A stretch of 64,000 nt of DNA from Buttiauxella agrestis (GTDB lineage: Bacteria; Pseudomonadota; Gammaproteobacteria; Enterobacterales; Enterobacteriaceae), in contig NZ_UIGI01000001.1 in assembly GCF_900446255.1 (NCBI RefSeq), forward strand, positions 2,382,763 through 2,446,762. Direction: 5' to 3'. This document shows positions 1-64,000 of this stretch, one piece after another. The notes under the pieces were generated by a model that was given only the letters and a program-made list of their open reading frames with translations, was not told where the DNA came from and made no database searches. Each line of letters opens with the position of its first letter. The stretch's first letter is position 1. A program made the translations under genes and the position numbers.

Positions 1-750
1 TTGATGACGTCGTTCAAAAGCTCGCAGGATGCGATTTCGCTGCATCCAACTATCTTCCCGCAGGCGTGGACACTGCAACATTACATCGACATTTTTAATC
101 CGCTCATTTTCCCGTTTTTGACCTATTTCAAAAACAGTCTGGTGGTGTCGTTAACGTCCTCCGCCATTGCGGTGCTGATTGGCATTCTTGGCGCGTATGC
201 ACTTTCTAAACTGCGCTTTAAAGGGCGCATGACCATCAATGCCAGTTTCTATGCGGTGTATATGTTTTCGGGAATTTTGCTGGTGGTGCCGCTATTCAAA
301 ATCATTACCGCCCTGGGAATTTATGACACCGAACTGGCGTTGATCATCACCATGGTGACGCAAACGCTGCCAACTGCCGTGTTTATGTTGAAAAGTTACT
401 TCGACACCATTCCTGACGAAATCGAAGAAGCGGCAATGATGGACGGCTTAAACCGCCTGCAAATCATCTTTTACATCACGGTGCCGTTGGCGATATCCGG
501 CCTGGTTTCGGTGTTTGTCTACTGCTTTATGGTGGCGTGGAACGACTATCTGTTTGCCTCTATTTTCCTCTCCAGTTCTGAAAACTTCACATTGCCAGTG
601 GGCCTGAGCACGCTGTTCAGTACGCCTGATTATGTGTGGGGAAGAATGATGGCCGCCTCATTAGTGACCGCATTACCGGTGGTGGTGATGTATGCGTTAT
701 CGGAACGGTTTATCAAAAGCGGCCTGACTGCAGGCGGCGTAAAAGGTTAA
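1..750 (+). CDS. ycjP: Sugar ABC transporter permease YcjP (5' end outside window)
   Basis: Inner-membrane permease of a CUT1-type ABC importer for an oligosaccharide, working with the binding protein YcjN, the second permease YcjO (both expected upstream) and the ATPase YcjV encoded further on. The 249 visible residues contain several hydrophobic segments and the cytoplasmic EAA loop near residues 140-160 (EEAAMMDGLNRLQ), which docks on the ATPase. The frame is open to the first base and the E. coli protein is about 280 residues, so the true start lies before the window; the TTG at base 1 is not taken as a start. It is the first visible gene of the ycj operon, 32 bases before ycjQ. Confidence 0.93.
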   Translation: MMTSFKSSQDAISLHPTIFPQAWTLQHYIDIFNPLIFPFLTYFKNSLVVSLTSSAIAVLIGILGAYALSKLRFKGRMTINASFYAVYMFSGILLVVPLFKIITALGIYDTELALIITMVTQTLPTAVFMLKSYFDTIPDEIEEAAMMDGLNRLQIIFYITVPLAISGLVSVFVYCFMVAWNDYLFASIFLSSSENFTLPVGLSTLFSTPDYVWGRMMAASLVTALPVVVMYALSERFIKSGLTAGGVKG

Positions 751-782
751 ACACCCAATAATTTAAATATCGGAGTTGAGCA

Positions 783-1832
783 ATGAAGAAGTTAATCGCA
801 AGCGCACCGCGCGTAGCCCAGTTAGTTGAGTATGAAGATCGCCCGGTACAGGCGCATGAAGTCAAAATTAAAGTCGCGTTTGGCGCACCAAAACACGGTA
901 CCGAAGTCGTGGATTTTCGCGGTGCCAGCCCGTTCATTGATGAGGAGTTCAACAGTGAGTGGAACCTGTTTGTCCCACGTGCTGAAGGGGCGGCTCGCGG
1001 CATCGAGTTTGGTAAATTTCAGCTCGGTAATATGGTGGTAGGTGAGGTGATAGAACGTGGTTCTGATGTTACCGACTACCAAATCGGCGACCAGGTTTGT
1101 ACTTATGGCCCATTGCAGGAAACGGTCATTGCGAATGCCGTAAACAACTATAAATTGCGCAAAATGCCCGCGGGTTCGAGCTGGAAAAATGCCGTCTGCT
1201 ACGACCCTGCACAGTTCGCCATGAGCGGCGTGCGTGACGGTAATGTTCGCGTAGGGGATTTTGTCGTGGTGGTGGGCCTCGGCGCCATTGGTCAGATTGC
1301 TGTCCAGTTGGCGAAGAAAGCGGGTGCCTCAATTGTCATTGGTGTCGATCCTATTGCGCATCGCTGCGAAATCGCCACACGCCACGGCGCAGATTTTTGC
1401 CTCAACCCGATAGGTACCGACGTCGGACTTGAAATCAAGAAAATCACCAACAAACTGGGCGCGGATGTGATTATCGAAACCAGCGGTAATGACCAGGCGC
1501 TGCAAGGTGCTCTGCGCGGCATCGCCTACGGCGGCACCATCTCTTACGTCGCTTTCGCCAAACCTTTCCATGACTTCAATCTCGGCCGCGAAGCACACTT
1601 CAACAACGCAAAAATCGTCTTTTCACGCGGCAGCAGCGAGCCAAATCCGGACTACCCACGTTGGGATCGCAAACGTATCGAAGAAACCTGCTGGGAACTG
1701 CTGATGAACGGCTATCTCAATTGCGAAGACCTGATTGACCCGGTCGTCACCTTCCACGACAGCGCGGAAAGCTACATGAAGTACGTCGATCAACACCCTG
1801 ACCTGAGCATCAAAATGGGCGTTTTATTTTAA
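783..1832 (+). CDS. ycjQ: D-guloside 4-dehydrogenase YcjQ
   Basis: Medium-chain dehydrogenase/reductase of 349 residues, almost colinear with E. coli YcjQ. In the published ycjQRS work it interconverts D-gulosides and 3-keto sugar intermediates with NAD(H). A Rossmann dinucleotide-binding motif GLGAIG sits at residues 165-170. The cysteine that usually ligands the catalytic zinc near residue 40 is not evident; the segment reads GAPKHGTEVVDF as in the E. coli protein. The ATG is preceded by GGAGTTGAGCA. It lies between the permease gene and ycjR, and acts with YcjR and YcjS to turn gulosides into glucosides. Confidence 0.93.
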   Translation: MKKLIASAPRVAQLVEYEDRPVQAHEVKIKVAFGAPKHGTEVVDFRGASPFIDEEFNSEWNLFVPRAEGAARGIEFGKFQLGNMVVGEVIERGSDVTDYQIGDQVCTYGPLQETVIANAVNNYKLRKMPAGSSWKNAVCYDPAQFAMSGVRDGNVRVGDFVVVVGLGAIGQIAVQLAKKAGASIVIGVDPIAHRCEIATRHGADFCLNPIGTDVGLEIKKITNKLGADVIIETSGNDQALQGALRGIAYGGTISYVAFAKPFHDFNLGREAHFNNAKIVFSRGSSEPNPDYPRWDRKRIEETCWELLMNGYLNCEDLIDPVVTFHDSAESYMKYVDQHPDLSIKMGVLF

Positions 1833-1850
1833 TTTAAAAGGACTTAAATC

Positions 1851-2639
1851 ATGAAAATCGGTACTCAAAATCAGGCGTTTTTCCCGACAGATATTCTGGA
1901 AAAGTTTAAATATATTAAAGCCATGGGCTTCGACGGCTTTGAAATCGACGGCAAGCTATTGGTGGAAAACGTTCAGGCGGTCAAAGCCGCAATTGCTGAA
2001 ACCGGTCTACCCGTGACCACGGCTTGTGGCGGCTACGATGGCTGGGTTGGTGATTTTATTGAAGAACGCCGCCTTAACGGGCTGCAACAGATCGCCCGCA
2101 TTCTGGAAGCGTTGGCAGAAGTTGGCGGCAAGGGGATTGTGGTTCCTGCGGCGTGGGGCATGTTTACCTATCGTTTGCCGCCGATGAACTCACCGCGCAG
2201 TCAGGCGGGTGACCGTAAAGCCGTGAGTGATTCTCTGCGTTATCTGGATGAAGTTGCCGCGCGTACCGGCACAAAGGTGTACCTCGAACCGCTCAACCGT
2301 TATCAGGATCATATGATCAATACCCTGGCGGATGCGCGCTCTTATATCGAAGAAAACCAACTCAAACATACGCAAATCATCGGCGACTTCTATCACATGA
2401 ATATTGAAGAAGACGATATCAGCCTGGCGTTCCATACAAACCGCGATTTGTTGGGCCATGTGCATATTGCCGACAATCACCGCTACCAGCCGGGAAGCGG
2501 CAGCATCGATTTCCATAAACACTTCGAGCAGCTTCGCGCCGATGGCTATGACGGATACATCGTCTACGAAGGCCGCATTCGTGCGGAAAATCCGGCAGCG
2601 GCATATCAGCAATCGCTGCAATTTTTGCGTACCTGTTAA
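1851..2639 (+). CDS. ycjR: 3-dehydro-D-guloside 4-epimerase YcjR
   Basis: Sugar epimerase/isomerase of the xylose-isomerase-like TIM-barrel family, 262 residues as in E. coli. In the known ycjQRS pathway it epimerises the 3-keto intermediate at C4 between the guloside and glucoside series. Family metal-ligand motifs are visible in order: YLEPLNRY near residue 145 (a Glu ligand), GDFYHMNIEE near 180 (Asp and His), HVHIADNHR near 205 and YEGRI near the C-terminus. It follows ycjQ by 18 bases with AAAAGGA before the ATG, and precedes ycjS by 13 bases, so it belongs to the same transcript. Confidence 0.93.
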   Translation: MKIGTQNQAFFPTDILEKFKYIKAMGFDGFEIDGKLLVENVQAVKAAIAETGLPVTTACGGYDGWVGDFIEERRLNGLQQIARILEALAEVGGKGIVVPAAWGMFTYRLPPMNSPRSQAGDRKAVSDSLRYLDEVAARTGTKVYLEPLNRYQDHMINTLADARSYIEENQLKHTQIIGDFYHMNIEEDDISLAFHTNRDLLGHVHIADNHRYQPGSGSIDFHKHFEQLRADGYDGYIVYEGRIRAENPAAAYQQSLQFLRTC

Positions 2640-2652
2640 GAGGCAACGTGAG

Positions 2653-3693
2653 ATGAGTCGAAAACTCAGGGTGGCGATTATCGGTGGCGGCCAGGTCGCA
2701 GAAACCGTACATGCGTCGTATTACCTGACCCGAAGCGAACTGGAACTGGTGGCTGTCGTCGACAGCAATATCGAGCGAGCGCAGTCCCTGGCAAATCGCC
2801 TGGGGGTTGCACATGCATTCGCAGATGCGGATGAAATGTATCGCCAGTGCCAGCCGGATATCATCAGTGTGTGTACACCGAACCGTTTTCACCATCAGCA
2901 TGTTATGCAGGCGCTGGAAAACGGCTGCCATGTGATGTGTGAAAAACCGCCAGCGATGACGCCGGAAGAGGCCGCTGAAATGCGCGACGCCGCGCGTAAA
3001 ACCGGGAAAGTGCTGGCTTACGATTTCCACCACCGTTTTGCCAGCGACACGCAGTTTTTACGAGAACAAGTGGTCGCCGGTACGCTGGGTGAAATTTATG
3101 TCACCACCGCAAAAGCGTTGCGCCGTTGTGGTGTGCCCGGCTGGGGCGCGTTTACCAACAAAGAGTTGCAGGGCGGCGGGCCGTTAATTGATATCGGCAT
3201 TCATATGCTTGATGCGGCCATGTACGTGCTGGGATTCCCGGCGGTGAAGCGCGTTTATGCTCATTCATTCCAGAAACTCGGCACGCTCAAACATAGCGGG
3301 CAATTTGGTGAGTGGGACCCGAAAACCTACACCGTTGAAGACGCGCTGTTTGCCACTATTGAGTTCCGCAACGGGGGTATCTTGCGACTGGAAACCTCGT
3401 TCGCACTGAATATAGAACCGGTGTCGGTGATGAACGTTGAGTTCTGCGGCGTGAATGCAGGTGCAACGCTGTTCCCGGCACATATCTATCAGGATGAAGC
3501 GGGTAAGTTAGTGACGTTGTCACAACGTGAAAGTGCAGACACTGAACGCCACTTCAAAAGTATGCGTGCCTTTGTTGATCATGTGCTTGGCGCACCGGTC
3601 AGCATCGCGGATGCAGAACAAGGGTATCTTATTCAGCAACTGGTCGCGGCCATTTATCGCGCAGCAGAATCAGGAGAGAGCATAGATTTATGA
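2653..3693 (+). CDS. ycjS: D-glucoside 3-dehydrogenase YcjS
   Basis: NAD-dependent oxidoreductase of the Gfo/Idh/MocA family, 346 residues. It oxidises C3 of D-glucosides in the YcjQRS pathway. The N-terminal Rossmann motif IGGGQVAE lies at about residues 11-18 and the family signature CEKPPAM near residue 97. The open frame runs back into ycjR, but the start is set at the ATG preceded by GAGGCAACGTGAG, giving MSRKLRVAIIGGG and a length matching the family. Its stop overlaps the ycjT start (ATGA), which implies translational coupling. Confidence 0.92.
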   Translation: MSRKLRVAIIGGGQVAETVHASYYLTRSELELVAVVDSNIERAQSLANRLGVAHAFADADEMYRQCQPDIISVCTPNRFHHQHVMQALENGCHVMCEKPPAMTPEEAAEMRDAARKTGKVLAYDFHHRFASDTQFLREQVVAGTLGEIYVTTAKALRRCGVPGWGAFTNKELQGGGPLIDIGIHMLDAAMYVLGFPAVKRVYAHSFQKLGTLKHSGQFGEWDPKTYTVEDALFATIEFRNGGILRLETSFALNIEPVSVMNVEFCGVNAGATLFPAHIYQDEAGKLVTLSQRESADTERHFKSMRAFVDHVLGAPVSIADAEQGYLIQQLVAAIYRAAESGESIDL

Positions 3694-5972
3694 GCACTCT
3701 CACAAGGCTTCAGGAGCCGCAATTTAGCCCCCATACGCTGAATAAATTTGCCACTTTAATGACGGCGGGTAACGGCTATCTTGGCCTACGCGCCTGTCAT
3801 GAAGAAGCGTATACCGATCAGACTCGCGGCATGTATCTGGCGGGCTTTTACCATCGCAGCTCGCCACTTGAAACGACGGAACTGGTGAACTTGCCAGACA
3901 TCCTGCAGATGCGCATCGAACTGGATGGTGAAATCTTCACGCTGTTGGCAGGCCAAGTCATGGAATACCAGCGCGAGCTGGATTTTGCCACCGGAGAGCT
4001 GCGCCGCAACGTGCTGTGGCTGGCCCCAAACGGCAAGCGTTATCGAATCGAATGCCAGCGGTTTTTATCTGCCGCGCAGCACTCGCTGGTTTGTTCACGC
4101 ATCGCCATTACACCGCTGGATAGCGAAGCTACAGTCACAATCAGCACCGGAATCGATGCCACGCAAACCAACTCTGGCCGCCAACACCTGGATGAAACCA
4201 GCGTTCGCGTCTTCGAGCAGCGTTACTTGCAAGGCTGCTATCGCACGCTCGATGGCAGCAACGAAGTGATTATCAGCAGTTATTGCGCGCTACCATCTGA
4301 AAGTCACAGCAGTTTTTATGCGAAAAACCGCCGTCTGACACAGCACTGTAGCGGCCTGGTCGCCCAGGGTGAGGCTTTCAGCCTGGTGAAAACTAGCTGG
4401 ATTGCCAGCTCGCTTGATAAAAACTATCGCGCTGAAACCTGCGCGGAACACGCACTGCAAAACCTGATGCAATGCGTTGAATGCGGGTACGAACAGCTTC
4501 TTGCGCAGTCAGCTCAGGTCTGGGATGGCTACTGGCAGCGTAGTCGCGTGAAGCTCGAGAGCATGAATGAAGAAGATCAAATCGCGCTGGATTTCGCGTT
4601 GTACCATCTTTTCGCCATGACGCCCGTTCACAACGAGCGCTGTAGCATTGCCGCCAAAGGGCTGACGGGCGAGGGCTATAAAGGCCATGTTTTCTGGGAT
4701 ACCGAAGTTTTCCTGCTGCCATTTCATTTAATGACTCAGCCACATATTGCCCGCCAGTTACTGAGTTACCGTTGGCATAACTTGCGTGGTGGGCAGAAAA
4801 AAGCACGGGAAAACGGCTGGCGAGGCGCGCTATTCCCGTGGGAGAGCGCGTGGACGGGTGAAGAGGAAACACCTGAGTTTGCTGCAATCAATATCCGCAC
4901 GGGTTTGCGCCAGAAGGTTGCTTCGGCGCTGGCGGAACACCATCTTGTCGCTGATATTGCCTGGGCTGTTGATGCGTATTATCAGGTAACTGCCGACGAA
5001 GTTTTCATGCGCGAACGCGGAGTGACGCTGCTTCTGGAAACCGCACGATTCTGGATAAGCCGGGCGGTGAACGTGAATGGAAGGCTGGAACTGCACGATG
5101 TTATCGGCCCGGATGAATACACCGAGCATGTTGATAACAACGCGTACACCAATTATCTGGCATTCCACAACGTCGAGCGGGCAAGGCACTATGTGCAGCA
5201 ATTCGGCATTCAGGACGCTGCATTTGCCAGTGCCGCGGATGATTTTCTGGTACGCCTTTGGCTACCACCTGCCAATGAGCAGAACCTGATTGAGCAAGAC
5301 GACACCTTCTTCAGTAAACCGACTATCGATCTCACGCGTTACAAACAGCAGCAGGGAACGCAGGCGATTTTGCTCGATTATTCACGCGCTGAAGTTAACG
5401 AGATGCAAATCCTCAAACAGGCTGATGTGGTGATGCTCACTTACATGTTGCCGTGGCGTTTTACGGCTGAACAACTGGAGGCGAATCTTGGGTACTACGA
5501 ACCACGGACGATTCACGACTCGTCACTGAGCAAAGCTATTCATGGTGTGATTGCCGCACGTTGTCACCGAGTCAATCAAGCTTACGAATTTTGGCAGCAG
5601 GCAGGCCTTATTGACCTCGGCGACGATCCGCACAGCTGTGACGACGGCATTCATGCGGCCGCAACGGGCGCAATCTGGCTGGGCGCGGTGCAAGGGTTTG
5701 TTGGGTTAACCGTCGAACAGGGCGAACTTCACCTAAACCCACGAATGCCCGCGCAGTGGCAATCTGTCGCGCTGCCGTTTTTCTGGCAAGGAACACAAAT
5801 TCATCTGATGTTAACTCACCAGCACGTCACAATTTCTGGCGCGCAAAATACACCGCTAACCCTTTGGTTAGGTGGAAAGCACGTCTCATTTGTTGGTACA
5901 CAAACGTTTTTACTGGCTGAGTTTTTTGCACCTGTGAATGGGAGCGGTACCACGAAAGGGGCGGAACAATGA
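3690..5972 (+). CDS. ycjT: Kojibiose phosphorylase YcjT (GH65)
   Basis: Glycoside hydrolase family 65 phosphorylase, 760 residues (E. coli YcjT about 755). E. coli YcjT was shown to phosphorolyse kojibiose to glucose and beta-glucose-1-phosphate. The catalytic segment reads [16 protein letters not shown], with the likely general acid Glu near residue 476, and the phosphate/substrate segment [14 protein letters not shown] lies near residue 385. It is coupled to ycjS upstream and ycjU downstream by four-base ATGA overlaps, so phosphorylase and mutase are made together and their reactions are consecutive. Confidence 0.94.
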
Positions 5973-6646
5973 AACCTCAGGCGGTTATCTTTGATTTAGA
6001 TGGCGTGGTGACGGACACCGCCCATCTGCATTTCCTCGCCTGGCAACGTATCGCTCATGAGATAGGTATTGCGATTGACGAGCAGATAAACGAGCAGCTT
6101 AAAGGCATCAGTCGCATGGGTTCTCTGGAGAGAATCTTGCGTTGCGGTGGGGCAGAACATCGCTACAGCGCGCAGGATAAACATCGCCTGGCGGAGCGCA
6201 AAAATGCGTTCTACGTCACCTCCCTTCAGCAATTGAATCCGAAGTCGGTGTTGCCTGGCATTGCGGCATTGCTCGAAGAACTTCATCGGCAGCATGTGCG
6301 CGTTGGTCTGGCGTCGGTTTCGCTAAATGCTCCACGCATTCTTGAGGCGCTCGGTTTAGTCGAGCAATTTGATTTCTGTGCCGATGCCAGCCGAATTCAG
6401 CGCTCAAAACCCGATCCCGAAATTTTCATCGCCGCCTGTGCGGGGCTGGGTGTTGCACCCGCTAACTGCATCGGAATCGAGGATGCTCAGGCAGGAATCG
6501 AAGCGATTAACGCAAGCGGCATGCTTTCAGTAGGAATTGGTGCGCAGCTCTTAAACGCTGATTTATTGCTGCCAGATACCGCGCAACTGAACTGGCCGCT
6601 TCTGCAAACATTCTGGCTAACCCAACATAGCGTGAACGCTGTGTGA
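5969..6646 (+). CDS. ycjU: Beta-phosphoglucomutase YcjU
   Basis: HAD-superfamily phosphomutase, 225 residues, converting the beta-glucose-1-phosphate released by YcjT to glucose-6-phosphate through a beta-glucose-1,6-bisphosphate intermediate. The nucleophile motif DLDGVVTD occupies residues 9-16, with Asp9 as phosphoacceptor and Asp11 as general acid/base. Later HAD motifs are visible: SVSLNAP (Ser, motif II), RSKPDPEIF (Lys, motif III) and [10 protein letters not shown] (acidic motif IV). It starts in a four-base overlap with ycjT and ends 15 bases before ycjV. Confidence 0.94.
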
Positions 6647-6661
6647 GAAAAGGAACACGTG

Positions 6662-7741
6662 ATGGCACAACTCTCGTTGAAGCACATTCAGAAAATTTAT
6701 AATAACCATGTTCATGTGGTGAAAGATTTCACTCTCGAAATCGAAGACAAAGAATTTATCGTCTTTGTGGGACCTTCTGGCTGCGGAAAATCCACAACTT
6801 TACGCATGATTGCCGGGCTTGAGGAGATTAGCGGCGGCGAGCTGCTGATTGACGGCGTATGCATGAACGATGTTCCTGCAAAATCGCGCGGTATCGCCAT
6901 GGTGTTCCAAAACTACGCGCTATACCCGCATATGTCGGTCTACGACAACATGGCATTTGGCCTGAAAATGCAGAAACTGGATGCCAAAATAATTGATGAA
7001 CGCGTGCAGTGGGCAGCTTCAATTCTGGGGTTGAAAACCTATCTGGACCGCAAACCGGCGGCACTTTCCGGCGGGCAGCGCCAGCGTGTCGCGTTGGGGC
7101 GCGCCATTGTGCGCGAAGCGGGCGTGTTCCTGATGGATGAACCGCTCTCAAACCTCGATGCCAGACTGCGCGTACAAATGCGTGCAGAAATTAGCAAACT
7201 GCATCAAAAGCTGAACACCACCATGATTTACGTCACTCATGATCAAACCGAAGCCATGACTATGGCGACGCGTATCGTGATTATGAAAGACGGTATTATT
7301 CAGCAGGTCGGGGCGCCGAAAACCGTTTATAACCATCCCGCCAATATGTTTGTTGCCGGTTTTATTGGTTCTCCATCCATGAATTTCATCCGTGGAACGC
7401 TGGATAACGGCCATTTTGTTACCGAAACGCTGAAACTTGCGATACCCGAAGATAAATATGCGGCATTAAAGCTCGCGGACTACCAGCATAAACCGGTGAT
7501 ATTAGGGATTCGTCCGGAAGATATTTTGCCTTCACCAAAAGAAGCGGGTGTGGACGCTCATATTACGGTTGCCGAACTCACCGGAGCTGAATTTATGTTA
7601 TATGCCACAGTGGGCGGGCATGAATTAACGCTACGAGCCAATTCAGATGTTGATTATCGGGCAGCGCAAAATATAAAAATTACCTTTGATATGAATAAAA
7701 GTCATTTTTTTGACGCTGAAACCGAATGCGCCATTAAGTAA
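6662..7741 (+). CDS. ycjV: Sugar ABC transporter ATP-binding protein YcjV
   Basis: ATPase of the MalK/UgpC class, 359 residues, energising the YcjN-O-P sugar importer. Walker A GPSGCGKST is at residues 37-45, the signature LSGGQRQRVALGRA near 133, Walker B VFLMDEPLSNLD near 155 and the H-loop YVTHDQTEAM near 190; a C-terminal OB-type regulatory domain follows. The ATG at 6662 is preferred over the GTG three bases earlier because AGGA at 6651-6654 is then seven bases away. The copy is full length, whereas I recall ycjV in E. coli K-12 being annotated as a pseudogene. Confidence 0.93.
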   Translation: MAQLSLKHIQKIYNNHVHVVKDFTLEIEDKEFIVFVGPSGCGKSTTLRMIAGLEEISGGELLIDGVCMNDVPAKSRGIAMVFQNYALYPHMSVYDNMAFGLKMQKLDAKIIDERVQWAASILGLKTYLDRKPAALSGGQRQRVALGRAIVREAGVFLMDEPLSNLDARLRVQMRAEISKLHQKLNTTMIYVTHDQTEAMTMATRIVIMKDGIIQQVGAPKTVYNHPANMFVAGFIGSPSMNFIRGTLDNGHFVTETLKLAIPEDKYAALKLADYQHKPVILGIRPEDILPSPKEAGVDAHITVAELTGAEFMLYATVGGHELTLRANSDVDYRAAQNIKITFDMNKSHFFDAETECAIK

Positions 7742-7761
7742 ACAAATAATACTGTACCCTG

Positions 7762-7779
7762 CCGGGAAGTCATTCCCGG
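7762..7779 (+). terminator. Hairpin between ycjV and ompG
   Basis: A 7-base-pair stem (CCGGGAA / TTCCCGG, loop GTCA) lies just after the ycjV stop and is followed by a T-rich stretch (TTTCTTAGTTGTTTTT). It may end the ycj transcript or act as a partial terminator lowering readthrough into ompG, which starts 31 bases downstream. Confidence 0.55.
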
Positions 7780-7809
7780 TTTCTTAGTTGTTTTTGACAA
7801 GGAAATCAA

Positions 7810-8721
7810 ATGAAAAAGATAATTCAATGCGCAGCGCTTATCGCCTGTGCCGGGCCTCTTTATGTTCATTCCGCAGAAACTGATGCATGGCATTACAATA
7901 TAGGTGCCATGTATGAAATAGAAAATGTTGAAGGGCAGGCGGATGATAAAGACGGGCTTTATGAGCCATCGGTCTATTTCAATGCCAGCTACGGGGCGTG
8001 GACTATCTCGATGACGATGTATCAGGAAGGTTCTGCTGACTATAGTAATTTCACGCGTGGCACTTATTTCAATCGTCCTGAATTAGATATTCGCTATCAG
8101 ATTGTTGATAATGATGCATGGTCATTGGGTTTCACCGGGGGGCTTCGTAATTACGGTTATCACTTTAAAAATGATGACGGATCTAATAACGGAACTGCTA
8201 ATACCCAACGTTATAAATTCCAGCCTGACTGGAATGTGAATATCAACAATGACTGGAGCTTTAGCGGTTGGTTAGCCTACTATCGTTTTGATAACGATCT
8301 TGACCAAACCGGGTACTCTGATAGCCGCGTTGAAACGGAAACTGGATTTACCTGGAAAATCAATGAAACCGTTTCTGTGCGTACTAACTATTATTTGGAA
8401 CGTGGATTTAACACCGAAAGCGATAAAAATAACGGTGAGTTCTCAACGCAGGAAATACGCGCTTATCTGCCGATTACTTTAGGGAATACCACCTTAACGC
8501 CTTACACCCGACTGGGGCTGGATCGCTGGACAAACTGGGACTGGTCTGAAGATATTTATCGCGAAGACCACGACTATAACCGCCTGGGTCTGCTCTATGC
8601 TTACGATTTCCAGAACGGCCTGTCAATGACGCTGGAATATGCCTACGAGTGGGAAAACCATGACGAAGGTGAGAACGATACATTCCATTACGCTGGCATT
8701 GGTGTGAATTACGCATTCTGA
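7810..8721 (+). CDS. ompG: Outer membrane porin OmpG
   Basis: Monomeric 14-stranded beta-barrel porin of 303 residues (E. coli OmpG 301) that admits mono-, di- and trisaccharides. A Sec signal peptide of about 22 residues ends at HSA-ET, followed by a mature start very like OmpG (HYNIGAMYEIENVEG) and alternating aromatic strand residues to the terminal Phe (GVNYAF). It sits at the end of the ycj uptake operon, as in E. coli, which fits a role in letting the substrate of the YcjNOPV importer across the outer membrane. Confidence 0.95.
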   Translation: MKKIIQCAALIACAGPLYVHSAETDAWHYNIGAMYEIENVEGQADDKDGLYEPSVYFNASYGAWTISMTMYQEGSADYSNFTRGTYFNRPELDIRYQIVDNDAWSLGFTGGLRNYGYHFKNDDGSNNGTANTQRYKFQPDWNVNINNDWSFSGWLAYYRFDNDLDQTGYSDSRVETETGFTWKINETVSVRTNYYLERGFNTESDKNNGEFSTQEIRAYLPITLGNTTLTPYTRLGLDRWTNWDWSEDIYREDHDYNRLGLLYAYDFQNGLSMTLEYAYEWENHDEGENDTFHYAGIGVNYAF

Positions 8722-8738
8722 GTTGTAAGCAATTCAAC

Positions 8739-8759
8739 TGGCGGGTGGTAATCCCGCCA
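8739..8759 (+). terminator. Hairpin between convergent ompG and ycjW
   Basis: An inverted repeat with a 7-base-pair GC-rich stem (TGGCGGG / CCCGCCA, 7-base loop) lies in the gap between two genes that point at each other. No run of T follows on either strand, so intrinsic termination is only suggested. Confidence 0.4.
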
Positions 8760-8802
8760 ATTGCTCTAGCATGGTAAACCTAATTCACCCGCCTCATTTA
8801 GA

Positions 8803-9813
8803 TCAAGCAATAGAGTCTGTCAAAGATATTGTTGTTGGGATGATTGTTCTGCCCGGAGCTGCTTTCCCTGTTATTTTATCAAACAACAAGGCACTGCCTG
8901 CGGTACCTAATTCAAGCGTAGGCACTTCGATTCCACCGGGCGGCGGGGAAAGTAAAAAACTGAGCATGTCATTGCTATAACCCACAACAGATAATTGCTC
9001 GGGTATTTTGATTCCTTTATCTTGCGCGATACGGTAGATGCTCATTAGCTTCAGGCTATCTGTGGCAAATATTGCTTCTGGGATATTCTCCCCGCTTAAC
9101 AATTTCTGCGTGGCTTCAAGCGCTGTTTCATTGGTATAACCACCATCGACGATCCATTCATCAGGCAGGTTAATATTTTGCTGATGCAGGCAATCTTTAA
9201 ACCCTGCAAGGCGATCGACCGAGACATGATAATCGAGCGGGGCATGCAGACAGGCAATCTTACGATGCCCTTTATTGAGCAGCGTTTGTGTCAGCGCGAT
9301 ACTGTCGTGGTAATTATCGGTGTCGACTGAACAAACATGCTTGAATTCACCGTCAACTTTACCAATGACAACCACCGGAATAGCGTATTGATCTAACTCT
9401 TCAAAAAATGATTCATCGGTCGGTGAACTGAGCATAATTATGCCCTTAATCATTTTCTGTTTGATTTTACTGACGCACTTTTGCAGGTCTTCTTTACTAT
9501 TTTTGGAGGTTTGCAAAATGACGTCAAAACCTTCCAGTTCTGCGCGAGCCGTAATTGCGTGCAACACTTCAGAGAAAAAGGGATTTCCCGCCGTGGTTTT
9601 GGTTGAGCGCGTGGAGATCACCATAATCGCATCAAAGCCAGAAGACGTTAGCCCTCGGGCTAATTTATTCGGCTGATAATTTAACTCTTCAATCGCTTTT
9701 AAAACACGTTCGAGCGCTTCCGGGGAAATATTGGTCTGCTTATTGAGCACGCGCGATACGGTGGATTTGGAAACATTCGCCAAACGGGCAATATCATAAA
9801 TGGTGGGCGACAT
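8803..9813 (-). CDS. ycjW: LacI-family transcriptional regulator YcjW
   Basis: LacI/GalR repressor of 336 residues, presumed local regulator of the ycj-ompG operon. The N-terminal helix-turn-helix is [19 protein letters not shown] (residues 5-23), followed by the hinge helix region [10 protein letters not shown] and a periplasmic-binding-protein-like sensor domain. The open frame extends 17 codons upstream, but MSPTIYDIA at 9813 matches the conserved family start and is used here. It is transcribed towards ompG and away from ycjX. The E. coli protein is 332 residues. Confidence 0.93.
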
Positions 9814-9924
9814 GACTGAACCGGTCCTGTTCTGCGCCAAAAGATAACGCATATTACTGAACACGTAACGGGCTGTCTATTGGCGATGCGTCAGTGTAAA
9901 TAGGTGTAAAATGATTCTATGTCC

Positions 9925-9950
9925 TTTGATTTATCACCATTTACCCCCAT
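9925..9950 (+). promoter_or_regulatory. Putative sigma-32 promoter of ycjXF
   Basis: TTTGAT at 9925-9930 and the heat-shock -10 element CCCCAT at 9945-9950 are separated by 14 bases and lie 45 bases before the ycjX ATG. The -10 agrees well with the sigma-32 consensus CCCCATNT; the -35 (CTTGAA consensus) is only partly matched. ycjX is a known heat-shock gene in E. coli. Confidence 0.55.
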
Positions 9951-9994
9951 AACCTTTCTCATTAAAGTCACAGACGGGTGCTGCCAGGACGCAT

Positions 9995-11392
9995 ATGAAC
10001 AGAATCAAGAATGAACTGAATGCCCTGATGAACCGGGGCGTAGACCGGCATTTACGCCTTGCCGTAACGGGTTTAAGCCGCAGCGGTAAGACGGCTTTTA
10101 TCACCGCGATGGTGAATCAATTATTGAGCGTGCATAACGGTGCACGTTTGCCGTTACTGAACGCGGTGCGCGAAGAGCGCCTGCTGGGCGTAAAACGTGT
10201 GCCGCAGCGCGATTTAGGCATTCAGCGTTTTACCTATGATGAAGGACTGGCGCAGCTTTATGGCTCGCCGCCGAGTTGGCCGACGCCGACGCGTGGGGTG
10301 AGCGAAATGCGCCTGGCGCTGCGTTATCGCTCTAACGATTCGCTGCTGCGCCACTTTAAAGACACCTCGACGCTGTATCTGGAAATTGTCGATTACCCTG
10401 GCGAGTGGCTGCTGGACTTGCCGATGCTGGCGCAAAATTACCTCACCTGGTCGCGCCAGATGACCAGTTTATTGACGGGCGATCGCGGCGAGTGGTCAGC
10501 ACAGTGGCGTAAATTGTGTGAAGGGTTAGACCCGCTCGCGCCTGCCGATGAAAACCGACTGGCAGAAATATCCGAAGCCTGGACGGATTACCTGCTGCGT
10601 TGCAAGCGTGAAGGTTTGCACTTTATCCAGCCGGGGCGTTTTGTTCTGCCCGGTGATATGGCGGGAGCACCCGCGCTGCAATTCTTCCCGTGGCCGGATG
10701 TGGACGCCATCGGCGAGTCAAAACTTGCTCAGGCAGATAAAACCACCAACATCGGTATGCTGCGCACGCGCTTTGATTACTACTGCGACAAAGTGGTGAA
10801 GGGGTTCTATAAGAACCATTTCCTTAAATTTGATCGCCAGATTGTGCTGGTGGATTGCCTGCAACCGCTCAACAGCGGCCCGCAGGCATTTAACGACATG
10901 CGTCTGGCGCTAACACAACTGATGCAAAGTTTCCATTACGGCCAGCGCACGCTATTCCGCCGCCTGTTTTCACCGGTTATCGACAAACTGTTATTCGCCG
11001 CCACTAAGGCTGACCACGTGACCGTTGACCAACACGCCAACATGGTCGCGCTGCTTCAACAACTGGTGCAGGACGCCTGGCAAAATGCCGCGTTCGAAGG
11101 TATCGACATGGATTGCATGGGGCTTGCATCGGTGCAGGCGACGCAAAGCGGCCTGGTCGATGTGCGCGGAGAACAAATCCCGGCGTTACGCGGCAATCGT
11201 TTAAGTGATGGCGAGCCGTTAACGGTTTATCCCGGCGAAGTGCCTGCGCGTTTACCGGGCAGCGCATTCTGGGAAAAACAGGGTTTTCAGTTTGAACAGT
11301 TCCGCCCACAGGTGATGGATGTGGACAGGCCGATGCCGCACATTCGCATGGATGCGGCGCTGGAGTTTTTAATCGGGGATAAATTGCGATGA
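9995..11392 (+). CDS. ycjX: P-loop ATPase YcjX (DUF463)
   Basis: Conserved GTPase/ATPase-like protein of 465 residues, the same length as E. coli YcjX and highly similar throughout. A Walker A motif GLSRSGKT is at residues 26-33 and a DxPG-type motif [13 protein letters not shown] near residue 130. The physiological role is not established; it belongs to the heat-shock regulon in E. coli and is always paired with ycjF. Its last codon overlaps the ycjF start by four bases (ATGA). A sigma-32-like promoter precedes it. Confidence 0.94.
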
Positions 11393-12441
11393 ACGAACCA
11401 TTAAAACCGCGTATCGATTTTGCGCAACCGCTGGATGTGGAAAAAGCCGATACCTACAAAGCGCCGCATGCTTTTAGCGAGCCAGAGGCCGAAAAATTTA
11501 CGCCTGCGCTCAATACCTTAGATGACGTTGAAGACAATGGACAGGCGGAAGCCGTCATTGAAGCGGCGTTGCGCCCAAAACGTAGCCTGTGGCGGCGCAT
11601 GGTGCAGGTTGGGCTTGGACTGTTTGGGATAAGCGTCGTGGCGCAAGGCATCCAATGGACGCACAACGCTTATGTTACGCAGGACTGGATTGCCCTCGGC
11701 GGCGGCATTGCTGGCGGGCTGATTATTGCCGCCGGGGTCGGTTCTGTGGCTACGGAGTGGCGGCGTTTATGGCGCTTGCGCCAGCGTGCAGAAGAACGAG
11801 ATGAAGCCCGTGAATTAATGCACAGCCATGGCATGGGTAAGGGGAAAGCCTTCTGCGAAAAGCTGGCTCGTCAGGCCGGGCTGGATCAGGGTCATCCGGC
11901 GCTGCAACGCTGGTACGCCGCGATTCACGAAACACAAAACGACCGCGAAGTGGTGGAGCTGTATGCCCGGTTAGTTCAGCCGGTGCTGGATAACCAGGCG
12001 CGTAGGGAGATCAGCCGTTCTGCCGCTGAGTCCACGCTGATGATTGCCGTAAGTCCATTGGCTATGGTGGATATGGCGTTTATTGCCTGGCGAAATTTGC
12101 GTCTGATTAACCGTATTGCCACGGTGTATGGCATTGAACTGGGCTACTACAGCCGTATTCGGCTATTCCGTCTGGTGTTGTTAAACATCGCTTTTGCCGG
12201 TGCCAGCGAACTGGTGCGCGAAGTGGGGATGGACTGGATAGGCCAGGATCTCGCCGCAAGGCTTTCAACACGGGCAGCGCAAGGGATTGGCGCAGGTTTG
12301 CTGACCGCCCGTTTAGGGATTAAAGCGATGGAACTTTGCCGCCCATTGCCCTGGATTGAGAATGATAAGCCGCGTTTAGGTGATTTCCGTAAGCAGTTAC
12401 TCGAGCAATTAAAGGAGACAATCAGTAAACGCCCGGCGTAA
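11389..12441 (+). CDS. ycjF: UPF0283 inner membrane protein YcjF
   Basis: Membrane protein of 350 residues. An N-terminal polar region of about 70 residues is followed by two hydrophobic segments (about residues 75-95 and 100-122), a charged helical stretch rich in Arg and Glu, and a C-terminal domain with weakly hydrophobic helices ([15 protein letters not shown]). It is translationally coupled to ycjX and forms the conserved heat-shock pair with it. The function is unknown. Confidence 0.92.
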
Positions 12442-12543
12442 ATCCGCAAGCCCCCTGATGAAAATATTCAATATCGGTCGGTGAGTTCTCAGTTTTAAAG
12501 CGTCGGGTTCCTAAAATGGAAGGAATTTCATCCGGAGGGAACC

Positions 12544-13515
12544 ATGAAGCCTGAAAACAAAGTGCGCGTGCTGGAAAGGATCTCGCCGAAGATGAGCGAG
12601 ATCCTGGCATTTCAACAGGCGCATCCGCAGCCCGCCGTAGCTTCAAATGATTTTCCCGCGCAGCGGCAAGCCTACGATGAAGAGCGTCGTTACTGGAATG
12701 AGGGTGGCCCGCAGCTAATTAGCTGCCAGGATATTACCGTGCCGACCCCGCGGGGCGAAACTCACACCCGGATTTACACCGCGCAGCAATGCTCACCCGC
12801 GACACTCTTCTATCTGCACGGCGGCGGGTTTATTTTGGGCAATCTCGATACCCACGACAGGATCATGCGTCTGCTTTCGGACTATACCGGCTGCAACGTG
12901 ATCGGCATCGATTATCCTCTTTCCCCGGAAGCTAAATTCCCGCAGGCCATCGAAGACATCGTGTCCGTGTGCCAGTTCTATTCTCACCACGCCGAAAATT
13001 TTGCAGTAAATATGAAACAAATTGGTCTGGCGGGGGATTCTGCCGGGGCCATGCTGGCGCTGGCGTCTGCGCTTTGGCTCCGTGATAAACATATCCAGTG
13101 CGGTCAGGTGAAAGGGCTTTTGCTGTGGTACGGACTTTATGGTTTGCAGGATTCCGCTAGCAGACGCTTATACGGTGGCAGTTGGGATGGACTGAGCCAG
13201 GAGGATTTAGCCTTTTATGAAACGGCTTATCTCAACGATGCCAGCGAGCGTGAATCGCCGTATTACTGCCTGTTTAACAACAATCTGAGTGATGCCGTCC
13301 CGCCGTGTTTTATCGCCACGGCCGAGTTCGATCCGCTGATTGATGACAGCGTGGCGCTCTACCAGACACTACAAGAACATGGGCAGGATTGCCGCTACCA
13401 AATGTATCCTGGGACGCTGCACGCTTTTTTGCATTACTCACGCATGATGGATATTGCCGATGAGGCGCTGCGCGATGGCGCGCGCTATTTTCGTCAGCAG
13501 TTGTGCGGGAACTGA
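12544..13515 (+). CDS. aes: Acetyl esterase Aes
   Basis: Alpha/beta-hydrolase of the hormone-sensitive-lipase family, 323 residues (E. coli Aes 319). It hydrolyses short-chain acyl esters, and E. coli Aes also binds MalT and inhibits it. The oxyanion-hole motif HGGG is at residues 92-95, the nucleophile in GDSAG (Ser166), and the remaining triad members are Asp263 (AEFDP) and His293 (TLHAFL). GGAGGGAACC precedes the ATG. In K-12 aes lies far away near the adk-hemH-gsk region, so its place between ycjF and caiF is a local difference. It stands alone, with 102 and 29 bases to its neighbours. Confidence 0.93.
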
Positions 13516-13544
13516 ATTTTTAGTTTGTCTTTTAGGGAGTCTGT

Positions 13545-13940
13545 ATGAGTGAGAAATGTATTGATAAGCCGTTGTATTTAATCATCGCCGATTGGGTCAT
13601 GGCGCAAAATCGCTGGGTCAGCGCCAAAGAAATTGCGGGTGAATTTAATATCGAGCACTGCAAAGCCATTAATACGGTGTCGTATATTCTGGCGGATGTG
13701 GGGGAAATTGAGTGTGAAACCAAAACCATGCCTAATCAGCTTGAGGGCCGAGGATGTCAGTGCCAGCGATTATTGAAGATCAGTAATATTGATAAGCAGT
13801 TGTACGCCCGGTTAGAAGCTGCAAACGAGGAAAAAGAGACTTTCCGCTCCGCCACACCACGTCTGGCGTCAGTGCCGCCGGGCGAGCTTAATCGCGAGCA
13901 GAAGTGGCAGTGGATGTTGTCGAAAACCCAGCGCAGGTGA
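13545..13940 (+). CDS. caiF: Carnitine operon activator CaiF
   Basis: DNA-binding activator of 131 residues, the length of E. coli CaiF, with the same conserved core (EGRGCQCQRL near residue 67) and C-terminus (LNREQKWQWMLSKTQRR). It activates the divergent caiTABCDE and fixABCX operons anaerobically in the presence of carnitine, together with CRP. The N-terminal part resembles a winged helix-turn-helix (AKEIAGEFNIEHCKAINTV). Its putative target sites are visible about 7.4 kb away between caiT and fixA. It converges on caiE, with a strong hairpin between them. Confidence 0.94.
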   Translation: MSEKCIDKPLYLIIADWVMAQNRWVSAKEIAGEFNIEHCKAINTVSYILADVGEIECETKTMPNQLEGRGCQCQRLLKISNIDKQLYARLEAANEEKETFRSATPRLASVPPGELNREQKWQWMLSKTQRR

Positions 13941-13948
13941 GGAGGGTG

Positions 13949-13992
13949 ATGTGGGGTGGATTGGCGTTCTCGCTTATCCACCCCACATTTGT
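13949..13992 (+). terminator. Terminator between caiF and caiE
   Basis: A perfect 13-base-pair stem (ATGTGGGGTGGAT at 13949-13961 and ATCCACCCCACAT at 13976-13988, 14-base loop) is followed by TTGTTTT on the + strand. It sits 8 bases past the caiF stop and just beyond the caiE stop, so it probably serves both genes. Confidence 0.8.
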
Positions 13993-13994
13993 TT

Positions 13995-14588
13995 TCACAA
14001 ATGCTTCGGCCTCACGTCGGTCGTGCCGCGTAATCTGGGGCGGTTAACTTCAACCTCACACAACGGCTCAGTTTGATGAAGCGAGAGGTGGCAGCGGGCA
14101 GCCAGGTCCTGGTACTCTTGGGTATTGAGCTGTTTCCAGTGAAGTTCTTCATCTGTCACCGCACGAAGAAAGCGAGCGGGGCTGCCGACCAGCATTTGCC
14201 TCGGTGTGCCGATAAACCCAGCTTTAACAAAACTCATCGCCGCAACAATACTCTCTTCGCCAATCACCGCGCCATCCATCACCACGCTATTCATGCCGAT
14301 CAGCGCATCACGTCCTACAATGCAACCATGCAAAATTGCGCCATGGCCGATATGTCCGCATTCATGCACGATGGTGTCAGTATCGCAGTAACCATGCATG
14401 ATGCAGCTATCCTGAATGTTGGCTCCGGCCTCGATAATCAGGCGGCCATAGTCGCCACGTAGTGAAGCATGCGGGCCGATGTAAACCCGAGCGCCGATGA
14501 TCACATCCCCAATGATCACCGCCGTTGGATGGACCCAGGCGGTAGGGTGTACAACGGGCGTTAGCCCTTCGAACGAGTAATAACTCAT
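13995..14588 (-). CDS. caiE: Carnitine operon protein CaiE
   Basis: Left-handed beta-helix protein of the gamma-carbonic-anhydrase/PaaY family, 197 residues (E. coli CaiE 196). Hexapeptide repeats run from about residue 10 to 130, including the conserved histidines in IMHGYCD and [12 protein letters not shown]. coli CaiE is reported to stimulate the CaiB and CaiD activities, perhaps in cofactor synthesis. MSYYSFEG is chosen as the start over an ATG four codons upstream because GGAGAACATA precedes it and the family starts there. It is the last gene of the cai operon, after caiD. Confidence 0.93.
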
Positions 14589-14607
14589 TATGTTCTCCAT
14601 CGTGAAA

Positions 14608-14630
14608 ACGCTCCGGGCTGTCCGGAGCGT
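14608..14630 (-). repeat. Intercistronic hairpin caiD-caiE
   Basis: A perfect 9-base-pair inverted repeat (ACGCTCCGG / CCGGAGCGT, 5-base loop) fills much of the 48-base gap between the caiD stop and the caiE start. No T run follows, so it is more likely an mRNA-stability or processing structure than a full terminator. Confidence 0.6.
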
Positions 14631-14636
14631 TGCCGG

Positions 14637-15422
14637 TTATCTACCTTTCCAAAGCGGTTCGCGTTTCTCGGCAAACGCCTGCGGCCCTTCGAGCGCATCT
14701 TCGGAATGCAGCACGCCCGGATAATGCTTAAGTGCGCCGCTACGCATCAGGCGATAACCGGACTCAATCGGCAATTCGCGGGTGGCGCGATAAATTTCTT
14801 TCAGGGCGGCAATGGCAAGCGGCGCGCTGGAGACAATTTGTGCCGCCAGTTCCCTGGCGCATGTCATTAACGCATCCGGACTGACCACGCGATTGACGAT
14901 CCCCCAGTGCAGCGCTTCTGTTGCATCCATGCGTCTGCCAGTCATCACCATTTCGTTGACGAGGGCAGGCGGTAAGATTTTCGGTAAACGCAGCACGCCG
15001 CCGCTATCAGGTACGATGCCTAACTTCGCTTCAGGCAGCGCAAAGCTGGCGTTGTCAGAACAGATAATCATGTCTGCTGCCAACGCCAGCTCGAACCCGC
15101 CACCAAATGCGTAGCCGTTGACGGCGGCAATCACCGGTTTATCCAGGTTGAAGATTTCCGTCAGCCCGGCAAAACCGCCGGGACCAAAATCGGCATCCGG
15201 TGCTTCACCTTCGGCGGCGGATTTCAGATCCCAACCGGCGGAGAAAAATCGCTCACCGGCTCCGGTAATAATCGCGACACGTAATGAAGCGTCGTCACGG
15301 AATTGCAGAAAAGCTTCGCCCATTTTGATGCTGGTAGCGGCGTCAATGGCATTGGCTTTTGGCCGATTGAGGACTATCTCCAGGACCGGGCCGTTACGGG
15401 TAATCTCTAGTGCATCGTTCAT
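14637..15422 (-). CDS. caiD: Crotonobetainyl-CoA hydratase CaiD
   Basis: Enoyl-CoA hydratase/isomerase family enzyme, 261 residues, hydrating crotonobetainyl-CoA to L-carnitinyl-CoA (reversible). The CoA-binding and oxyanion-hole segments are visible (FSAGWDLK near residue 65, [16 protein letters not shown] near 103-118), as is the acidic catalytic segment [25 protein letters not shown] at 15422 is preferred over the ATG six codons upstream, because AGGA precedes it at a normal distance and the length equals E. coli CaiD. Only four bases separate it from the caiC stop. Confidence 0.95.
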
Positions 15423-15426
15423 TGTG

Positions 15427-16998
15427 TTATTCCTTTTCACTGGATGACTGAAGCTGTTTTTTAATCACTTTTCCCGAGCAGTTGCGCGGTAAATCCTGAC
15501 GGATCTCCACAAAAGAGGGGACTTTGAATTTCGCCATGCTCGATTCGCAATAACTGAAAAATTCGTGCTGGCTGAAGCTTTCCCCTTCGTGGAGAACGAT
15601 AAAGGCCTTAATCGCCTGGTCGCGGATGACATCGGGAATGCCGATCACCGCCACGTCCTGAACTTTGGGATGCGAGGAGATAATGTTTTCGATTTCGCTA
15701 CAGGAGATGTTTTCCCCGCCGCGTTTGATCATGTTGCTACTGCGATCGACGAAATAGAAAAAGCTCTCTTCGTCCTGATAACCGCAATCGCCGGTATGTA
15801 ACCAGCCGTCGTGGTACGCCTGGGCGGTGGCTTCTGGCTGATGGTAATACTCTTTAAACAGCGTTTTCCCCGGCACGCCTTTAATGCAGATTTCGCCAAT
15901 TTCCCCCGCCGGAACGACATCGTTATGGCTATTGCGGATTTGTGCCTCGTAGCCAAAACCCGTGCGGCCGATAGAGGGCCAGCGGCGCTTGTCTCCGGGG
16001 CGGTCGCCAATTATCCCAACGATGGTTTCCGTCATACCGTAAGAGGTCAGTAGCCGTACTCCAAAGCGGGTAATAAAGGCTTCTTTTTCTTCGACGGCTA
16101 GATTGAGATAGAACAAAACTTCACGCAGATGATGCTGGTTTTCGCCAGCGGCGGGCGGCTGGGCCAGTAGGGTTCTGATCATCATGGGGATACATTCGGT
16201 GACCGTGGCCTGGTATTTCAGGATCTGGCTCCAGAAGGCGCGGGCGCTGTATTTTTCTAACAGCACGAAAGTGGCTCCTGCGCTGAAGGCCGCCATGGCT
16301 GCCGTACACTGGCAATCGATATGAAACGCGGGCATCACGGTGAGATACACATCATCGCTGCGCAAAGCGCACTGCCAGGCGGTGTAATAACCTGCGAAGC
16401 GCAAATTGTAGTGGGTAATGACCACCCCTTTCGGGCGCGACGTGGTGCCGGAGGTAAACAGAATTTCGGCCGTGTCATCCACACTCAGCTCCACGAGAGT
16501 GGAAAGCTCAGGTGACTGCCGCTGTCTGAGTTGCGAAAAATCGAGCGTCGTCGCGCCCGTGAGGTTTTCCTGGTCCGAAATCAGAAGAATACCTTCAAGC
16601 GAGGTGCTATTTTCGCGCAGGATTTGCTGGTACATCGGAGAAAAATTGTCGGTGGTGACCACCATCCGCGCCTGGCAGTTTTGAACCAACCAGGTGCTTT
16701 CCTCGGCTAAAAAACGTGCGTTGATCGGCACCATAATCGCCCCAATTTTCGCCAGCCCAAACCAGCAAAAAATAAACTCCGGGCAGTTGTCCAGATGCAG
16801 TGCGATCTTGTCGCCTTTTTTCACACCCAGTTCGAGGAAAAGGTTAGCGGTACGGTTAATTTCCTCATTCAGCGTACAGTAGCTAAATTGCCGGACTACA
16901 CCCCTTGCAGACTCGAAAATGAGTGCGGTTTTGTTGCCGTTTAACTCGGCCAAATCGTCCCACATTTGCCGCAAGTTTTGTCCATCTGGAAGATCCAT
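15427..16998 (-). CDS. caiC: Crotonobetaine/carnitine-CoA ligase CaiC
   Basis: ATP-dependent acyl-CoA ligase of the ANL family, 523 residues (E. coli CaiC about 517). It forms the CoA thioester of carnitine, crotonobetaine or gamma-butyrobetaine and so primes the CoA-transfer cycle run by CaiB. The AMP-binding P-loop [12 protein letters not shown] is near residue 172, YGMTET near 320, the adenylate motif WLHTGDCGY near 400, and the C-terminal lysine in [12 protein letters not shown] near 512. It lies between caiB and caiD on the same strand. Confidence 0.95.
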
Positions 16999-17029
16999 TT
17001 AACGCTTATCCCACCCTGACACGCCGATG

Positions 17030-17058
17030 GCTCAAACGGCTGAAATACCCGTTTGAGC
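17030..17058 (-). repeat. Intercistronic hairpin caiB-caiC
   Basis: A perfect 10-base-pair stem (GCTCAAACGG / CCGTTTGAGC, 9-base loop) lies in the 70-base gap between the caiB stop and the caiC start. No T run follows in the direction of transcription. Confidence 0.6.
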
Positions 17059-17068
17059 TAATCAGACG

Positions 17069-18292
17069 CTATTCCTGAGTTTTAGCCAGTCCCTTTTCGA
17101 CCAGCCCCCTGATATCGGCTTCGCTGTAACCCATGCTTTGCAGAATATCGGCAGTATCCATGCCATGAGTGGGCATACTTCGCCAAATCTTTCCGGGGTG
17201 ATTTTTGAACTTCGGCATCACATTCGGACCTTTGCAGGTATTGCCGTCGAGGGTTTGCCATTCGGTGATGGATTCGCGGGCGATATACTGCGGGTTGGTT
17301 TCCAGCTCAGGAATGGTCAACACTTTGGCGCTGGCGATGTTCAGCTGCGCCAGACGTGCCAGCGCCTGCTCGATGGTGAGCGTTCCCAGCCAGGCGTCCA
17401 GCTTCTCTTCAACCAGAGGGCCATAGGGGCATTCCACGCGGTGAATCAACTGCGTTCCTTCCGGGATTTCCGGCGTCCCGAGCAGGTGCGCAAGTCCGAT
17501 ATCGGAGAAGATCTCCTGAATCTGCGTGATGCCGACGATTTCCATCACAATGTAACCGTCGCTACAGGTATACAACCCACAGCCCGCGTAGTACGGATCT
17601 TTGCCTTTGGTCATTCGCGGGCAAACTTCAGCGCCGTTGAAATAATCCATCATGAAATACTGGCCCATGCGCAGCATGACTTCGTACATCGCAATATCAA
17701 TACTTTCGCCTTTCCCCGTCAGGCGTGATTTGTAGAGCGCGGCAAGCGCCGAGGTGGTGGCCGTCATGCCGGAAAAATAATCTGCGGTGTATGGGAAGGC
17801 CGGCATCGGCTGGTCTTTATCGCCGTTCTGAATCAGATAACCGCTGAATGCCTGAGCAATGGTGTTGTAGGCGGGCAGGTTGGTGTACTGCGGGTCGCCG
17901 TATTGCCCAAAGCCGGATAAATGCGCAATCACCAGGCGCGGATTGTGCTGCCACAATAATTCGTCAGTGATGCCCCGGCGGGCAAACGCCGGACCTTTGC
18001 TGGCTTCAATGAAAATATCCGTGGTTTCCATCAGCTTCAGAAAGGCTTCACGACCTTCATCCTTGAAAATATTGAGCGAAAGGGCGCGCAAATTCCGGCG
18101 TGAAAGTTGCGGATAATGCGGTTGAACACGAATGGTATCGGCCCAGGCGACGTTCTCTATCCAGATAACCTCTGCGCCCCATTCAGCAAACATCTGTCCG
18201 GCAAACGGCCCGGCAATTTCAATTCCGGAAAAAACAACCCGCAGCCCGGACAACGGGCCAAACTCGGGCATGGGTAAATGAGTGGCCATCAT
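17069..18292 (-). CDS. caiB: L-carnitine CoA-transferase CaiB
   Basis: Class III CoA-transferase, 407 residues (E. coli CaiB 405). It moves CoA from gamma-butyrobetainyl-CoA or crotonobetainyl-CoA to L-carnitine. The catalytic aspartate lies in YTADYFSG near residue 170, as in E. coli Asp169. Two adjacent ATG codons (18292 and 18289) follow AAGGA; either gives a good product, and the second fits E. coli slightly better. The open frame continues five more codons upstream but lacks a ribosome site there. Confidence 0.95.
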
Positions 18293-18322
18293 GTGATTCC
18301 TTATCATGTGTGGGGAGCCTAA

Positions 18323-18344
18323 CCCTCTCCCAAACGGGAGAGGG
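18323..18344 (-). repeat. CCCTCTCC-type intergenic hairpin (copy 1)
   Basis: A perfect 9-base-pair stem (CCCTCTCCC / GGGAGAGGG with a 4-base loop) lies in the 65-base gap between caiA and caiB. A close relative occurs at 42401-42424, so this is probably a dispersed enterobacterial intergenic hairpin rather than a cai-specific element. Confidence 0.7.
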
Positions 18345-18357
18345 ATGGGGCAATGGA

Positions 18358-19500
18358 TCAGCGATACTGTTTGAGCACCGAACGCCCAAGCGTCAGAATC
18401 TGCATTTCATCAGAGCCGCCAGAAACACGGTCCACGCGCAGGTCGCGCCAGAAGCGGGTGATACGGTGATTTCCGGCAATCCCTACGCCGCCCAGCACCT
18501 GCATGGAAGAATCGACCACTTCAAAAGCGGCATTCGCGCAGAAGTATTTGCACATGGCGGCATCACCCGAGGTGATAAGTCCGTTGTCGCTCTTCCACGC
18601 GGTTTCCAGAAGCATGTTTTTCATCGAATTGAGCTTGATCGCCATGTGGGCAAATTTTTCCTGAATCAGCTGGAAGCGCCCGATGGTTTCGCCAAACTGC
18701 ACACGCTGATTGGCGTATCGCGCCGCGTCTTCAAAGGCGCACATGGCGGTGCCATAGTTAGTGAGGGCAACGAGGAAACGCTCGTGGTCAAACTCTTCTT
18801 TCACGCGGTTAAACCCGTTGCCTTCGCGGCCAAACATGTCTTTTTCATCCAGTTCGACATTATCGAAGGTCAGTTCGCAGCAGCTATCCATGCGCAGGCC
18901 GAGTTTTTCCAGCTTGTTGATTTTGATGCCCGGTAAACTCATATCGAGGCACCATTCGGTGAATACCGCTTTATCCGGGGAAGCGGAATCACGCGCCATC
19001 ACCACCACGTACGGGGTGTAGGCGCTGCTGGTGATAAAGCACTTGCTGCCCGTCAGATAAACTTTGCCGTTTTTGCGGGTATAGGTGGTTTGCAGGCTGC
19101 CGACATCGGAACCGGCACCCGGTTCGGTGATGGCGGAGTTCCACATCTGCTTGCCTGTGCCGCGAAACGCCATGATTTTGTCAATTTGCTCCTGGCTGCC
19201 TTCACGCAGGAAGGTATTAAACCCGCCGGGAAGTTGATAAAGCACATAGGTCGGCGCACCCAGACGGCCAAGCTCCATCCAGACGGCGGCAAGGGTGACA
19301 AACCCGGCGTCCAGCCCACCGTGTTCTTCGGGTATGAGCAGGCTATCGATATCCATATCCGCCAGCGCCTTCACAAAGCGCTCCGGATACACGCTGTCTT
19401 TGTCGCACTGAGCGAAATAGGTTTCCCAGTTTTCGCTGGCCATTAATTCACGGATGCCAGCAACAAACAGTTCCTGCTCATCATTGAGTCTAAAATCCAT
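18358..19500 (-). CDS. caiA: Crotonobetainyl-CoA reductase CaiA
   Basis: Acyl-CoA-dehydrogenase-family flavoprotein, 380 residues, the same length as E. coli CaiA. It reduces crotonobetainyl-CoA to gamma-butyrobetainyl-CoA, using electrons delivered through the FixAB flavoprotein and FixCX. Family signatures are visible: the FAD/substrate segment [16 protein letters not shown] near residue 120 and the C-terminal segment [19 protein letters not shown] near 340. It is preceded by caiT with a 29-base gap. Confidence 0.95.
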
Positions 19501-19529
19501 CTCTGTAACCTCTTAATATATTGATTAAA

Positions 19530-21044
19530 TTAGTCTTTCCAGTGCGTTTTTGCGTCTTTGATAAACGAAAGCGTGACCATAATGTTGACGAAGAACAGCG
19601 GACAACCCCCGGCGATAATCGCCGTCTGTATGGGTTTTAGCCCGCCGAGTGCCAGCAGCACGATGCCAATCACACCCACCAGCACCGACCAGCCGATACG
19701 CACCAGCAATGGCGGTTCGTCACCGTCTTTCATCGAGCGACAGGTCGACATCGCGAGGGTGTAAGAGCAGGCATTGATGAGCGTGACGGTGGCGATAAAG
19801 CAGAGAATGAAGAATCCCCAGATAGTGGCGGTTTTGAGCGGCAGCGCGGCCCATGTTTCGATGATGGCGCGCGGCACGCCGTGCAGCTTGATAAGCTCAG
19901 GAATGTTGATCACGTTCTGATCGATTAACTGTAAGGTGTTGCTGCCAAGAATGGTCCACAGTAGCCAGGTCGCAGCGGTCAGTCCGGCGACCATGCCGAG
20001 GCACAGTTCGCGCACGGTGCGGCCTTTAGAAATACGCGCAAGGAAGATGCTCATCTGGATGGCGTAAATCACCCACCAGGCCCAGTAGAAAACGGTCCAC
20101 CCCTGTGGGAATCCGCTTTTGGCGATAGGGTCGGTGTAAAACAGCATACGCGGCAGATACATCAACAGCGTACCCACGGAGTCCGTGAAGTAGTTCATGA
20201 TGAAGCTGGCACCGCTGACGATAAACACCCAGCCGAGGATCAGGAAACTCAGATAGCTGCGGACGTCGCTGGCGATTTTCACCCCTTTTTGCAGGCCGCA
20301 TGCCACGCAAATGGCATTAAGAATGATCCAGCAGGTGATGATGATGGCATCCAGTTGCAGCGTGTGCGGAATGCCGAACAGGTACTGAATACACTCGGTC
20401 ACGAGCGGCGTCGCCAGTCCCAGACTGGTGCCCATCGCAAAGATTAACGCCACCAGATAAAAGTTATCGATGATGGTGCCGATAAGCCCGTTGGCGTGTT
20501 TTTCCCCCATCAGCGGGACAAGCGTACTACTTGGGCGGATCACATCGATTTTGCGCACAAAGAAGAAGTAAGCGAAGGCCACCGAAAGGAAGCTGTACGT
20601 GGCCCATGGCAGCGGCCCCCAGTGCAGCAGGCTGTACGCCAGACCTAACTCTTTCGCCTGCACGGAATAGGGTGCGAGGCCAAACGGCGGGCTGGAGATG
20701 TAGTAATAAATCTCAATCGACCCCCAGAACAACACGGCGGCGGAAGTGCAGGAGGCGAACATCATGAAAACCCAGCTGGTGGTGCTGAATTCCGGTGGCT
20801 CATCCCCAAGACGTTTTTTGGCATAACGGCCAAAAACCAGCCAGAACCAGCCGCCGAACATCACGACCATGTACCATTCGAAAGCCCAACCCCAAACGTT
20901 CGTGACATAACTAAAAACAGCATTAATCACGGTATTGGCGGCACCCAGATCGCGAACCGTAAGCCAACAGAGAATGCCGACGATAATTAGCGGTGGGAAA
21001 AAAACTTTTGGCTCTATTCCCACCTTTTTCTTTTCATTGCTCAT
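19530..21044 (-). CDS. caiT: L-carnitine/gamma-butyrobetaine antiporter CaiT
   Basis: BCCT-family transporter, 504 residues as in E. coli, with about twelve hydrophobic segments. It exchanges external L-carnitine for the end product gamma-butyrobetaine without ion coupling. The conserved tryptophan-rich substrate segment [21 protein letters not shown] is near residues 325-345. It is the promoter-proximal gene of the cai operon; the 430-base region before it is shared with fixA. Confidence 0.96.
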
Positions 21045-21199
21045 AGTTAAATTCCGCTTTTATATGGCGTGAATAAGGATATTTAAAATATTCAATTTGT
21101 TATTTGTCTAAATTTAAATCGGCTAATTTCATTGCAGGGATGATTTCTCCTGGTGGTATAAAACTCCGCTCTATAATGAGAACTAATAAACGCCTGTTC

Positions 21200-21215
21200 T
21201 GTTAAGTTCGTCACA
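21200..21215. promoter_or_regulatory. Putative CRP-binding site
   Basis: TGTTA-AGTTCG-TCACA matches the CRP consensus TGTGA-N6-TCACA at nine of ten positions. It lies about 156 bases before the caiT start, in the region where CRP is known to co-activate the E. coli cai and fix operons. Confidence 0.6.
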
Positions 21216-21310
21216 TTTGTTTTTGTCATAACCATTTAATTAACATTTTTATTAAATTACTTAAAAACAATAAGTTGTGTGTTAATTTGTGGTTTTGTTA
21301 TCTTGCGGCG

Positions 21311-21343
21311 TTCAATATTGGTGAGTCAGGTAGCAATATTGAA
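21311..21343. promoter_or_regulatory. CaiF operator (inverted repeat)
   Basis: TTCAATATTG at 21311-21320 and its exact reverse complement CAATATTGAA at 21334-21343 are separated by 13 bases. From memory, E. coli CaiF sites are described as inverted half-sites of about 11 bases with a 13-base spacer, so the architecture agrees. The position, about 131 bases before fixA and 266 before caiT, suits activation of the fix promoter. Confidence 0.75.
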
Positions 21344-21369
21344 TATCCTCCCTTTCTCTCAGCCATATC

Positions 21370-21379
21370 TTCAATATTG
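21370..21379. promoter_or_regulatory. Third CaiF half-site
   Basis: A third exact copy of TTCAATATTG, in the same orientation as the first and like it followed by GTGA. The position 13 bases further on holds only an AT-rich degenerate sequence, so this is a single half-site or half of a weak second operator close to the fix promoter. Confidence 0.5.
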
Positions 21380-21474
21380 GTGACGAGCGTTTAATTTTTT
21401 CAATTTTCAGCATGGTATTTATTTAGCCCATTACTGCAACAAATAACATTTTCATTAATATATCAGGAGATGTA

Positions 21475-22248
21475 ATGAAGATTATTACATGCTACAAAAG
21501 CGTGCCCGATGAGCAGGATATTACGGTCAACCCTGGCAATGGTTCATTAGATTTATCTCGCGCCGAATGCAAAATCAGCCAGTACGATCTCAATGCCATT
21601 GAAGCCGCTGTTCAACTCAGAGAACAGGTCGCGGATGCACAAATTATTGCCCTGAGCGTGGGTGGAAATGCCCTTAACAATGTGAAAGGGCGCAAAGATG
21701 TGCTTTCACGCGGGCCTGATGAGCTGGTGGTGGTGATTGATGAGCAACTGGAACACGCTTTGCCGCATCAGACGGCAGCGACGCTGGCTGCGGCTGCCAA
21801 TAAACAAGGGTTTGACCTGATCCTGTGCGGTGATGGTTCGGCCGATCTTTATGCTCAGCAGGTGGGTCTGTTGCTGGGCGAGGTCTTGCGCGTCCCGGCG
21901 CTCAACGGGATAAAAAAAATCCTCTCTCTGTGTGCCGATACGGTTGTCGTTGAACGCGAACTTGAAGATGAAACCGAAACCCTGGCGATACCGCTGCCTG
22001 CGGTGCTCTGCGTGACCACTGATATCAACACCCCGCAAATTCCCTCTATGAAAGCCATCTTAAATGCCGCGAAAAAGCCGGTTCAGGTGTGGATGGCGTC
22101 AGATGTGGGCTGCGGGGAAGTCACCGCCTTGTCTGAGCAGCGTATTGCTGCGCCAAAACAAAAAGAACGTTTGCGCGTCATCATCGAAGGAGATGGTGAG
22201 GAACAGATCGCGGCACTTGCCGGGCATTTACGCAAAATTATCCAGTAA
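21475..22248 (+). CDS. fixA: Electron transfer flavoprotein beta-type subunit FixA
   Basis: ETF beta-like protein, 257 residues (E. coli 256). With FixB it forms a heterodimeric flavoprotein feeding electrons to CaiA for crotonobetainyl-CoA reduction. The nucleotide-binding segment [18 protein letters not shown] near residue 115 and the conserved N-terminus [16 protein letters not shown] are visible. It is the first gene of fixABCX-yaaU; fixB follows after 12 bases. Confidence 0.95.
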
Positions 22249-22260
22249 AAGGGGCAGGTT

Positions 22261-23202
22261 ATGAGCAAGTTTTCAAACGTTTGGGTGTTCAGCGATACCG
22301 TGTCCCGCCTGCCGGAACTGATGAGCGGTGCGCAGGCATTGGGGGAGAATATTCAGGTATTCACTGTTGATGCTCAACAGAGCGCGGCGGCGTTTCAACT
22401 GGGGGCAAACCAGGTCTGGCAACTGCAAGGCAAGCCGGACGATCGCATTGTCGAAGATTATGCGGATACGCTGGTGCAGACGCTGAAAAGCCAGAGTCAA
22501 AGCGGGCTGGTCCTGCTACCTAACAGCCGTCGCGGCAAATTACTCTCGGCAAGACTGGGCGCGCGTCTTGAGGCTGCTGTGGTGAATGATGTCAGCTCGG
22601 CTGAGTTTGCCGACGGCGCGTTAGTGGCAAAACATATGGTTTACGGCGGACTTGCGTTTGGTGACGAAACGCTGCATTCGCCTTTCTGCGTGCTGACACT
22701 CAGTAGCGGCACTTTCGAGGCGGCGAAGTCTGACAGTGCAAGAAGCGGCACGGCGCAAGCGGTCCAATGGCTGGCTCCTGAAAAAACCATTGTCCGGGGT
22801 GAAACCCGCAAGCGTGAAAGTCATGCGGTGTGTCTGGATAAAGCCCGGCTGGTGGTGAGCGTCGGGCGCGGAATTGGCAGCAAAGAGAATATTCCGCTGG
22901 CGAGCGCCTTGTGCGAGGCAATTGGCGCTGAGTTGGCCTGTTCGCGGCCGGTCGCAGAAAACGAAAAGTGGATGGAACATGAACGTTATGTCGGCATCTC
23001 CAATCTGATCCTCAAACCTGAACTTTACCTTGCCGTGGGGATCTCCGGCCAAATCCAGCACATGGTTGGAGCCAATGGCGCTCAGACTATTGTGGCGATC
23101 AATAAAGACAAAAATGCCCCGATCTTCCAGTACGCGGATTACGGCATTGTGGGCGATTTGTGCACCATTCTTCCTACGCTGACACGTCTGTTAGCCCATT
23201 AA
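22261..23202 (+). CDS. fixB: Electron transfer flavoprotein alpha-type subunit FixB
   Basis: ETF alpha-like protein, 313 residues as in E. coli. The C-terminal FAD-binding domain is evident: [13 protein letters not shown] near residue 200, [10 protein letters not shown] near 225, [14 protein letters not shown] near 260 and the terminal segment [20 protein letters not shown]. It pairs with FixA. A 55-base gap containing a small hairpin (GGCAGC / GCTGCC, 23211-23232) separates it from fixC. Confidence 0.95.
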
Positions 23203-23257
23203 GCCCATCCGGCAGCACGTAAAAACGCTGCCATCAGATTCAGTTTCAGGAGTGGTT

Positions 23258-24544
23258 ATGTCCGAAGATGTCTTCGATGCCATCATCGTAGGTGCGGGGC
23301 TGGCGGGGTCGGTTGCGGCGCTGGTGCTGGCCCGGGAAGGTGCACAGGTTTTACTTATCGAACGCGGGAATTCCGCGGGTGCAAAAAATATGACAGGTGG
23401 GCGCATGTACGCCCACAGCCTGGAGCGCATCATCCCAGGTTTCGCTGAACAAGCGCCCATTGAGCGGATGATCACCCACGAAAAACTGTCGTTTCTGACA
23501 CAAACGCGCGCCATGACAGTGGATTACCACGATGGCGACGCGCCAAAAGCCGCAGAGGTTTCTTACTCGGTCTTGCGCAGCAAATTCGATGCCTGGCTTA
23601 TGGAGCAGGCAGAAAACGCGGGTGCGCAGTGCATCACAGGCATTCGTGTCGATAAATTAGTGGTCAAAGAAGGCAAAGTTATTGGCGTAGAAGCCGACGG
23701 TGATGTGCTTGAAGCCAAAGCGGTGATCCTTGCCGATGGCGTGAATTCCCTGCTTGCCGAACAGTTGGGCATGACGAAACCGGTGGCGGCGGAAAATGTC
23801 GCCGTGGGCGTGAAAGAACTGATTGAGCTGCCCAAAGAGGTGCTGCAAAACCGATTCAACTTGCAAGGCAATGAAGGCGCTGCCTGGCTGTTTGCCGGAG
23901 CGCCAACCGATGGACTAATGGGCGGCGGTTTTCTCTACACCAACGACAGCACGCTATCCCTCGGACTGGTTTGCGGCCTTCATCACTTGAACGAGGCCAA
24001 AAAATCAGTCCCGCAGATGCTGGAAGATTTCAAAAGCCATCCGCTCGTCGCCCCCCTGATTGCCGGCGGCAAGATGGTGGAGTATGGCGCGCATGTCGTG
24101 CCCGAAGCGGGTCTGCGGATGCAAACCGAGCTGGTGAGAGATGGCGTGCTGATCGCGGGCGATGCGGCGGGGATGTGCATGAACCTCGGGTTCACCATTC
24201 GTGGTATGGATCTGGCGATTTCCTCCGGAGAAGCTGCCGCGAAGACGGTGCTCGGTGCCATGCAGCGTAATGATTTCAGCAAAAAGAGTCTCAGCGAATA
24301 TCTCACTTTACTGGAAGGTGGGCCGCTGCGGGACATGAAAATGTACCAGAAAATGCCCGCGTTCCTCGATAACCCTCGCATGTTTACACAATATCCGGAA
24401 ATGGCGATTGGCATAGCCAGCGATCTCTTTACCATCAACGGAAAACCGCCGGTACCGCTGCGTAAAAACATGCTTAAACATGCCAAAAAAGTGGGCTTTA
24501 TCAACCTGATTAAAGACGGCATTAAAGGAGTCACGGCGCTATGA
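23258..24544 (+). CDS. fixC: Flavoprotein oxidoreductase FixC
   Basis: ETF-quinone-oxidoreductase-like flavoprotein, 428 residues, the length of E. coli FixC. The N-terminal FAD motif DAIIVGAGLAGSVAALVLA is at residues 6-24 and the second FAD segment GDAAGMCMNLGFTIRGMD near residue 305. It passes electrons between a donor and FixAB, with FixX as its ferredoxin-like partner. The start at 23258 is set by AGGAG at 23248-23252; the GTG two codons upstream is not used. It overlaps fixX by four bases. Confidence 0.94.
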   Translation: MSEDVFDAIIVGAGLAGSVAALVLAREGAQVLLIERGNSAGAKNMTGGRMYAHSLERIIPGFAEQAPIERMITHEKLSFLTQTRAMTVDYHDGDAPKAAEVSYSVLRSKFDAWLMEQAENAGAQCITGIRVDKLVVKEGKVIGVEADGDVLEAKAVILADGVNSLLAEQLGMTKPVAAENVAVGVKELIELPKEVLQNRFNLQGNEGAAWLFAGAPTDGLMGGGFLYTNDSTLSLGLVCGLHHLNEAKKSVPQMLEDFKSHPLVAPLIAGGKMVEYGAHVVPEAGLRMQTELVRDGVLIAGDAAGMCMNLGFTIRGMDLAISSGEAAAKTVLGAMQRNDFSKKSLSEYLTLLEGGPLRDMKMYQKMPAFLDNPRMFTQYPEMAIGIASDLFTINGKPPVPLRKNMLKHAKKVGFINLIKDGIKGVTAL

Positions 24545-24828
24545 GCACGCCAGTAAATGTGGATGTCAAACTGGGCATCAATAAATTCAATGTCGATGAA
24601 CATAACCCGCACATTATTGTTAAATCACAGCCTGACATGCAGGTGATGGCGTTATTAACCAAAGCCTGTCCGGCGGGGCTATATAAGCAGCAAGAAGATG
24701 GTTCGGTGCGTTTTGATTATGCCGGGTGTCTTGAGTGCGGCACCTGCCGAATTTTGGGTCTCGGAACGGCACTGGAAAAATGGGAATACCCGCGCGGCAC
24801 TTTTGGTGTGGAATATCGCTACGGCTGA
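24541..24828 (+). CDS. fixX: Ferredoxin-like protein FixX
   Basis: Small iron-sulfur protein, 95 residues, identical in length to E. coli FixX. Cysteines in ACPAGLY (near residue 41) and CLECGTCRI (near 61) provide ligands for a 4Fe-4S cluster, corresponding to the C-terminal domain of ETF-quinone oxidoreductases. It is translationally coupled to fixC (ATGA). Confidence 0.94.
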   Translation: MSTPVNVDVKLGINKFNVDEHNPHIIVKSQPDMQVMALLTKACPAGLYKQQEDGSVRFDYAGCLECGTCRILGLGTALEKWEYPRGTFGVEYRYG

Positions 24829-24880
24829 TATTTTCCTGCGCTTAAACGAGGTATTTGTGGTGGTGAAAAAGGAAACGGAC

Positions 24881-26212
24881 ATGCAGCCCAGGAAATTTGA
24901 TGATATTCGCTTTTCGTCCATTCATCGGCGGATCATGCTGTGGGGCAGTGGTGGTCCCTTTCTGGATGGATATGTACTGGTGATTATCGGTGTGGCGTTG
25001 CATCAGCTGACGCCAATATTAAAACTCGATGCGCAATGGATTGGCCTGCTCGGGGCAGGAACGCTGGCGGGGCTATTTATTGGCACCTCACTGTTTGGCT
25101 ATATTTCCGACCGCGTTGGGCGACGCAAAATGTTCCTGGTCGATATTGCCGCCATCGGGCTTATTTCCATCGCCACCATGTTTGTTTCCACCCCCGTTGA
25201 GCTTCTGGTGATGCGGGTCTTAATTGGTATTGTCATCGGTGCCGATTACCCCATTGCCACCTCGATGATTACCGAGTTCTCAAGTACCCGCCAGCGGGCT
25301 TTCGCGGTCGGGTTTATTGCCGCGATGTGGTATGTCGGGGCGACATGCGCCAACCTGGTTGGGTTCTGGCTTTATGACATGGTAGACGGCTGGCGATGGA
25401 TGCTGGGCAGCGCCTTTATTCCGTGTCTGATCATTCTGATTGGCCGTTTTGATCTCCCCGAATCCCCGCGCTGGCTGTTGCGTAAAGGGCGGGTCAAAGA
25501 GTGCGAGCAGATGATGCTCAAACTGTTCGGTGAACCGCTGGTGTTTGATGACGAACCACAGCGGGAAACGCGTTTCCTCCAGTTGTTTAATAAGCGGCAT
25601 TTTCCGTTTGTCCTGTTTGTAGCCGTGATCTGGACCTGTCAGGTGATTCCGATGTTCGCGATTTACACCTTTGGCCCGCAAATCGTCGGCCTGTTGGGTT
25701 GGGATCAAGGGAAAAATGCAGCTTTAGGGAATGTGGTGATCAGTCTGTTCTTTATGCTGGGCTGCATTCCCGCCATGTACTGGCTCAATTCGCTGGGACG
25801 TCGCCCGCTGCTGATCGGCAGTTTTGCGATGATGACCGGGGCGCTGGCGATTCTGGGGTGGGTGGATCATATGCAGATAAGCCTGGTGGTTATCGCCTTT
25901 GCTGTGTATGCCTTTTTCTCCGGTGGGCCGGGGATTTTACAGTGGCTGTATCCCAATGAACTTTTCCCCACGGATATTCGCGCCTCAGCGGTCGGGGTGA
26001 TTATGTCTATTAGCCGGATTGGCACAGTAATTTCGACGTGGGCTTTACCGGTATTTATTGCCCGTTATGGAATAAGCACGGTGATGTTGATGGGTGCCTT
26101 TATTTCACTGGTTGGGCTGGCTGTTTCTATTTTATTTGCCCCCGAAACCAAAGGGCTCACTTTAAATGAGACGGGAAAGATATCGCTGGCAATAAAATCC
26201 CCTTTGAAATGA
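24881..26212 (+). CDS. yaaU: MFS transporter YaaU
   Basis: Major-facilitator-superfamily transporter of the sugar-porter type, 443 residues as in E. coli YaaU, with 12 predicted membrane segments and the MFS motif YISDRVGRRK near residue 85. The substrate is unknown; its constant position after fixX suggests a link with carnitine or related metabolites. The open frame extends back into fixX, but AAAGGAAACGGAC precedes the ATG at 24881 and the family start (MQPRKFDDIRFSSIHRR) is there. Confidence 0.92.
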   Translation: MQPRKFDDIRFSSIHRRIMLWGSGGPFLDGYVLVIIGVALHQLTPILKLDAQWIGLLGAGTLAGLFIGTSLFGYISDRVGRRKMFLVDIAAIGLISIATMFVSTPVELLVMRVLIGIVIGADYPIATSMITEFSSTRQRAFAVGFIAAMWYVGATCANLVGFWLYDMVDGWRWMLGSAFIPCLIILIGRFDLPESPRWLLRKGRVKECEQMMLKLFGEPLVFDDEPQRETRFLQLFNKRHFPFVLFVAVIWTCQVIPMFAIYTFGPQIVGLLGWDQGKNAALGNVVISLFFMLGCIPAMYWLNSLGRRPLLIGSFAMMTGALAILGWVDHMQISLVVIAFAVYAFFSGGPGILQWLYPNELFPTDIRASAVGVIMSISRIGTVISTWALPVFIARYGISTVMLMGAFISLVGLAVSILFAPETKGLTLNETGKISLAIKSPLK

Positions 26213-26282
26213 GAAGACTTTTTTTTGCTGACTCGATTTTCTTCATATTCTTGAACGGAACTATTTATGTTTCCTCTTGAAA

Positions 26283-26296
26283 TTGATGCGCATCAA
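26283..26296. promoter_or_regulatory. FNR-binding site upstream of hybO
   Basis: A perfect FNR palindrome TTGAT-GCGC-ATCAA. A -10-like TATTTA at 26321-26326 would put a transcription start near 26332, with the FNR site centred at about -42, the usual class II activation position. This would make the hyb operon anaerobically induced. The 162-base gap between yaaU and hybO holds no ORF. Confidence 0.8.
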
Positions 26297-26374
26297 TAAA
26301 CGCACTCATGAATCGACGTCTATTTAGGCGCTTAGATTGCATTAAGACAAGTTTTTATAAAAGGTAAGAAAAGA

Positions 26375-27490
26375 ATGGATCGTCCGTTAATTTTGCCTGA
26401 AGGCGTGAGTCGTCGTGATTTTATGAAGTTGTGCGCTGCATTGGCCGCGACCATGGGGTTAAGTCAAAAGGCAGCGGCGGAGATGACGGCTGCCGTCGTT
26501 TCCGCCGAGCGCCCTCCGGTTATCTGGATTGGAGCGCAGGAATGTACCGGTTGTACTGAATCATTATTACGTTCCACCCATCCCACCCTTGAGAATTTGC
26601 TGCTTAATGTGATTTCCCTTGAGTACCACGAGGTGCTTTCGGCGGCGTTCGGCCACCAGGCAGAAGAGAACAAACAGCGGGCGACGGAACGCTATAAAGG
26701 GCGTTACGTGCTGGTCGTCGATGGTTCGATTCCCCTCAAAGACGGTGGGATCTACTGCATGGTGGCGGGGAAACCGATTGTGGAGCATATCCGCGAAGTG
26801 GCAGAGCATGCGGCGGCGGTAATTGCCATCGGTTCCTGTGCGGCCTGGGGCGGTGTTGCGGCAAGCGGCGTTAATCCTACCGGGGCAGTCAGTCTACAAG
26901 AGGTTTTGCCCGGTAAGACGGTGATTAATATCCCGGGCTGCCCGCCAAATCCGCATAACTTTTTGGCGACCGTGGCGCACATCATTACTTACCAGCGCCC
27001 TCCGGCACTCGATACCAATAACCGACCTCAATTTGCCTACGGAAGGCTGATCCACGAAAACTGCGAGCGCCGCCCACACTTTGATGCCGGGCGCTTTGCC
27101 AAACAGTTTGGCGACGAAGGCCACAGACAGGGATGGTGTCTTTATCACCTCGGCTGCAAAGGGCCGGAAACCTGGGGCAATTGTTCAACACTGGAGTTTT
27201 GCGACATCGGCGGCGGTATTTGGCCGGTGGGAATTGGCCACCCTTGCTACGGCTGCAATGAAAAGGGGGTCGGCTTCACCAAAGGTATCTCTCAGTTGGC
27301 GAATGTTGAAAACCCTACGCCGCGCAGTGCAAAACCTGAAATCACCAGTCAGGAGGGGGGAAATATCAGCCTGACATCGGTGGGGCTGCTGGGCGGCGTG
27401 GTCGGGCTGGTCGCGGGCGTCAGTCTGATGACGGTGAAAGAACTGGGGCGGCAGCGCAAGGATCGTCAGGATCCACCCGAGGGGGAGTGA
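26375..27490 (+). CDS. hybO: Hydrogenase-2 small subunit HybO
   Basis: [NiFe]-hydrogenase small subunit, 371 residues (E. coli 372), carrying the FeS relay from the NiFe site. A Tat signal with SRRDFMKLCAALAA is at residues 9-22. The proximal-cluster motif ECTGCTES is near residue 57, with further cluster cysteines in GSCAAWGG, PGCPPNP, HLGCKGPETWGNC and GHPCYGC. A C-terminal membrane anchor (about 330-350) holds the subunit at the periplasmic face. It heads the hyb operon; hybA starts three bases after its stop. Confidence 0.96.
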   Translation: MDRPLILPEGVSRRDFMKLCAALAATMGLSQKAAAEMTAAVVSAERPPVIWIGAQECTGCTESLLRSTHPTLENLLLNVISLEYHEVLSAAFGHQAEENKQRATERYKGRYVLVVDGSIPLKDGGIYCMVAGKPIVEHIREVAEHAAAVIAIGSCAAWGGVAASGVNPTGAVSLQEVLPGKTVINIPGCPPNPHNFLATVAHIITYQRPPALDTNNRPQFAYGRLIHENCERRPHFDAGRFAKQFGDEGHRQGWCLYHLGCKGPETWGNCSTLEFCDIGGGIWPVGIGHPCYGCNEKGVGFTKGISQLANVENPTPRSAKPEITSQEGGNISLTSVGLLGGVVGLVAGVSLMTVKELGRQRKDRQDPPEGE

Positions 27491-27493
27491 GCC

Positions 27494-28498
27494 GTGAACA
27501 GACGCAATTTTTTAAAACTCGCCTCCGCAGGTGCGTTGCTCGCCGGTGGGACTTCTTCGGCACAGGCCGCGGCAGAAAATAAGCCGCCAATCCCTGGCGC
27601 GTTGGGGATGCTTTATGACTCCACGCTGTGCATCGGCTGCCAGGCGTGCGTCAGCGAATGCCAGCGCGTCAATCATACTGATGCACCGCACGGCGACACC
27701 TACGCTTATGCGGGAACTGAACCCACCTGGTCGAACAATGACAAACTCAGCCCCTACACCAACAACATTATTCAGGTATGGCGTAACGGCAAAGGCGAAC
27801 ACAAAGATCGGTTAGCCGACGGTTATGCCTATATCAAAAAACAGTGCATGCACTGTGTGGACCCCAACTGCGTTTCAGTCTGCCCGGTGCAGGCGATGCG
27901 CAAAGATCCCAAAACCGGCATTGTCCATTACAACCCCGACGTCTGCACCGGCTGCCGTTACTGCATGGTCGGCTGCCCGTTCAATGTGCCGAAATACGAT
28001 TACGACAACCCGTTCGGCAAAATTCATAAATGCGAACTGTGCAATCAAAAGGGCGTTGAACGCCTGGATAAAGGTGAGCTTCCTGGTTGCGTTGCGGTGT
28101 GTCCTACCGGGGCGGTGATTTTCGGCACCCGTGAAGAACTGCTGGATGAAGCGAAACGCCGACTCAACGGCAAAGCCGGTGAAAACACCCGCTATCCGCG
28201 CCAGACGATTGCGCATGACAGCTACGAACATCCCATCGCCCATTACCAGCCGCATATCTACGGCGAAAAAGAGGGTGGCGGTACTCAGGTTTTGGTGCTG
28301 GCGGGCGTGCCTTTCGACAAGCTGGGCTTGCCTGCGCTGGCGGATTTGTCTACCGGGGCGCGTTCGGAACATGTCCAGCACTCCCTGTACAAAGGCATGG
28401 TACTGCCGTTTGCCGCGCTGGCGGGGATCACTTTTATGGTGCAGCGCAATATGCGCAATGAGCAGCGCAAGGACAAAGAGGATCAAGACGATGAGTAA
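27494..28498 (+). CDS. hybA: Hydrogenase-2 ferredoxin subunit HybA
   Basis: Periplasmic four-cluster ferredoxin, 334 residues (E. coli 328), carrying electrons between HybO and the membrane subunit HybB. A Tat signal ([11 protein letters not shown]) opens the protein. Four cysteine groups follow in order: [37 protein letters not shown] and CELCNQ...CVAVCP. A hydrophobic C-terminal stretch ending in a charged tail is a membrane anchor. The GTG six bases before the ATG is not used; the gene overlaps hybB by eight bases. Confidence 0.95.
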
Positions 28499-29693
28499 CA
28501 CGAAGCCTCTTGGCGGGCGGTTGGTGAGCTGGCCGGTGATGCTGCTGGCTCCTTTTGCCGTCCTTTGCCTGCTGCTGATCGTCAAACGTCTGGTCTTTGG
28601 ACTGGGGAATGTCTCTGATTTAAACGGTGGTTATCCGTGGGGGATCTGGATTGCCTTTGACCTGCTGGTGGGCACCGGCCTGGCCTGCGGTGGCTGGGCG
28701 CTCGCCTGGGCGGTGTATGTCTTCAACCGTGGTCAATATCACCCGCTGGTGCGCCCGGCGCTATTAGCCAGTTTGTTCGGCTATTCCCTCGGCGGTTTGT
28801 CTATCACGATTGACGTCGGGCGTTACTGGAACCTGCCGTATTTCTATATCCCCGGCCATTTCAACACCAACTCAGTGCTGTTTGAAACTGCCGTCTGCAT
28901 GACGATTTACATCGGCATTGTGACGCTGGAATTTGCCCCGGCGTTGTTGGAACGCCTCGGCTGGAAGAAACCGCTGCGCTTGCTGAATAAAGCGATGTTT
29001 TTGATTATCGCGCTGGGTGCGTTGCTGCCGTCGATGCACCAGTCGTCGATGGGATCGCTGATGATTGCCGCAGGCTACAAGGTGCATCCGCTGTGGCAAA
29101 GCTATGAACTGCTACCGGTATTTTCGCTGCTGACCGCCGCCATTCTTGGCTTTTCGATTGTGATTTTCGAAGGCTCGCTGGTGCAGGCTGGGCTGCGGGG
29201 AAGAGGAGTGAACGAGACGCCGCTGTTTACCCGCCTGACGCGGCTCACTGAGATCTTCTTGCTGTTGTTTATCGTTTTACGCGTAGGCGAAATCATCGTG
29301 CGCCAAAAAACAGCGTATCTGTGGCATCTCGACCGTTTTGCGTTGTCGTTCTGGGCCGAAATGGCACTGATGCTCTTCCCGCTGGTGATTTTCCGCTGGA
29401 AGCGCAACCGCAAAGATCCGCGTCTGCTGTTTCTCGGGGCTTTAAGCATGGTGTGCGGCGCGGCCTTCTGGCGGCTGAATTACGCGCTGCTGGCTTACAA
29501 CCCAGGTAACGGTTACGCCTATTTCCCGACCGCCAGCGAATTGCTGATCTCCATCGGCTTTGTCGCCATTGAAGTGTGTGCCTACATTTTGCTCATCAGA
29601 CTTTTACCTGTCCTGCCAGAGCAACACCGTCATAGCGAAAATAACGAAACTAAAAATTCAGGGGAAGTTCATGAGCCAACGCATCACCATTGA
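28491..29693 (+). CDS. hybB: Hydrogenase-2 membrane subunit HybB
   Basis: NrfD-family integral membrane protein, 400 residues (E. coli 392), with about ten hydrophobic segments. It exchanges electrons with quinone and couples Hyd-2 to the proton gradient. The core ([18 protein letters not shown], residues 42-59) is nearly identical to E. coli HybB, while the C-terminal tail differs and ends in three histidines. The start MSNTKPLGG at 28491 overlaps the hybA end; a longer open frame upstream lies in another frame of hybA and is rejected. Confidence 0.94.
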
Positions 29694-31365
29694 TCCTGTC
29701 ACGCGCATTGAGGGACATCTGCGCATCGACTGTGAAATTGAAGAGGGGAAAGTCGTTAAGGCCTGGTCTTCCGGGACGATGTGGCGCGGCATGGAAGAGA
29801 TTGTCAAAGGCAACGACCCACGCGATGCCTGGATGATCGTCCAGCGTATTTGCGGGGTTTGCACCACCATTCACGGGCTGGCCTCGGTGCGCGCGGTGGA
29901 AAATGCCCTGAGGATGGAAGTGCCGGTCAACGCGCAATACATTCGCAATATCATTTCAGCGGCCCACAGCATTCACGACCATATCGTGCATTTCTATCAG
30001 CTTTCGGCGCTGGATTGGGTTGATGTCACCTCCGCACTTAAGGCCGATCCGCAGAAAGCCGCAGATATGTTACGCGGTTTGTCCCAATGGCCGCTGAACA
30101 GCGCAGCCGAGTTTCTTGCGGTGCAGAACAAAATCAAAGCGCTGGTAGATAGCGGGCAACTGGGCATTTTTGCCAACGGTTACTGGGGGCATCCGGCGAT
30201 GACACTGCCGCCGGAAGTGAATCTGATTGCTGTGGCGCACTATTTACAGGCGCTGGAGTGCCAACGTGACGCGAACCGCATTGTCGCGGTGCTCGGCGGC
30301 AAGACGCCGCATATCCAGAACCTGGCCGTGGGCGGCGTGGCGAACCCGATAAATCTGGACTCCCCAGGCGTGCTAAACCTTGAACGCCTGATGTACCTGA
30401 AAAGCTTTATCGACAAACTGGGGGATTTTATCGAGCAGGTTTATCTGGTCGATACTGCGATTATCGCCGCGCATTATCCGCAGTGGCTGACGATGGGTAA
30501 GGGCGCGGATTGCTATCTCTGTGTCCCTGAATTGCCAGTCGATCGTAAAAGTGAGCACTATCTGCTGCCGGGCGGTTATCTGGAAAACGGCAAATTCCGG
30601 CCGATTGCCACGCAACAGGATGCGTATCTACAACAGGGCATTGAGGAAAGCGGCAAACACGCCTGGTATCAGGATGACCAACCGCTGGCCCCCTGGGAAG
30701 GGCTGACGCGGCCGAACTACACCGGCTGGCAGGAAGATGGGAAATACTCCTGGGTTAAAGCGCCAACATTTTACGGCAAAACCGTGGAGATGGGACCGCT
30801 CGCGTGGTTGCAGTGTAGCCTGCAAGCCGGGCATCAGCCTACGCAGCAGGTATTTAGCCAGTTCACCGGGATGATGAAAACCCTGACCGGAGAAACGCTT
30901 AAAACCGAACAGCTTGAATCTACATTAGGGCGCGTGGTCGGGCGTACGGTTCATGCCTGCGTGCTGCATCAGACTCTCAGTCAGCAGTGGCAAGCGCTGG
31001 TCACTAATATTGGCACCGGCGACCACGAAACCTTTATTCCACCAAACATTCCCGCTACCGGTGAAATCCGCGGCGTCGGGTTTATCGAGGCACCGCGCGG
31101 GGCTTTGTCGCACTGGGTGGTGATCAAAGACGGCAAAATCGCAAACTATCAGGCGGTTGTACCTTCTACGTGGAATGCCGGGCCGCGCAATTTCAACGAT
31201 GAGCCTGGCCCGTATGAGCGTGCTCTGGTCGGTACTCCTGTGAGTGACCCGGCTAAACCGCTGGAAGTGGTGCGAACCATTCATTCGTTCGATCCCTGTA
31301 TGTCGTGCGCCGTTCACATCGTCGATGCCACCGGCGGTGAAGTGACCCGCGTTAAGGTGTTGTGA
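29671..31365 (+). CDS. hybC: Hydrogenase-2 large subunit HybC
   Basis: [NiFe]-hydrogenase catalytic subunit, 564 residues (E. coli 567). The N-terminal NiFe ligands lie in RICGVC (Cys61, Cys64) and the C-terminal ligands in DPCMSC (Cys543, Cys546). The last 15 residues after His549 form the extension that HybD removes after nickel insertion. The start [16 protein letters not shown] at 29671 lies inside the end of hybB (23-base overlap) after AGGGGAAGTTC; the longer open frame upstream is not used. It is exported with HybO as a folded heterodimer. Confidence 0.96.
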   Translation: MSQRITIDPVTRIEGHLRIDCEIEEGKVVKAWSSGTMWRGMEEIVKGNDPRDAWMIVQRICGVCTTIHGLASVRAVENALRMEVPVNAQYIRNIISAAHSIHDHIVHFYQLSALDWVDVTSALKADPQKAADMLRGLSQWPLNSAAEFLAVQNKIKALVDSGQLGIFANGYWGHPAMTLPPEVNLIAVAHYLQALECQRDANRIVAVLGGKTPHIQNLAVGGVANPINLDSPGVLNLERLMYLKSFIDKLGDFIEQVYLVDTAIIAAHYPQWLTMGKGADCYLCVPELPVDRKSEHYLLPGGYLENGKFRPIATQQDAYLQQGIEESGKHAWYQDDQPLAPWEGLTRPNYTGWQEDGKYSWVKAPTFYGKTVEMGPLAWLQCSLQAGHQPTQQVFSQFTGMMKTLTGETLKTEQLESTLGRVVGRTVHACVLHQTLSQQWQALVTNIGTGDHETFIPPNIPATGEIRGVGFIEAPRGALSHWVVIKDGKIANYQAVVPSTWNAGPRNFNDEPGPYERALVGTPVSDPAKPLEVVRTIHSFDPCMSCAVHIVDATGGEVTRVKVL

Positions 31366-31865
31366 TGAGTATTCTGGTGTTGGGCATAGGCAATTTATTG
31401 TTGGGTGACGAAGCGATAGGCGTGCGAATCGTCGAGGCGCTTGAGCAACGCTATCTGCTGCCACCGCACGTTGAAGTGCTCGATGGCGGCACCTCGGGCA
31501 TGGACCTGATGGACGTGATGGCGAATCGCGACCATTTGATTGTCGCCGATGCGGTACTCACCGGGGACGAGCCTGGGAGTGTCGTGGTGCTTCGTGATGA
31601 TGAAATCCCGGCGATGTTTACCCGCAAGGTTTCGCCTCATCAGCTTGGGCTTGCCGATGTGCTGATGGCGCTGCGCCTGACCGATGAGTTCCCGGCAAAA
31701 CTGACGTTGGTTGGCGTGGTGCCACAGACCCTGGCGCCGGGAATTGCTTTGTCGCCGGTCGTGCGTCAGGCGATTGAACCTGCGTTGCAGCAAATTATGG
31801 CGGCGTTGCACGCCGAGGGCGTGAGCATGATTAGTGCGGAGGTGTCAGATGTTGCCGGGCATTAA
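31365..31865 (+). CDS. hybD: Hydrogenase-2 maturation endopeptidase HybD
   Basis: Nickel-dependent endopeptidase of family M52, 166 residues, that cleaves the C-terminal extension of HybC. The nickel ligands known in E. coli HybD (Glu16, Asp62, His93) are matched by Glu16 (LLGDEAIG), Asp62 (VADAV) and His92 (SPHQLG). Start and hybC stop share one base (TGATG), so translation is coupled; the GTG one codon earlier is less likely. Confidence 0.95.
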   Translation: MSILVLGIGNLLLGDEAIGVRIVEALEQRYLLPPHVEVLDGGTSGMDLMDVMANRDHLIVADAVLTGDEPGSVVVLRDDEIPAMFTRKVSPHQLGLADVLMALRLTDEFPAKLTLVGVVPQTLAPGIALSPVVRQAIEPALQQIMAALHAEGVSMISAEVSDVAGH

Positions 31866-32343
31866 CGGGTTTACGCACGACCCCTCCACTTTGCTCGAAG
31901 ACGCGTTTCAGGCCGTCGCGCAGAAACAAATGCGCCAGTTGCCATTTTATCGGGCGCATATTCCTGTTAGAGCCTGCTGTTTTCAGCTGTTCGAGCATCA
32001 ATGGCTGGGCAGCATGCTGACGCCCTGGATGCTCAGTTTAATGGTGTTACCAGGGCCAGGTCAGGTGTGGCCGATGCGCATCGTGGGGGAAAAACTGGCG
32101 CTTATACTTCCCTGCGGCAATGTTCGTTTTACCGTCGGGGAAATGGACGGTTGTGGGCAATATCTGGCTGCTTCGCTGATGTCACCCCTGGAAAAACAGC
32201 TCTCTGTGGACACGATGATCATGCTCGCGGAGCAGACCGCCAGAATGGCGCTGTCATTGCCGGTGGTGGATAGCACTCAGCCTGAAAATCCAGGGCGCAG
32301 GGCTTTTTTCCGTATGCCAGTCGGGAGTCCCGAAGGTGCATGA
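31849..32343 (+). CDS. hybE: Hydrogenase-2 assembly chaperone HybE
   Basis: Tat-proofreading chaperone, 164 residues (E. coli HybE 162), thought to hold the HybO/HybC precursors until cofactors are inserted. Conserved segments include LFEHQWLGSMLTPWMLSL near residue 50 and VGEMDGCGQYLAASLMSPL near 97. GGAGG at 31838-31842 lies six bases before the ATG at 31849, which decides this start over the in-frame GTG at 31834. It overlaps hybD by 17 bases and hybF by 8 bases. Confidence 0.92.
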   Translation: MLPGINGFTHDPSTLLEDAFQAVAQKQMRQLPFYRAHIPVRACCFQLFEHQWLGSMLTPWMLSLMVLPGPGQVWPMRIVGEKLALILPCGNVRFTVGEMDGCGQYLAASLMSPLEKQLSVDTMIMLAEQTARMALSLPVVDSTQPENPGRRAFFRMPVGSPEGA

Positions 32344-32677
32344 ACTCAGCCTCTGTCTCAATATGGTGGAGCTCATCGAGCAACAGGCAAGGCTGCACGG
32401 CGCACAAAAAGTGACGCAGGTGTGGCTGGAGCTTGGGGCGCTGGCCTGCATTGAAGAGCAGGCGCTGCGCTTTAGTTTTGCCAGTGCCACTCGCGGCACG
32501 CTGGCAGAAAACAGTGAGCTTCGCCTTAGTCATCTTCCTGCTTTGGCGTGGTGCTGGGATTGCAGTCACAGCGTGCAGATTGAAAAGCACACCAGCCCGT
32601 GTCCGTTGTGCGGGGGTCGCAAGCTGAGTATTGAGACGGGCGAAAGTCTGCGTATTAAACAGCTGGAAATTGAATAA
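32336..32677 (+). CDS. hybF: Nickel-incorporation protein HybF (HypA family)
   Basis: HypA-type nickel metallochaperone, 113 residues as in E. coli HybF, delivering nickel with HypB to the large-subunit precursor. It begins with a GTG codon: only this start keeps the MHE N-terminus, in which His2 is the nickel ligand. The zinc site is made by CWDC near residue 73 and CPLC near 89. It overlaps the end of hybE by eight bases. Confidence 0.94.
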   Translation: MHELSLCLNMVELIEQQARLHGAQKVTQVWLELGALACIEEQALRFSFASATRGTLAENSELRLSHLPALAWCWDCSHSVQIEKHTSPCPLCGGRKLSIETGESLRIKQLEIE

Positions 32678-32698
32678 CCACGCAGCGGAGGAATAAGT

Positions 32699-32935
32699 AT
32701 GTGTATCGGTGTGCCCGCAAAAATTATTGAGGTAGGTGAGGATTGTCATCATTTCGCCAGCGCCGAGGTGTCGGGCGTAACAGTCAAAATCAATATCTCG
32801 CTGGTGTGTGAAGGTTCGCCCCAGGAGTTGGTCGGGCGTTGGGTTTTGCTGCATGTTGGGTTCGCCATGAGCCTGTTGGATGAGCAAGAGGCATTGAACA
32901 CGCTCGAAGCGCTTAAAGCGATGCAGATGGTTTGA
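32699..32935 (+). CDS. hybG: Hydrogenase assembly chaperone HybG (HypC family)
   Basis: HypC-type chaperone, 78 residues (E. coli HybG 82), which with HypD assembles the Fe(CN)2CO group and escorts it to HybC. The essential N-terminal Cys2 is present (MCIGVPAK), as is the conserved C-terminal segment HVGFAMSLLDEQEA. GGAGGAATAAGT precedes the ATG. It has a slightly shorter tail than E. coli. Confidence 0.93.
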   Translation: MCIGVPAKIIEVGEDCHHFASAEVSGVTVKINISLVCEGSPQELVGRWVLLHVGFAMSLLDEQEALNTLEALKAMQMV

Positions 32936-32970
32936 CAGGCAAAGGAAAATAACTTTAAGGAGAACCAAAG

Positions 32971-33558
32971 ATGCGTTTTACAACTAAGACTGTTGTTTCA
33001 CTTTTTGCGCTGTTTCCGGCACTGGCATTGGCTCATACGGGCCAGGATAGTGGGGCGCACCACACTTTAAGTTTCAGTGAAGGTTTTCTCCATCCGCTGA
33101 CCGGAGCCGATCATCTGGTTGTCATGCTGTTGGTCGGTGTCTGGAGCGCCATGAATACCCGGCAATGGTGGCTTGCGCCGCTGGTGTTCGCCTGGCTTTT
33201 ATTGACCGGGGCACTGGCGGGTATGGCCGGTCTTACCCTGAGCGGAACGGAATTTATTGTTGCCACTTCGCTGCTGGGGTTGGGCGTGATGGTGGCGCTG
33301 CAAATGAAGCTCCCTGAAGCAACGGGCGCGTTAGTCATCGGTGCTTTTGCGATTTTCCACGGGCTGGCGCACGGTGCGGAACTCTCGCACTCTTTAGCCG
33401 CGCTTTCAGGGATGGTCCTCGCCACAGCGGGGCTGCATCTGGCGGGGCTTGGCATTGGCTGGCTGTTGATTCGCTCGTCAGTCAAACACGGTGCGTCGCG
33501 TGTGCTGGGTGCTTTCGCATCGTTAATCGGCATCGGACTGCTCGCGGGGATGATCTAA
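32971..33558 (+). CDS. hupE: HupE/UreJ-family membrane protein, probable nickel permease
   Basis: Membrane protein of 195 residues with a cleavable signal peptide (about 21 residues, ending LALAHT) and about six membrane segments. The family motif HPLTGADHL is near residue 41 and a second His-rich segment FHGLAHGAELSH near 130. HupE proteins elsewhere are nickel permeases linked to hydrogenase or urease genes. It follows hybG by 35 bases with AAGGAGAACC before the ATG, so it is probably co-transcribed and supplies nickel to Hyd-2. E. coli K-12 hyb has no such gene. Confidence 0.88.
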   Translation: MRFTTKTVVSLFALFPALALAHTGQDSGAHHTLSFSEGFLHPLTGADHLVVMLLVGVWSAMNTRQWWLAPLVFAWLLLTGALAGMAGLTLSGTEFIVATSLLGLGVMVALQMKLPEATGALVIGAFAIFHGLAHGAELSHSLAALSGMVLATAGLHLAGLGIGWLLIRSSVKHGASRVLGAFASLIGIGLLAGMI

Positions 33559-33630
33559 GGCGTTTAGCCCTTTTCTTTATGAGTTCTTTATGGGCGACTT
33601 TACGGCAAAGCGCCTGAATTTGCAGCAGGC

Positions 33631-33648
33631 TGTCAATATTTGTTGACA
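33631..33648. promoter_or_regulatory. Putative TyrR box before tyrR
   Basis: The palindrome TGTCAA-TATTTG-TTGACA agrees with the TyrR box TGTAAA-N6-TTTACA except at one position in each half, and keeps the outer TGT/ACA. It lies 69 bases before the tyrR start, which fits the autoregulation known in E. coli. Confidence 0.6.
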
Positions 33649-33716
33649 CAGCGCTTCCCGCAGCATGGGAACTGTCTTATCATCCAGAGGTTAATAGCTA
33701 TGAGGATGATATTCCC

Positions 33717-35279
33717 ATGCGTCTTGAAGTCTTTTGTGAAGACCGTCTCGGTCTGACTCGAGAATTACTGGATTTACTGGTACTGCGTAGTATCGATTTA
33801 CGAGGTATCGAAATTGACCCCATCGGGCGAATCTACCTGAATTTTTCTACCCTCGATTTTGATACTTTCAGCAGCCTGATGGCTGAAATTCGTCGCATCC
33901 CGGGAGTGACGGATGTGCGTACCGTGCCGTGGATGCCTTCCGAGCGCGAACATCGTGCGTTAAGCGCCTTGCTTGAAGCGCTACCTGAGCCAGTGCTGTC
34001 GCTGGATATGAAAAGCAAAGTTGAGCTGGCGAACCCGGCGAGCTGTGCACTGTTCGGCCAAAACGAAGACAAGTTGCGTAACCATAACGCCGCGAGCCTG
34101 GTGAACGGTTTTAACTTTATGCGTTGGCTGGAAAGTGCGCCGACGGAATCTCATACCGAACATGTGGTGATTAACGGGCAGAATTTCCTGATGGAAATCA
34201 CGCCGGTTCATCTTGATAGCGAAAACGAAGGCGCGACGTTAGTCGGCGCGGTGGTGATGCTGCGTTCAACCGTCCGCATGGGGCGCCAGCTCCAGAACCT
34301 CTCTAATACCGATGTCGGCGCGTTTAGCCAGATTGTCGCGGTCAGCCCGAAAATGCGCCATGTCGTTGATCAGGCACATAAACTGGCATTGCTGAATGCA
34401 CCACTGCTGATTGTGGGTGATACCGGGACCGGTAAAGATTTGCTGGCTCATGCTTGCCATCTTGGCAGCCCACGGGCGCAGAAACCGTATCTGGCGCTCA
34501 ATTGCGGCTCGATGCCGGATGACGTGGTTGAAAGCGAATTGTTTGGCCATGCGTCAGGCGCATACGCCAATGCCGTCGAAGGTAAAAAGGGCTTCTTTGA
34601 GCAGGCAAACGGTGGCTCGGTTCTGCTGGATGAAATTGGTGAAATGTCGCCGCGCATGCAAACAAAACTGCTGCGTTTCCTCAACGACGGGACATTCCGC
34701 CGCGTGGGTGAGGAGCATGAAGTTCATGTCGATGTGCGCGTGATTTGTGCGACGCAAAAGAACCTGATTGAAATGGTGCAAAAAGGCGAATTCCGTGAAG
34801 ATCTCTATTATCGCCTGAACGTCCTCACTCTGAATTTGCCGCCGTTGCGTGACCGCCCGCAAGATATCATGCCGCTGACCGAGCTGTTTGTGGCCCGTTT
34901 TGCCGATGAACAAGGTGTTCCGCGTCCGAAACTGGCCAATGACTTAAGTAATGTGTTAACGCGTTATGGTTGGCCGGGCAACGTGCGTCAGTTAAAGAAT
35001 GCGATCTACCGCGCATTAACCCAACTGGAAGGGTACGAATTACGTCCGCAAGACATTTTGCTGCCAGATTTTGATACCGCGAGTTTAGTGGTTGGGGAAG
35101 AGGCAATGGAAGGGTCGCTGGATGATATTACCAGCCGCTTTGAGCGTTCGGTGCTCACACAGCTTTATCGTACTTATCCAAGTACGCGCAAGTTGGCTAA
35201 ACGTTTGGGCGTTTCGCACACCGCGATTGCGAACAAATTACGTGAATACGGCCTGAGCCAGCGTAAAACAGAAGAGTAA
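33717..35279 (+). CDS. tyrR: Transcriptional regulator TyrR
   Basis: Regulator of aromatic amino acid synthesis and transport, 520 residues (E. coli 513). Domains in order: ACT domain (about 1-75), PAS domain (about 78-125), AAA+ domain (about 205-440) with Walker A GDTGTGKD and Walker B NGGSVLLDEIGEM, and a C-terminal Fis-type helix-turn-helix (about 483-505, TRKLAKRLGVSHTAIANKL). The sigma-54 contact motif GAFTGA is replaced by SGAYANA, as expected of TyrR, which works with sigma-70. It converges on tpx. Confidence 0.96.
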   Translation: MRLEVFCEDRLGLTRELLDLLVLRSIDLRGIEIDPIGRIYLNFSTLDFDTFSSLMAEIRRIPGVTDVRTVPWMPSEREHRALSALLEALPEPVLSLDMKSKVELANPASCALFGQNEDKLRNHNAASLVNGFNFMRWLESAPTESHTEHVVINGQNFLMEITPVHLDSENEGATLVGAVVMLRSTVRMGRQLQNLSNTDVGAFSQIVAVSPKMRHVVDQAHKLALLNAPLLIVGDTGTGKDLLAHACHLGSPRAQKPYLALNCGSMPDDVVESELFGHASGAYANAVEGKKGFFEQANGGSVLLDEIGEMSPRMQTKLLRFLNDGTFRRVGEEHEVHVDVRVICATQKNLIEMVQKGEFREDLYYRLNVLTLNLPPLRDRPQDIMPLTELFVARFADEQGVPRPKLANDLSNVLTRYGWPGNVRQLKNAIYRALTQLEGYELRPQDILLPDFDTASLVVGEEAMEGSLDDITSRFERSVLTQLYRTYPSTRKLAKRLGVSHTAIANKLREYGLSQRKTEE

Positions 35280-35285
35280 TCAATA

Positions 35286-35306
35286 TGCCCCCGGTTCGCG
35301 GGGGCA
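35286..35306 (+). terminator. Hairpin between tyrR and tpx
   Basis: A 7-base-pair stem of TGCCCCC and GGGGGCA with a 7-base loop lies directly after the tyrR stop and before the end of the convergent tpx gene. There is no T run, but its place between two convergent genes suggests a shared transcription end. Confidence 0.6.
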
Positions 35307-35313
35307 TTCACAC

Positions 35314-35820
35314 TTAAGCCTTCAGAGCTTCCAGTGCTGCGGCATAATCTGGCTCATTAGTGATTTCGTTCACTAACTCGCTGAATACCACTTCGTCTTT
35401 CTCATTGAGAACCACAACAGCGCGAGCCGTCAGGCCTTTCAGTGCGCCTTCAGAAATACCCACACCGTATGCTTGCTGGAACTCTGGATTACGCAGAGTA
35501 GACAGTGTGACAACATTGCTCAGACCTTCTGCGCCGCAGAAGCGAGATTGTGCAAATGGCAGGTCAGCGGAAACACACAGTACAACGGTGTTATCCATCT
35601 CTGTCGCCAGTTGGTTGAATTTGCGCACGGAAGCCGCACAAACGCCGGTATCAATGCTTGGGAAAATGTTCAGGACTTTACGTTTTCCATCGAACTGGCT
35701 CAAAGTAACATCAGAGAGATCTTTTGCTACCAGAGAGAAGGCTTCAGCTTTGTTGCCAGCTTGTGGGATCTGACCTGCAACCGCTACAGGGTTGCCCTGG
35801 AAATGAACGATTTGTGACAT
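35314..35820 (-). CDS. tpx: Thiol peroxidase Tpx
   Basis: Atypical two-cysteine peroxiredoxin, 168 residues as in E. coli, reducing lipid and alkyl hydroperoxides with thioredoxin. The peroxidatic Cys61 lies in [10 protein letters not shown] and the resolving Cys95 in SRFCGAEG, both at the E. coli positions. It converges on tyrR and is divergent from ycjG, with 149 bases between the starts. Confidence 0.97.
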
Positions 35821-35969
35821 GTTTGATTTTCCTGTTTACATATAATTAACGCCGCCCACAGTGTATGTCAGTATTCATCGTCTGAATATAAAAAACTGAT
35901 ACTGCAAGTAAAAGTGTTCTCTGGCTATACTCTGGCAACGATAAAAACAACGACGACAGGCAAAAAATA

Positions 35970-36935
35970 ATGAGAACAGTCAAGGTTTACCAGGAAGCGT
36001 GGCCGCTCCATACCCCGTTTGTGATTTCACGTGGTACACGCAGCGAAGCGGTGGTTGTGGTGGTCGAATTGGAAGAAGACGGCATTAAAGCGGTGGGCGA
36101 ATGCACCCCGTATCCGCGCTATGGCGAGAGTGTGGAATCGGTGCTGGCGCAAATCACCACGGTGATTCCCCAGTTGGAAAAAGGAATCACGCGTGCCCAA
36201 CTGCAAGATGCGCTGGCGGCGGGTGCCGCGCGTAATGCCATTGATAGCGCATTGTGGGACTTAGAAGCCCGACGCAAACAACGCACGCTGTCTCATATTG
36301 CGGGTGTCGAACTCCCGGAACTGGTGACCACCGCACAAACCGTCGGTATTGCTGAACCTGAACAAATGGCCGCCGCCGCGAAACTGCTGTGGGATAAAGG
36401 CGCGCGCCTGTTAAAGGTTAAAATTGACGACCGACTGATCACCGAGCGCATGGTGGCGATTCGTGCCGCTGTGCCAGAAGCGGTGATTATCGTTGATGCC
36501 AACGAAGCATGGAAAAGTGACGGCCTGGCGGCGCGTTGCCAGTTACTGGCCGATCTGAATGTGGCGATGCTGGAACAGCCGCTGCCTGCCGGGCAGGACA
36601 GTGCGTTGGCGAACTTCATCCATCCATTGCCAATTTGTGCGGATGAGAGCTGCCATACTCGTGAAAGCCTTGCCGGGCTGAAAGGGCGCTACGAAATGGT
36701 GAACGTCAAGCTGGATAAAACCGGTGGTTTGACCGAAGCGTTGGCCTTAACGCAAGCCGCGCGCGAAGCAGGATTTGATGTGATGTTGGGCTGTATGCTG
36801 TGTACGTCGAGAGCTATCGCCGCCGCATTGCCGCTGGCGGCGAAAGTCCGCTTCGCCGATCTCGATGGCCCAACCTGGCTTGCGGTAGACGTTGAACCCG
36901 GTTTGCACTTTGAAACCGGGAAACTTTATCCGTAG
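35970..36935 (+). CDS. ycjG: L-Ala-D/L-Glu epimerase YcjG
   Basis: Enolase-superfamily epimerase of the muconate lactonising subgroup, 321 residues as in E. coli. It interconverts L-Ala-D-Glu and L-Ala-L-Glu during murein peptide recycling. Catalytic lysines lie in LLKVKIDD (near residue 150) and VNVKLDKTGG (near 247), and metal ligands in IIVDANEAW, MLEQPL and CADESCH. The neighbouring mpaA and mppA genes act in the same recycling pathway; mpaA converges with a 5-base gap. Confidence 0.95.
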   Translation: MRTVKVYQEAWPLHTPFVISRGTRSEAVVVVVELEEDGIKAVGECTPYPRYGESVESVLAQITTVIPQLEKGITRAQLQDALAAGAARNAIDSALWDLEARRKQRTLSHIAGVELPELVTTAQTVGIAEPEQMAAAAKLLWDKGARLLKVKIDDRLITERMVAIRAAVPEAVIIVDANEAWKSDGLAARCQLLADLNVAMLEQPLPAGQDSALANFIHPLPICADESCHTRESLAGLKGRYEMVNVKLDKTGGLTEALALTQAAREAGFDVMLGCMLCTSRAIAAALPLAAKVRFADLDGPTWLAVDVEPGLHFETGKLYP

Positions 36936-36940
36936 GGCGG

Positions 36941-37648
36941 TTATTTTTGCCAGTGCAGTAAGCCCATCATGGCATCCAGATACCGCTCACTCGCTTCGTC
37001 AGCCGAGATGGGCGGGAATTCTGCGGTAATACAAGGCAGGTCTAAATCGGCACACCAACTGCCAAATGACCCCGGTGTTTCGTAACCCACGCTGGTCACT
37101 AACGGCAGCGCAAACTCTTTCGCAAGCCATGCGCCAAGCGGGGAGTTATCAGGATCTTCAATACAGCCTAACGGATCGTGGAAAGAGACAATCCATGCAG
37201 GTTGTAACGTATGAATCAGCTGACATAATGCGGCGGTTTCTGGCTCAGAGCCGGGCTTTTTGCCGGTCGATAACACCACGTCGCGTGCGTCGGCGCTGCT
37301 GTTCCAGCGATAAACGGTTTCGCCAGATTTCCAGTTTGCCGCCGGGAAATTACGATTTAAATCCACACCGTTGGCATTGGCGCGTAAACCCAGTTGGCAA
37401 CCGTCAGGATTCACCGCCAGCACAACGTGATGACGGCGGTGTTCGGGTTCCAGGGTGCGCAGTGCGCAAGACAACGTGACCATGGCCGCATTTTCATCGC
37501 CATGCGTGCCTGCAATGATTAAGCCGCTGCGTTGTTCACTCGGGGCGGCCGGGAACCAGATAAGCGGCGCGCCGAACACAGATTTGCCATAACGCTCGGA
37601 GCCTTTCGGCAAATGACCACGTTGTGAACGAGGGCGGTGGGCTGACAT
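36941..37648 (-). CDS. mpaA: Murein peptide amidase MpaA
   Basis: Zinc carboxypeptidase-like enzyme of family M14, 235 residues (E. coli about 242). It cleaves the gamma-D-Glu-meso-diaminopimelate bond of murein tripeptide in the cytoplasm, supplying L-Ala-D-Glu to YcjG. The zinc motif GTHGDEN (HxxE) is near residue 48, with VSFHDPL providing the third ligand and ITAEFP the catalytic Glu near the C-terminus. It has no signal peptide, which fits cytoplasmic action. Confidence 0.94.
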   Translation of the reverse strand: MSAHRPRSQRGHLPKGSERYGKSVFGAPLIWFPAAPSEQRSGLIIAGTHGDENAAMVTLSCALRTLEPEHRRHHVVLAVNPDGCQLGLRANANGVDLNRNFPAANWKSGETVYRWNSSADARDVVLSTGKKPGSEPETAALCQLIHTLQPAWIVSFHDPLGCIEDPDNSPLGAWLAKEFALPLVTSVGYETPGSFGSWCADLDLPCITAEFPPISADEASERYLDAMMGLLHWQK

Positions 37649-37903
37649 AGCATTCCTTAAATCGACTCAAATTTTTAATGCTGATAGTAATAGCAGTGAT
37701 TTAAAAAAAACTCATCTGAAACAATCTCCTGACAGACCCGTTCATCCTTTGCGCCGATATTCACAAAAACCTCACCGGGAGGCGATTTTCGTCACGTTAT
37801 TTATTTTTGTTATTGGCAAAACAGTTGATTGCGTTACATTGTTTGTCTGTCACTGGCGTGAGCGTAGTGCTGGCCCAAACAAAATTATTCATAAGGGTAA
37901 AAC

Positions 37904-39523
37904 ATGAAAAAGCGTTTTTTGACTACTTGTTGCGCATTAGCCATTGCCAGCCTCTTTTCTAATGCCTGGGCGGCGGATGTCCCCGCTGGTACTAAACTCG
38001 CGGCTGACCAAACTCTGGTTCGCCATATTAAAGATGAACCGGCTTCACTTGATCCCGCCAAAGCCGTCGGGTTGCCAGAAATTCAGGTGATCCGTGATTT
38101 GTTTGAAGGCCTGGTTAACCAGAACGAGAAAGGGCAGCTCGAACCCGGTGTCGCCACCAAATGGCAAAGCAACGACAACCGCACCTGGACCTTTACGCTA
38201 CGTGACAACGCGCGCTGGTCTGATGGCTCACCGGTTACCGCACAAGATTTCGTCTATAGCTGGCAGCGTTTGGTTGATCCGAAAAATACCTCGCCATTTG
38301 CCTGGTTTGCCGCCCTTGCTGGCATCAACAACGCACAGGCCATCATTGATGGCAAAATGCCTGCGGATAAACTGGGCGTGACGGCGGTTGATGATAGAAC
38401 GCTGCGGATTAATCTCGATAAGCCCGTACCATATTTCCCGAATCTGACCGCTAACTTCTCGCTCTATCCGGTGCCAAAAGCGGTAGTTGAGAAATTCGGC
38501 AATGACTGGACCAAACCAGGTAACCTGGTCGGCAACGGGGCATATGCGCTCAAAGATCGCATCGTGAACGAAAAACTTGTGGCGGTGCAGAACAAGAATT
38601 ACTGGGATAACAGCAAAACAGTGATCACCGAGGTGACCTTCATTCCTATCAACCAGGAATCTTCAGCCACCAAGCGTTACCTGGCGGGTGACATTGATAT
38701 CACTGAGTCATTCCCGAAAAACCTCTATCAAAAGCTATTGAAAGATATTCCGGGCCAGGTTTATACGCCGCCACAATTGGGCACCTATTATTACGCCTTT
38801 AACACTCAGAAAGGCCCGACGGCTGACGCGCGTGTGCGTCTTGCCCTGAGCATGTCGATTGACCGTCATATCATGGCTGAAAAGGTATTGGGTACGGGTG
38901 AGAAACCGGCGTGGCGCTTTACGCCAGATGTGACGGCGGGCTTTACGCCAGAGCCTTCTCCGTTTGAACAGATGAGCCAGGAAGAAGCCAATGCGCAGGC
39001 TAAAACACTGCTGCAAGCAGCAGGCTATGGTCCGAACAAACCGCTTAAATTAACGCTGCTGTATAACACCTCCGAAAACCATCAGAAGATTGCGATTGCT
39101 GTAGCATCGATGTGGAAGAAAAATCTTGGTGTGGATGTGAAGCTACAAAACCAGGAGTGGAAAACGTACATCGATAGTCGTAACACCGGTAACTTCGATG
39201 TGATTCGTGCATCGTGGGTGGGGGATTACAACGAACCTTCGACGTTCCTGTCGCTGTTAACTTCAACGCACAGCGGTAATATTTCGCGCTTCAACTCCCC
39301 GGAATATGACAAAATTCTGGAGCAGGCAAGCCAGGAAACAACCGATGCCGCGCGTAATAAAGATTACAATCAGGCGGAAAAAATCCTCCAGGAAAAAGCT
39401 CCGATCGCACCGATTTACCAGTACACCAATGGTCGCTTGATCAAGCCATGGCTGAAAGGGTATCCGATTAATAACCCTGAGGATGTGGCTTACAGCCGTA
39501 CCATGTATATCGTGGCACATTAA
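37904..39523 (+). CDS. mppA: Murein tripeptide-binding protein MppA
   Basis: Periplasmic solute-binding protein of family 5, 539 residues (E. coli 537), which binds L-Ala-gamma-D-Glu-meso-Dap and works with the Opp permease. A signal peptide of about 23 residues (MKKRFLTTCCALAIAS...AWA) precedes the mature start ADVPAGTKL. The family signature around YSWQRLVDPK is near residue 116. In K-12 ycjY and pgrR lie between mpaA and mppA; here those genes are absent. A strong terminator follows. Confidence 0.95.
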   Translation: MKKRFLTTCCALAIASLFSNAWAADVPAGTKLAADQTLVRHIKDEPASLDPAKAVGLPEIQVIRDLFEGLVNQNEKGQLEPGVATKWQSNDNRTWTFTLRDNARWSDGSPVTAQDFVYSWQRLVDPKNTSPFAWFAALAGINNAQAIIDGKMPADKLGVTAVDDRTLRINLDKPVPYFPNLTANFSLYPVPKAVVEKFGNDWTKPGNLVGNGAYALKDRIVNEKLVAVQNKNYWDNSKTVITEVTFIPINQESSATKRYLAGDIDITESFPKNLYQKLLKDIPGQVYTPPQLGTYYYAFNTQKGPTADARVRLALSMSIDRHIMAEKVLGTGEKPAWRFTPDVTAGFTPEPSPFEQMSQEEANAQAKTLLQAAGYGPNKPLKLTLLYNTSENHQKIAIAVASMWKKNLGVDVKLQNQEWKTYIDSRNTGNFDVIRASWVGDYNEPSTFLSLLTSTHSGNISRFNSPEYDKILEQASQETTDAARNKDYNQAEKILQEKAPIAPIYQYTNGRLIKPWLKGYPINNPEDVAYSRTMYIVAH

Positions 39524-39540
39524 TTAAATTTTGATTTAAC

Positions 39541-39567
39541 GGCCCTGACTTTCATCAGGGCCTTTTT
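39541..39567 (+). terminator. Rho-independent terminator after mppA
   Basis: A perfect 8-base-pair stem (GGCCCTGA / TCAGGGCC, 6-base loop) is followed directly by five T residues, 17 bases after the mppA stop. This is a classic intrinsic terminator. Confidence 0.92.
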
Positions 39568-39573
39568 GTTTCA

Positions 39574-39672
39574 TCACGAAACAGAAGTGGCGTAACCCCC
39601 GGCAATAAACCAGGTGATAAACACGATTGCGGCCACGATGATGGCTATTGGGAACAAAACGCCAATTTTCAT
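39574..39672 (-). CDS. Predicted 32-residue membrane protein downstream of the diguanylate cyclase gene
   Basis: A small ORF starting MKIGVLFPIA, with one hydrophobic segment (about residues 5-28) and the ending GGYATSVS. The ATG lies 7 bases after the diguanylate cyclase stop on the same strand, with GAGAAG just before it, so translation is probably coupled. I do not recognise the protein. Its length and composition are typical of single-pass inner-membrane microproteins; a role tied to the cyclase is inference from position only. Confidence 0.6.
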   Translation of the reverse strand: MKIGVLFPIAIIVAAIVFITWFIAGGYATSVS

Positions 39673-39679
39673 TTTCTTC

Positions 39680-40825
39680 TCATTCTTCAGTGTGGAAAAG
39701 TTGCCACTGGTTCCGGCCTTGTTCTTTGGCCTGATACAGCGCCGCATCAGCTTGCGCAATCAGTCGCGTAGCAGACATGCCCGGCTCCCAAATCGCGATA
39801 CCGAGACTCATTGTGACGCAGGGTAAGACGAGCGACCCGGCATGAGGAATTGCGAGTGCTTTTAAGTTCTGTAGGATACGTTCTGCCACGTCAATCGCCT
39901 GCTGCGCAGTGGTATCAGGAAGCAGCATAATAAACTCCTCGCCTCCAAACCGCGCCACAACATCTTGTGTCGAACGAACCGCATCTTCAAGGCATTGAGC
40001 GACTTTTATCAGACATTCATCACCGGCCTGATGACCGTAATGGTCGTTATATTTTTTGAAGTGATCGACGTCTAACATAATCACTGACAGCGACGAGTTG
40101 CATTGTTCCTCTCGTTGCAGCGCTTTATCCAGCAACAGATGGAACACACGTCGATTGGCAATCCCGGTTAACGGGTCGCGGTTCGCCAACGTTTGTAACT
40201 GCGTTATCAAATCTCTGTTTTCATGCTCACGGCGGACGGCCAGAATAAACCAACCGCACAAAATCCGGCGGCCCGACTCAAACAACCCCGCCAGCAGGAT
40301 ATACAACAGCGCATTGAGCACCGTGAGATCAGAAGGATAAACAAAGTTACAGATAAGAATAACCACCCAAATGGGCAGGGTGAAACTCAGTAAAACGCGG
40401 GTATCAAAATAGAGTGAAATCAGCGCGGTGAAAATCAGCAACGCGGCGAAGGGGAACACAATCCGCGAATCGCCGCTGGCAATGAAGATGTAAAAACAAC
40501 ACACCCAAAGAGCGCTGATGCCCAGTAATGCCCCGTGCAGGCATTTACTCAGCCACTCGGCGTGTTGATCGGGGGCCATTCGCAAAAGGAAAATCACCGA
40601 AGACGAGATGGCGAGTATCAACCCCATAAGCAGTTCAAGCACGGGGTATGATTGCGTGATGTTGGCGATTTGTTGTATCGGCGAAAAGTAATGTCGGCCT
40701 AAAATGAATAGACAGAACAATAGGTTAATCCACAAAAACCAGACACCACTGATCGTGATCGCACGTTGCCGCATGACCTTAAGGCGAAAATCTAAATTGG
40801 TGTAAGTTCTGCGTACATCTAGCAA
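39680..40825 (-). CDS. Membrane-anchored diguanylate cyclase
   Basis: GGDEF-domain protein of 381 residues making cyclic di-GMP. The N-terminal half has about six hydrophobic segments (residues 22-205); the catalytic domain follows with NRDPLTGIANRR near residue 215, DVDHFKKYND near 252 and the active-site loop ARFGGEEF near 293. The inhibitory I-site RxxD is not in register before the GGEEF (RSTQD), so product inhibition may be lost. It starts with TTG, seven bases after GGAG at 40833-40836. K-12 has the PAS-GGDEF gene dgcM at this place; this protein has a different N-terminus and is not called an orthologue. Confidence 0.85.
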   Translation of the reverse strand: MLDVRRTYTNLDFRLKVMRQRAITISGVWFLWINLLFCLFILGRHYFSPIQQIANITQSYPVLELLMGLILAISSSVIFLLRMAPDQHAEWLSKCLHGALLGISALWVCCFYIFIASGDSRIVFPFAALLIFTALISLYFDTRVLLSFTLPIWVVILICNFVYPSDLTVLNALLYILLAGLFESGRRILCGWFILAVRREHENRDLITQLQTLANRDPLTGIANRRVFHLLLDKALQREEQCNSSLSVIMLDVDHFKKYNDHYGHQAGDECLIKVAQCLEDAVRSTQDVVARFGGEEFIMLLPDTTAQQAIDVAERILQNLKALAIPHAGSLVLPCVTMSLGIAIWEPGMSATRLIAQADAALYQAKEQGRNQWQLFHTEE

Positions 40826-40991
40826 ACATCATCTCCGTATGCCCTGGTGGCATTGCTGTATCCGAAAAACAACAGAAATGTAACATTTTTTATTGAGCAA
40901 ATTCAGGAAGTTTGCATATTTTTCCGAGTTACATAACAAAAGAAGACGGCTAGACTGACAACAGAAATGTGGCAATACGTGGAGAAATGCT

Positions 40992-41975
40992 TTGGAAACC
41001 ATTAAAGGGCACGATTTAAAAGTGCCGGACGCCGTATTAGCCTGGCAACTCGATGGCAATGGCGGCGTCGAAACCATCGAAGATAACGACACTATCGATG
41101 CTGCACATCCTGGTTGGTTGCATTTAAATTATACCCATACCGATAGTGCAAACTGGCTGGCGACCACACCATTACTGCCCAATTATGCCCGTGATGCGCT
41201 GGCCGGCGAAAGCTTGCGCCCGCGTGTGACACGTATTGGCGAAGGGACGCTCATCACGTTGCGCTGCATCAATGGCAGTACCGATGAACGCCCCGACCAA
41301 CTCGTCGCAATGCGCTTATATATCGACGAGCGGCTTATTGTCTCAACGCGTCAGCGCCGGGTACTGGCACTTGATGACGTGGTGAATGACCTCAAAGAGG
41401 GCGCTGGTCCGGCCGATACGGGCGGTTGGCTGGTGGATGTTTGTGACGCGCTGACTGACCATGCCAGCGAGTTTATTGAGCAGTTGCATGACAAAATTAT
41501 CGATCTCGAAGATAACTTACTCGATCAACAAATCCCTCCACGAGGTTTTCTGGCGTTACTGCGTAAACAGCTGATTGTGATGCGCCGTTATATGGCGCCG
41601 CAGCGGGATGTCTATGCGCGTCTTTCGAGTGAGCGATTGCCGTGGATGACCGATGATCACCGTCGTCGGATGCAGGATATTTCCGACAGGTTAGGGCGCG
41701 GGCTGGATGAAATCGACGCCTGTATTGCGCGTACTGCTGTGATGGCGGATGAAATCGCCCAGGTGATGCAAGAAGCGATGGGGCGTCGAACCTATACCAT
41801 GTCATTAATGGCGATGGTTTTCCTACCAAGCACATTTCTGACGGGGCTGTTTGGCGTGAATTTAGGCGGCATTCCAGGCGGCGGCTGGCATTTTGGTTTT
41901 AGCCTGTTTTGCATCATGTTGGTGGTTCTTATTGGCGGTGTTGCCTGGTGGTTACATCGCAGTAAATGGCTGTAA
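40992..41975 (+). CDS. zntB: Zinc transporter ZntB
   Basis: CorA-family inner-membrane transporter, 327 residues as in E. coli ZntB. A large cytoplasmic alpha/beta domain precedes two C-terminal membrane segments. The family pore motif is GVN in [12 protein letters not shown] near residue 293. The start is a TTG codon (MET-IKG) with GGAG at 40981-40984, seven bases away; the ATG within the spacer is out of frame. It is divergent from the diguanylate cyclase gene, with 166 bases between the starts. Confidence 0.94.
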
Positions 41976-42021
41976 AATTTAACATTTTTAACAAGGTGCT
42001 TACTAAAAAAGGCTGCGATAA

Positions 42022-42035
42022 TTGAGCCAGGTCAA
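42022..42035. promoter_or_regulatory. FNR-binding site of fnrS
   Basis: TTGAG-CCAG-GTCAA matches the FNR consensus TTGAT-N4-ATCAA at eight of ten positions. It is centred about 42 bases before the fnrS 5' end, the normal class II activation distance. Confidence 0.8.
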
Positions 42036-42070
42036 TAACTGGAACGCCGGTTCAAGGCACTATCTCTCTC

Positions 42071-42189
42071 GCAGGTGAATGCAACGTCAAGCGATGGGCG
42101 TTGCGCTCCATATTGTCTTACTTCCTTTTTTAGAATTACTGCATAGCACAATTGATTCGTACGAGCCGACTATTAGTCGGCTTTTTTTT
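42071..42189 (+). ncRNA. fnrS: FnrS small regulatory RNA
   Basis: Hfq-dependent sRNA induced by FNR under anaerobiosis, repressing genes for aerobic functions such as sodB. The 5' end GCAGGTGAATGCAACGTCAA and the central CTCCATATTGTCTTACTTCC seed region are as I remember E. coli FnrS, and the gene lies after zntB, its known neighbourhood in E. coli. An FNR site sits at -42. The 3' end is an intrinsic terminator (stem AGCCGACT / AGTCGGCT at 42164-42171 and 42175-42182, then eight T residues). The total length is about 118 bases. Confidence 0.94.
42164..42189 (+). terminator. fnrS terminator
   Basis: A perfect 8-base-pair stem with a 3-base loop (ATT) is followed by an uninterrupted T tract. 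It forms the 3' end of FnrS and would provide the Hfq-binding poly-U tail. Confidence 0.93.
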
Positions 42190-42242
42190 GTCTGCGATTT
42201 GTTGACTATGCTTAAAGGGAAGGTACAAAACTGGAGGCCATA

Positions 42243-42395
42243 ATGACTTTTTATCGAAGCTTATTCATGAGCGACCCGACATTCCCGAGCGAACCCACGC
42301 CTGTGCCCGATCCGATACCCAGGCCGCAGCCGATACCCGACCCGCCGCTTGATCCCGATCCAAAACCGATTATCGACCCGCCGCCGCACATGTGA
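42243..42395 (+). CDS. Proline-rich small protein (50 residues)
   Basis: A short ORF with a strong ribosome site (GGAGG, five bases before the ATG). After a nonpolar N-terminus MTFYRSLFM the sequence is a run of Pro-Asp/Pro-X pairs (PVPDPIPRPQPIPDPPL) with about 20 prolines among 50 residues, ending PPPHM. There is no signal peptide or membrane segment. A second in-frame ATG at codon 9 (MSDPTF) is a possible start. I do not recognise the family. It lies between fnrS and the convergent ttcA gene, and a hairpin follows its stop. The strong ribosome site and ordered repeat argue for a real gene. Confidence 0.6.
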   Translation: MTFYRSLFMSDPTFPSEPTPVPDPIPRPQPIPDPPLDPDPKPIIDPPPHM

Positions 42396-42400
42396 AGGTT

Positions 42401-42424
42401 TCCCTCTCCGCTGCCGGAGAGGGA
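42401..42424 (+). repeat. CCCTCTCC-type intergenic hairpin (copy 2)
   Basis: A perfect 10-base-pair stem (TCCCTCTCCG / CGGAGAGGGA, loop CTGC), five bases after the stop of the proline-rich ORF and just before the end of the convergent ttcA gene. It shares the CCCTCTCC...GGAGAGGG core with the element at 18323-18344, so it belongs to a dispersed intergenic hairpin family, and may serve as a weak terminator. Confidence 0.7.
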
Positions 42425-42432
42425 CGATATGA

Positions 42433-43368
42433 CTATTTTATTTCGAGGATATCGAGGCGTTGCGCAGGGGATTCACTGTCTTCGTCTTCTGGCTGCCAGC
42501 CCGCAGGCTGCATCGGCAATTCTTCGCGGTCGAACGCTAAATCACCACCATCGACAACTTCCGCACCGTGTTTCAGGCCTTTGAAATCAAACAGCGTGGT
42601 ATCGCACATATGCGAAGGCACCACATTTTGCATCGCGCTGAACATGGTTTCGATACGGCCAGGATAACGTTTATCCCAGTCGCGCAGCATCTCGCCAATC
42701 ACCTGGCGCTGGAGGTTTGGCTGTGAACCACACAGGTTGCACGGAATAATCGGGTATTCACGCGCGATGGCGAAACGCTCAATATCTTTCTCGCGGCAGT
42801 AGGCCAGCGGGCGAATCACAATGTGCTTGCCGTCATCACTCATCAGTTTTGGTGGCATGCCTTTCATTTTGCCGCCGTAGAACATATTCAGGAACATCGT
42901 CTGAAGAATGTCATCGCGATGGTGGCCAAGGGCAATTTTCGTTGCCCCTAACTCGGTTGCGGTGCGGTAGAGAATGCCACGGCGTAAACGAGAGCAAAGC
43001 GAGCAGGTGGTTTTCCCTTCTGGGATCTTGTCTTTTACGATGCCGTAAGTGTTTTCTTCGACAATTTTGTACTCCACACCAATGCTTTCCAGGTACGCAG
43101 GCAGAATGTGCTCAGGGAAACCGGGTTGCTTCTGGTCGAGGTTAACCGCCACCAGGCTGAAATTGATTGGCGCGCTCTGCTGCAAATTACGCAGAATTTC
43201 CAGCATGGTGTAGCTGTCTTTGCCACCAGACAGGCAAACCATAATGCGATCGCCTTCTACAATCATGTTGTAATCAGCGATAGCTTCGCCCACGTTACGA
43301 CGCAGACGTTTCTGTAATTTGTTCAGGTTGTATTGTTCTTTCTTAGTAACTTCTTGTTTATCTTGCAT
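42433..43368 (-). CDS. ttcA: tRNA 2-thiocytidine(32) biosynthesis protein TtcA
   Basis: ATP-dependent tRNA thiolase, 311 residues as in E. coli, installing s2C at position 32. The PP-loop SGGKDS is at residues 47-52 and the paired cysteines of the 4Fe-4S cluster lie in CSLCSR (near 122) and the later CNLC (near 213). In E. coli K-12 the Rac prophage attaches in this gene; here ttcA is intact and no prophage genes adjoin it. Confidence 0.96.
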
Positions 43369-43588
43369 TTAGTTGACGCTCTAACTCGAAAAGGGGCACC
43401 GCAGGGGCATAGCCATGCTACATGGCGTGTATGGTACGGATTGCGGCGACGAAAGTCAGCACGAAATGAAGTAAAAAGCGTTTCTTAATGGCGTGGTTTT
43501 AATGAGATTAGAATAAGTTTGCCCTATTAAAACCTTATTTATTGCATGGATAATTTCACTTATGTATTATGCGCCGCCGGCCAATCTT

Positions 43589-43594
43589 TATAAT
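43589..43594 (+). promoter_or_regulatory. Consensus -10 element before the tRNA-like gene
   Basis: An exact TATAAT hexamer followed by C-rich sequence, 44 bases before the tRNA-like gene. No clear -35 element is seen at 17 bases. It would give a transcript starting near 43601. The 269-base gap from the ttcA start to the tRNA-like gene holds no ORF. Confidence 0.45.
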
Positions 43595-43637
43595 CCCTAT
43601 GTGATTATGAAATGAAGGGTCAGGCATGCGTTAAAAA

Positions 43638-43711
43638 CCGCCACTAGCTCATCGGGAAGAGCGGCAACCTCTGTGTTGTAGTACGGGGTTCGAGGCTCCG
43701 GTGGCGGACCA
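43638..43711 (+). tRNA. tRNA-like gene with a six-base anticodon loop (isotype undetermined)
   Basis: A 74-base sequence that folds as a full cloverleaf. The acceptor stem is a perfect 7 bp (CCGCCAC at 43638-43644 with GTGGCGG at 43701-43707) followed by an encoded ACCA. The D-stem is GCTC/GAGC around ATCGGGAA, and the T-stem CGGGG/CTCCG (one G-U pair) around TTCGAGG. The anticodon stem GCAAC/GTTGT (outer G-U pair) closes a loop of only six bases, CTCTGT, instead of seven. If the first five bases take normal positions 32-36, the anticodon is CTG (Gln), but this is uncertain. T-loop position 60 is G rather than a pyrimidine. It may be a degenerate tRNA, a tRNA with a noncanonical role, or an attachment-site relic. 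Confidence 0.6.
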
Positions 43712-43766
43712 AAGCAAAATCTCTTTTACTTCACTCTCACCACACTATTTGCTTCACACAATCCCG

Positions 43767-44135
43767 TTATGCATCTGGTTTTTCATAGCGCGGCAACTGC
43801 GTAATCTCATAGGTACTTGTGCTCAGCACGACGCAGCGATCTGGCTCAGGGTTGCCGGAATAAAACATGAAATAGGTCTGTTTTCCCGGGAAGAACACCA
43901 GGTCATCTCCATTTTGAAAACGTGTGACGCGGAAAGGGACATCATTCTGGGTTTTGTTCTGTCTGACTCCGGAGGCAACCTGAAAGTGTTCGTCCCATTT
44001 CATTGTCGTGAGGCTATAAGCAAAACGCGAAATCACCATATTTTCACGCATTGAACATGAAAGTCGGGTTGCTGTGGCGGCAAATACAGAAGAATGAACG
44101 AGGCCTAAAAGGCTTAATAAAAGAACAAATTTCAT
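43767..44135 (-). CDS. Hypothetical secreted protein
   Basis: Protein of 122 residues with a clear Sec signal peptide (MKFVLLLSLLGLVHSSVFA, cleavage near ATA) and a mature part of about 100 residues containing two cysteines (RLSCSM and DRCVVL), which could form a disulfide. The start at 44135 follows AAGGTG with normal spacing; five further upstream codons in frame are ignored. I do not recognise a family. It lies in the variable zone between ttcA and dbpA, on the strand opposite to the tRNA-like gene. Confidence 0.72.
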   Translation of the reverse strand: MKFVLLLSLLGLVHSSVFAATATRLSCSMRENMVISRFAYSLTTMKWDEHFQVASGVRQNKTQNDVPFRVTRFQNGDDLVFFPGKQTYFMFYSGNPEPDRCVVLSTSTYEITQLPRYEKPDA

Positions 44136-44323
44136 GAGACACCTTGTCATCTAATGTAGGTAACAGAAGGGTAACATGAATCGCCATAGAATTTAAATTT
44201 GCGCAATTCATATTCTTTAGATGATTTATCTAATGAAACTGAAGGTTCGCGGAACTCAAAACCGGGGAGGGATATATTCGCAGGTGGGTATTAATTCGGG
44301 GAGGGGTTAACCTGATTGATAAT

Positions 44324-44458
44324 TTAGTAAATTGCTTCTAGCTTATCCAGAAAATAAAAAGAGTGGGTTGGTACATCAAGAGCATTAACCAGCAACATTA
44401 ACCAGGCCAGAACCACAAGAACTAAAATGATAGCGGCGGCTTTGAATCCCTGAATCAT
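44324..44458 (-). CDS. Possible 44-residue membrane protein
   Basis: A short ORF (MIQGFKAAAI...) with one strongly hydrophobic segment at about residues 7-26 followed by a polar tail ending LDKLEAIY. It lies 64 bases downstream of the Bor-like lipoprotein gene on the same strand. No convincing ribosome site precedes the ATG, so it may not be translated. I do not recognise it. The neighbouring gap 44136-44323 shows nothing else. Confidence 0.35.
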   Translation of the reverse strand: MIQGFKAAAIILVLVVLAWLMLLVNALDVPTHSFYFLDKLEAIY

Positions 44459-44522
44459 AAAATATTTTATCGTACAATGAGTTAGATTATTTAAAGCCAG
44501 TGCATAGCACTGGCTATTTAAC

Positions 44523-44813
44523 TTACTTAGAGCAATAAACGCGTGCATCACGTGGGGTATAAATACCAAACGTGATAAAGCCGAGGAAACCGTCAGCAAA
44601 CGTCTGCTGAACTTCTGTGCGTACCACTTTATCTGCACCGCCGCATACCGCTGCCGCATCAACAGTTTTGGTTTGACCAATACCGCTTACAAAGAAGTGA
44701 TGTGTCGTGGTTTGCTGTGGTTTCTCAGCAATATCTTTATTAATCGTGAAGGTTTGCTGCGCACAGCCAGATAAAACCAGAGAAGCAACAGCCGCTATCA
44801 TTAACTTTTTCAT
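44523..44813 (-). CDS. bor: Bor-family lipoprotein
   Basis: Outer-membrane lipoprotein of 96 residues very like phage lambda Bor and plasmid Iss. The lipobox LVLSGC gives lipidation at Cys17, and conserved segments THHFFVSGIGQTKTVDAA and GFITFGIYTPRDARVYC follow. Bor/Iss proteins are associated with serum resistance. AAAGGGATTGTT precedes the ATG at 44813; the longer upstream frame is ignored. Bor genes are often of phage origin, which suits its place in the variable zone next to ttcA. Confidence 0.87.
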   Translation of the reverse strand: MKKLMIAAVASLVLSGCAQQTFTINKDIAEKPQQTTTHHFFVSGIGQTKTVDAAAVCGGADKVVRTEVQQTFADGFLGFITFGIYTPRDARVYCSK

Positions 44814-45144
44814 AACAATCCCTTTGTTTATTTGTAGTAACCGCGCGCAGAATCGCATTGTAATTATTAATAAGAAATCCGACCAGTTGTTGGTATAAGA
44901 ATTATCTTGCCATTGTTTTGGATTTGTTTATATCGCATCAAATTAGACGATTTGGATTAACCTTTATCGATCATTTGAAAGATTTAATACTGAAGTCATG
45001 ATTATCAGGGTAAATCAGGTCTTATCACAGCGTGTGACTTGAAATGGCAGCCCTAATTTGCTGGAAACTGCCGCGTTGCAGCGACGAATCTGCTAATATG
45101 CGCGCCAGACGCTGTCTGACAGCCCATTAATTGAGAGTATAACT
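44814..45144. other. Intergenic region between bor and dbpA
   Basis: A 331-base gap between divergent genes. It is AT-rich near bor and contains a -10-like TAATAT at 45094-45099 that may belong to the dbpA promoter. I see no ORF of useful length or stable RNA in it. Confidence 0.4.
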
Positions 45145-46518
45145 GTGACATCTTTTTCTACCCTAAACGTTCTGCCAGCAGAACAACTCGCCAACCTCAC
45201 CGAACTTGGTTATCACACCATGACGCCTGTTCAGGCGGCTGCATTACCCGCGATTCTGGCTGGGAAAGATGTCCGCGCACAGGCGAAAACCGGCAGTGGC
45301 AAAACCGCTGCATTTGGCCTGGGCTTACTGCAACACATTGACGCAAATCAGTTTATTACTCAGTCGCTGGTGTTGTGCCCGACTCGCGAACTGGCTGACC
45401 AGGTAGCAAAAGAATTACGCCGCCTGGCACGCTACATGCCGAATATTAAAGTGCTCACGCTTTGTGGCGGGCAGCCGTTTGGTGCCCAGCGCGATTCGCT
45501 GCAACATGCTCCGCATGTGATTGTCGCGACACCTGGCCGTTTGCTGGATCACCTGAAAAAAGAGACCGTCAAGCTCGATGCCCTGCAAACGCTGGTGCTG
45601 GACGAAGCAGACCGCATGCTGGATATGGGATTTGCTGACGCCATTGACGAAGTGATTAGCCATGCGCCGCAAGATCGCCAGACCCTGCTTTTCTCTGCTA
45701 CCTGGCCGACGGCTATTGCATCCATTAGCTCCCGCGTGCAGCGTTCGCCAGAAACCATCGAAATTGATTCCGTAGATGAATTGCCTTCTGTAGAGCAGCA
45801 ATTCTATGAAATCTCCCGCAGTGGCAAAATTAGCCTGTTGCAGAAACTTCTTAGCAAGCATCAACCTGCGTCTTGCGTCGTCTTCTGTAACACCAAGAAA
45901 GATTGCCAGGCCGTTTGTGATGCGCTAACCGAAAGCAACCAAAGCGTGCTGGCGCTGCATGGCGACATGGAACAGCGCGATCGCGATCAAACGCTGGTGC
46001 GTTTTGCCAACGGCAGTAGCCGCGTGCTGGTCGCAACGGATGTTGCAGCACGTGGTCTGGACATCAAAGCACTGGAAATGGTGATTAACTACGAACTTTC
46101 CTGGGACCCGGAAGTTCACGTTCACCGTATTGGTCGTACCGCTCGCGCCGGTGAAAGTGGCCTGGCAATTAGCCTGTGCGCACCTGAAGAAGCCCAGCGT
46201 GCCAGCGTGTTAGCAGAGATGTTGAACTTGTCTTTGAGCTGGCAGCCCGCGCCTACAGCCGGAAGCATCAAACCGCTGGAAGCGACTATGGCGACGTTGT
46301 GCATCGACGGCGGTAAAAAAGCGAAAATGCGTCCAGGTGATATTCTCGGTGCGTTGACCGGTGATTTGGGACTGGATGGCGCAGATATCGGCAAAATTGA
46401 TGTGCACCCGATGCACGTTTATGTCGCGATCCGAGAATCTGTAGCGCGTCATGCGTGGAAGCAATTGCAGAGTGGTAAAATTAAAGGCAAATCCGTCAAA
46501 GTGCGTTTGCTGAAGTAA
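45145..46518 (+). CDS. dbpA: ATP-dependent RNA helicase DbpA
   Basis: DEAD-box helicase, 457 residues as in E. coli, acting in 50S ribosome assembly. Motifs in order: Walker A AKTGSGKT near residue 48, PTRELA, the DEAD box LVLDEADRMLD near 151, SAT in LLFSATWP, VATDVAARGLD and HRIGRTARAG. The C-terminal domain (about 385-457) is the RNA-recognition fold that binds 23S rRNA helix 92. Translation starts at a GTG codon, as I recall for E. coli dbpA. It converges on gapC. Confidence 0.96.
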   Translation: MTSFSTLNVLPAEQLANLTELGYHTMTPVQAAALPAILAGKDVRAQAKTGSGKTAAFGLGLLQHIDANQFITQSLVLCPTRELADQVAKELRRLARYMPNIKVLTLCGGQPFGAQRDSLQHAPHVIVATPGRLLDHLKKETVKLDALQTLVLDEADRMLDMGFADAIDEVISHAPQDRQTLLFSATWPTAIASISSRVQRSPETIEIDSVDELPSVEQQFYEISRSGKISLLQKLLSKHQPASCVVFCNTKKDCQAVCDALTESNQSVLALHGDMEQRDRDQTLVRFANGSSRVLVATDVAARGLDIKALEMVINYELSWDPEVHVHRIGRTARAGESGLAISLCAPEEAQRASVLAEMLNLSLSWQPAPTAGSIKPLEATMATLCIDGGKKAKMRPGDILGALTGDLGLDGADIGKIDVHPMHVYVAIRESVARHAWKQLQSGKIKGKSVKVRLLK

Positions 46519-46528
46519 GTTTTTAACA

Positions 46529-46559
46529 CCGCTCCCTGCAACATTAGGGCAGGGGGCGG
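46529..46559 (+). terminator. Hairpin between convergent dbpA and gapC
   Basis: An 11-base-pair GC-rich stem (CCGCTCCCTGC / GCAGGGGGCGG with one T-G pair, 9-base loop) fills the gap between the dbpA stop and the gapC stop. T-rich sequence follows on the + side (TTAATTCTATTC) and a TTAAAAAC stretch on the other, so it may end both transcripts. Confidence 0.7.
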
Positions 46560-46565
46560 TTAATT

Positions 46566-47567
46566 CTATTCTTTCGCGACCGCATCCAGTACCCGCACCA
46601 GTTGCGTGACGAAACCGTACTCGTTATCGTACCAGGCCACGGTTTTAACCAGTTGCAAATCACCCACTTCAGTCACTTCCGTCTGCGTGGCATCAAACAC
46701 CGAACCAAAATTCGTGCCGACAATATCGGACGACACAATTTCCTCGTCGGTGTAGCCAAATGATTCATTGCCGTCGGTCGCTTTTTTCAGCGCCGCATTA
46801 ATCTCCTCGACCGTTACCTTCTTATCAAGAATCGACACTAATTCAGTGACCGAACCGGTCAGCGTTGGCACACGTTGCGCGTGACCTTTGAGTTTGCCCT
46901 GAAGCTCAGGGATCACCAGACCAATGGCTTTTGCCGCGCCGGTTGTATGCGGAATGATATTTTGCGCAGCCGCACGCGAAGCGCGCAGATCTTTACCTCG
47001 CGGGCCATCTACCAGCGATTGCGTGCCGGTGTATGCATGGATGGTGGTCATGGTGCCGACTTTAATCCCAAAGTTGTCGTGCAGCGCTTTTGCCATTGGC
47101 GCGAGGCAATTGGTGGTACATGAAGCGACGGAAAGAATTTTATCTTCCGGGGTAATCGTGTTGCAGTTGACGTTAAAGACGATGGTTTTCATATCGCCAG
47201 CAGGGGCGGAGATCAGCACTTTCTTCGCTCCGGCATCCAGATGTGCGCTGGCTTTTTCCTCGGAGGTATAGAAACCGGTGCATTCGATGACTATCTCAAC
47301 GCCGACTTTTCCCCAGGGAATGTTTTTGGCGTCTTTCTCGGCATACACCGCAATTTTCTTGCCGTTCACAATCAACGCGTCGTCGGTGTAATCCACCGAG
47401 CCGTTGAAATTGCGGTAACTGGAGTCGTGTTTTAACAAATACGCCAGCACTTCAGGCGAGGTGAGATCGTTGATAGCAACAATTTCAACTTCGCTTTTGG
47501 TTTCAAGAACACGGCGTAACACCAGGCGACCTATACGACCAAAGCCATTGATACCGACCTTTTTCAT
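46566..47567 (-). CDS. gapC: Glyceraldehyde-3-phosphate dehydrogenase GapC
   Basis: Phosphorylating NAD-dependent GAPDH, 333 residues. The NAD motif NGFGRIGR is at residues 7-14, the catalytic Cys150 in SVASCTTNC and the catalytic His in [10 protein letters not shown] near 177; the C-terminal segment WYDNEYGF is standard. It resembles the gapC product, not the housekeeping gapA product. E. coli K-12 gapC is a pseudogene; this copy is intact. GAGGAG precedes the ATG at 47567 and 16 further upstream codons are ignored. In K-12 gapC neighbours cybB; here the two are 4 kb apart with the alkylsulfatase genes between. Confidence 0.92.
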
Positions 47568-47673
47568 GAACTGCTCCTCAATTTTAGCTTTTGTGAGGGT
47601 AACTTCCGAAATCAACTCTTAGTGATAGTTCATAAAACCATCAGCTGCAAACCTATACCGGTAACCACAAACG

Positions 47674-48588
47674 CTACCAGACGTACTGGAAACGTACCGT
47701 CCAGTTACTGACATCGGGTGAATAAGACCGCTTTTGCACCGTATCTGAATAAGCAATCAGCCCACCTAACTCCGGGGATAACTGAAAACCAATTGTAGCG
47801 CCTAACAGATTGTTATTTTGTCGATTATCTTGCGGGGCGCCGTCAATTTTAGTTTCGCCTCCCACACTCCAGGTCGTATCGATGGATGCCCACAACGCTT
47901 GATTAAAGTTGTAGCTGTAATGCCCTTCAATGGCCCACTGTGGGCGCTGTGCCAGCGTCTGATTACCGAGGTAATCATCGTTATTGGTATAGAGTGAAAC
48001 CCAGGTATTCACTTCAATCCAGGTGGGGCCGATAGGTTTGCCAAAAGCGAGTTCAGGTTTGAATACCCAGCGGTTGGCACCGGTGTTAATCAACCTATCT
48101 TTGTCGTAATCACCGGTAGGGGCTGTGAGCCAGAACGCTGCGCTGAGAAAGGTTTCTGGTTGCCATTTAGCGAATTCTTCGCGACTTAAAGCAGGTGCGC
48201 CAAACAGGTTATGAACCAGGATAAATTGCGTATCTCCCATTCCATGTCGCTTATGTTCACCGTCCAGCATCACTGCGTCATCAAGTGTGGCGCGAATATC
48301 GGCATACGGTTGCAGGATTTGAATGCCCGAAGAGCGGCCATCAATTGCAAACGAGTGGGCATAACGAAGGATATAGACATCCGCTTTGATGGTGGAACCG
48401 TCGATGGGCACCGAAGTATCCAGCGACGTATTTGCCTCTACATGACTGTAATAACCAAAGACCAAATCTAAATCTTGCGGCATATTTTGCCAGTCGCGGG
48501 CATTATCGGCGTCAGCGCAAAACGACATTAGCGACAGCACCAACCCGCCCGCGCATATAGCGCGGGTTGAACCATAATAGCTACCCAT
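47674..48588 (-). CDS. Outer-membrane channel-like protein (phenol-degradation MetA family)
   Basis: Protein of 304 residues with an N-terminal signal-like hydrophobic stretch (about 8-26) and alternating beta-strand patterns ending in an aromatic C-terminus (RFQYVW), typical of an outer-membrane barrel. Segments such as WLTAPTGDYDKDRLINTGANRW and FKPELAFG match, from memory, the MetA-pathway-of-phenol-degradation family of putative transporters. It is downstream of the alkylsulfatase on the same strand (66-base gap), so it may admit alkyl sulfates or release products; that role is inference. Confidence 0.78.
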   Translation of the reverse strand: MGSYYGSTRAICAGGLVLSLMSFCADADNARDWQNMPQDLDLVFGYYSHVEANTSLDTSVPIDGSTIKADVYILRYAHSFAIDGRSSGIQILQPYADIRATLDDAVMLDGEHKRHGMGDTQFILVHNLFGAPALSREEFAKWQPETFLSAAFWLTAPTGDYDKDRLINTGANRWVFKPELAFGKPIGPTWIEVNTWVSLYTNNDDYLGNQTLAQRPQWAIEGHYSYNFNQALWASIDTTWSVGGETKIDGAPQDNRQNNNLLGATIGFQLSPELGGLIAYSDTVQKRSYSPDVSNWTVRFQYVW

Positions 48589-48654
48589 AAAAGTTCCTGA
48601 CTAATAAGGTTAAGGTGTGCTTATTGAGCTATTCCATATTGAAAGTAATTTAAT

Positions 48655-50613
48655 TCACGGTGTCACAATATTAAACATGCCAGGGAAGTTATCTAGCATA
48701 TCTATCAGTTGATTAATTTTTACTTTATCCCCAGTAATGGTTGAGGACTCTTTTAGAATGGATTCACGCATGGTTGTTGGGCCCATTACTAATTTCGCGA
48801 AACTGAGTGTATCCATTTTTAATGTTGCATCAGCATCACTAAACTGTTTATTGGCCTCGTAAATAATAACGCTGTTGTTCAGTTCAATCGTATATTGTTG
48901 GCCACCAGGTTGCTGCCAGTTCAGGCGAATATGCTGGCCGTTAGCTTTATCTGTATTTAGTCGTACCCCCATATAATCGAGTAACAGTTCCGGCGTCATG
49001 GCTTTGATCATATCCCGGCTGGTTGTGCTTATTGGCGGCAAATCAGGAATACCGTTACGTAGCTCATAAGCGCCCATCAGATACTCATTGCGCCAGGTTG
49101 GATTCTCGCTCTGATATCCCAGTTGTTCGAATGCATCGGCCTGTAATTCACGGGCTTCTTTATTCTGCGGATCGGCAAAAACAACTTGCTTAAGCACCTG
49201 TGCTACCCAGCGGTATTCACCCTTAGCAAACGACAACCGGGCTTTAGCCAGCACATTGTCCGCACCGCCCATATAATCTACATACTGTTTAGCGGCTTCA
49301 ACCGGAGGGAGAGGGTTTAAATCGGCGGGATTACTGCTATACCAGCCAATATATCGCTGATATACCGCTTTCGCATCGTGGCTGACTGAACCGTAATAAC
49401 CGCGGTTCGCCCATTTCAACGCCAGAGAATCAGGTAATTTTACCGATTCGGCCACTTCGTCCATAGTCAAACCTTTATTAGCCAGATTCAACGAACGGTC
49501 ATGGATGAATTTGTACATATCCCTTTGGCCTGACAGGAAATCTACAATTCTGGTTTGTCCCCACACCGGCCATTGGTGCTGAGCAATAACTATTTCGGCA
49601 CGGCTACCATAGTTTTCAATAGATTGATTAAGCGTTTTCCACCAGTTACTGGCATCCCGAACTTCAGCACCACGTAGGGTGTATAGGTTATGCAGCGAGT
49701 GAATGGCATCCTCTGCAACATCCAGTGTTTTAAACTGTGGTAACCAAATCAGCATTTCTGCGGGCGCTTCGGTACCTGGTGCTAACTGGAATTCCATTGT
49801 CACACCATCAATAACGCGCTGCTCTTTGTCACGGGTAATGGTGTCGGTGGGGGCGATGAGAGTGAATGTTCCTTCAGACGTCGTTTTACCGATCCCTGCA
49901 TCTACCTGGCCGAGCGGGCTTTTCGGCAACATCGCACCATATTGGTAAAGTGTCCTACGGCTCATTGCATTCCCCGCCAGGACGTTCTCACTGACTGCGG
50001 CATCCATAAAACCCGTTGGGGCCAGCACTTTGACCTGACCGCTGGCAACTTGCTGCTCAGTAACCACGCCTTTTACACCGCCATAATGGTCAGCGTGGCT
50101 ATGGGTGTAGATAACGGCAACAACCGGGCGGTGCGGACGGTTCTGATAATAAAGATCAAGAGCCGCTTTAGCGACTTCAGTTGTGACCAGCGGGTCAAGA
50201 ATAATTAATCCTGTTTTCCCTTCAATAATGGTCATATTGGAAAGATCATAACCCCGAACTTGATATAACCCATCGGTAACTTTAAATAGACCATTATTCA
50301 TGTTCAGTTGGGTGTTGCGCCATAAACTTGGATTAACAGTGGCAGGGGCTGTGCCTTTTAAAAACCCATAGTCCGATAAATCCCACGAAATATTCCCCTT
50401 TGCATCACGAATGGTTAAAGGGGTTTGCGTGGCAATAAATCCACGGCTGGCATCGTCAAAATCTTGTTTATCATTAAAAGGTAATTGTTTTAAAACAGAC
50501 TGATTGGCTGAAGCTGTAATATCGGTGGCGTTTTTTGCCATTTCCGCAGCACTTAAATTCTGGCTACATATGCCCATCACGCACAGGAGTGCGAGCTTTT
50601 TAATTTTCATCAT
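48655..50613 (-). CDS. Secreted linear alkylsulfatase (SdsA/YjcS type)
   Basis: Metallo-beta-lactamase-fold sulfatase, 652 residues (E. coli YjcS about 661), hydrolysing primary alkyl sulfates such as SDS to alcohol and sulfate. A signal peptide (residues 1-22) is followed by the metal motif HSHADH at 171-176, further histidines in IAQHQWPVWG near 345, a helical dimerisation domain (about 420-520), and a C-terminal SCP2-like domain (about 530-650). Two adjacent ATG codons open the frame. It is divergent from the Mu-type HTH gene and precedes the outer-membrane channel-like gene. Confidence 0.9.
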   Translation of the reverse strand: MMKIKKLALLCVMGICSQNLSAAEMAKNATDITASANQSVLKQLPFNDKQDFDDASRGFIATQTPLTIRDAKGNISWDLSDYGFLKGTAPATVNPSLWRNTQLNMNNGLFKVTDGLYQVRGYDLSNMTIIEGKTGLIILDPLVTTEVAKAALDLYYQNRPHRPVVAVIYTHSHADHYGGVKGVVTEQQVASGQVKVLAPTGFMDAAVSENVLAGNAMSRRTLYQYGAMLPKSPLGQVDAGIGKTTSEGTFTLIAPTDTITRDKEQRVIDGVTMEFQLAPGTEAPAEMLIWLPQFKTLDVAEDAIHSLHNLYTLRGAEVRDASNWWKTLNQSIENYGSRAEIVIAQHQWPVWGQTRIVDFLSGQRDMYKFIHDRSLNLANKGLTMDEVAESVKLPDSLALKWANRGYYGSVSHDAKAVYQRYIGWYSSNPADLNPLPPVEAAKQYVDYMGGADNVLAKARLSFAKGEYRWVAQVLKQVVFADPQNKEARELQADAFEQLGYQSENPTWRNEYLMGAYELRNGIPDLPPISTTSRDMIKAMTPELLLDYMGVRLNTDKANGQHIRLNWQQPGGQQYTIELNNSVIIYEANKQFSDADATLKMDTLSFAKLVMGPTTMRESILKESSTITGDKVKINQLIDMLDNFPGMFNIVTP

Positions 50614-50941
50614 TTGAGTGTCCGTTTGCTATAATTTAGCTTTGCTGAATCAAAAGTGAACTGTAACTTAATGTCATTTGAAAGAGCCCGCCGGTGGCTT
50701 CCGGTGTGGGTGACTGACAAGCTCGAGCATGATAAGGGAATGAGCATCACTATTGCGTTCACTGCCTTTTGAGACGCTGGCGCTGCGATACTTAACTGAC
50801 GTTCTTTGAACGTGCTGCTGACAATAACAACCTATATAAACCAAATCAACCGGCAGGGTTGATTTTATTGATTGCAAAGGATGTCTGGCGAAGTTGCAGT
50901 GTAGTTATTCTTTTTAAAACAAAGAGTTTAATAATTTAGAG
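50614..50941. promoter_or_regulatory. Divergent control region of the alkylsulfatase and Mu-type HTH genes
   Basis: A 328-base AT-rich gap between two divergent genes. It holds a TATAAT at 50630-50635 (+ strand) and a TTTAATAATTTAGAG stretch just before the HTH gene. I could not identify a convincing operator repeat. No ORF is seen. Confidence 0.4.
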
Positions 50942-51382
50942 ATGAAGAAAAATCAACCAGTAGTTGATATTGATCAAAATAAAGACAGCCTGATTTCTGA
51001 ATGGTTGGCTATCAAAGAGATGATTGGTTTACCGGGCATGCCTGGCAGCGCCCAGGGATGCCATAAAATGATGGTGCGCATGACGCGGGATAATCCGGAA
51101 GCAAAAAGAAAAATTCCAGGCACCAAAGCCTACGAATACCACTTTTCGTTACTGCCGCGTGAAACGCTGAAAGTCGTTTTTACCCAGAACCACCCAGGCC
51201 ACGCGCAGGAGTGTATTGGCAGCAATAAGTTGTTGAATCAGTGGATGGATATCTTCCACTCGATGTCCACTAAAGAGCAGGAGCAGGTTGTGGCATACGT
51301 CTTTCGTCATGGATTTAGTAGCATTCTTAACCTGGTAATAAATAACCCGCAAAATGATTGCCGGGACGAACCCTGCGATTAA
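50942..51382 (+). CDS. Mu-type HTH DNA-binding protein
   Basis: Protein of 146 residues. Residues about 24-75 resemble the N-terminal DNA-binding domain of Mu-like transposases and repressors: IGLPGMPGSAQGCHKMM, then a basic stretch KRKIPG and the closing segment YEYHFSLLP. The rest (about 90-140) is probably helical, with a cysteine-containing tail, and lacks any transposase catalytic domain. The length suits a small regulator rather than a transposase remnant. It is divergent from the alkylsulfatase gene, so it may regulate it. No other Mu-like gene is present. The domain call is from memory of the family pattern. Confidence 0.68.
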   Translation: MKKNQPVVDIDQNKDSLISEWLAIKEMIGLPGMPGSAQGCHKMMVRMTRDNPEAKRKIPGTKAYEYHFSLLPRETLKVVFTQNHPGHAQECIGSNKLLNQWMDIFHSMSTKEQEQVVAYVFRHGFSSILNLVINNPQNDCRDEPCD

Positions 51383-51427
51383 ATAAGTTTGGGTGTTTAA
51401 TGTAGGGAGTAACCTGCGTGATCAGCT

Positions 51428-51463
51428 CAGTCGTATGCCGACTTAAGTCAGAGGCAGCGACTG
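51428..51463. other. Imperfect nested inverted repeat
   Basis: CAGTCG at 51428 and CGACTG at 51458 frame a second pair (TGCC at 51436, GGCA at 51453) and an apical palindrome GACTTAAGTC. The element lies 45 bases past the Mu-type HTH gene and could form an RNA hairpin or a protein-binding site. There is no T run. Confidence 0.35.
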
Positions 51464-51602
51464 GTCGATTCGGTTCATGTCATGGCAGGGAGAAGCCACT
51501 CATCAAACGGGAAATGTTGCTGTAATTCACCAGATGTTAATGATTTTCTAAGTATTTGCCGTTATCCTGGAAAAAATCATTGTGACTAAGCAGGACACCT
51601 TA

Positions 51603-52133
51603 ATGCGCAGCAAATACACCTCGTTACAGATAACACTTCACTGGCTGGTTTTTTTATTGATTGTGGGGGCTTATTGCGCGATGGAACTGAAAGGTTTTGC
51701 GCCGCGATCGTACCGGCCCATTTTTAACGCCACCCACGTGACCTGCGGGATCAGCGTCTTTATTTTGATGATTACGCGCCTGCTGGTGCGAGTTAAGTAT
51801 CGCGCTCCGGCCATAGCGCCCAAGCCACATCCCGCGATTACCGGGATGTCGCACCTGGTGCATACGATTATCTATCTGATGTTTATTGTGTTACCGATTC
51901 TGGGATTCATGACGGTGTACTTCAAAGGCAGCGACTGGTCGGTGTTGGGGATCCCGATGCCACACGCCGTTGAGCCGGATGAAGATATGGAATTCAACAT
52001 CAAAAGTTACCACGAACTGCTCGCCAACATCGGCTACTTCGTAATTGGCATTCATGCTTTCGCCGCACTGTTTCACCATTACGTCTGGAAAGACAACACG
52101 CTGCTTCGCATGATGCCTGGCAAAAAAGACTGA
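51603..52133 (+). CDS. cybB: Cytochrome b561 CybB
   Basis: Diheme inner-membrane cytochrome b561 oxidising ubiquinol in response to superoxide, 176 residues as in E. coli CybB. There are four hydrophobic segments, with candidate heme-ligand histidines in ITLHWLVF (near residue 12), NATHVTCG (near 46), SYHELLANIG and IGIHAFAALFHH near the C-terminus. The ATG at 51603 with AGGA seven bases upstream is chosen over the GTG at 51582. Confidence 0.94.
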   Translation: MRSKYTSLQITLHWLVFLLIVGAYCAMELKGFAPRSYRPIFNATHVTCGISVFILMITRLLVRVKYRAPAIAPKPHPAITGMSHLVHTIIYLMFIVLPILGFMTVYFKGSDWSVLGIPMPHAVEPDEDMEFNIKSYHELLANIGYFVIGIHAFAALFHHYVWKDNTLLRMMPGKKD

Positions 52134-52135
52134 TA

Positions 52136-52459
52136 TCAGGCCACGCCAAACTGGCGCAAAGTGGCCGTGATTGCCGCAGAAATAATAATCACGGCAATCA
52201 GCGGGACTTTGCGCCAGGCGAGAAACACGGCAATCGCCACGCCCGTAACGCGGGCTATGCCGGAAAAATGATCGTTCTCGTAAAAAGTAGTGGCGATGGC
52301 GACCGAAAAAAGCAGTACCGTCGCCGCATCCGAAAGCAGTGATTTCGCCGTTTCAGAGAACACTAGCCGATTGCCTAATTTCGCCCCCGCCAGGCGCATT
52401 AAATAAGTGCCGCAGGAAAGCAGCGCGAGGCCCGCTAAAATTTTCATCGTTTCAGTCAT
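52136..52459 (-). CDS. azlD: AzlD-family transporter subunit
   Basis: Small four-helix membrane protein of 107 residues, typical of AzlD, the partner of AzlC in branched-chain amino acid or related export. Its start shares one base with the azlC stop (TAATG), so the two are translated together. It converges on cybB with a two-base gap. The substrate is not known. Confidence 0.85.
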   Translation of the reverse strand: MTETMKILAGLALLSCGTYLMRLAGAKLGNRLVFSETAKSLLSDAATVLLFSVAIATTFYENDHFSGIARVTGVAIAVFLAWRKVPLIAVIIISAAITATLRQFGVA

Positions 52460-53121
52460 TATTTTTTCCTCGCAAAGACACCCAGCAGCGATAACAAAAC
52501 AGGCATCCCCACTGGCGTGAAGGGAACGGCAAGTAGCGAAATTGCGGCTCCGGTTAAAGAACGCAGTGCGGTAGTGCGGTTTTTAAAGGCTGGGATCACT
52601 AACGCCAATAAAATGGTTGGGAATACCGCATCCAGACCGATGGTTTCCGGCGCGGGTAAGAGTTTACCCACCGCACTGCCCAGCAGCGTTCCAAGCGGCC
52701 AAAAGAGCGCCACGCCAATCCCGCATAACCAATATGCCGCCTTACGTGCCTCGGGCGTTTTCTGTGATAAACCAAACACCACGCTTTCATCATTCATGAT
52801 GTGACAGCCGATAAAGCTCGACAGGCGAGTGCCGACTAAGTCACGCACCGCAATGCCGAACGGGAAATGGCGAGCGTTCACCAGTAAACCGGCTATGGCG
52901 GCGGCAATCGGACTCCCCCCGCTGGCAATAATGGCGATAAACATAAATTCTGACGCGCCGGCCAGCACCACAATCGAAGAGAGCACCGGCAACCAGAGCG
53001 GGAAGCCGTAGGCGATGGATAGTGAACCATAGGAAACGCCCACCACACCTACGGCGAGGCAGACCAAAAATATCGCTTTTTTAGACTCTCGGGACACAGC
53101 TGCAAAATGTGTAGAGAACAT
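52459..53121 (-). CDS. azlC: AzlC-family transporter subunit
   Basis: Membrane protein of 220 residues with about five or six hydrophobic segments. The AzlC family motif is seen in GASEFMFIAIIASGGSP and NARHFPFGIAVR near residues 55-95 (compare YgaZ of the E. coli valine exporter YgaZH). It is divergent from the XRE-cupin regulator gene, whose putative operators lie in the 100-base gap, so that protein is the likely regulator. Confidence 0.88.
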   Translation of the reverse strand: MFSTHFAAVSRESKKAIFLVCLAVGVVGVSYGSLSIAYGFPLWLPVLSSIVVLAGASEFMFIAIIASGGSPIAAAIAGLLVNARHFPFGIAVRDLVGTRLSSFIGCHIMNDESVVFGLSQKTPEARKAAYWLCGIGVALFWPLGTLLGSAVGKLLPAPETIGLDAVFPTILLALVIPAFKNRTTALRSLTGAAISLLAVPFTPVGMPVLLSLLGVFARKK

Positions 53122-53183
53122 GATGTCATCTCATAACGAACGTAATGTACAATATAATGAACAAACATGATGAATTGATCAAG

Positions 53184-53198
53184 CGAACGATTCGTTCG
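53184..53198. promoter_or_regulatory. Palindromic operator between azlC and the XRE-cupin gene
   Basis: A perfect 7-1-7 palindrome CGAACGA-T-TCGTTCG. Further copies of the AACGAA core occur at about 53135-53141 and 53206-53212 around the divergent promoters. The clustering fits binding of the XRE regulator at its own and the azlCD promoter. Confidence 0.65.
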
Positions 53199-53221
53199 TT
53201 TTAATGAACGAAGGGGCGAAA

Positions 53222-53770
53222 ATGTCACAACCAATCGACATCATTGCAAAGAGTCTGGTACGTGAGCGTGAAAGCGCTAATTTGTCACTCGCCGAAGTGG
53301 CAAGGCGGGCAAATATTGCAAAATCGACGCTGTCACAACTGGAAGCGGGCAACGGAAACCCTAGCCTGGAAACCTTATGGGCGCTGTGCGTCGCGCTCAA
53401 TATTCCTTTCGCAAAACTGCTGGAGCCGCAGGGAAACACCACGCAGGTTATTCGTAAAGGGGAAGGGACGAAAGTGGTGTCAGAGCGTGCCGATTACCAG
53501 GCGATTTTGCTGGCGACATGCCCGCCAGGTGCGCGGCGCGATGTGTATCTTTTAATGGCGCAACCCGGCGAAGAGCGGCGTTCGCATCCGCATCCAGCAG
53601 GGTCAGTTGAGCATATTATTATCACGCAAGGCAAAGCGCTGGTCGGCACACTGGACAACGCGCATGAGCTTGAGGCGGGGGATTACATTTGTTATCCCGC
53701 TGATGAGGAACATCTCTTTAAGGCGCTGGAAGCCGATACCATGGCGGTGATGGTTTCCGAGCAAAATTAA
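53222..53770 (+). CDS. XRE-family regulator with cupin domain
   Basis: Protein of 182 residues. The N-terminal helix-turn-helix (about 10-62) includes LSLAEVARRANIAKSTLSQLE, and the C-terminal cupin domain (about 105-175) has histidines in RRSHPHPAGSVEHII. This architecture is common in regulators of amino acid and polyamine metabolism, and E. coli YdcN is a relative in layout. The start MSQPID at 53222 follows GAAGGGGCGAAA; six upstream codons are ignored. It is divergent from azlCD and probably controls them. Confidence 0.87.
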   Translation: MSQPIDIIAKSLVRERESANLSLAEVARRANIAKSTLSQLEAGNGNPSLETLWALCVALNIPFAKLLEPQGNTTQVIRKGEGTKVVSERADYQAILLATCPPGARRDVYLLMAQPGEERRSHPHPAGSVEHIIITQGKALVGTLDNAHELEAGDYICYPADEEHLFKALEADTMAVMVSEQN

Positions 53771-53778
53771 AAAATCGC

Positions 53779-54606
53779 TCAATCCAGTTCAACAATATTC
53801 TGGCCGTCTTGCCCAAAAACGTAACGGCAAAGGATCTTGTAACTGTCGCGGTCAAAATGTGTTGTGGGCGTGATCATTGATTTACCTGACTCCAGAGACT
53901 GAGCCGTCCCCAGATATAACCAGTTACTCAGGATATGGTATTCAGTGAGCGCGCCTGATTTCTCTTCTATTGCGATGCGGCCGGGATAAGGCCAACTGCG
54001 AATTCGTAACGATTCAAGCGAGTCTCTGAGTCGTTGCTGATGGTTTTCCAGCGTCTCTTGCCCGCAACATGCGCCTGCACATTTCTTCAATGAGAAACGG
54101 AAGCACGCTCTACCCGCCGTTAATTTTTCCAGCCCCAGTGCGCCATAGCAAAGCCTTTCCTGATCCGCTAACTCTCTTATCTGATCGATAGCCGCATACC
54201 GGGTTTTAAACAGGCCAAACAAATCTGGCGCATGCGTGAAATCAGTTTCATTGCTGAAAACGAATTGCGTGGTTTTCTCGGTAATGCGCAGAGAACACAG
54301 TTTACGAGCTACCCGTAATCTCTTATTAAACAATGGGCTTTGGTTTTTTATCAGTTGCGATTCAAGCAGCAGGGCACCAATTTCACCAATGGTTTCATGA
54401 AAACCAATGTCAGTGGTCATATGCAGCAATTTCGCTTCCGATTGCGTTCTGAAATGCGCCAGAACACGGCTGCGGATGTTGATACTCTTCCCGATATAAA
54501 GTGGGAAGGTTTGATCCGAACCATAAAAAATATAAACGCCGGGACGCGACGGAAGTGTTTCAAGGGTATGCCGGAGATGCTCAGGATATTGATACTGTAG
54601 GGTCAT
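53779..54606 (-). CDS. cho: Excinuclease Cho (UvrC homologue)
   Basis: Nucleotide excision repair endonuclease, 275 residues (E. coli Cho 295), making the 3' incision at damaged sites with UvrAB. The N-terminal GIY-YIG domain is visible as RPGVYIFYG followed by LYIGKSINIRSRVLAHFR, with the catalytic Glu in EIGALLLESQLIK. The C-terminal part keeps the cysteine-rich segment ACFRFSLKKCAGACCG. E. coli cho belongs to the SOS regulon, but I see no LexA box before this gene, nor a strong ribosome site. Confidence 0.92.
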   Translation of the reverse strand: MTLQYQYPEHLRHTLETLPSRPGVYIFYGSDQTFPLYIGKSINIRSRVLAHFRTQSEAKLLHMTTDIGFHETIGEIGALLLESQLIKNQSPLFNKRLRVARKLCSLRITEKTTQFVFSNETDFTHAPDLFGLFKTRYAAIDQIRELADQERLCYGALGLEKLTAGRACFRFSLKKCAGACCGQETLENHQQRLRDSLESLRIRSWPYPGRIAIEEKSGALTEYHILSNWLYLGTAQSLESGKSMITPTTHFDRDSYKILCRYVFGQDGQNIVELD

Positions 54607-54797
54607 GCTTGAGTCAGATAATTCTCTTCACAGCGGGAAATAGCGCATCCACTTGCAATATCGCAGTCTTTGCATGAGTTTTAACCAGGTTATCGTAATG
54701 CTCATTTTGTGGACTTGCAACACTGGGCACCCGCATCGTCTATGGTTTTGTTAGCAGATAAGTAGATTGTTAGCGAAACGCGATAAAACAATGTACC

Positions 54798-54814
54798 ATA
54801 CCCCCCTATAGTAT
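54798..54814. promoter_or_regulatory. Putative FrmR operator
   Basis: ATACCCCCCTATAGTAT, 12 bases before the frmR start, is a partial inverted repeat with the C/G tract typical of CsoR/RcnR-family sites. The FrmR repressor would block its own promoter here until formaldehyde reacts with it. Confidence 0.65.
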
Positions 54815-54826
54815 CAGGAGGTCAAA

Positions 54827-55102
54827 ATGCCCCATTCACCTGAAGACAAAAAACGCATTCTGACTCGCGTGCGACGTATTCGTGGCCAGACAGAAGCGCT
54901 GGAGCGCGCGCTGGATAGCGGCGAGCCATGCATCGCTATCTTGCAACAAATCGCCGCCGTACGCGGAGCCGCGAATGGCCTGATGGCCGAAATGATGGAA
55001 ATTCATCTTAAAGATGAACTGGTCGCGGGGGAAACCTCCGAGGATCAGCGCGCGCTGCGCATGGCAGAAGTCGGTCATTTAATTCGCTCTTATCTAAAAT
55101 AG
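54827..55102 (+). CDS. frmR: Formaldehyde-responsive repressor FrmR
   Basis: DUF156/CsoR-family repressor, 91 residues as in E. coli FrmR. The formaldehyde-reactive cysteine lies in GEPCIAILQQIAAVRGAANG (about residue 36), and the N-terminal segment EDKKRILTRVRRIRGQ forms the DNA-contact helix. AGGAGGTCAAA precedes the ATG. It is followed by frmA in 48 bases, forming a formaldehyde-detoxification operon. Confidence 0.94.
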   Translation: MPHSPEDKKRILTRVRRIRGQTEALERALDSGEPCIAILQQIAAVRGAANGLMAEMMEIHLKDELVAGETSEDQRALRMAEVGHLIRSYLK

Positions 55103-55135
55103 CGCTTATCTAAAACAACATTCACTCTCACCTGA

Positions 55136-56269
<1,134 letters not shown>

Positions 56270-56321
56270 ACCCTCATCTGGCCCTTGCTGATTTCGCCGC
56301 AAAGCGAGTCGGTAAGGGCTT

Positions 56322-56672
56322 TTACCCCTCCAGTTCCCCGCTATTTTCTCTCATCCAGTGCGCTAAAGAATCCAGCGTCGGGCGCAACGACTTTCCTAAC
56401 TCTGTAATCTGATATTCCACGCGCGGCGGCACTTCGGCGAACACTTGTCGGGTCAGCAGCTTTCTGGACTCGAATTGCCGTAGCTGGCGCGTCAGCTCTT
56501 TTTGCGTGATGGGACGAACCGCGCGTTGCAAATCGCTAAAGCGAACGGGTGCGTCAATCACCATCAGGCGATAAAGAATGGGAATCGCCCATTTGCCGGA
56601 AATCAGATTCACAAAACTCACCATCGGGCAGCTTTGGCCCGCTTCTGGCAAGGTCGAAAAATTATTATTCAT
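56322..56672 (-). CDS. HxlR-family transcriptional regulator
   Basis: Winged-helix regulator of 116 residues. The family pattern is clear: CPMVSFVNLISGKWAIPILYR, a conserved N-terminal cysteine, then RFSDLQRAV and ITQKELTRQLRQFESRKLLTR and the wing RVEYQITELGKSL. AAGGGAAACTG precedes the ATG at 56672; 11 upstream codons are ignored. It is divergent from the SDR gene and probably regulates it, with inverted repeats in the gap. HxlR proteins often sense reactive electrophiles or quinones. Confidence 0.87.
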   Translation of the reverse strand: MNNNFSTLPEAGQSCPMVSFVNLISGKWAIPILYRLMVIDAPVRFSDLQRAVRPITQKELTRQLRQFESRKLLTRQVFAEVPPRVEYQITELGKSLRPTLDSLAHWMRENSGELEG

Positions 56673-56714
56673 CAGTTTCCCTTGTGGTGCGTCATTGCAT
56701 CCCATTGCGTGCCA

Positions 56715-56751
56715 TAGTATCCAAATGGTGCCTACTATCCAAAGGATACTA
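56715..56751. promoter_or_regulatory. Putative HxlR operator
   Basis: TAGTATCC at 56715-56722 and its inverted copy GGATACTA at 56744-56751, plus an internal TATCC-AAA-GGATA at 56736-56748, lie in the 123-base gap between the divergent hxlR-like and SDR genes. The repeated TATCC half-site suggests one or two regulator dimers. Confidence 0.6.
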
Positions 56752-56795
56752 TAGCGTAAATAATGCCGTTACCAGTTAATCGCGAGGTAACGAAA

Positions 56796-57539
56796 ATGGG
56801 CAGACTTGAAGGTAAATACGCTTTAATCACCGGTGGCACCAGCGGTATTGGGCTTGAAACTGCACGGCAGTTTATTGCCGAGGGCGCAACCGTTGCCATT
56901 ACCGGACGTAGCCAGGCGGGACTGTCGGCGGCAAAAGCCGCGTTGGGCAATGTGCATACTTTTCACAGTGACGCAGGGGACATTGCACAACAGCGTTTAC
57001 TGGCAGAACAGGTTTCACTACTCTGGCCGCGCCTCGATGTGCTGTATATCAACGCGGGTGATGTTACGCATCGAGCATTGCAGGAGTGGGACGAGCAGGC
57101 TTATGACTCGCTGATGAACACCAATCTCAAAGGCCCTTTCTTTTTGATTCAGGCGCTCTTGCCGATGCTGGCAAATCCGTCCTCAGTAATTGTTTGCGGT
57201 TCGGTGAGTGCACATATTGGCCTGGCGCAAAGTAGCGTTTATGCCGCCAGTAAAGCGGCGATTCTTTCTCTGGCGCGCACGCTTTCCGGCGAATTGCATC
57301 CGCTCGGCATTCGGGTCAACGGATTGAGTCCCGGCCCTACGGAAACTCCGGCGTTGGGGAAATTAGGCAACGGTGCTTCTGAGAAGGCGCTACGTGATGA
57401 AATTCGTGCGCTGGTGCCGGTTGGGCGTTTGGGGACGGCGCTGGAACTGGCCAAAGCCGCGGTCTTTCTCGCCTCCGATGAGTCGGCATTTATGGTCGGC
57501 GGCGAATTGCTCATCGATGGCGGCGTGAAGAACGTATAG
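56796..57539 (+). CDS. Short-chain dehydrogenase/reductase
   Basis: Classical SDR enzyme, 247 residues. The NAD(P) motif TGGTSGIG is near residues 13-20, the structural NAG motif appears as INAGD near 90, the catalytic serine in CGSVSAHIG near 139, and YxxxK as YAASK near 153. The substrate is not known. The ATG at 56796 follows GAGGTAACGAAA and 11 upstream codons are ignored. It is paired divergently with an HxlR regulator, an arrangement common for inducible reductases of reactive carbonyls or quinones. Confidence 0.88.
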   Translation: MGRLEGKYALITGGTSGIGLETARQFIAEGATVAITGRSQAGLSAAKAALGNVHTFHSDAGDIAQQRLLAEQVSLLWPRLDVLYINAGDVTHRALQEWDEQAYDSLMNTNLKGPFFLIQALLPMLANPSSVIVCGSVSAHIGLAQSSVYAASKAAILSLARTLSGELHPLGIRVNGLSPGPTETPALGKLGNGASEKALRDEIRALVPVGRLGTALELAKAAVFLASDESAFMVGGELLIDGGVKNV

Positions 57540-57553
57540 CGGCGAAAAGCGAA

Positions 57554-57799
57554 TTACAGTTGATGCGTACCAGGCCGCCGCTCGCTGACGTGGTAATAAA
57601 ATTCACGGAAATCGGCGGCGGAATCTTCAGCTGCCTGGCGCAATTCATCGCTATCCGCCTGGTGGCGTAACAACATATCGGCACTTTTCACCACCAGATA
57701 CAGGTGTCCATGCGTTTGCGCTGTGGTCTGGCCGGAAAACAATGCCGCGCCGACCAGCAGCAAAATCATCCCCAGTTTTGACCTCAATTGCTTAACCAT
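57554..57799 (-). CDS. Small exported protein of unknown function
   Basis: Protein of 81 residues with a signal peptide (KLGMILLLVGAALFSG, probable cleavage after TTA) and a short charged helical mature part rich in Ala, Asp and Glu (HQADSDELRQAAEDSAADF) ending ERRPGTHQL. The ATG at 57799 follows GAGGTGGG; an in-frame ATG five codons upstream overlaps that ribosome site. I do not recognise it. It converges on the SDR gene with a 14-base gap. Confidence 0.65.
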   Translation of the reverse strand: MVKQLRSKLGMILLLVGAALFSGQTTAQTHGHLYLVVKSADMLLRHQADSDELRQAAEDSAADFREFYYHVSERRPGTHQL

Positions 57800-57997
57800 T
57801 CCAACCCACCTCATTAACGTGACGGGCTAAATGTATAGATAATTGCACCTGGTGACTATTCAACTTTTAGAAATTTAGCAAAAGAATTGTCAGTTATGTA
57901 AAAGGCACGATAGTTAAGATTTGGTTTACGGCTGGTTAATAATTGGTGTGCGATGCTCTCGCGTTTTGCCGGGAGCATCGACGGTAAAAAGAGGGGA

Positions 57998-58327
57998 TTA
58001 GTGAGCGACAGATTTTGAAAAAAGATTGATAACTAACACGCCAATAATGATCAGCGCCATTCCCGCAATCGCTGGCCAGTCGAGTTTCTGCCCCAAAAAT
58101 ATCCAGCCCACCGCGCCAATTAATACAATTCCTGCCCCGGACCAAATCGCATAAATCACCCCAGTCGGAATAGTGCGCATCGTTACCGACAGGCAATAAA
58201 ACGCCACGCCATAAAAGACAATCGTGATAACGCTTGGCCATAAACGAGTAAAGCCTTCAGAAAGTTTTAGCGAAGTCGTCGCGATGACTTCAGCGACAAT
58301 CGCCACAATTAGCCAGATATACGTCAT
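57998..58327 (-). CDS. Small multidrug resistance protein (EmrE-like)
   Basis: SMR-family proton antiporter, 109 residues with four membrane helices, close to EmrE (110 residues). The essential membrane-embedded glutamate is Glu13 in VAEVIATTSLKLSEGFTRLWP, and the conserved AIWSGAGIVLI segment lies near residue 61. It would export quaternary ammonium or similar cations. It is a single gene; a hairpin (CGATGCTC / GAGCATCG near 57952-57979) lies beyond its stop. No guanidine riboswitch was recognised upstream. Confidence 0.88.
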   Translation of the reverse strand: MTYIWLIVAIVAEVIATTSLKLSEGFTRLWPSVITIVFYGVAFYCLSVTMRTIPTGVIYAIWSGAGIVLIGAVGWIFLGQKLDWPAIAGMALIIIGVLVINLFSKSVAH

Positions 58328-58653
58328 GTCAGTTTCTCCCTCGAGGTCAGGCCGCCAATGTAAAGATCAAAGCGATTTCTGGCAAGAATTGCGGCGCATA
58401 GTCATCAATAATTCTTATTGCAATCACGTACGGTAAACGTCCTGTAACAATTGTAAATGTCAGTTGAAAACACTGGCTTTGCGGTTAATGATACAATTTC
58501 TGTGATTGTAAATAAGCGAAATATTAGTTTTATATTCTTTCTGTATTTAAATTCTTACATTATGATACCGGTAACATATGAGGCCCTAATGTGTATTCGT
58601 CAGACCTCCTGTGGATGACAGCACTGGGTTTCACATGACCTTTGGGGTAAAGA
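58328..58653. promoter_or_regulatory. Divergent region between the SMR and nfrB genes
   Basis: A 326-base AT-rich gap with starts of two genes pointing outward. It has TATGAT-like sequence at 58561-58566 and GGGGTAAAGA before the nfrB ATG. No ORF, operator repeat or RNA structure was identified. Confidence 0.4.
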
Positions 58654-60879
58654 ATGGACTGGTTTGTTGATTACTTTTCGACGTATTTATACGGTTTGAA
58701 AGTCATCGCTATTACTCTGGCAATTCTGATGTTAATCAGCGGAATTGATGACTTATTTATTGATATCGTCTATTGGGTTCGCCGCGTGTGGCGCGCGATC
58801 ACGGTATACCGCAGCAACGATCGTCTGGACTATAAAGCCCTTTATGAGCCGCAAGAAAAGGCGTTGGCGATTATGGTTCCCGCCTGGAATGAAACCGGCG
58901 TTATCGGTAACATGGCGAGCCTGGCCGCCAGTTCGCTGGACTACGAGAACTACCATATTTTTGTCGGCACTTATCCTAACGACCCGGATACACAACGCGA
59001 TGTCGACGAAGTTTGCGCGCGTTTTCCAAACGTTCACAAAGTGGTCTGCGCCCGTCCAGGTCCCACCAGCAAAGCCGACTGTCTGAACAACATTCTTGAT
59101 GCGATTTTGCAGTTCGAGCGCAGTGCGCGGTTTAACTTCTCTGGCTTTATTCTCCACGACGCGGAAGACGTTATCTCTCCGCTGGAATTGCGTCTGTTCA
59201 ACTATCTGGTCGATCGCAAAGACTTAATTCAGATCCCCGTTTATCCCTTTGAACGCGAATGGACCCACTTCACCAGTCTCAGTTACCTGGACGAATTTTC
59301 GGAATTACATGGCAAAGATGTCCCGGTGCGTGAAGCGTTAGCGGGGCAGGTTCCGAGCGCGGGCGTAGGCACCTGTTTTAGTCGTCGCGCCGTGCTCTCA
59401 TTATTGGCCGATGGGGATGGTATTGCGTTTGACGTGCAAAGTTTGACCGAAGACTACGACATCGGATTCCGCTTGCGTCAAAAAGGCATGGAAGAGATTT
59501 TTTGCCGCTTCCCGGTGGTAGACGAAAACGACCGCTCCTCCAAACCCTTTTTACAGCGCGCCCGCACCGCCAACGTTATCTGCGTGCGTGAATATTTCCC
59601 GGACACCTTTGCCACCGCCGTGCGACAAAAATCGCGCTGGATTATCGGCATTGTTTTCCAGGGCTTCAAAACTCACCGCTGGAGCACCAGCCCTGTCCTT
59701 AACTATTTCCTCTGGCGCGACCGCAAAGGGGCGATTGCTAACTTCCTGAGCTTTGCCGCGATGCTGGTGATGTTACAGCTCGTCGCCATCATGATTTATC
59801 AGCGCAGCGTCGAAGGTGCCTGGCAGTTCCTGTCTATTTTTGTCGGCGGAGCGTGGCTGACGACATTGCTGTGGATTAATTTCTTCCTGATGGCTAACCG
59901 CATCATTCAGCGCATGATTTTCGTCACGGCTTATTACGGCCTGGCGCAGGGCATGCTGGTGTTGCCACGCTTGTTCTGGGGCAATCTGATTAACTTCATG
60001 GCGAACTGGCGGGCGATAAAACAGGTCATTCAACATGGCGATCCGCGCCGTGTGGCGTGGGATAAAACCACGCATGATTTCCCGACCGTCGGCGAACAGC
60101 GTTCGGCCCAACCGCTGGGTTACATTCTTGTCGACTCCGGTGTGATTACCCAGGCACAACTCGAAGAGGCATTACAAACACGCGTTCCTGGACTGAAACT
60201 GGGCGGCAGCATGGTGCATCAGGGGCTGATTACCGCGCAGCAACTGGCGGTGGCGCTGGCCAAACAGGCTGACGTTCCGATGGAGTCGATTGACCCGCTG
60301 AGTCTGGATCAATCGCTGGTGCAAAGTGTTGCGGCGAAGGTCGCGCACCATCATGCGGTGCTCCCGATACGCATGGAAGGCGAAACAATGGTTTTGGCTT
60401 CTGAAAACACCATCGATCCCGTTTCGCTTGGCGCGCTGGCACGCAAAATTGGTCGCCCGGTGAGTTATGTGATTGTGCCGCGCGGGCAGGTGGTAATTGG
60501 CCTGCGCTACTGGTTCGGTGACGATAAAACCCTCAAAGAAAAACGACTGCTGGACGGTGCCGTGCGCGAACAGCTTCTTACTCAAGAGCAGGCTGACGAG
60601 CTTTGGGACAAATATGTCTCCGGGCAACTGATGTTCGCCGAAGTGCTGACCAACGAATCGCATCTGAATGAAGCGGTGCTTCGCGCGGTGCTGCTGCGCT
60701 ATGAACGTAGCGAGGTCATGTTTGGCGAATATCTGGTGCAAGAAGGGGTGGTCAGCCAGCACATTGTTGACCAGTCACTTGAGCAACAGCAGCAACTGCA
60801 ACCGAGCATGAGCGCACTGCTGCAAAGTGTCGGTATTAGCGAATTGCAACAGGCTCGTCTGGCGGGGGAAGCGTTATGA
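58654..60879 (+). CDS. nfrB: Exopolysaccharide glycosyltransferase / phage N4 receptor component NfrB
   Basis: Inner-membrane glycosyltransferase of 741 residues (E. coli NfrB 745). The GT2 domain (about 75-330) shows HDAED near residue 169, SLTEDYDIG near 265 and the processive signature RQKSRW near 330, followed by several membrane helices. The C-terminal half has a MshEN-type c-di-GMP-binding domain (from about residue 490, LGYILVDSGVITQAQLEEAL). In E. coli NfrB with NfrA makes a c-di-GMP-dependent secreted glycan recognised by phage N4. It overlaps nfrA by four bases. Confidence 0.94.
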   Translation: MDWFVDYFSTYLYGLKVIAITLAILMLISGIDDLFIDIVYWVRRVWRAITVYRSNDRLDYKALYEPQEKALAIMVPAWNETGVIGNMASLAASSLDYENYHIFVGTYPNDPDTQRDVDEVCARFPNVHKVVCARPGPTSKADCLNNILDAILQFERSARFNFSGFILHDAEDVISPLELRLFNYLVDRKDLIQIPVYPFEREWTHFTSLSYLDEFSELHGKDVPVREALAGQVPSAGVGTCFSRRAVLSLLADGDGIAFDVQSLTEDYDIGFRLRQKGMEEIFCRFPVVDENDRSSKPFLQRARTANVICVREYFPDTFATAVRQKSRWIIGIVFQGFKTHRWSTSPVLNYFLWRDRKGAIANFLSFAAMLVMLQLVAIMIYQRSVEGAWQFLSIFVGGAWLTTLLWINFFLMANRIIQRMIFVTAYYGLAQGMLVLPRLFWGNLINFMANWRAIKQVIQHGDPRRVAWDKTTHDFPTVGEQRSAQPLGYILVDSGVITQAQLEEALQTRVPGLKLGGSMVHQGLITAQQLAVALAKQADVPMESIDPLSLDQSLVQSVAAKVAHHHAVLPIRMEGETMVLASENTIDPVSLGALARKIGRPVSYVIVPRGQVVIGLRYWFGDDKTLKEKRLLDGAVREQLLTQEQADELWDKYVSGQLMFAEVLTNESHLNEAVLRAVLLRYERSEVMFGEYLVQEGVVSQHIVDQSLEQQQQLQPSMSALLQSVGISELQQARLAGEAL

Positions 60880-63413
60880 ATATCCGCTTAAACCCGCTGA
60901 CGGCGCTGATTTGTGGTGTGTTACTCGCTTCTCCAGCCATGGCCGCACAAGAAGGATCTCGCCAGGATCTTGGCCTTAGCGATTACCGCTACTTCAAGGT
61001 GTATCCGCACATCGAGCGGGCGCAGAAGGCCCTGAAGCAAAATGACGAAACCCGGGCGCTGCGCAGTTTTGAACATGCACACCAGATGGCACCGGAAAGT
61101 TTACGTCTGACATTGTGGCTCGCCGAAGCGTATCGCCATTTTGGTCACAATGATAAAGCGCAAGCGTTGCTGGAAAGTGAACTGAAAAAACACCCGCAAA
61201 ATGCTGACTTACAGCGTGCGCTGGAGGCGATCCCCGTTCCGGCTCCAGACATTCACACCACAGAACAGTTGGTGGCGTTACAAAAGCAATGCGATGCCAC
61301 GCCAACGGTGCGTTGCCGCAGTGAGGTAGGCAATCATGCTATCAAGCTCAACCAGTTAGACATTGCGCGTGCGCAGCTAACGGATGCGAAATTCCGTCAC
61401 ACCAAAGAAGGTTTAGCTCTGGCGGACAACTACACGCAGCGGGCGATATTCCTGCAACAGTGGAGCGCTGCGGATCAGGGTTTTGCGCTGCTTGATGGCG
61501 AGGCCACGCTCACTGACGCGCAGTATCAGCAATGGTTCGCCATCTTGCTGCATATGCAACGTGACCAGCGGATTCTGGACTTGCAAAGTCAGGGCGTGAT
61601 GAACACGGCAGGTATGCAGCTTGCGTATGCGCAGTCTCTGGCTGAACGCCAGGCGCTGGGTCCACTGCGCCGCTATCTGGCTAACCGTAAACCGGAGTTT
61701 TCGACACCCGCCGAAGAGCACAACTGGATGCGATTGCTGGCAACTTATAGCCAGCAACCCGGCAACGCCGTCGCTAACTGGCCGGTGAAGCACGCGGAAA
61801 ACAAAAAGTACGTGTTATCCACCCTGGTGCCTATTCGCATTCAACAAGGCGACTGGCAAGGTACGAACCAACTGCTCAACACCTTTCCTGAAAGCCAGGT
61901 GCTCGATCAGCGCCTGGCGTTAAGTCTGGCGCAAAAAGATACGCCATCCAGCCTGCGGTTGCTCAATCAAATCAACCAGACGCGCGGATTAACAGCCCAG
62001 GAACTGGGCACCTTAAGCTATCAGCTTGCGGCGCACCCGGAATGGATGAACGCCGAAAACAAAGCCCGGCTGGCAAAACCCTTGCCGACACCCGCGCAAC
62101 GTATGGCGCAGGCGCGCCTGTTCCAGGGCAAAGAAGATTGCACCGTCGTGCGTAATTTACTGGGCGATTTGTCGCCGCAGTATGACGCCGAAAGCTGGTC
62201 GCATCTGGCACAGTGTTATCCGTGGCAACCAGGCCTTGCGTTATACGCCGCCCAGCAAGCCGCAGCACGAGACTCATCGCCATACTATCAGCGCCAGGTG
62301 GGATATCTGGCCTACAGCGCGGAAGATTACCCGCTGGCACAAGCGCACGGGGTCGTCGCTCCACAGGCTAGTGCGGCAGAGCCAGACGATGCCGCACGCG
62401 GTTTTGCGCTGGCCGCACAGGGCAAACACCGTGAGGCCCGTGACGCGCTGGAAAAAGCGCGCAAGGCACAGCCAGATTCACCTGAAATTCTGCGTCAACT
62501 GGTGTTTCTCAATGAACACCTCGACGATAAACCAAACACGAAGCAGTACAGCGAGCGTGTGGTGGACGACATCGATAACACCCTCACGCCGCAGCAATCC
62601 CTGAGCGACAAACAACAAGAAGACCGTTTTGCCTTCCGCCGTATTCACGAGGACAGCCAGCGCCGCTGGACGTTTAGCTACGACGGCTCATTTGGTTTAA
62701 CGCCCGACTCGCTCAACAGCGGCGGCAGTAATAACGGTGTTCAGCAAAATAAAAGCTATCGCAGCTACCAGCAATTCGAGGCGGAATACCGTATCGGCAA
62801 AAACAAAATACTCGACGGCGATCAGCTCTCTGTTTACAGCCGGGTGTTTGCAGGCAGCAAGGACAATAACTTCGTGCCGGTGGATGAGCCAATGCTTGGA
62901 ATTGGTGTGCGCTGGAAACCGCTGCGCGACCAAGTCATTTATCTGGCCGCCGAGCAGCAAATCCCGCGCGACCACCACCATGGCGAAGCGGATCTAATGT
63001 TACGGGCCAGCGCTTCATTCTTTAACGGCGGGAAATTCAGCGATGACTGGCATCCCACCGGCAATGGCTGGATGGCGCAAAATCTGTATCTGGATGCGGC
63101 GCATTTCGTTAAAGCAGATTATCAGATCTACACCGCGGATTACCGCATGAGCTGGCACCAGAAAATCAACCACAAACAAACGCTCGAGCCTTACTGGCAC
63201 GCGCAGTACAACGCCAGCACCGACACGCCTTATCGTGATAACACGCTCGGCGGCGTCGGGGTGAGGCTGAATACCTGGTTTGGGGAATCGCATTACAGTG
63301 CCTTCCCGCACAAAGTTAGCGTGGGCCTGGAATATCAACGTGCGTTCTCAGGTCACCATCGCGACACCGATTCCAAAAACAGTCTTTTCCTGACGTTAGG
63401 AGCACGCTGGTAA
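60876..63413 (+). CDS. nfrA: Outer-membrane exopolysaccharide exporter / phage N4 receptor NfrA
   Basis: Outer-membrane protein of 845 residues (E. coli NfrA about 990). A signal peptide (about 23 residues, ending AMA-AQEG) is followed by TPR-like helical repeats over about residues 40-580 and a C-terminal beta-barrel (about 595-845) ending in ARW. It forms the periplasmic scaffold and outer-membrane channel of the NfrAB glycan secretion system and is the first phage N4 receptor. The shorter length, probably in the repeat region, could alter phage binding. Translation is coupled to nfrB and to the next gene. Confidence 0.93.
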   Translation: MNIRLNPLTALICGVLLASPAMAAQEGSRQDLGLSDYRYFKVYPHIERAQKALKQNDETRALRSFEHAHQMAPESLRLTLWLAEAYRHFGHNDKAQALLESELKKHPQNADLQRALEAIPVPAPDIHTTEQLVALQKQCDATPTVRCRSEVGNHAIKLNQLDIARAQLTDAKFRHTKEGLALADNYTQRAIFLQQWSAADQGFALLDGEATLTDAQYQQWFAILLHMQRDQRILDLQSQGVMNTAGMQLAYAQSLAERQALGPLRRYLANRKPEFSTPAEEHNWMRLLATYSQQPGNAVANWPVKHAENKKYVLSTLVPIRIQQGDWQGTNQLLNTFPESQVLDQRLALSLAQKDTPSSLRLLNQINQTRGLTAQELGTLSYQLAAHPEWMNAENKARLAKPLPTPAQRMAQARLFQGKEDCTVVRNLLGDLSPQYDAESWSHLAQCYPWQPGLALYAAQQAAARDSSPYYQRQVGYLAYSAEDYPLAQAHGVVAPQASAAEPDDAARGFALAAQGKHREARDALEKARKAQPDSPEILRQLVFLNEHLDDKPNTKQYSERVVDDIDNTLTPQQSLSDKQQEDRFAFRRIHEDSQRRWTFSYDGSFGLTPDSLNSGGSNNGVQQNKSYRSYQQFEAEYRIGKNKILDGDQLSVYSRVFAGSKDNNFVPVDEPMLGIGVRWKPLRDQVIYLAAEQQIPRDHHHGEADLMLRASASFFNGGKFSDDWHPTGNGWMAQNLYLDAAHFVKADYQIYTADYRMSWHQKINHKQTLEPYWHAQYNASTDTPYRDNTLGGVGVRLNTWFGESHYSAFPHKVSVGLEYQRAFSGHHRDTDSKNSLFLTLGARW

Positions 63414-64000
63414 TGAAGAAAATCCTGTTAACGACGCTGTTGCTCGTCACACCGCTGGCAAATGCAATGAATGCGGTGATGTATCAACCCCAGTTGCGCG
63501 ATACCACGGTTTCTGACGCCCAATGGCAAAGCGTGTTAAACAAACTCAAAGGGCAGGGAATCGACACGTTAGTGTTGCAGTGGACGCGCTATGACGATGC
63601 GTTCCGCGAAGGAGAATCTCGCGCCTGGCTTGAGCATAAAGCGCAACTCACGACCGCAAACGGTCTGAAACTGGTCATCGGCCTCGCGGCGGACGGGCAG
63701 TTTTTCGAACGCCAAAAGCAGCCGCTTCCGGCACTGGAAAACTATCTCAACCTTTTACGTGCCGATGACGTATCGGTAGCGAAACGTTGGGTAGAAGTGC
63801 TGGGCAAAAATGCGATTGCAGGCTGGTACATCAGTAGCGAACTCGATGACCGGCGTTGGCGTGAACCCCAAATGCAGCAAGCGGCACAAGACTGGCTGAA
63901 CAAAACACGGCTTTCTTTGGCGGCGGTTGCCGATAAACCGGTGGCGGTAAGCAGCTTTTTTGCCGGAAATATGACGCCTGATTCCTACAGCAAATGGGTG
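63413..64000 (+). CDS. ybcH: YbcH-like periplasmic protein (DUF4434), 3' end outside window
   Basis: The first 196 residues of a secreted protein: signal peptide MKKILLTTLLLVTPLANA, then YQPQLRDTTVSDAQW and LVLQWTRYDDAF, which resemble from memory the DUF4434 domain of E. coli YbcH, a TIM-barrel glycosidase-like fold. A glutamate in WYISSELDDRRW near residue 142 is a candidate active-site residue. The start shares one base with the nfrA stop (TAATG), giving an nfrB-nfrA-ybcH operon. A periplasmic glycan-trimming role is inference. Confidence 0.82.
   Translation, partial: MKKILLTTLLLVTPLANAMNAVMYQPQLRDTTVSDAQWQSVLNKLKGQGIDTLVLQWTRYDDAFREGESRAWLEHKAQLTTANGLKLVIGLAADGQFFERQKQPLPALENYLNLLRADDVSVAKRWVEVLGKNAIAGWYISSELDDRRWREPQMQQAAQDWLNKTRLSLAAVADKPVAVSSFFAGNMTPDSYSKWV

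What the first reader, a model, noticed from the sequence alone, without database searches (positions are those of the whole stretch)
43638..43711. Complete tRNA cloverleaf with a six-base anticodon loop beside ttcA
All four stems, the D- and T-loop invariants and an encoded ACCA are present, and the acceptor stem pairs perfectly, yet the anticodon loop CTCTGT has only six bases, so the isotype cannot be read with confidence. A decayed tRNA should also lose stem pairing; here the stems are intact, which suggests selection on the structure. It could be a tRNA with a special role, a mobile-element cargo tRNA, or an integration target.
Basis: seen in the sequence. Interest (0 to 1): 0.75.

Follow-up and report, generated by a model that had tools for sequence, protein, structure and literature searches.

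The report
Non-decoding tRNA-like RNA from phages
The odd tRNA gene belongs to a widespread, unnamed family of phage-derived tRNA look-alikes whose body is strictly preserved while the part that reads the genetic code is shrunken and scrambled, so it probably does a job other than making protein.

Summary
In detail: an intact cloverleaf with CCA and a six-base anticodon loop. It is not a sequencing error or a plain relic. The window is most likely Buttiauxella; eight of 12 genomes of that genus carry the element beside ttcA. Outside the anticodon arm all 58 bases are identical in nine sequences, whereas 9 of 68 fourfold sites of neighbouring ttcA are invariant. The loop varies: CTCTGT, CTCAGT, CACAGT, CGCAGT, AGCAGT, CATAG. 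A promoter-like block upstream is largely conserved. The same body fills one slot of lambdoid prophage tRNA arrays, which holds Arg(TCG), Lys(TTT) or this element, and stands alone in several enterobacterial genera. In E. coli 5145 of 5426 genomes have a copy, at the yahM locus in K-12; the RNA is conserved across Escherichia, the YahM frame is not. Loops run from 4 to about 11 bases with no common triplet, so ordinary decoding is very unlikely. I read it as a prophage-born, host-kept, non-decoding tRNA-like RNA acting through its body, most likely as a decoy for a tRNA-attacking enzyme. The mechanism is inferred. Ten paper searches showed no description of it.

The parts
43638..43711 (+). tRNA-like element: complete cloverleaf with encoded ACCA and no readable anticodon
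   Evidence: family alignment A1
43664..43679 (+). anticodon arm GCAAC-CTCTGT-GTTGT; loop at 43669-43674
   Evidence: the only part that differs among nine Buttiauxella sequences
43542..43578 (+). promoter-like block TTGCAT-17 bp-TATTAT followed by GCGCCGCC
   Evidence: exact block found once in the window, 0 in 100 shuffles; largely conserved in nine sequences while surrounding DNA diverges. The generic scan did not pick it, and in my own scan it was among the best two sites in 5 of 9 sequences, the window not among them
42433..43368 (-). ttcA-like gene (PP-loop family), the conserved neighbour used as neutral yardstick
   Evidence: Pfam PF01171 E 9.5e-13; the name ttcA is from the finding and recalled
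43767..44150 (-). 127-aa protein of unknown family downstream of the element
   Evidence: no Pfam or PHROG match at E <= 0.01; relatives beside the element in three other Buttiauxella (76, 86 and 100% identity)
44523..44858 (-). Bor-like lipoprotein gene, lambdoid prophage remnant in the same interval
   Evidence: Pfam PF06291 E 8.6e-29; phrog_260 Bor-like E 2.4e-43
45145..46518 (+). dbpA, right-hand edge of the interval that holds the element
   Evidence: Pfam PF03880 DbpA E 1.5e-22

Best explanation
The element is a member of a family of prophage-derived, non-decoding tRNA-like RNAs. Shown by sequence: it shares a body and an array slot with decoding-type phage tRNAs; its anticodon arm has no conserved triplet or length across the family; the acceptor, D and T arms and CCA are held by strong purifying selection in two genera; a promoter-like block is conserved; and copies stand at single loci in several host genera. 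Inferred: it is transcribed and matured like a tRNA, is not a translation tRNA, and acts in trans through its tRNA-shaped body. The mechanism I commit to is a decoy: it occupies a tRNA-recognising enzyme, most plausibly an anticodon nuclease of a phage, defence system or bacteriocin, while its short, changing anticodon loop is a poor substrate. My estimate is about 0.85 for a conserved non-decoding functional RNA of phage origin and about 0.3 for the decoy step; the confidence figure is for the whole statement.
For: Nine Buttiauxella sequences, found by BLAST and not by a pattern: 58 of 58 bases outside the anticodon arm identical, against 9 of 68 fourfold sites of ttcA; if sites are independent, about 1e-51. 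Among the 74-base members, loop differences to the window are 1 to 3 of 6 where ttcA fourfold divergence is 0.07 to 0.53. Six Escherichia genomes: 80 of 81 positions invariant, against 26 of 97 fourfold sites of yahN. Of 54 distinct non-canonical sequences, 38 have loops of 4-6 bases and 9 have 7; 2 of those 9 have U33 (my count). Paired cells: 98.7% of 1060, above all 500 shuffles. Discriminator base varies (A 25, T 24, C 4, G 1 of 54), which speaks against one amino-acid identity. Phage origin: 28 of 31 non-canonical viral copies lie within 15 nt of an ordinary tRNA, 21 of 31 on both sides, mostly 1-3 nt away; the slot after the CAT tRNA holds Arg(TCG) (49 before Arg TCT), Lys(TTT) (26 before Thr TGT) or this element (12 before Thr, 7 before Gly, 2 before Arg TCT). 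Precedents: phage tRNAs with changed anticodon arms resist anticodon nucleases (PMC10264068, abstract; [quoted passage not shown]
Against: No expression, processing or binding data for the RNA were seen. No nuclease or other partner has been linked to the element. In Escherichia, and partly in other genera, the loop is conserved too, which suits a loop-dependent role as well. Inside E. coli the contrast with flanking DNA is weak: copies at >=95% identity are 5121 of 5150 for the element, 5109 of 5122 for a downstream control and 2912 of 5106 for an upstream one. Family-wide sameness of the two ends is partly built in, because the fetching pattern demanded them. The covariation measures that count both-sided changes and pair types are less clear (8, 20 and 40 of 500 shuffles reach them). 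A genome-reduced K-12 derivative appears to lack yahM (PMC10652928, passage), so the RNA seems dispensable in culture. Folding energy is not exceptional. One group (L144, L149, L169, L187) has a 7-base loop ATTTTAT that could be read as anticodon UUU. The tree of bodies is too short to show a single origin; one clade is weakly rejected, p 0.034. The paper PMC10264068 has none of the terms deletion, insertion, shorter or decoy in its text.
Confidence: 0.4

Rival explanations
1. It is a regulatory small RNA that uses a tRNA shell for stability and processing; the message lies in the anticodon arm, leader or trailer, as suggested for the Bacillus cereus pseudo-tRNA tRNAOther.
For: Conserved promoter-like block; loop conserved inside Escherichia; precedent PMC3399842 (abstract only).
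Against: In Buttiauxella the leader and trailer diverge freely and the loop changes at about the synonymous rate, so no conserved guide sequence there; in phage arrays ordinary tRNAs lie on both sides in 21 of 31 viral copies, mostly 1-3 nt away.
Confidence: 0.25
2. It carries an amino acid for a reaction outside the ribosome (cell wall, lipid or peptide synthesis), so only the body and CCA end matter.
For: Body and CCA conserved, anticodon free.
Against: Discriminator base varies A/T/C/G; the third acceptor pair is G-C in all 53 aligned rows (partly by construction of the search pattern), not the G3-U70 of tRNA-Ala that I recall as an anticodon-independent identity. Neighbours of 28 loci, read by eye, show no consistent synthetase or transferase: one ThrRS-like frame (L161) and scattered acetyltransferase- or glycosyltransferase-like proteins.
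Confidence: 0.1
3. It still decodes, as a frameshifting or doublet-reading tRNA that helps phage or host genes.
For: Full tRNA body and CCA; lies in phage arrays with ordinary tRNAs.
Against: Loop triplets share no sequence across copies or among close Buttiauxella species, loop length runs from 4 to about 11, U33 mostly missing.
Confidence: 0.05
4. It is a decaying prophage tRNA, or its sameness reflects recent spread or gene conversion from phages, not selection.
For: Prophage remnant setting; a truly decayed copy exists (L014: broken D stem and acceptor pair, read by eye); 4 of 12 Buttiauxella genomes lack a close copy.
Against: Nine sequences at fourfold divergence up to about 0.55 keep the body letter for letter, with a largely conserved promoter-like block at the same locus; yahN-linked copies in six Escherichia genomes likewise. 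Gene conversion is not fully excluded.
Confidence: 0.06
5. It is an attachment site for integrating elements.
For: Proteins that look like P4-type integrases (by eye) lie near the element-tRNA-Gly pair in L147, L176 and L163.
Against: Exactly one copy of the element's 3' end in each of 8 carrying genomes; the tRNA-Gly 3' end is also single in G007 and G008, which hold two of those integrase-like genes.
Confidence: 0.03

Closest known systems
tRNAOther pseudo-tRNA of Bacillus cereus (PMC3399842, abstract seen)
   Same: A tRNA-shaped gene not used in translation, tied to a mobile island, with effects on the cell
   Different: A single predicted pseudo-tRNA that is part of a larger RNA; here a large family with a strictly kept body and a variable anticodon arm. 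No sequence relation was tested
tRNA-like domain of YrlA Y RNA (PMC7790460, passages seen)
   Same: tRNA-like fold without decoding; proposed as a competitive inhibitor of an anticodon nuclease
   Different: YrlA is an operon-encoded Y RNA; here the RNA is tRNA-sized with a short anticodon hairpin; no Y RNA family among the Rfam matches at E <= 1
Phage tRNAs that evade anticodon nucleases, e.g. T5 tRNA-Lys against PARIS (PMC11455837 passages; PMC10264068 abstract)
   Same: Phage-encoded tRNAs with altered anticodon arms
   Different: Those replace the cleaved host tRNA in translation; 38 of 54 distinct sequences here have loops of only 4-6 bases and the family has no common triplet
Lambdoid phage tRNA arrays near antiterminator Q (CAT tRNA-Arg-Arg, CAT tRNA-Lys-Thr)
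   Same: Same slot, same body CCGCCAY...RTGGCGG
   Different: The slot holds decoding-type loops there, the non-decoding arm here

Membership tests
Elongator tRNA | Cloverleaf stems, D- and T-loop invariants, CCA | tested here: met
Elongator tRNA | 7-base anticodon loop with U33 and a readable triplet | tested here: not met
   (2 of 54 distinct non-canonical sequences have a 7-base loop with U33)
Elongator tRNA | Recognised by the general tRNA model (Rfam RF00005) | tested here: not met
   not reported for the window; 1 of 9 copies found
Elongator tRNA | Aminoacylation and use on the ribosome | not testable with these tools
   needs RNA experiments
tRNA pseudogene / relic | Substitutions at the neutral rate, stems breaking | tested here: not met
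   contrast with the decayed copy L014
Phage tRNA-array member | Lies among ordinary tRNA genes of lambdoid phages | tested here: met
   28 of 31 viral non-canonical copies within 15 nt of another tRNA; annotated records. The window copy itself now stands alone
Integrase attachment site in a tRNA gene | Duplicated 3' end of the gene at the far side of an inserted element | tested here: not met
   8 of 12 Buttiauxella genomes with one copy each, 4 with none; window genome not held
YrlA / Y RNA | Y RNA stem for Ro binding next to the tRNA-like domain | tested here: not met
   the element is tRNA-sized with a short hairpin as anticodon arm; no such Rfam match. Definition recalled
tmRNA | tRNA-like ends with tag-peptide frame | tested here: not met
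   ARAGORN reports no tmRNA
Decoy or inhibitor of an anticodon nuclease | Binds the nuclease and protects host or phage tRNAs | not testable with these tools
   inference from anatomy and precedents only

The most novel reading that the evidence does not exclude
Lambdoid phages and their hosts share an unrecognised class of RNA countermeasure: tRNA-shaped RNAs that have given up decoding and serve as decoys against tRNA-cleaving toxins and defences, their anticodon arms driven to change in an arms race, and host lineages keep them after the prophage decays, including in most E. coli at the yahM locus.
Probability: 0.25. Interest if true: 0.92.

Novelty: new variant of a known kind. Interest (0 to 1): 0.75.

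Why it matters
An RNA that the general tRNA model mostly misses (1 of 9 copies) has a copy in 5145 of 5426 complete E. coli genomes, in K-12 beside and partly under a protein name whose reading frame is not conserved across Escherichia. It shows tRNAs recruited, apparently through phages, to a job that needs the tRNA body but not the anticodon. If the decoy reading holds, phage tRNA arrays would supply not only codons and cleavage-resistant tRNAs but also non-decoding shields. The question can be put to test at once in K-12.

Tried and rejected
Sequencing error: rejected, because the nearest relative B. agrestis and other species also have six-base loops. Link to TtcA (a C32-modifying enzyme, recalled): rejected as general, because in other genera the element lies elsewhere. 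Regulation of thrS in Pluralibacter: element 216 nt upstream of a ThrRS-like frame in L161 only; taken as coincidence. Fold energy as evidence: too weak. Generic promoter scan: its one site is not the conserved block and is near chance. Conservation inside E. coli: too weak a contrast with the flanks to lean on. Tree of the 58-base bodies: too few columns; single origin neither shown nor firmly excluded. In one search my sorting of decoding-type and non-canonical copies was incomplete; the counts used come from the corrected sorting. In one search the loop parser mis-split L079 and L192 and failed on L184; L079 I read by eye as 7 bases, the other two are left as unparsed. Alignment A1 leaves out L184 and L192, 2 of 54 distinct non-canonical sequences, and adds the window. 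Papers: ten searches; none of the listings or passages that I saw describes this family. The library holds open-licence papers only.

Full report
What is there. The window holds one tRNA-like gene at 43638-43711 (+), found by ARAGORN as 'tRNA-???' without a triplet anticodon. Read from the sequence, its stems pair, the acceptor stem is perfect, the T stem has one G-U pair, CCA is encoded, and the anticodon loop is CTCTGT. RNA folding gives the cloverleaf, though the energy is only z = -1.37 against shuffles. The general Rfam tRNA model does not report it at E <= 1.

Where the window comes from. The window's own assembly is not held. So the window is most likely Buttiauxella. Eight of 12 genomes of the genus carry a copy at 94-98% identity; two more hold only a diverged relative, two none at E <= 0.001. 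All eight lie beside ttcA.

Selection. In nine sequences (window plus eight, found by BLAST) the 26 bases before and the 32 bases after the anticodon arm are identical. Of 68 fourfold-degenerate ttcA codon sites comparable in all nine, 9 are invariant; pairwise fourfold divergence runs from 0.07 (window to B. agrestis) to about 0.55. Treating sites as independent, 58 invariant sites would have a chance near 1e-51 under that rate. The anticodon loop behaves differently: 1 to 3 of 6 positions differ from the window among the 74-base members, and three species have a 73-base form with a 5-base loop. The stem below it still pairs in each, through G-U where needed (by eye).

Transcription signals. 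Upstream, TTGCAT, 17 bases, TATTAT and GCGCCGCC (43542-43578) stand as a largely conserved island while leader and flanks diverge. The exact block occurs once in the window and in none of 100 shuffles. A GC-rich stretch after the -10 box is typical of stable-RNA promoters (recalled). Against this, the generic scan missed it, and in my own scan it ranked among the best two sites in 5 of 9 sequences. Comparable 17-spaced boxes lie before copies in Klebsiella, Pluralibacter and other loci; several score no better than other sites nearby. In six of the nine loci a tRNA-Gly(TCC) follows after 2 nt; it is absent in the window, B. agrestis and B. warmboldiae.

Family. A pattern of the conserved ends found 54 stretches in one scan of the 84,980-species genome collection, by record title in Enterobacteriaceae, Serratia and Edwardsiella, plus two contigs filed as Chryseobacterium; 50 of the 54 are non-canonical. 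In a second collection it matched 28 of 295 genomes of the family, 15 of 154 genera, with 0 matches of the reversed control; by eye 26 of the 28 hold a non-canonical copy. In IMG/VR it matched at least 120 stretches, where the scan stopped. BLAST found 7 phage records, one of them annotated 'tRNA-Pseudo-TTG'. Because the pattern demands both ends, their sameness across the family is partly built in; the anticodon arm was left open. Across 194 fetched copies (85 distinct; some loci were fetched twice), 31 distinct sequences (95 copies) have decoding-type loops (Arg TCG, Arg TCT, Arg CCT, Lys TTT with C33) and 54 distinct (99 copies) do not. By my count, the 54 have loops of 4 (4 sequences), 5 (8), 6 (26), 7 (9), 8 (2), 10 (2) and 11 (1) bases; two were not parsed. 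Some can be read with a longer stem and a smaller loop. Two of the nine 7-base loops have U33. In 53 aligned sequences 98.7% of 1060 base-pair cells are standard pairs, above all 500 shuffles; the measures that count both-sided changes and pair types are reached by 8 to 40 of 500 shuffles, since most acceptor pairs never vary.

Phage context. Of 31 non-canonical viral copies, 28 have an ordinary tRNA within 15 nt and 21 have one on both sides. The slot after a CAT tRNA holds Arg(TCG) before Arg(TCT) in 49 copies, Lys(TTT, C33) before Thr(TGT) in 26, and the non-canonical element before Thr in 12, Gly(TCC) in 7 and Arg(TCT) in 2 (RefSeq names the CAT tRNA Ile). Annotated records place arrays after an antitermination (Q) gene and before a holin gene. 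RefSeq leaves a gap where the element lies. In the window the ttcA-dbpA interval also holds a Bor-like gene, so the locus reads as a decayed lambdoid prophage from which the element was kept.

Host-kept copies. Of 50 non-canonical genome loci, 29 have no other tRNA within 15 nt. They lie at different places in different genera: yahL-yahN in Escherichia (annotated in K-12), between an scsB-like and a LysR-like gene in the Klebsiella oxytoca group, near rcnR-like genes in Pseudocitrobacter, and others (names by eye, not by a family search). In E. coli 5145 of 5426 genomes have a copy covering at least 80% of the 81-base K-12 query. The best copy is at >=99% in 4735 of 5150 records and at >=95% in 5121; for a downstream 81-base control the figures are 1525 and 5109 of 5122, for an upstream one 1291 and 2912 of 5106. 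The >=99% band turns on single-base alleles, so inside the species the contrast is weak. Between lineages it is strong: across six Escherichia genomes 80 of 81 positions are invariant, while 26 of 97 fourfold sites of adjacent yahN are; five of the six were fetched by the pattern. Here the loop is conserved too. The annotated YahM frame starts inside the acceptor stem. It is open for 81 codons in the K-12 sequence, 1 of 7 tested; the other six stop after 11 to 31 codons, although many E. coli records listed do annotate it. Across Escherichia the conserved feature is therefore the RNA. Region-level expression has been reported: yahM values of 2.5 to 9.1 in Shiga-toxin E. coli on epithelial cells (PMC7649339, passages). 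A genome-reduced K-12 derivative lists yahM in what appears to be a deletion (PMC10652928, one passage).

How it may work. Decoding is very unlikely: no common triplet, no fixed length, mostly no U33. Charging by one synthetase is unlikely given the variable discriminator base, though this rests on recalled identity rules. What selection keeps is the tRNA body. A body-recognising partner is therefore the simplest reading. Phage tRNAs are held to change anticodon loops to escape anticodon nucleases (PMC10264068, abstract; [quoted passage not shown] I therefore commit to a decoy for a tRNA-attacking enzyme, at about 0.3, inside a firmer claim of a conserved non-decoding RNA, about 0.85. Against it stand the conserved loop inside Escherichia, the lack of any linked nuclease, and the lack of expression data.

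Place among known things. It works like, but is not shown to be related to, the Bacillus cereus pseudo-tRNA tRNAOther (PMC3399842, abstract). It fails the tests for an elongator tRNA, a relic and an attachment site. I call it a new variant of a known kind, tRNA-like non-coding RNA, with the possibility of more.

Noticed in passing
L196:1501-1816 (E. coli K-12 yahL-yahN): The annotated yahM frame begins in the acceptor stem of the tRNA-like RNA and is open in 1 of 7 Escherichia sequences compared, though often annotated in E. coli records; the protein is doubtful.
   Followed up: yes
window 44523-44858: Lambda Bor homologue between ttcA and dbpA, a sign of a decayed prophage.
   Followed up: yes
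window 43767-44150: 127-aa protein with a signal-like start and no family match, present beside the element in three other Buttiauxella.
   Followed up: partly
window 42071-42185: Match to the Rfam family frnS (RF01796, 116.9 bits) on the + strand.
   Followed up: no
L022, L024 and similar viral loci: Phage 'tRNA-Lys(TTT)' of the same body carries C33 in place of U33 and discriminator T (26 copies); most decoding-type members have T73 (25 of 31 distinct), odd for Arg or Lys tRNAs (recalled). They too may not be ordinary translation tRNAs.
   Followed up: partly
L014:1505-1580: A copy with broken D stem and acceptor pair in a second array of Buttiauxella G006: what real decay looks like (by eye).
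   Followed up: partly
L154, L187: Contigs titled Chryseobacterium sp. 18061 carry members of this enterobacterial family; the assembly is probably mixed.
   Followed up: no
L016:4450-4642, L021:3540-3721 and 4673-4852: Matches to the sRNA family STnc100 lie downstream of these phage tRNA arrays.
   Followed up: no
G184:C1:1336876-1336959: A copy whose anticodon arm seems lengthened by a near-repeat of GTTGT-rich sequence: arm length may change by slippage.
   Followed up: no
L147, L176, L163: Integrase-like proteins (by eye) shortly downstream of the element-tRNA-Gly pair; no duplicate of the tRNA-Gly 3' end was found in G007 or G008, so its use as integration site is not shown.
   Followed up: partly
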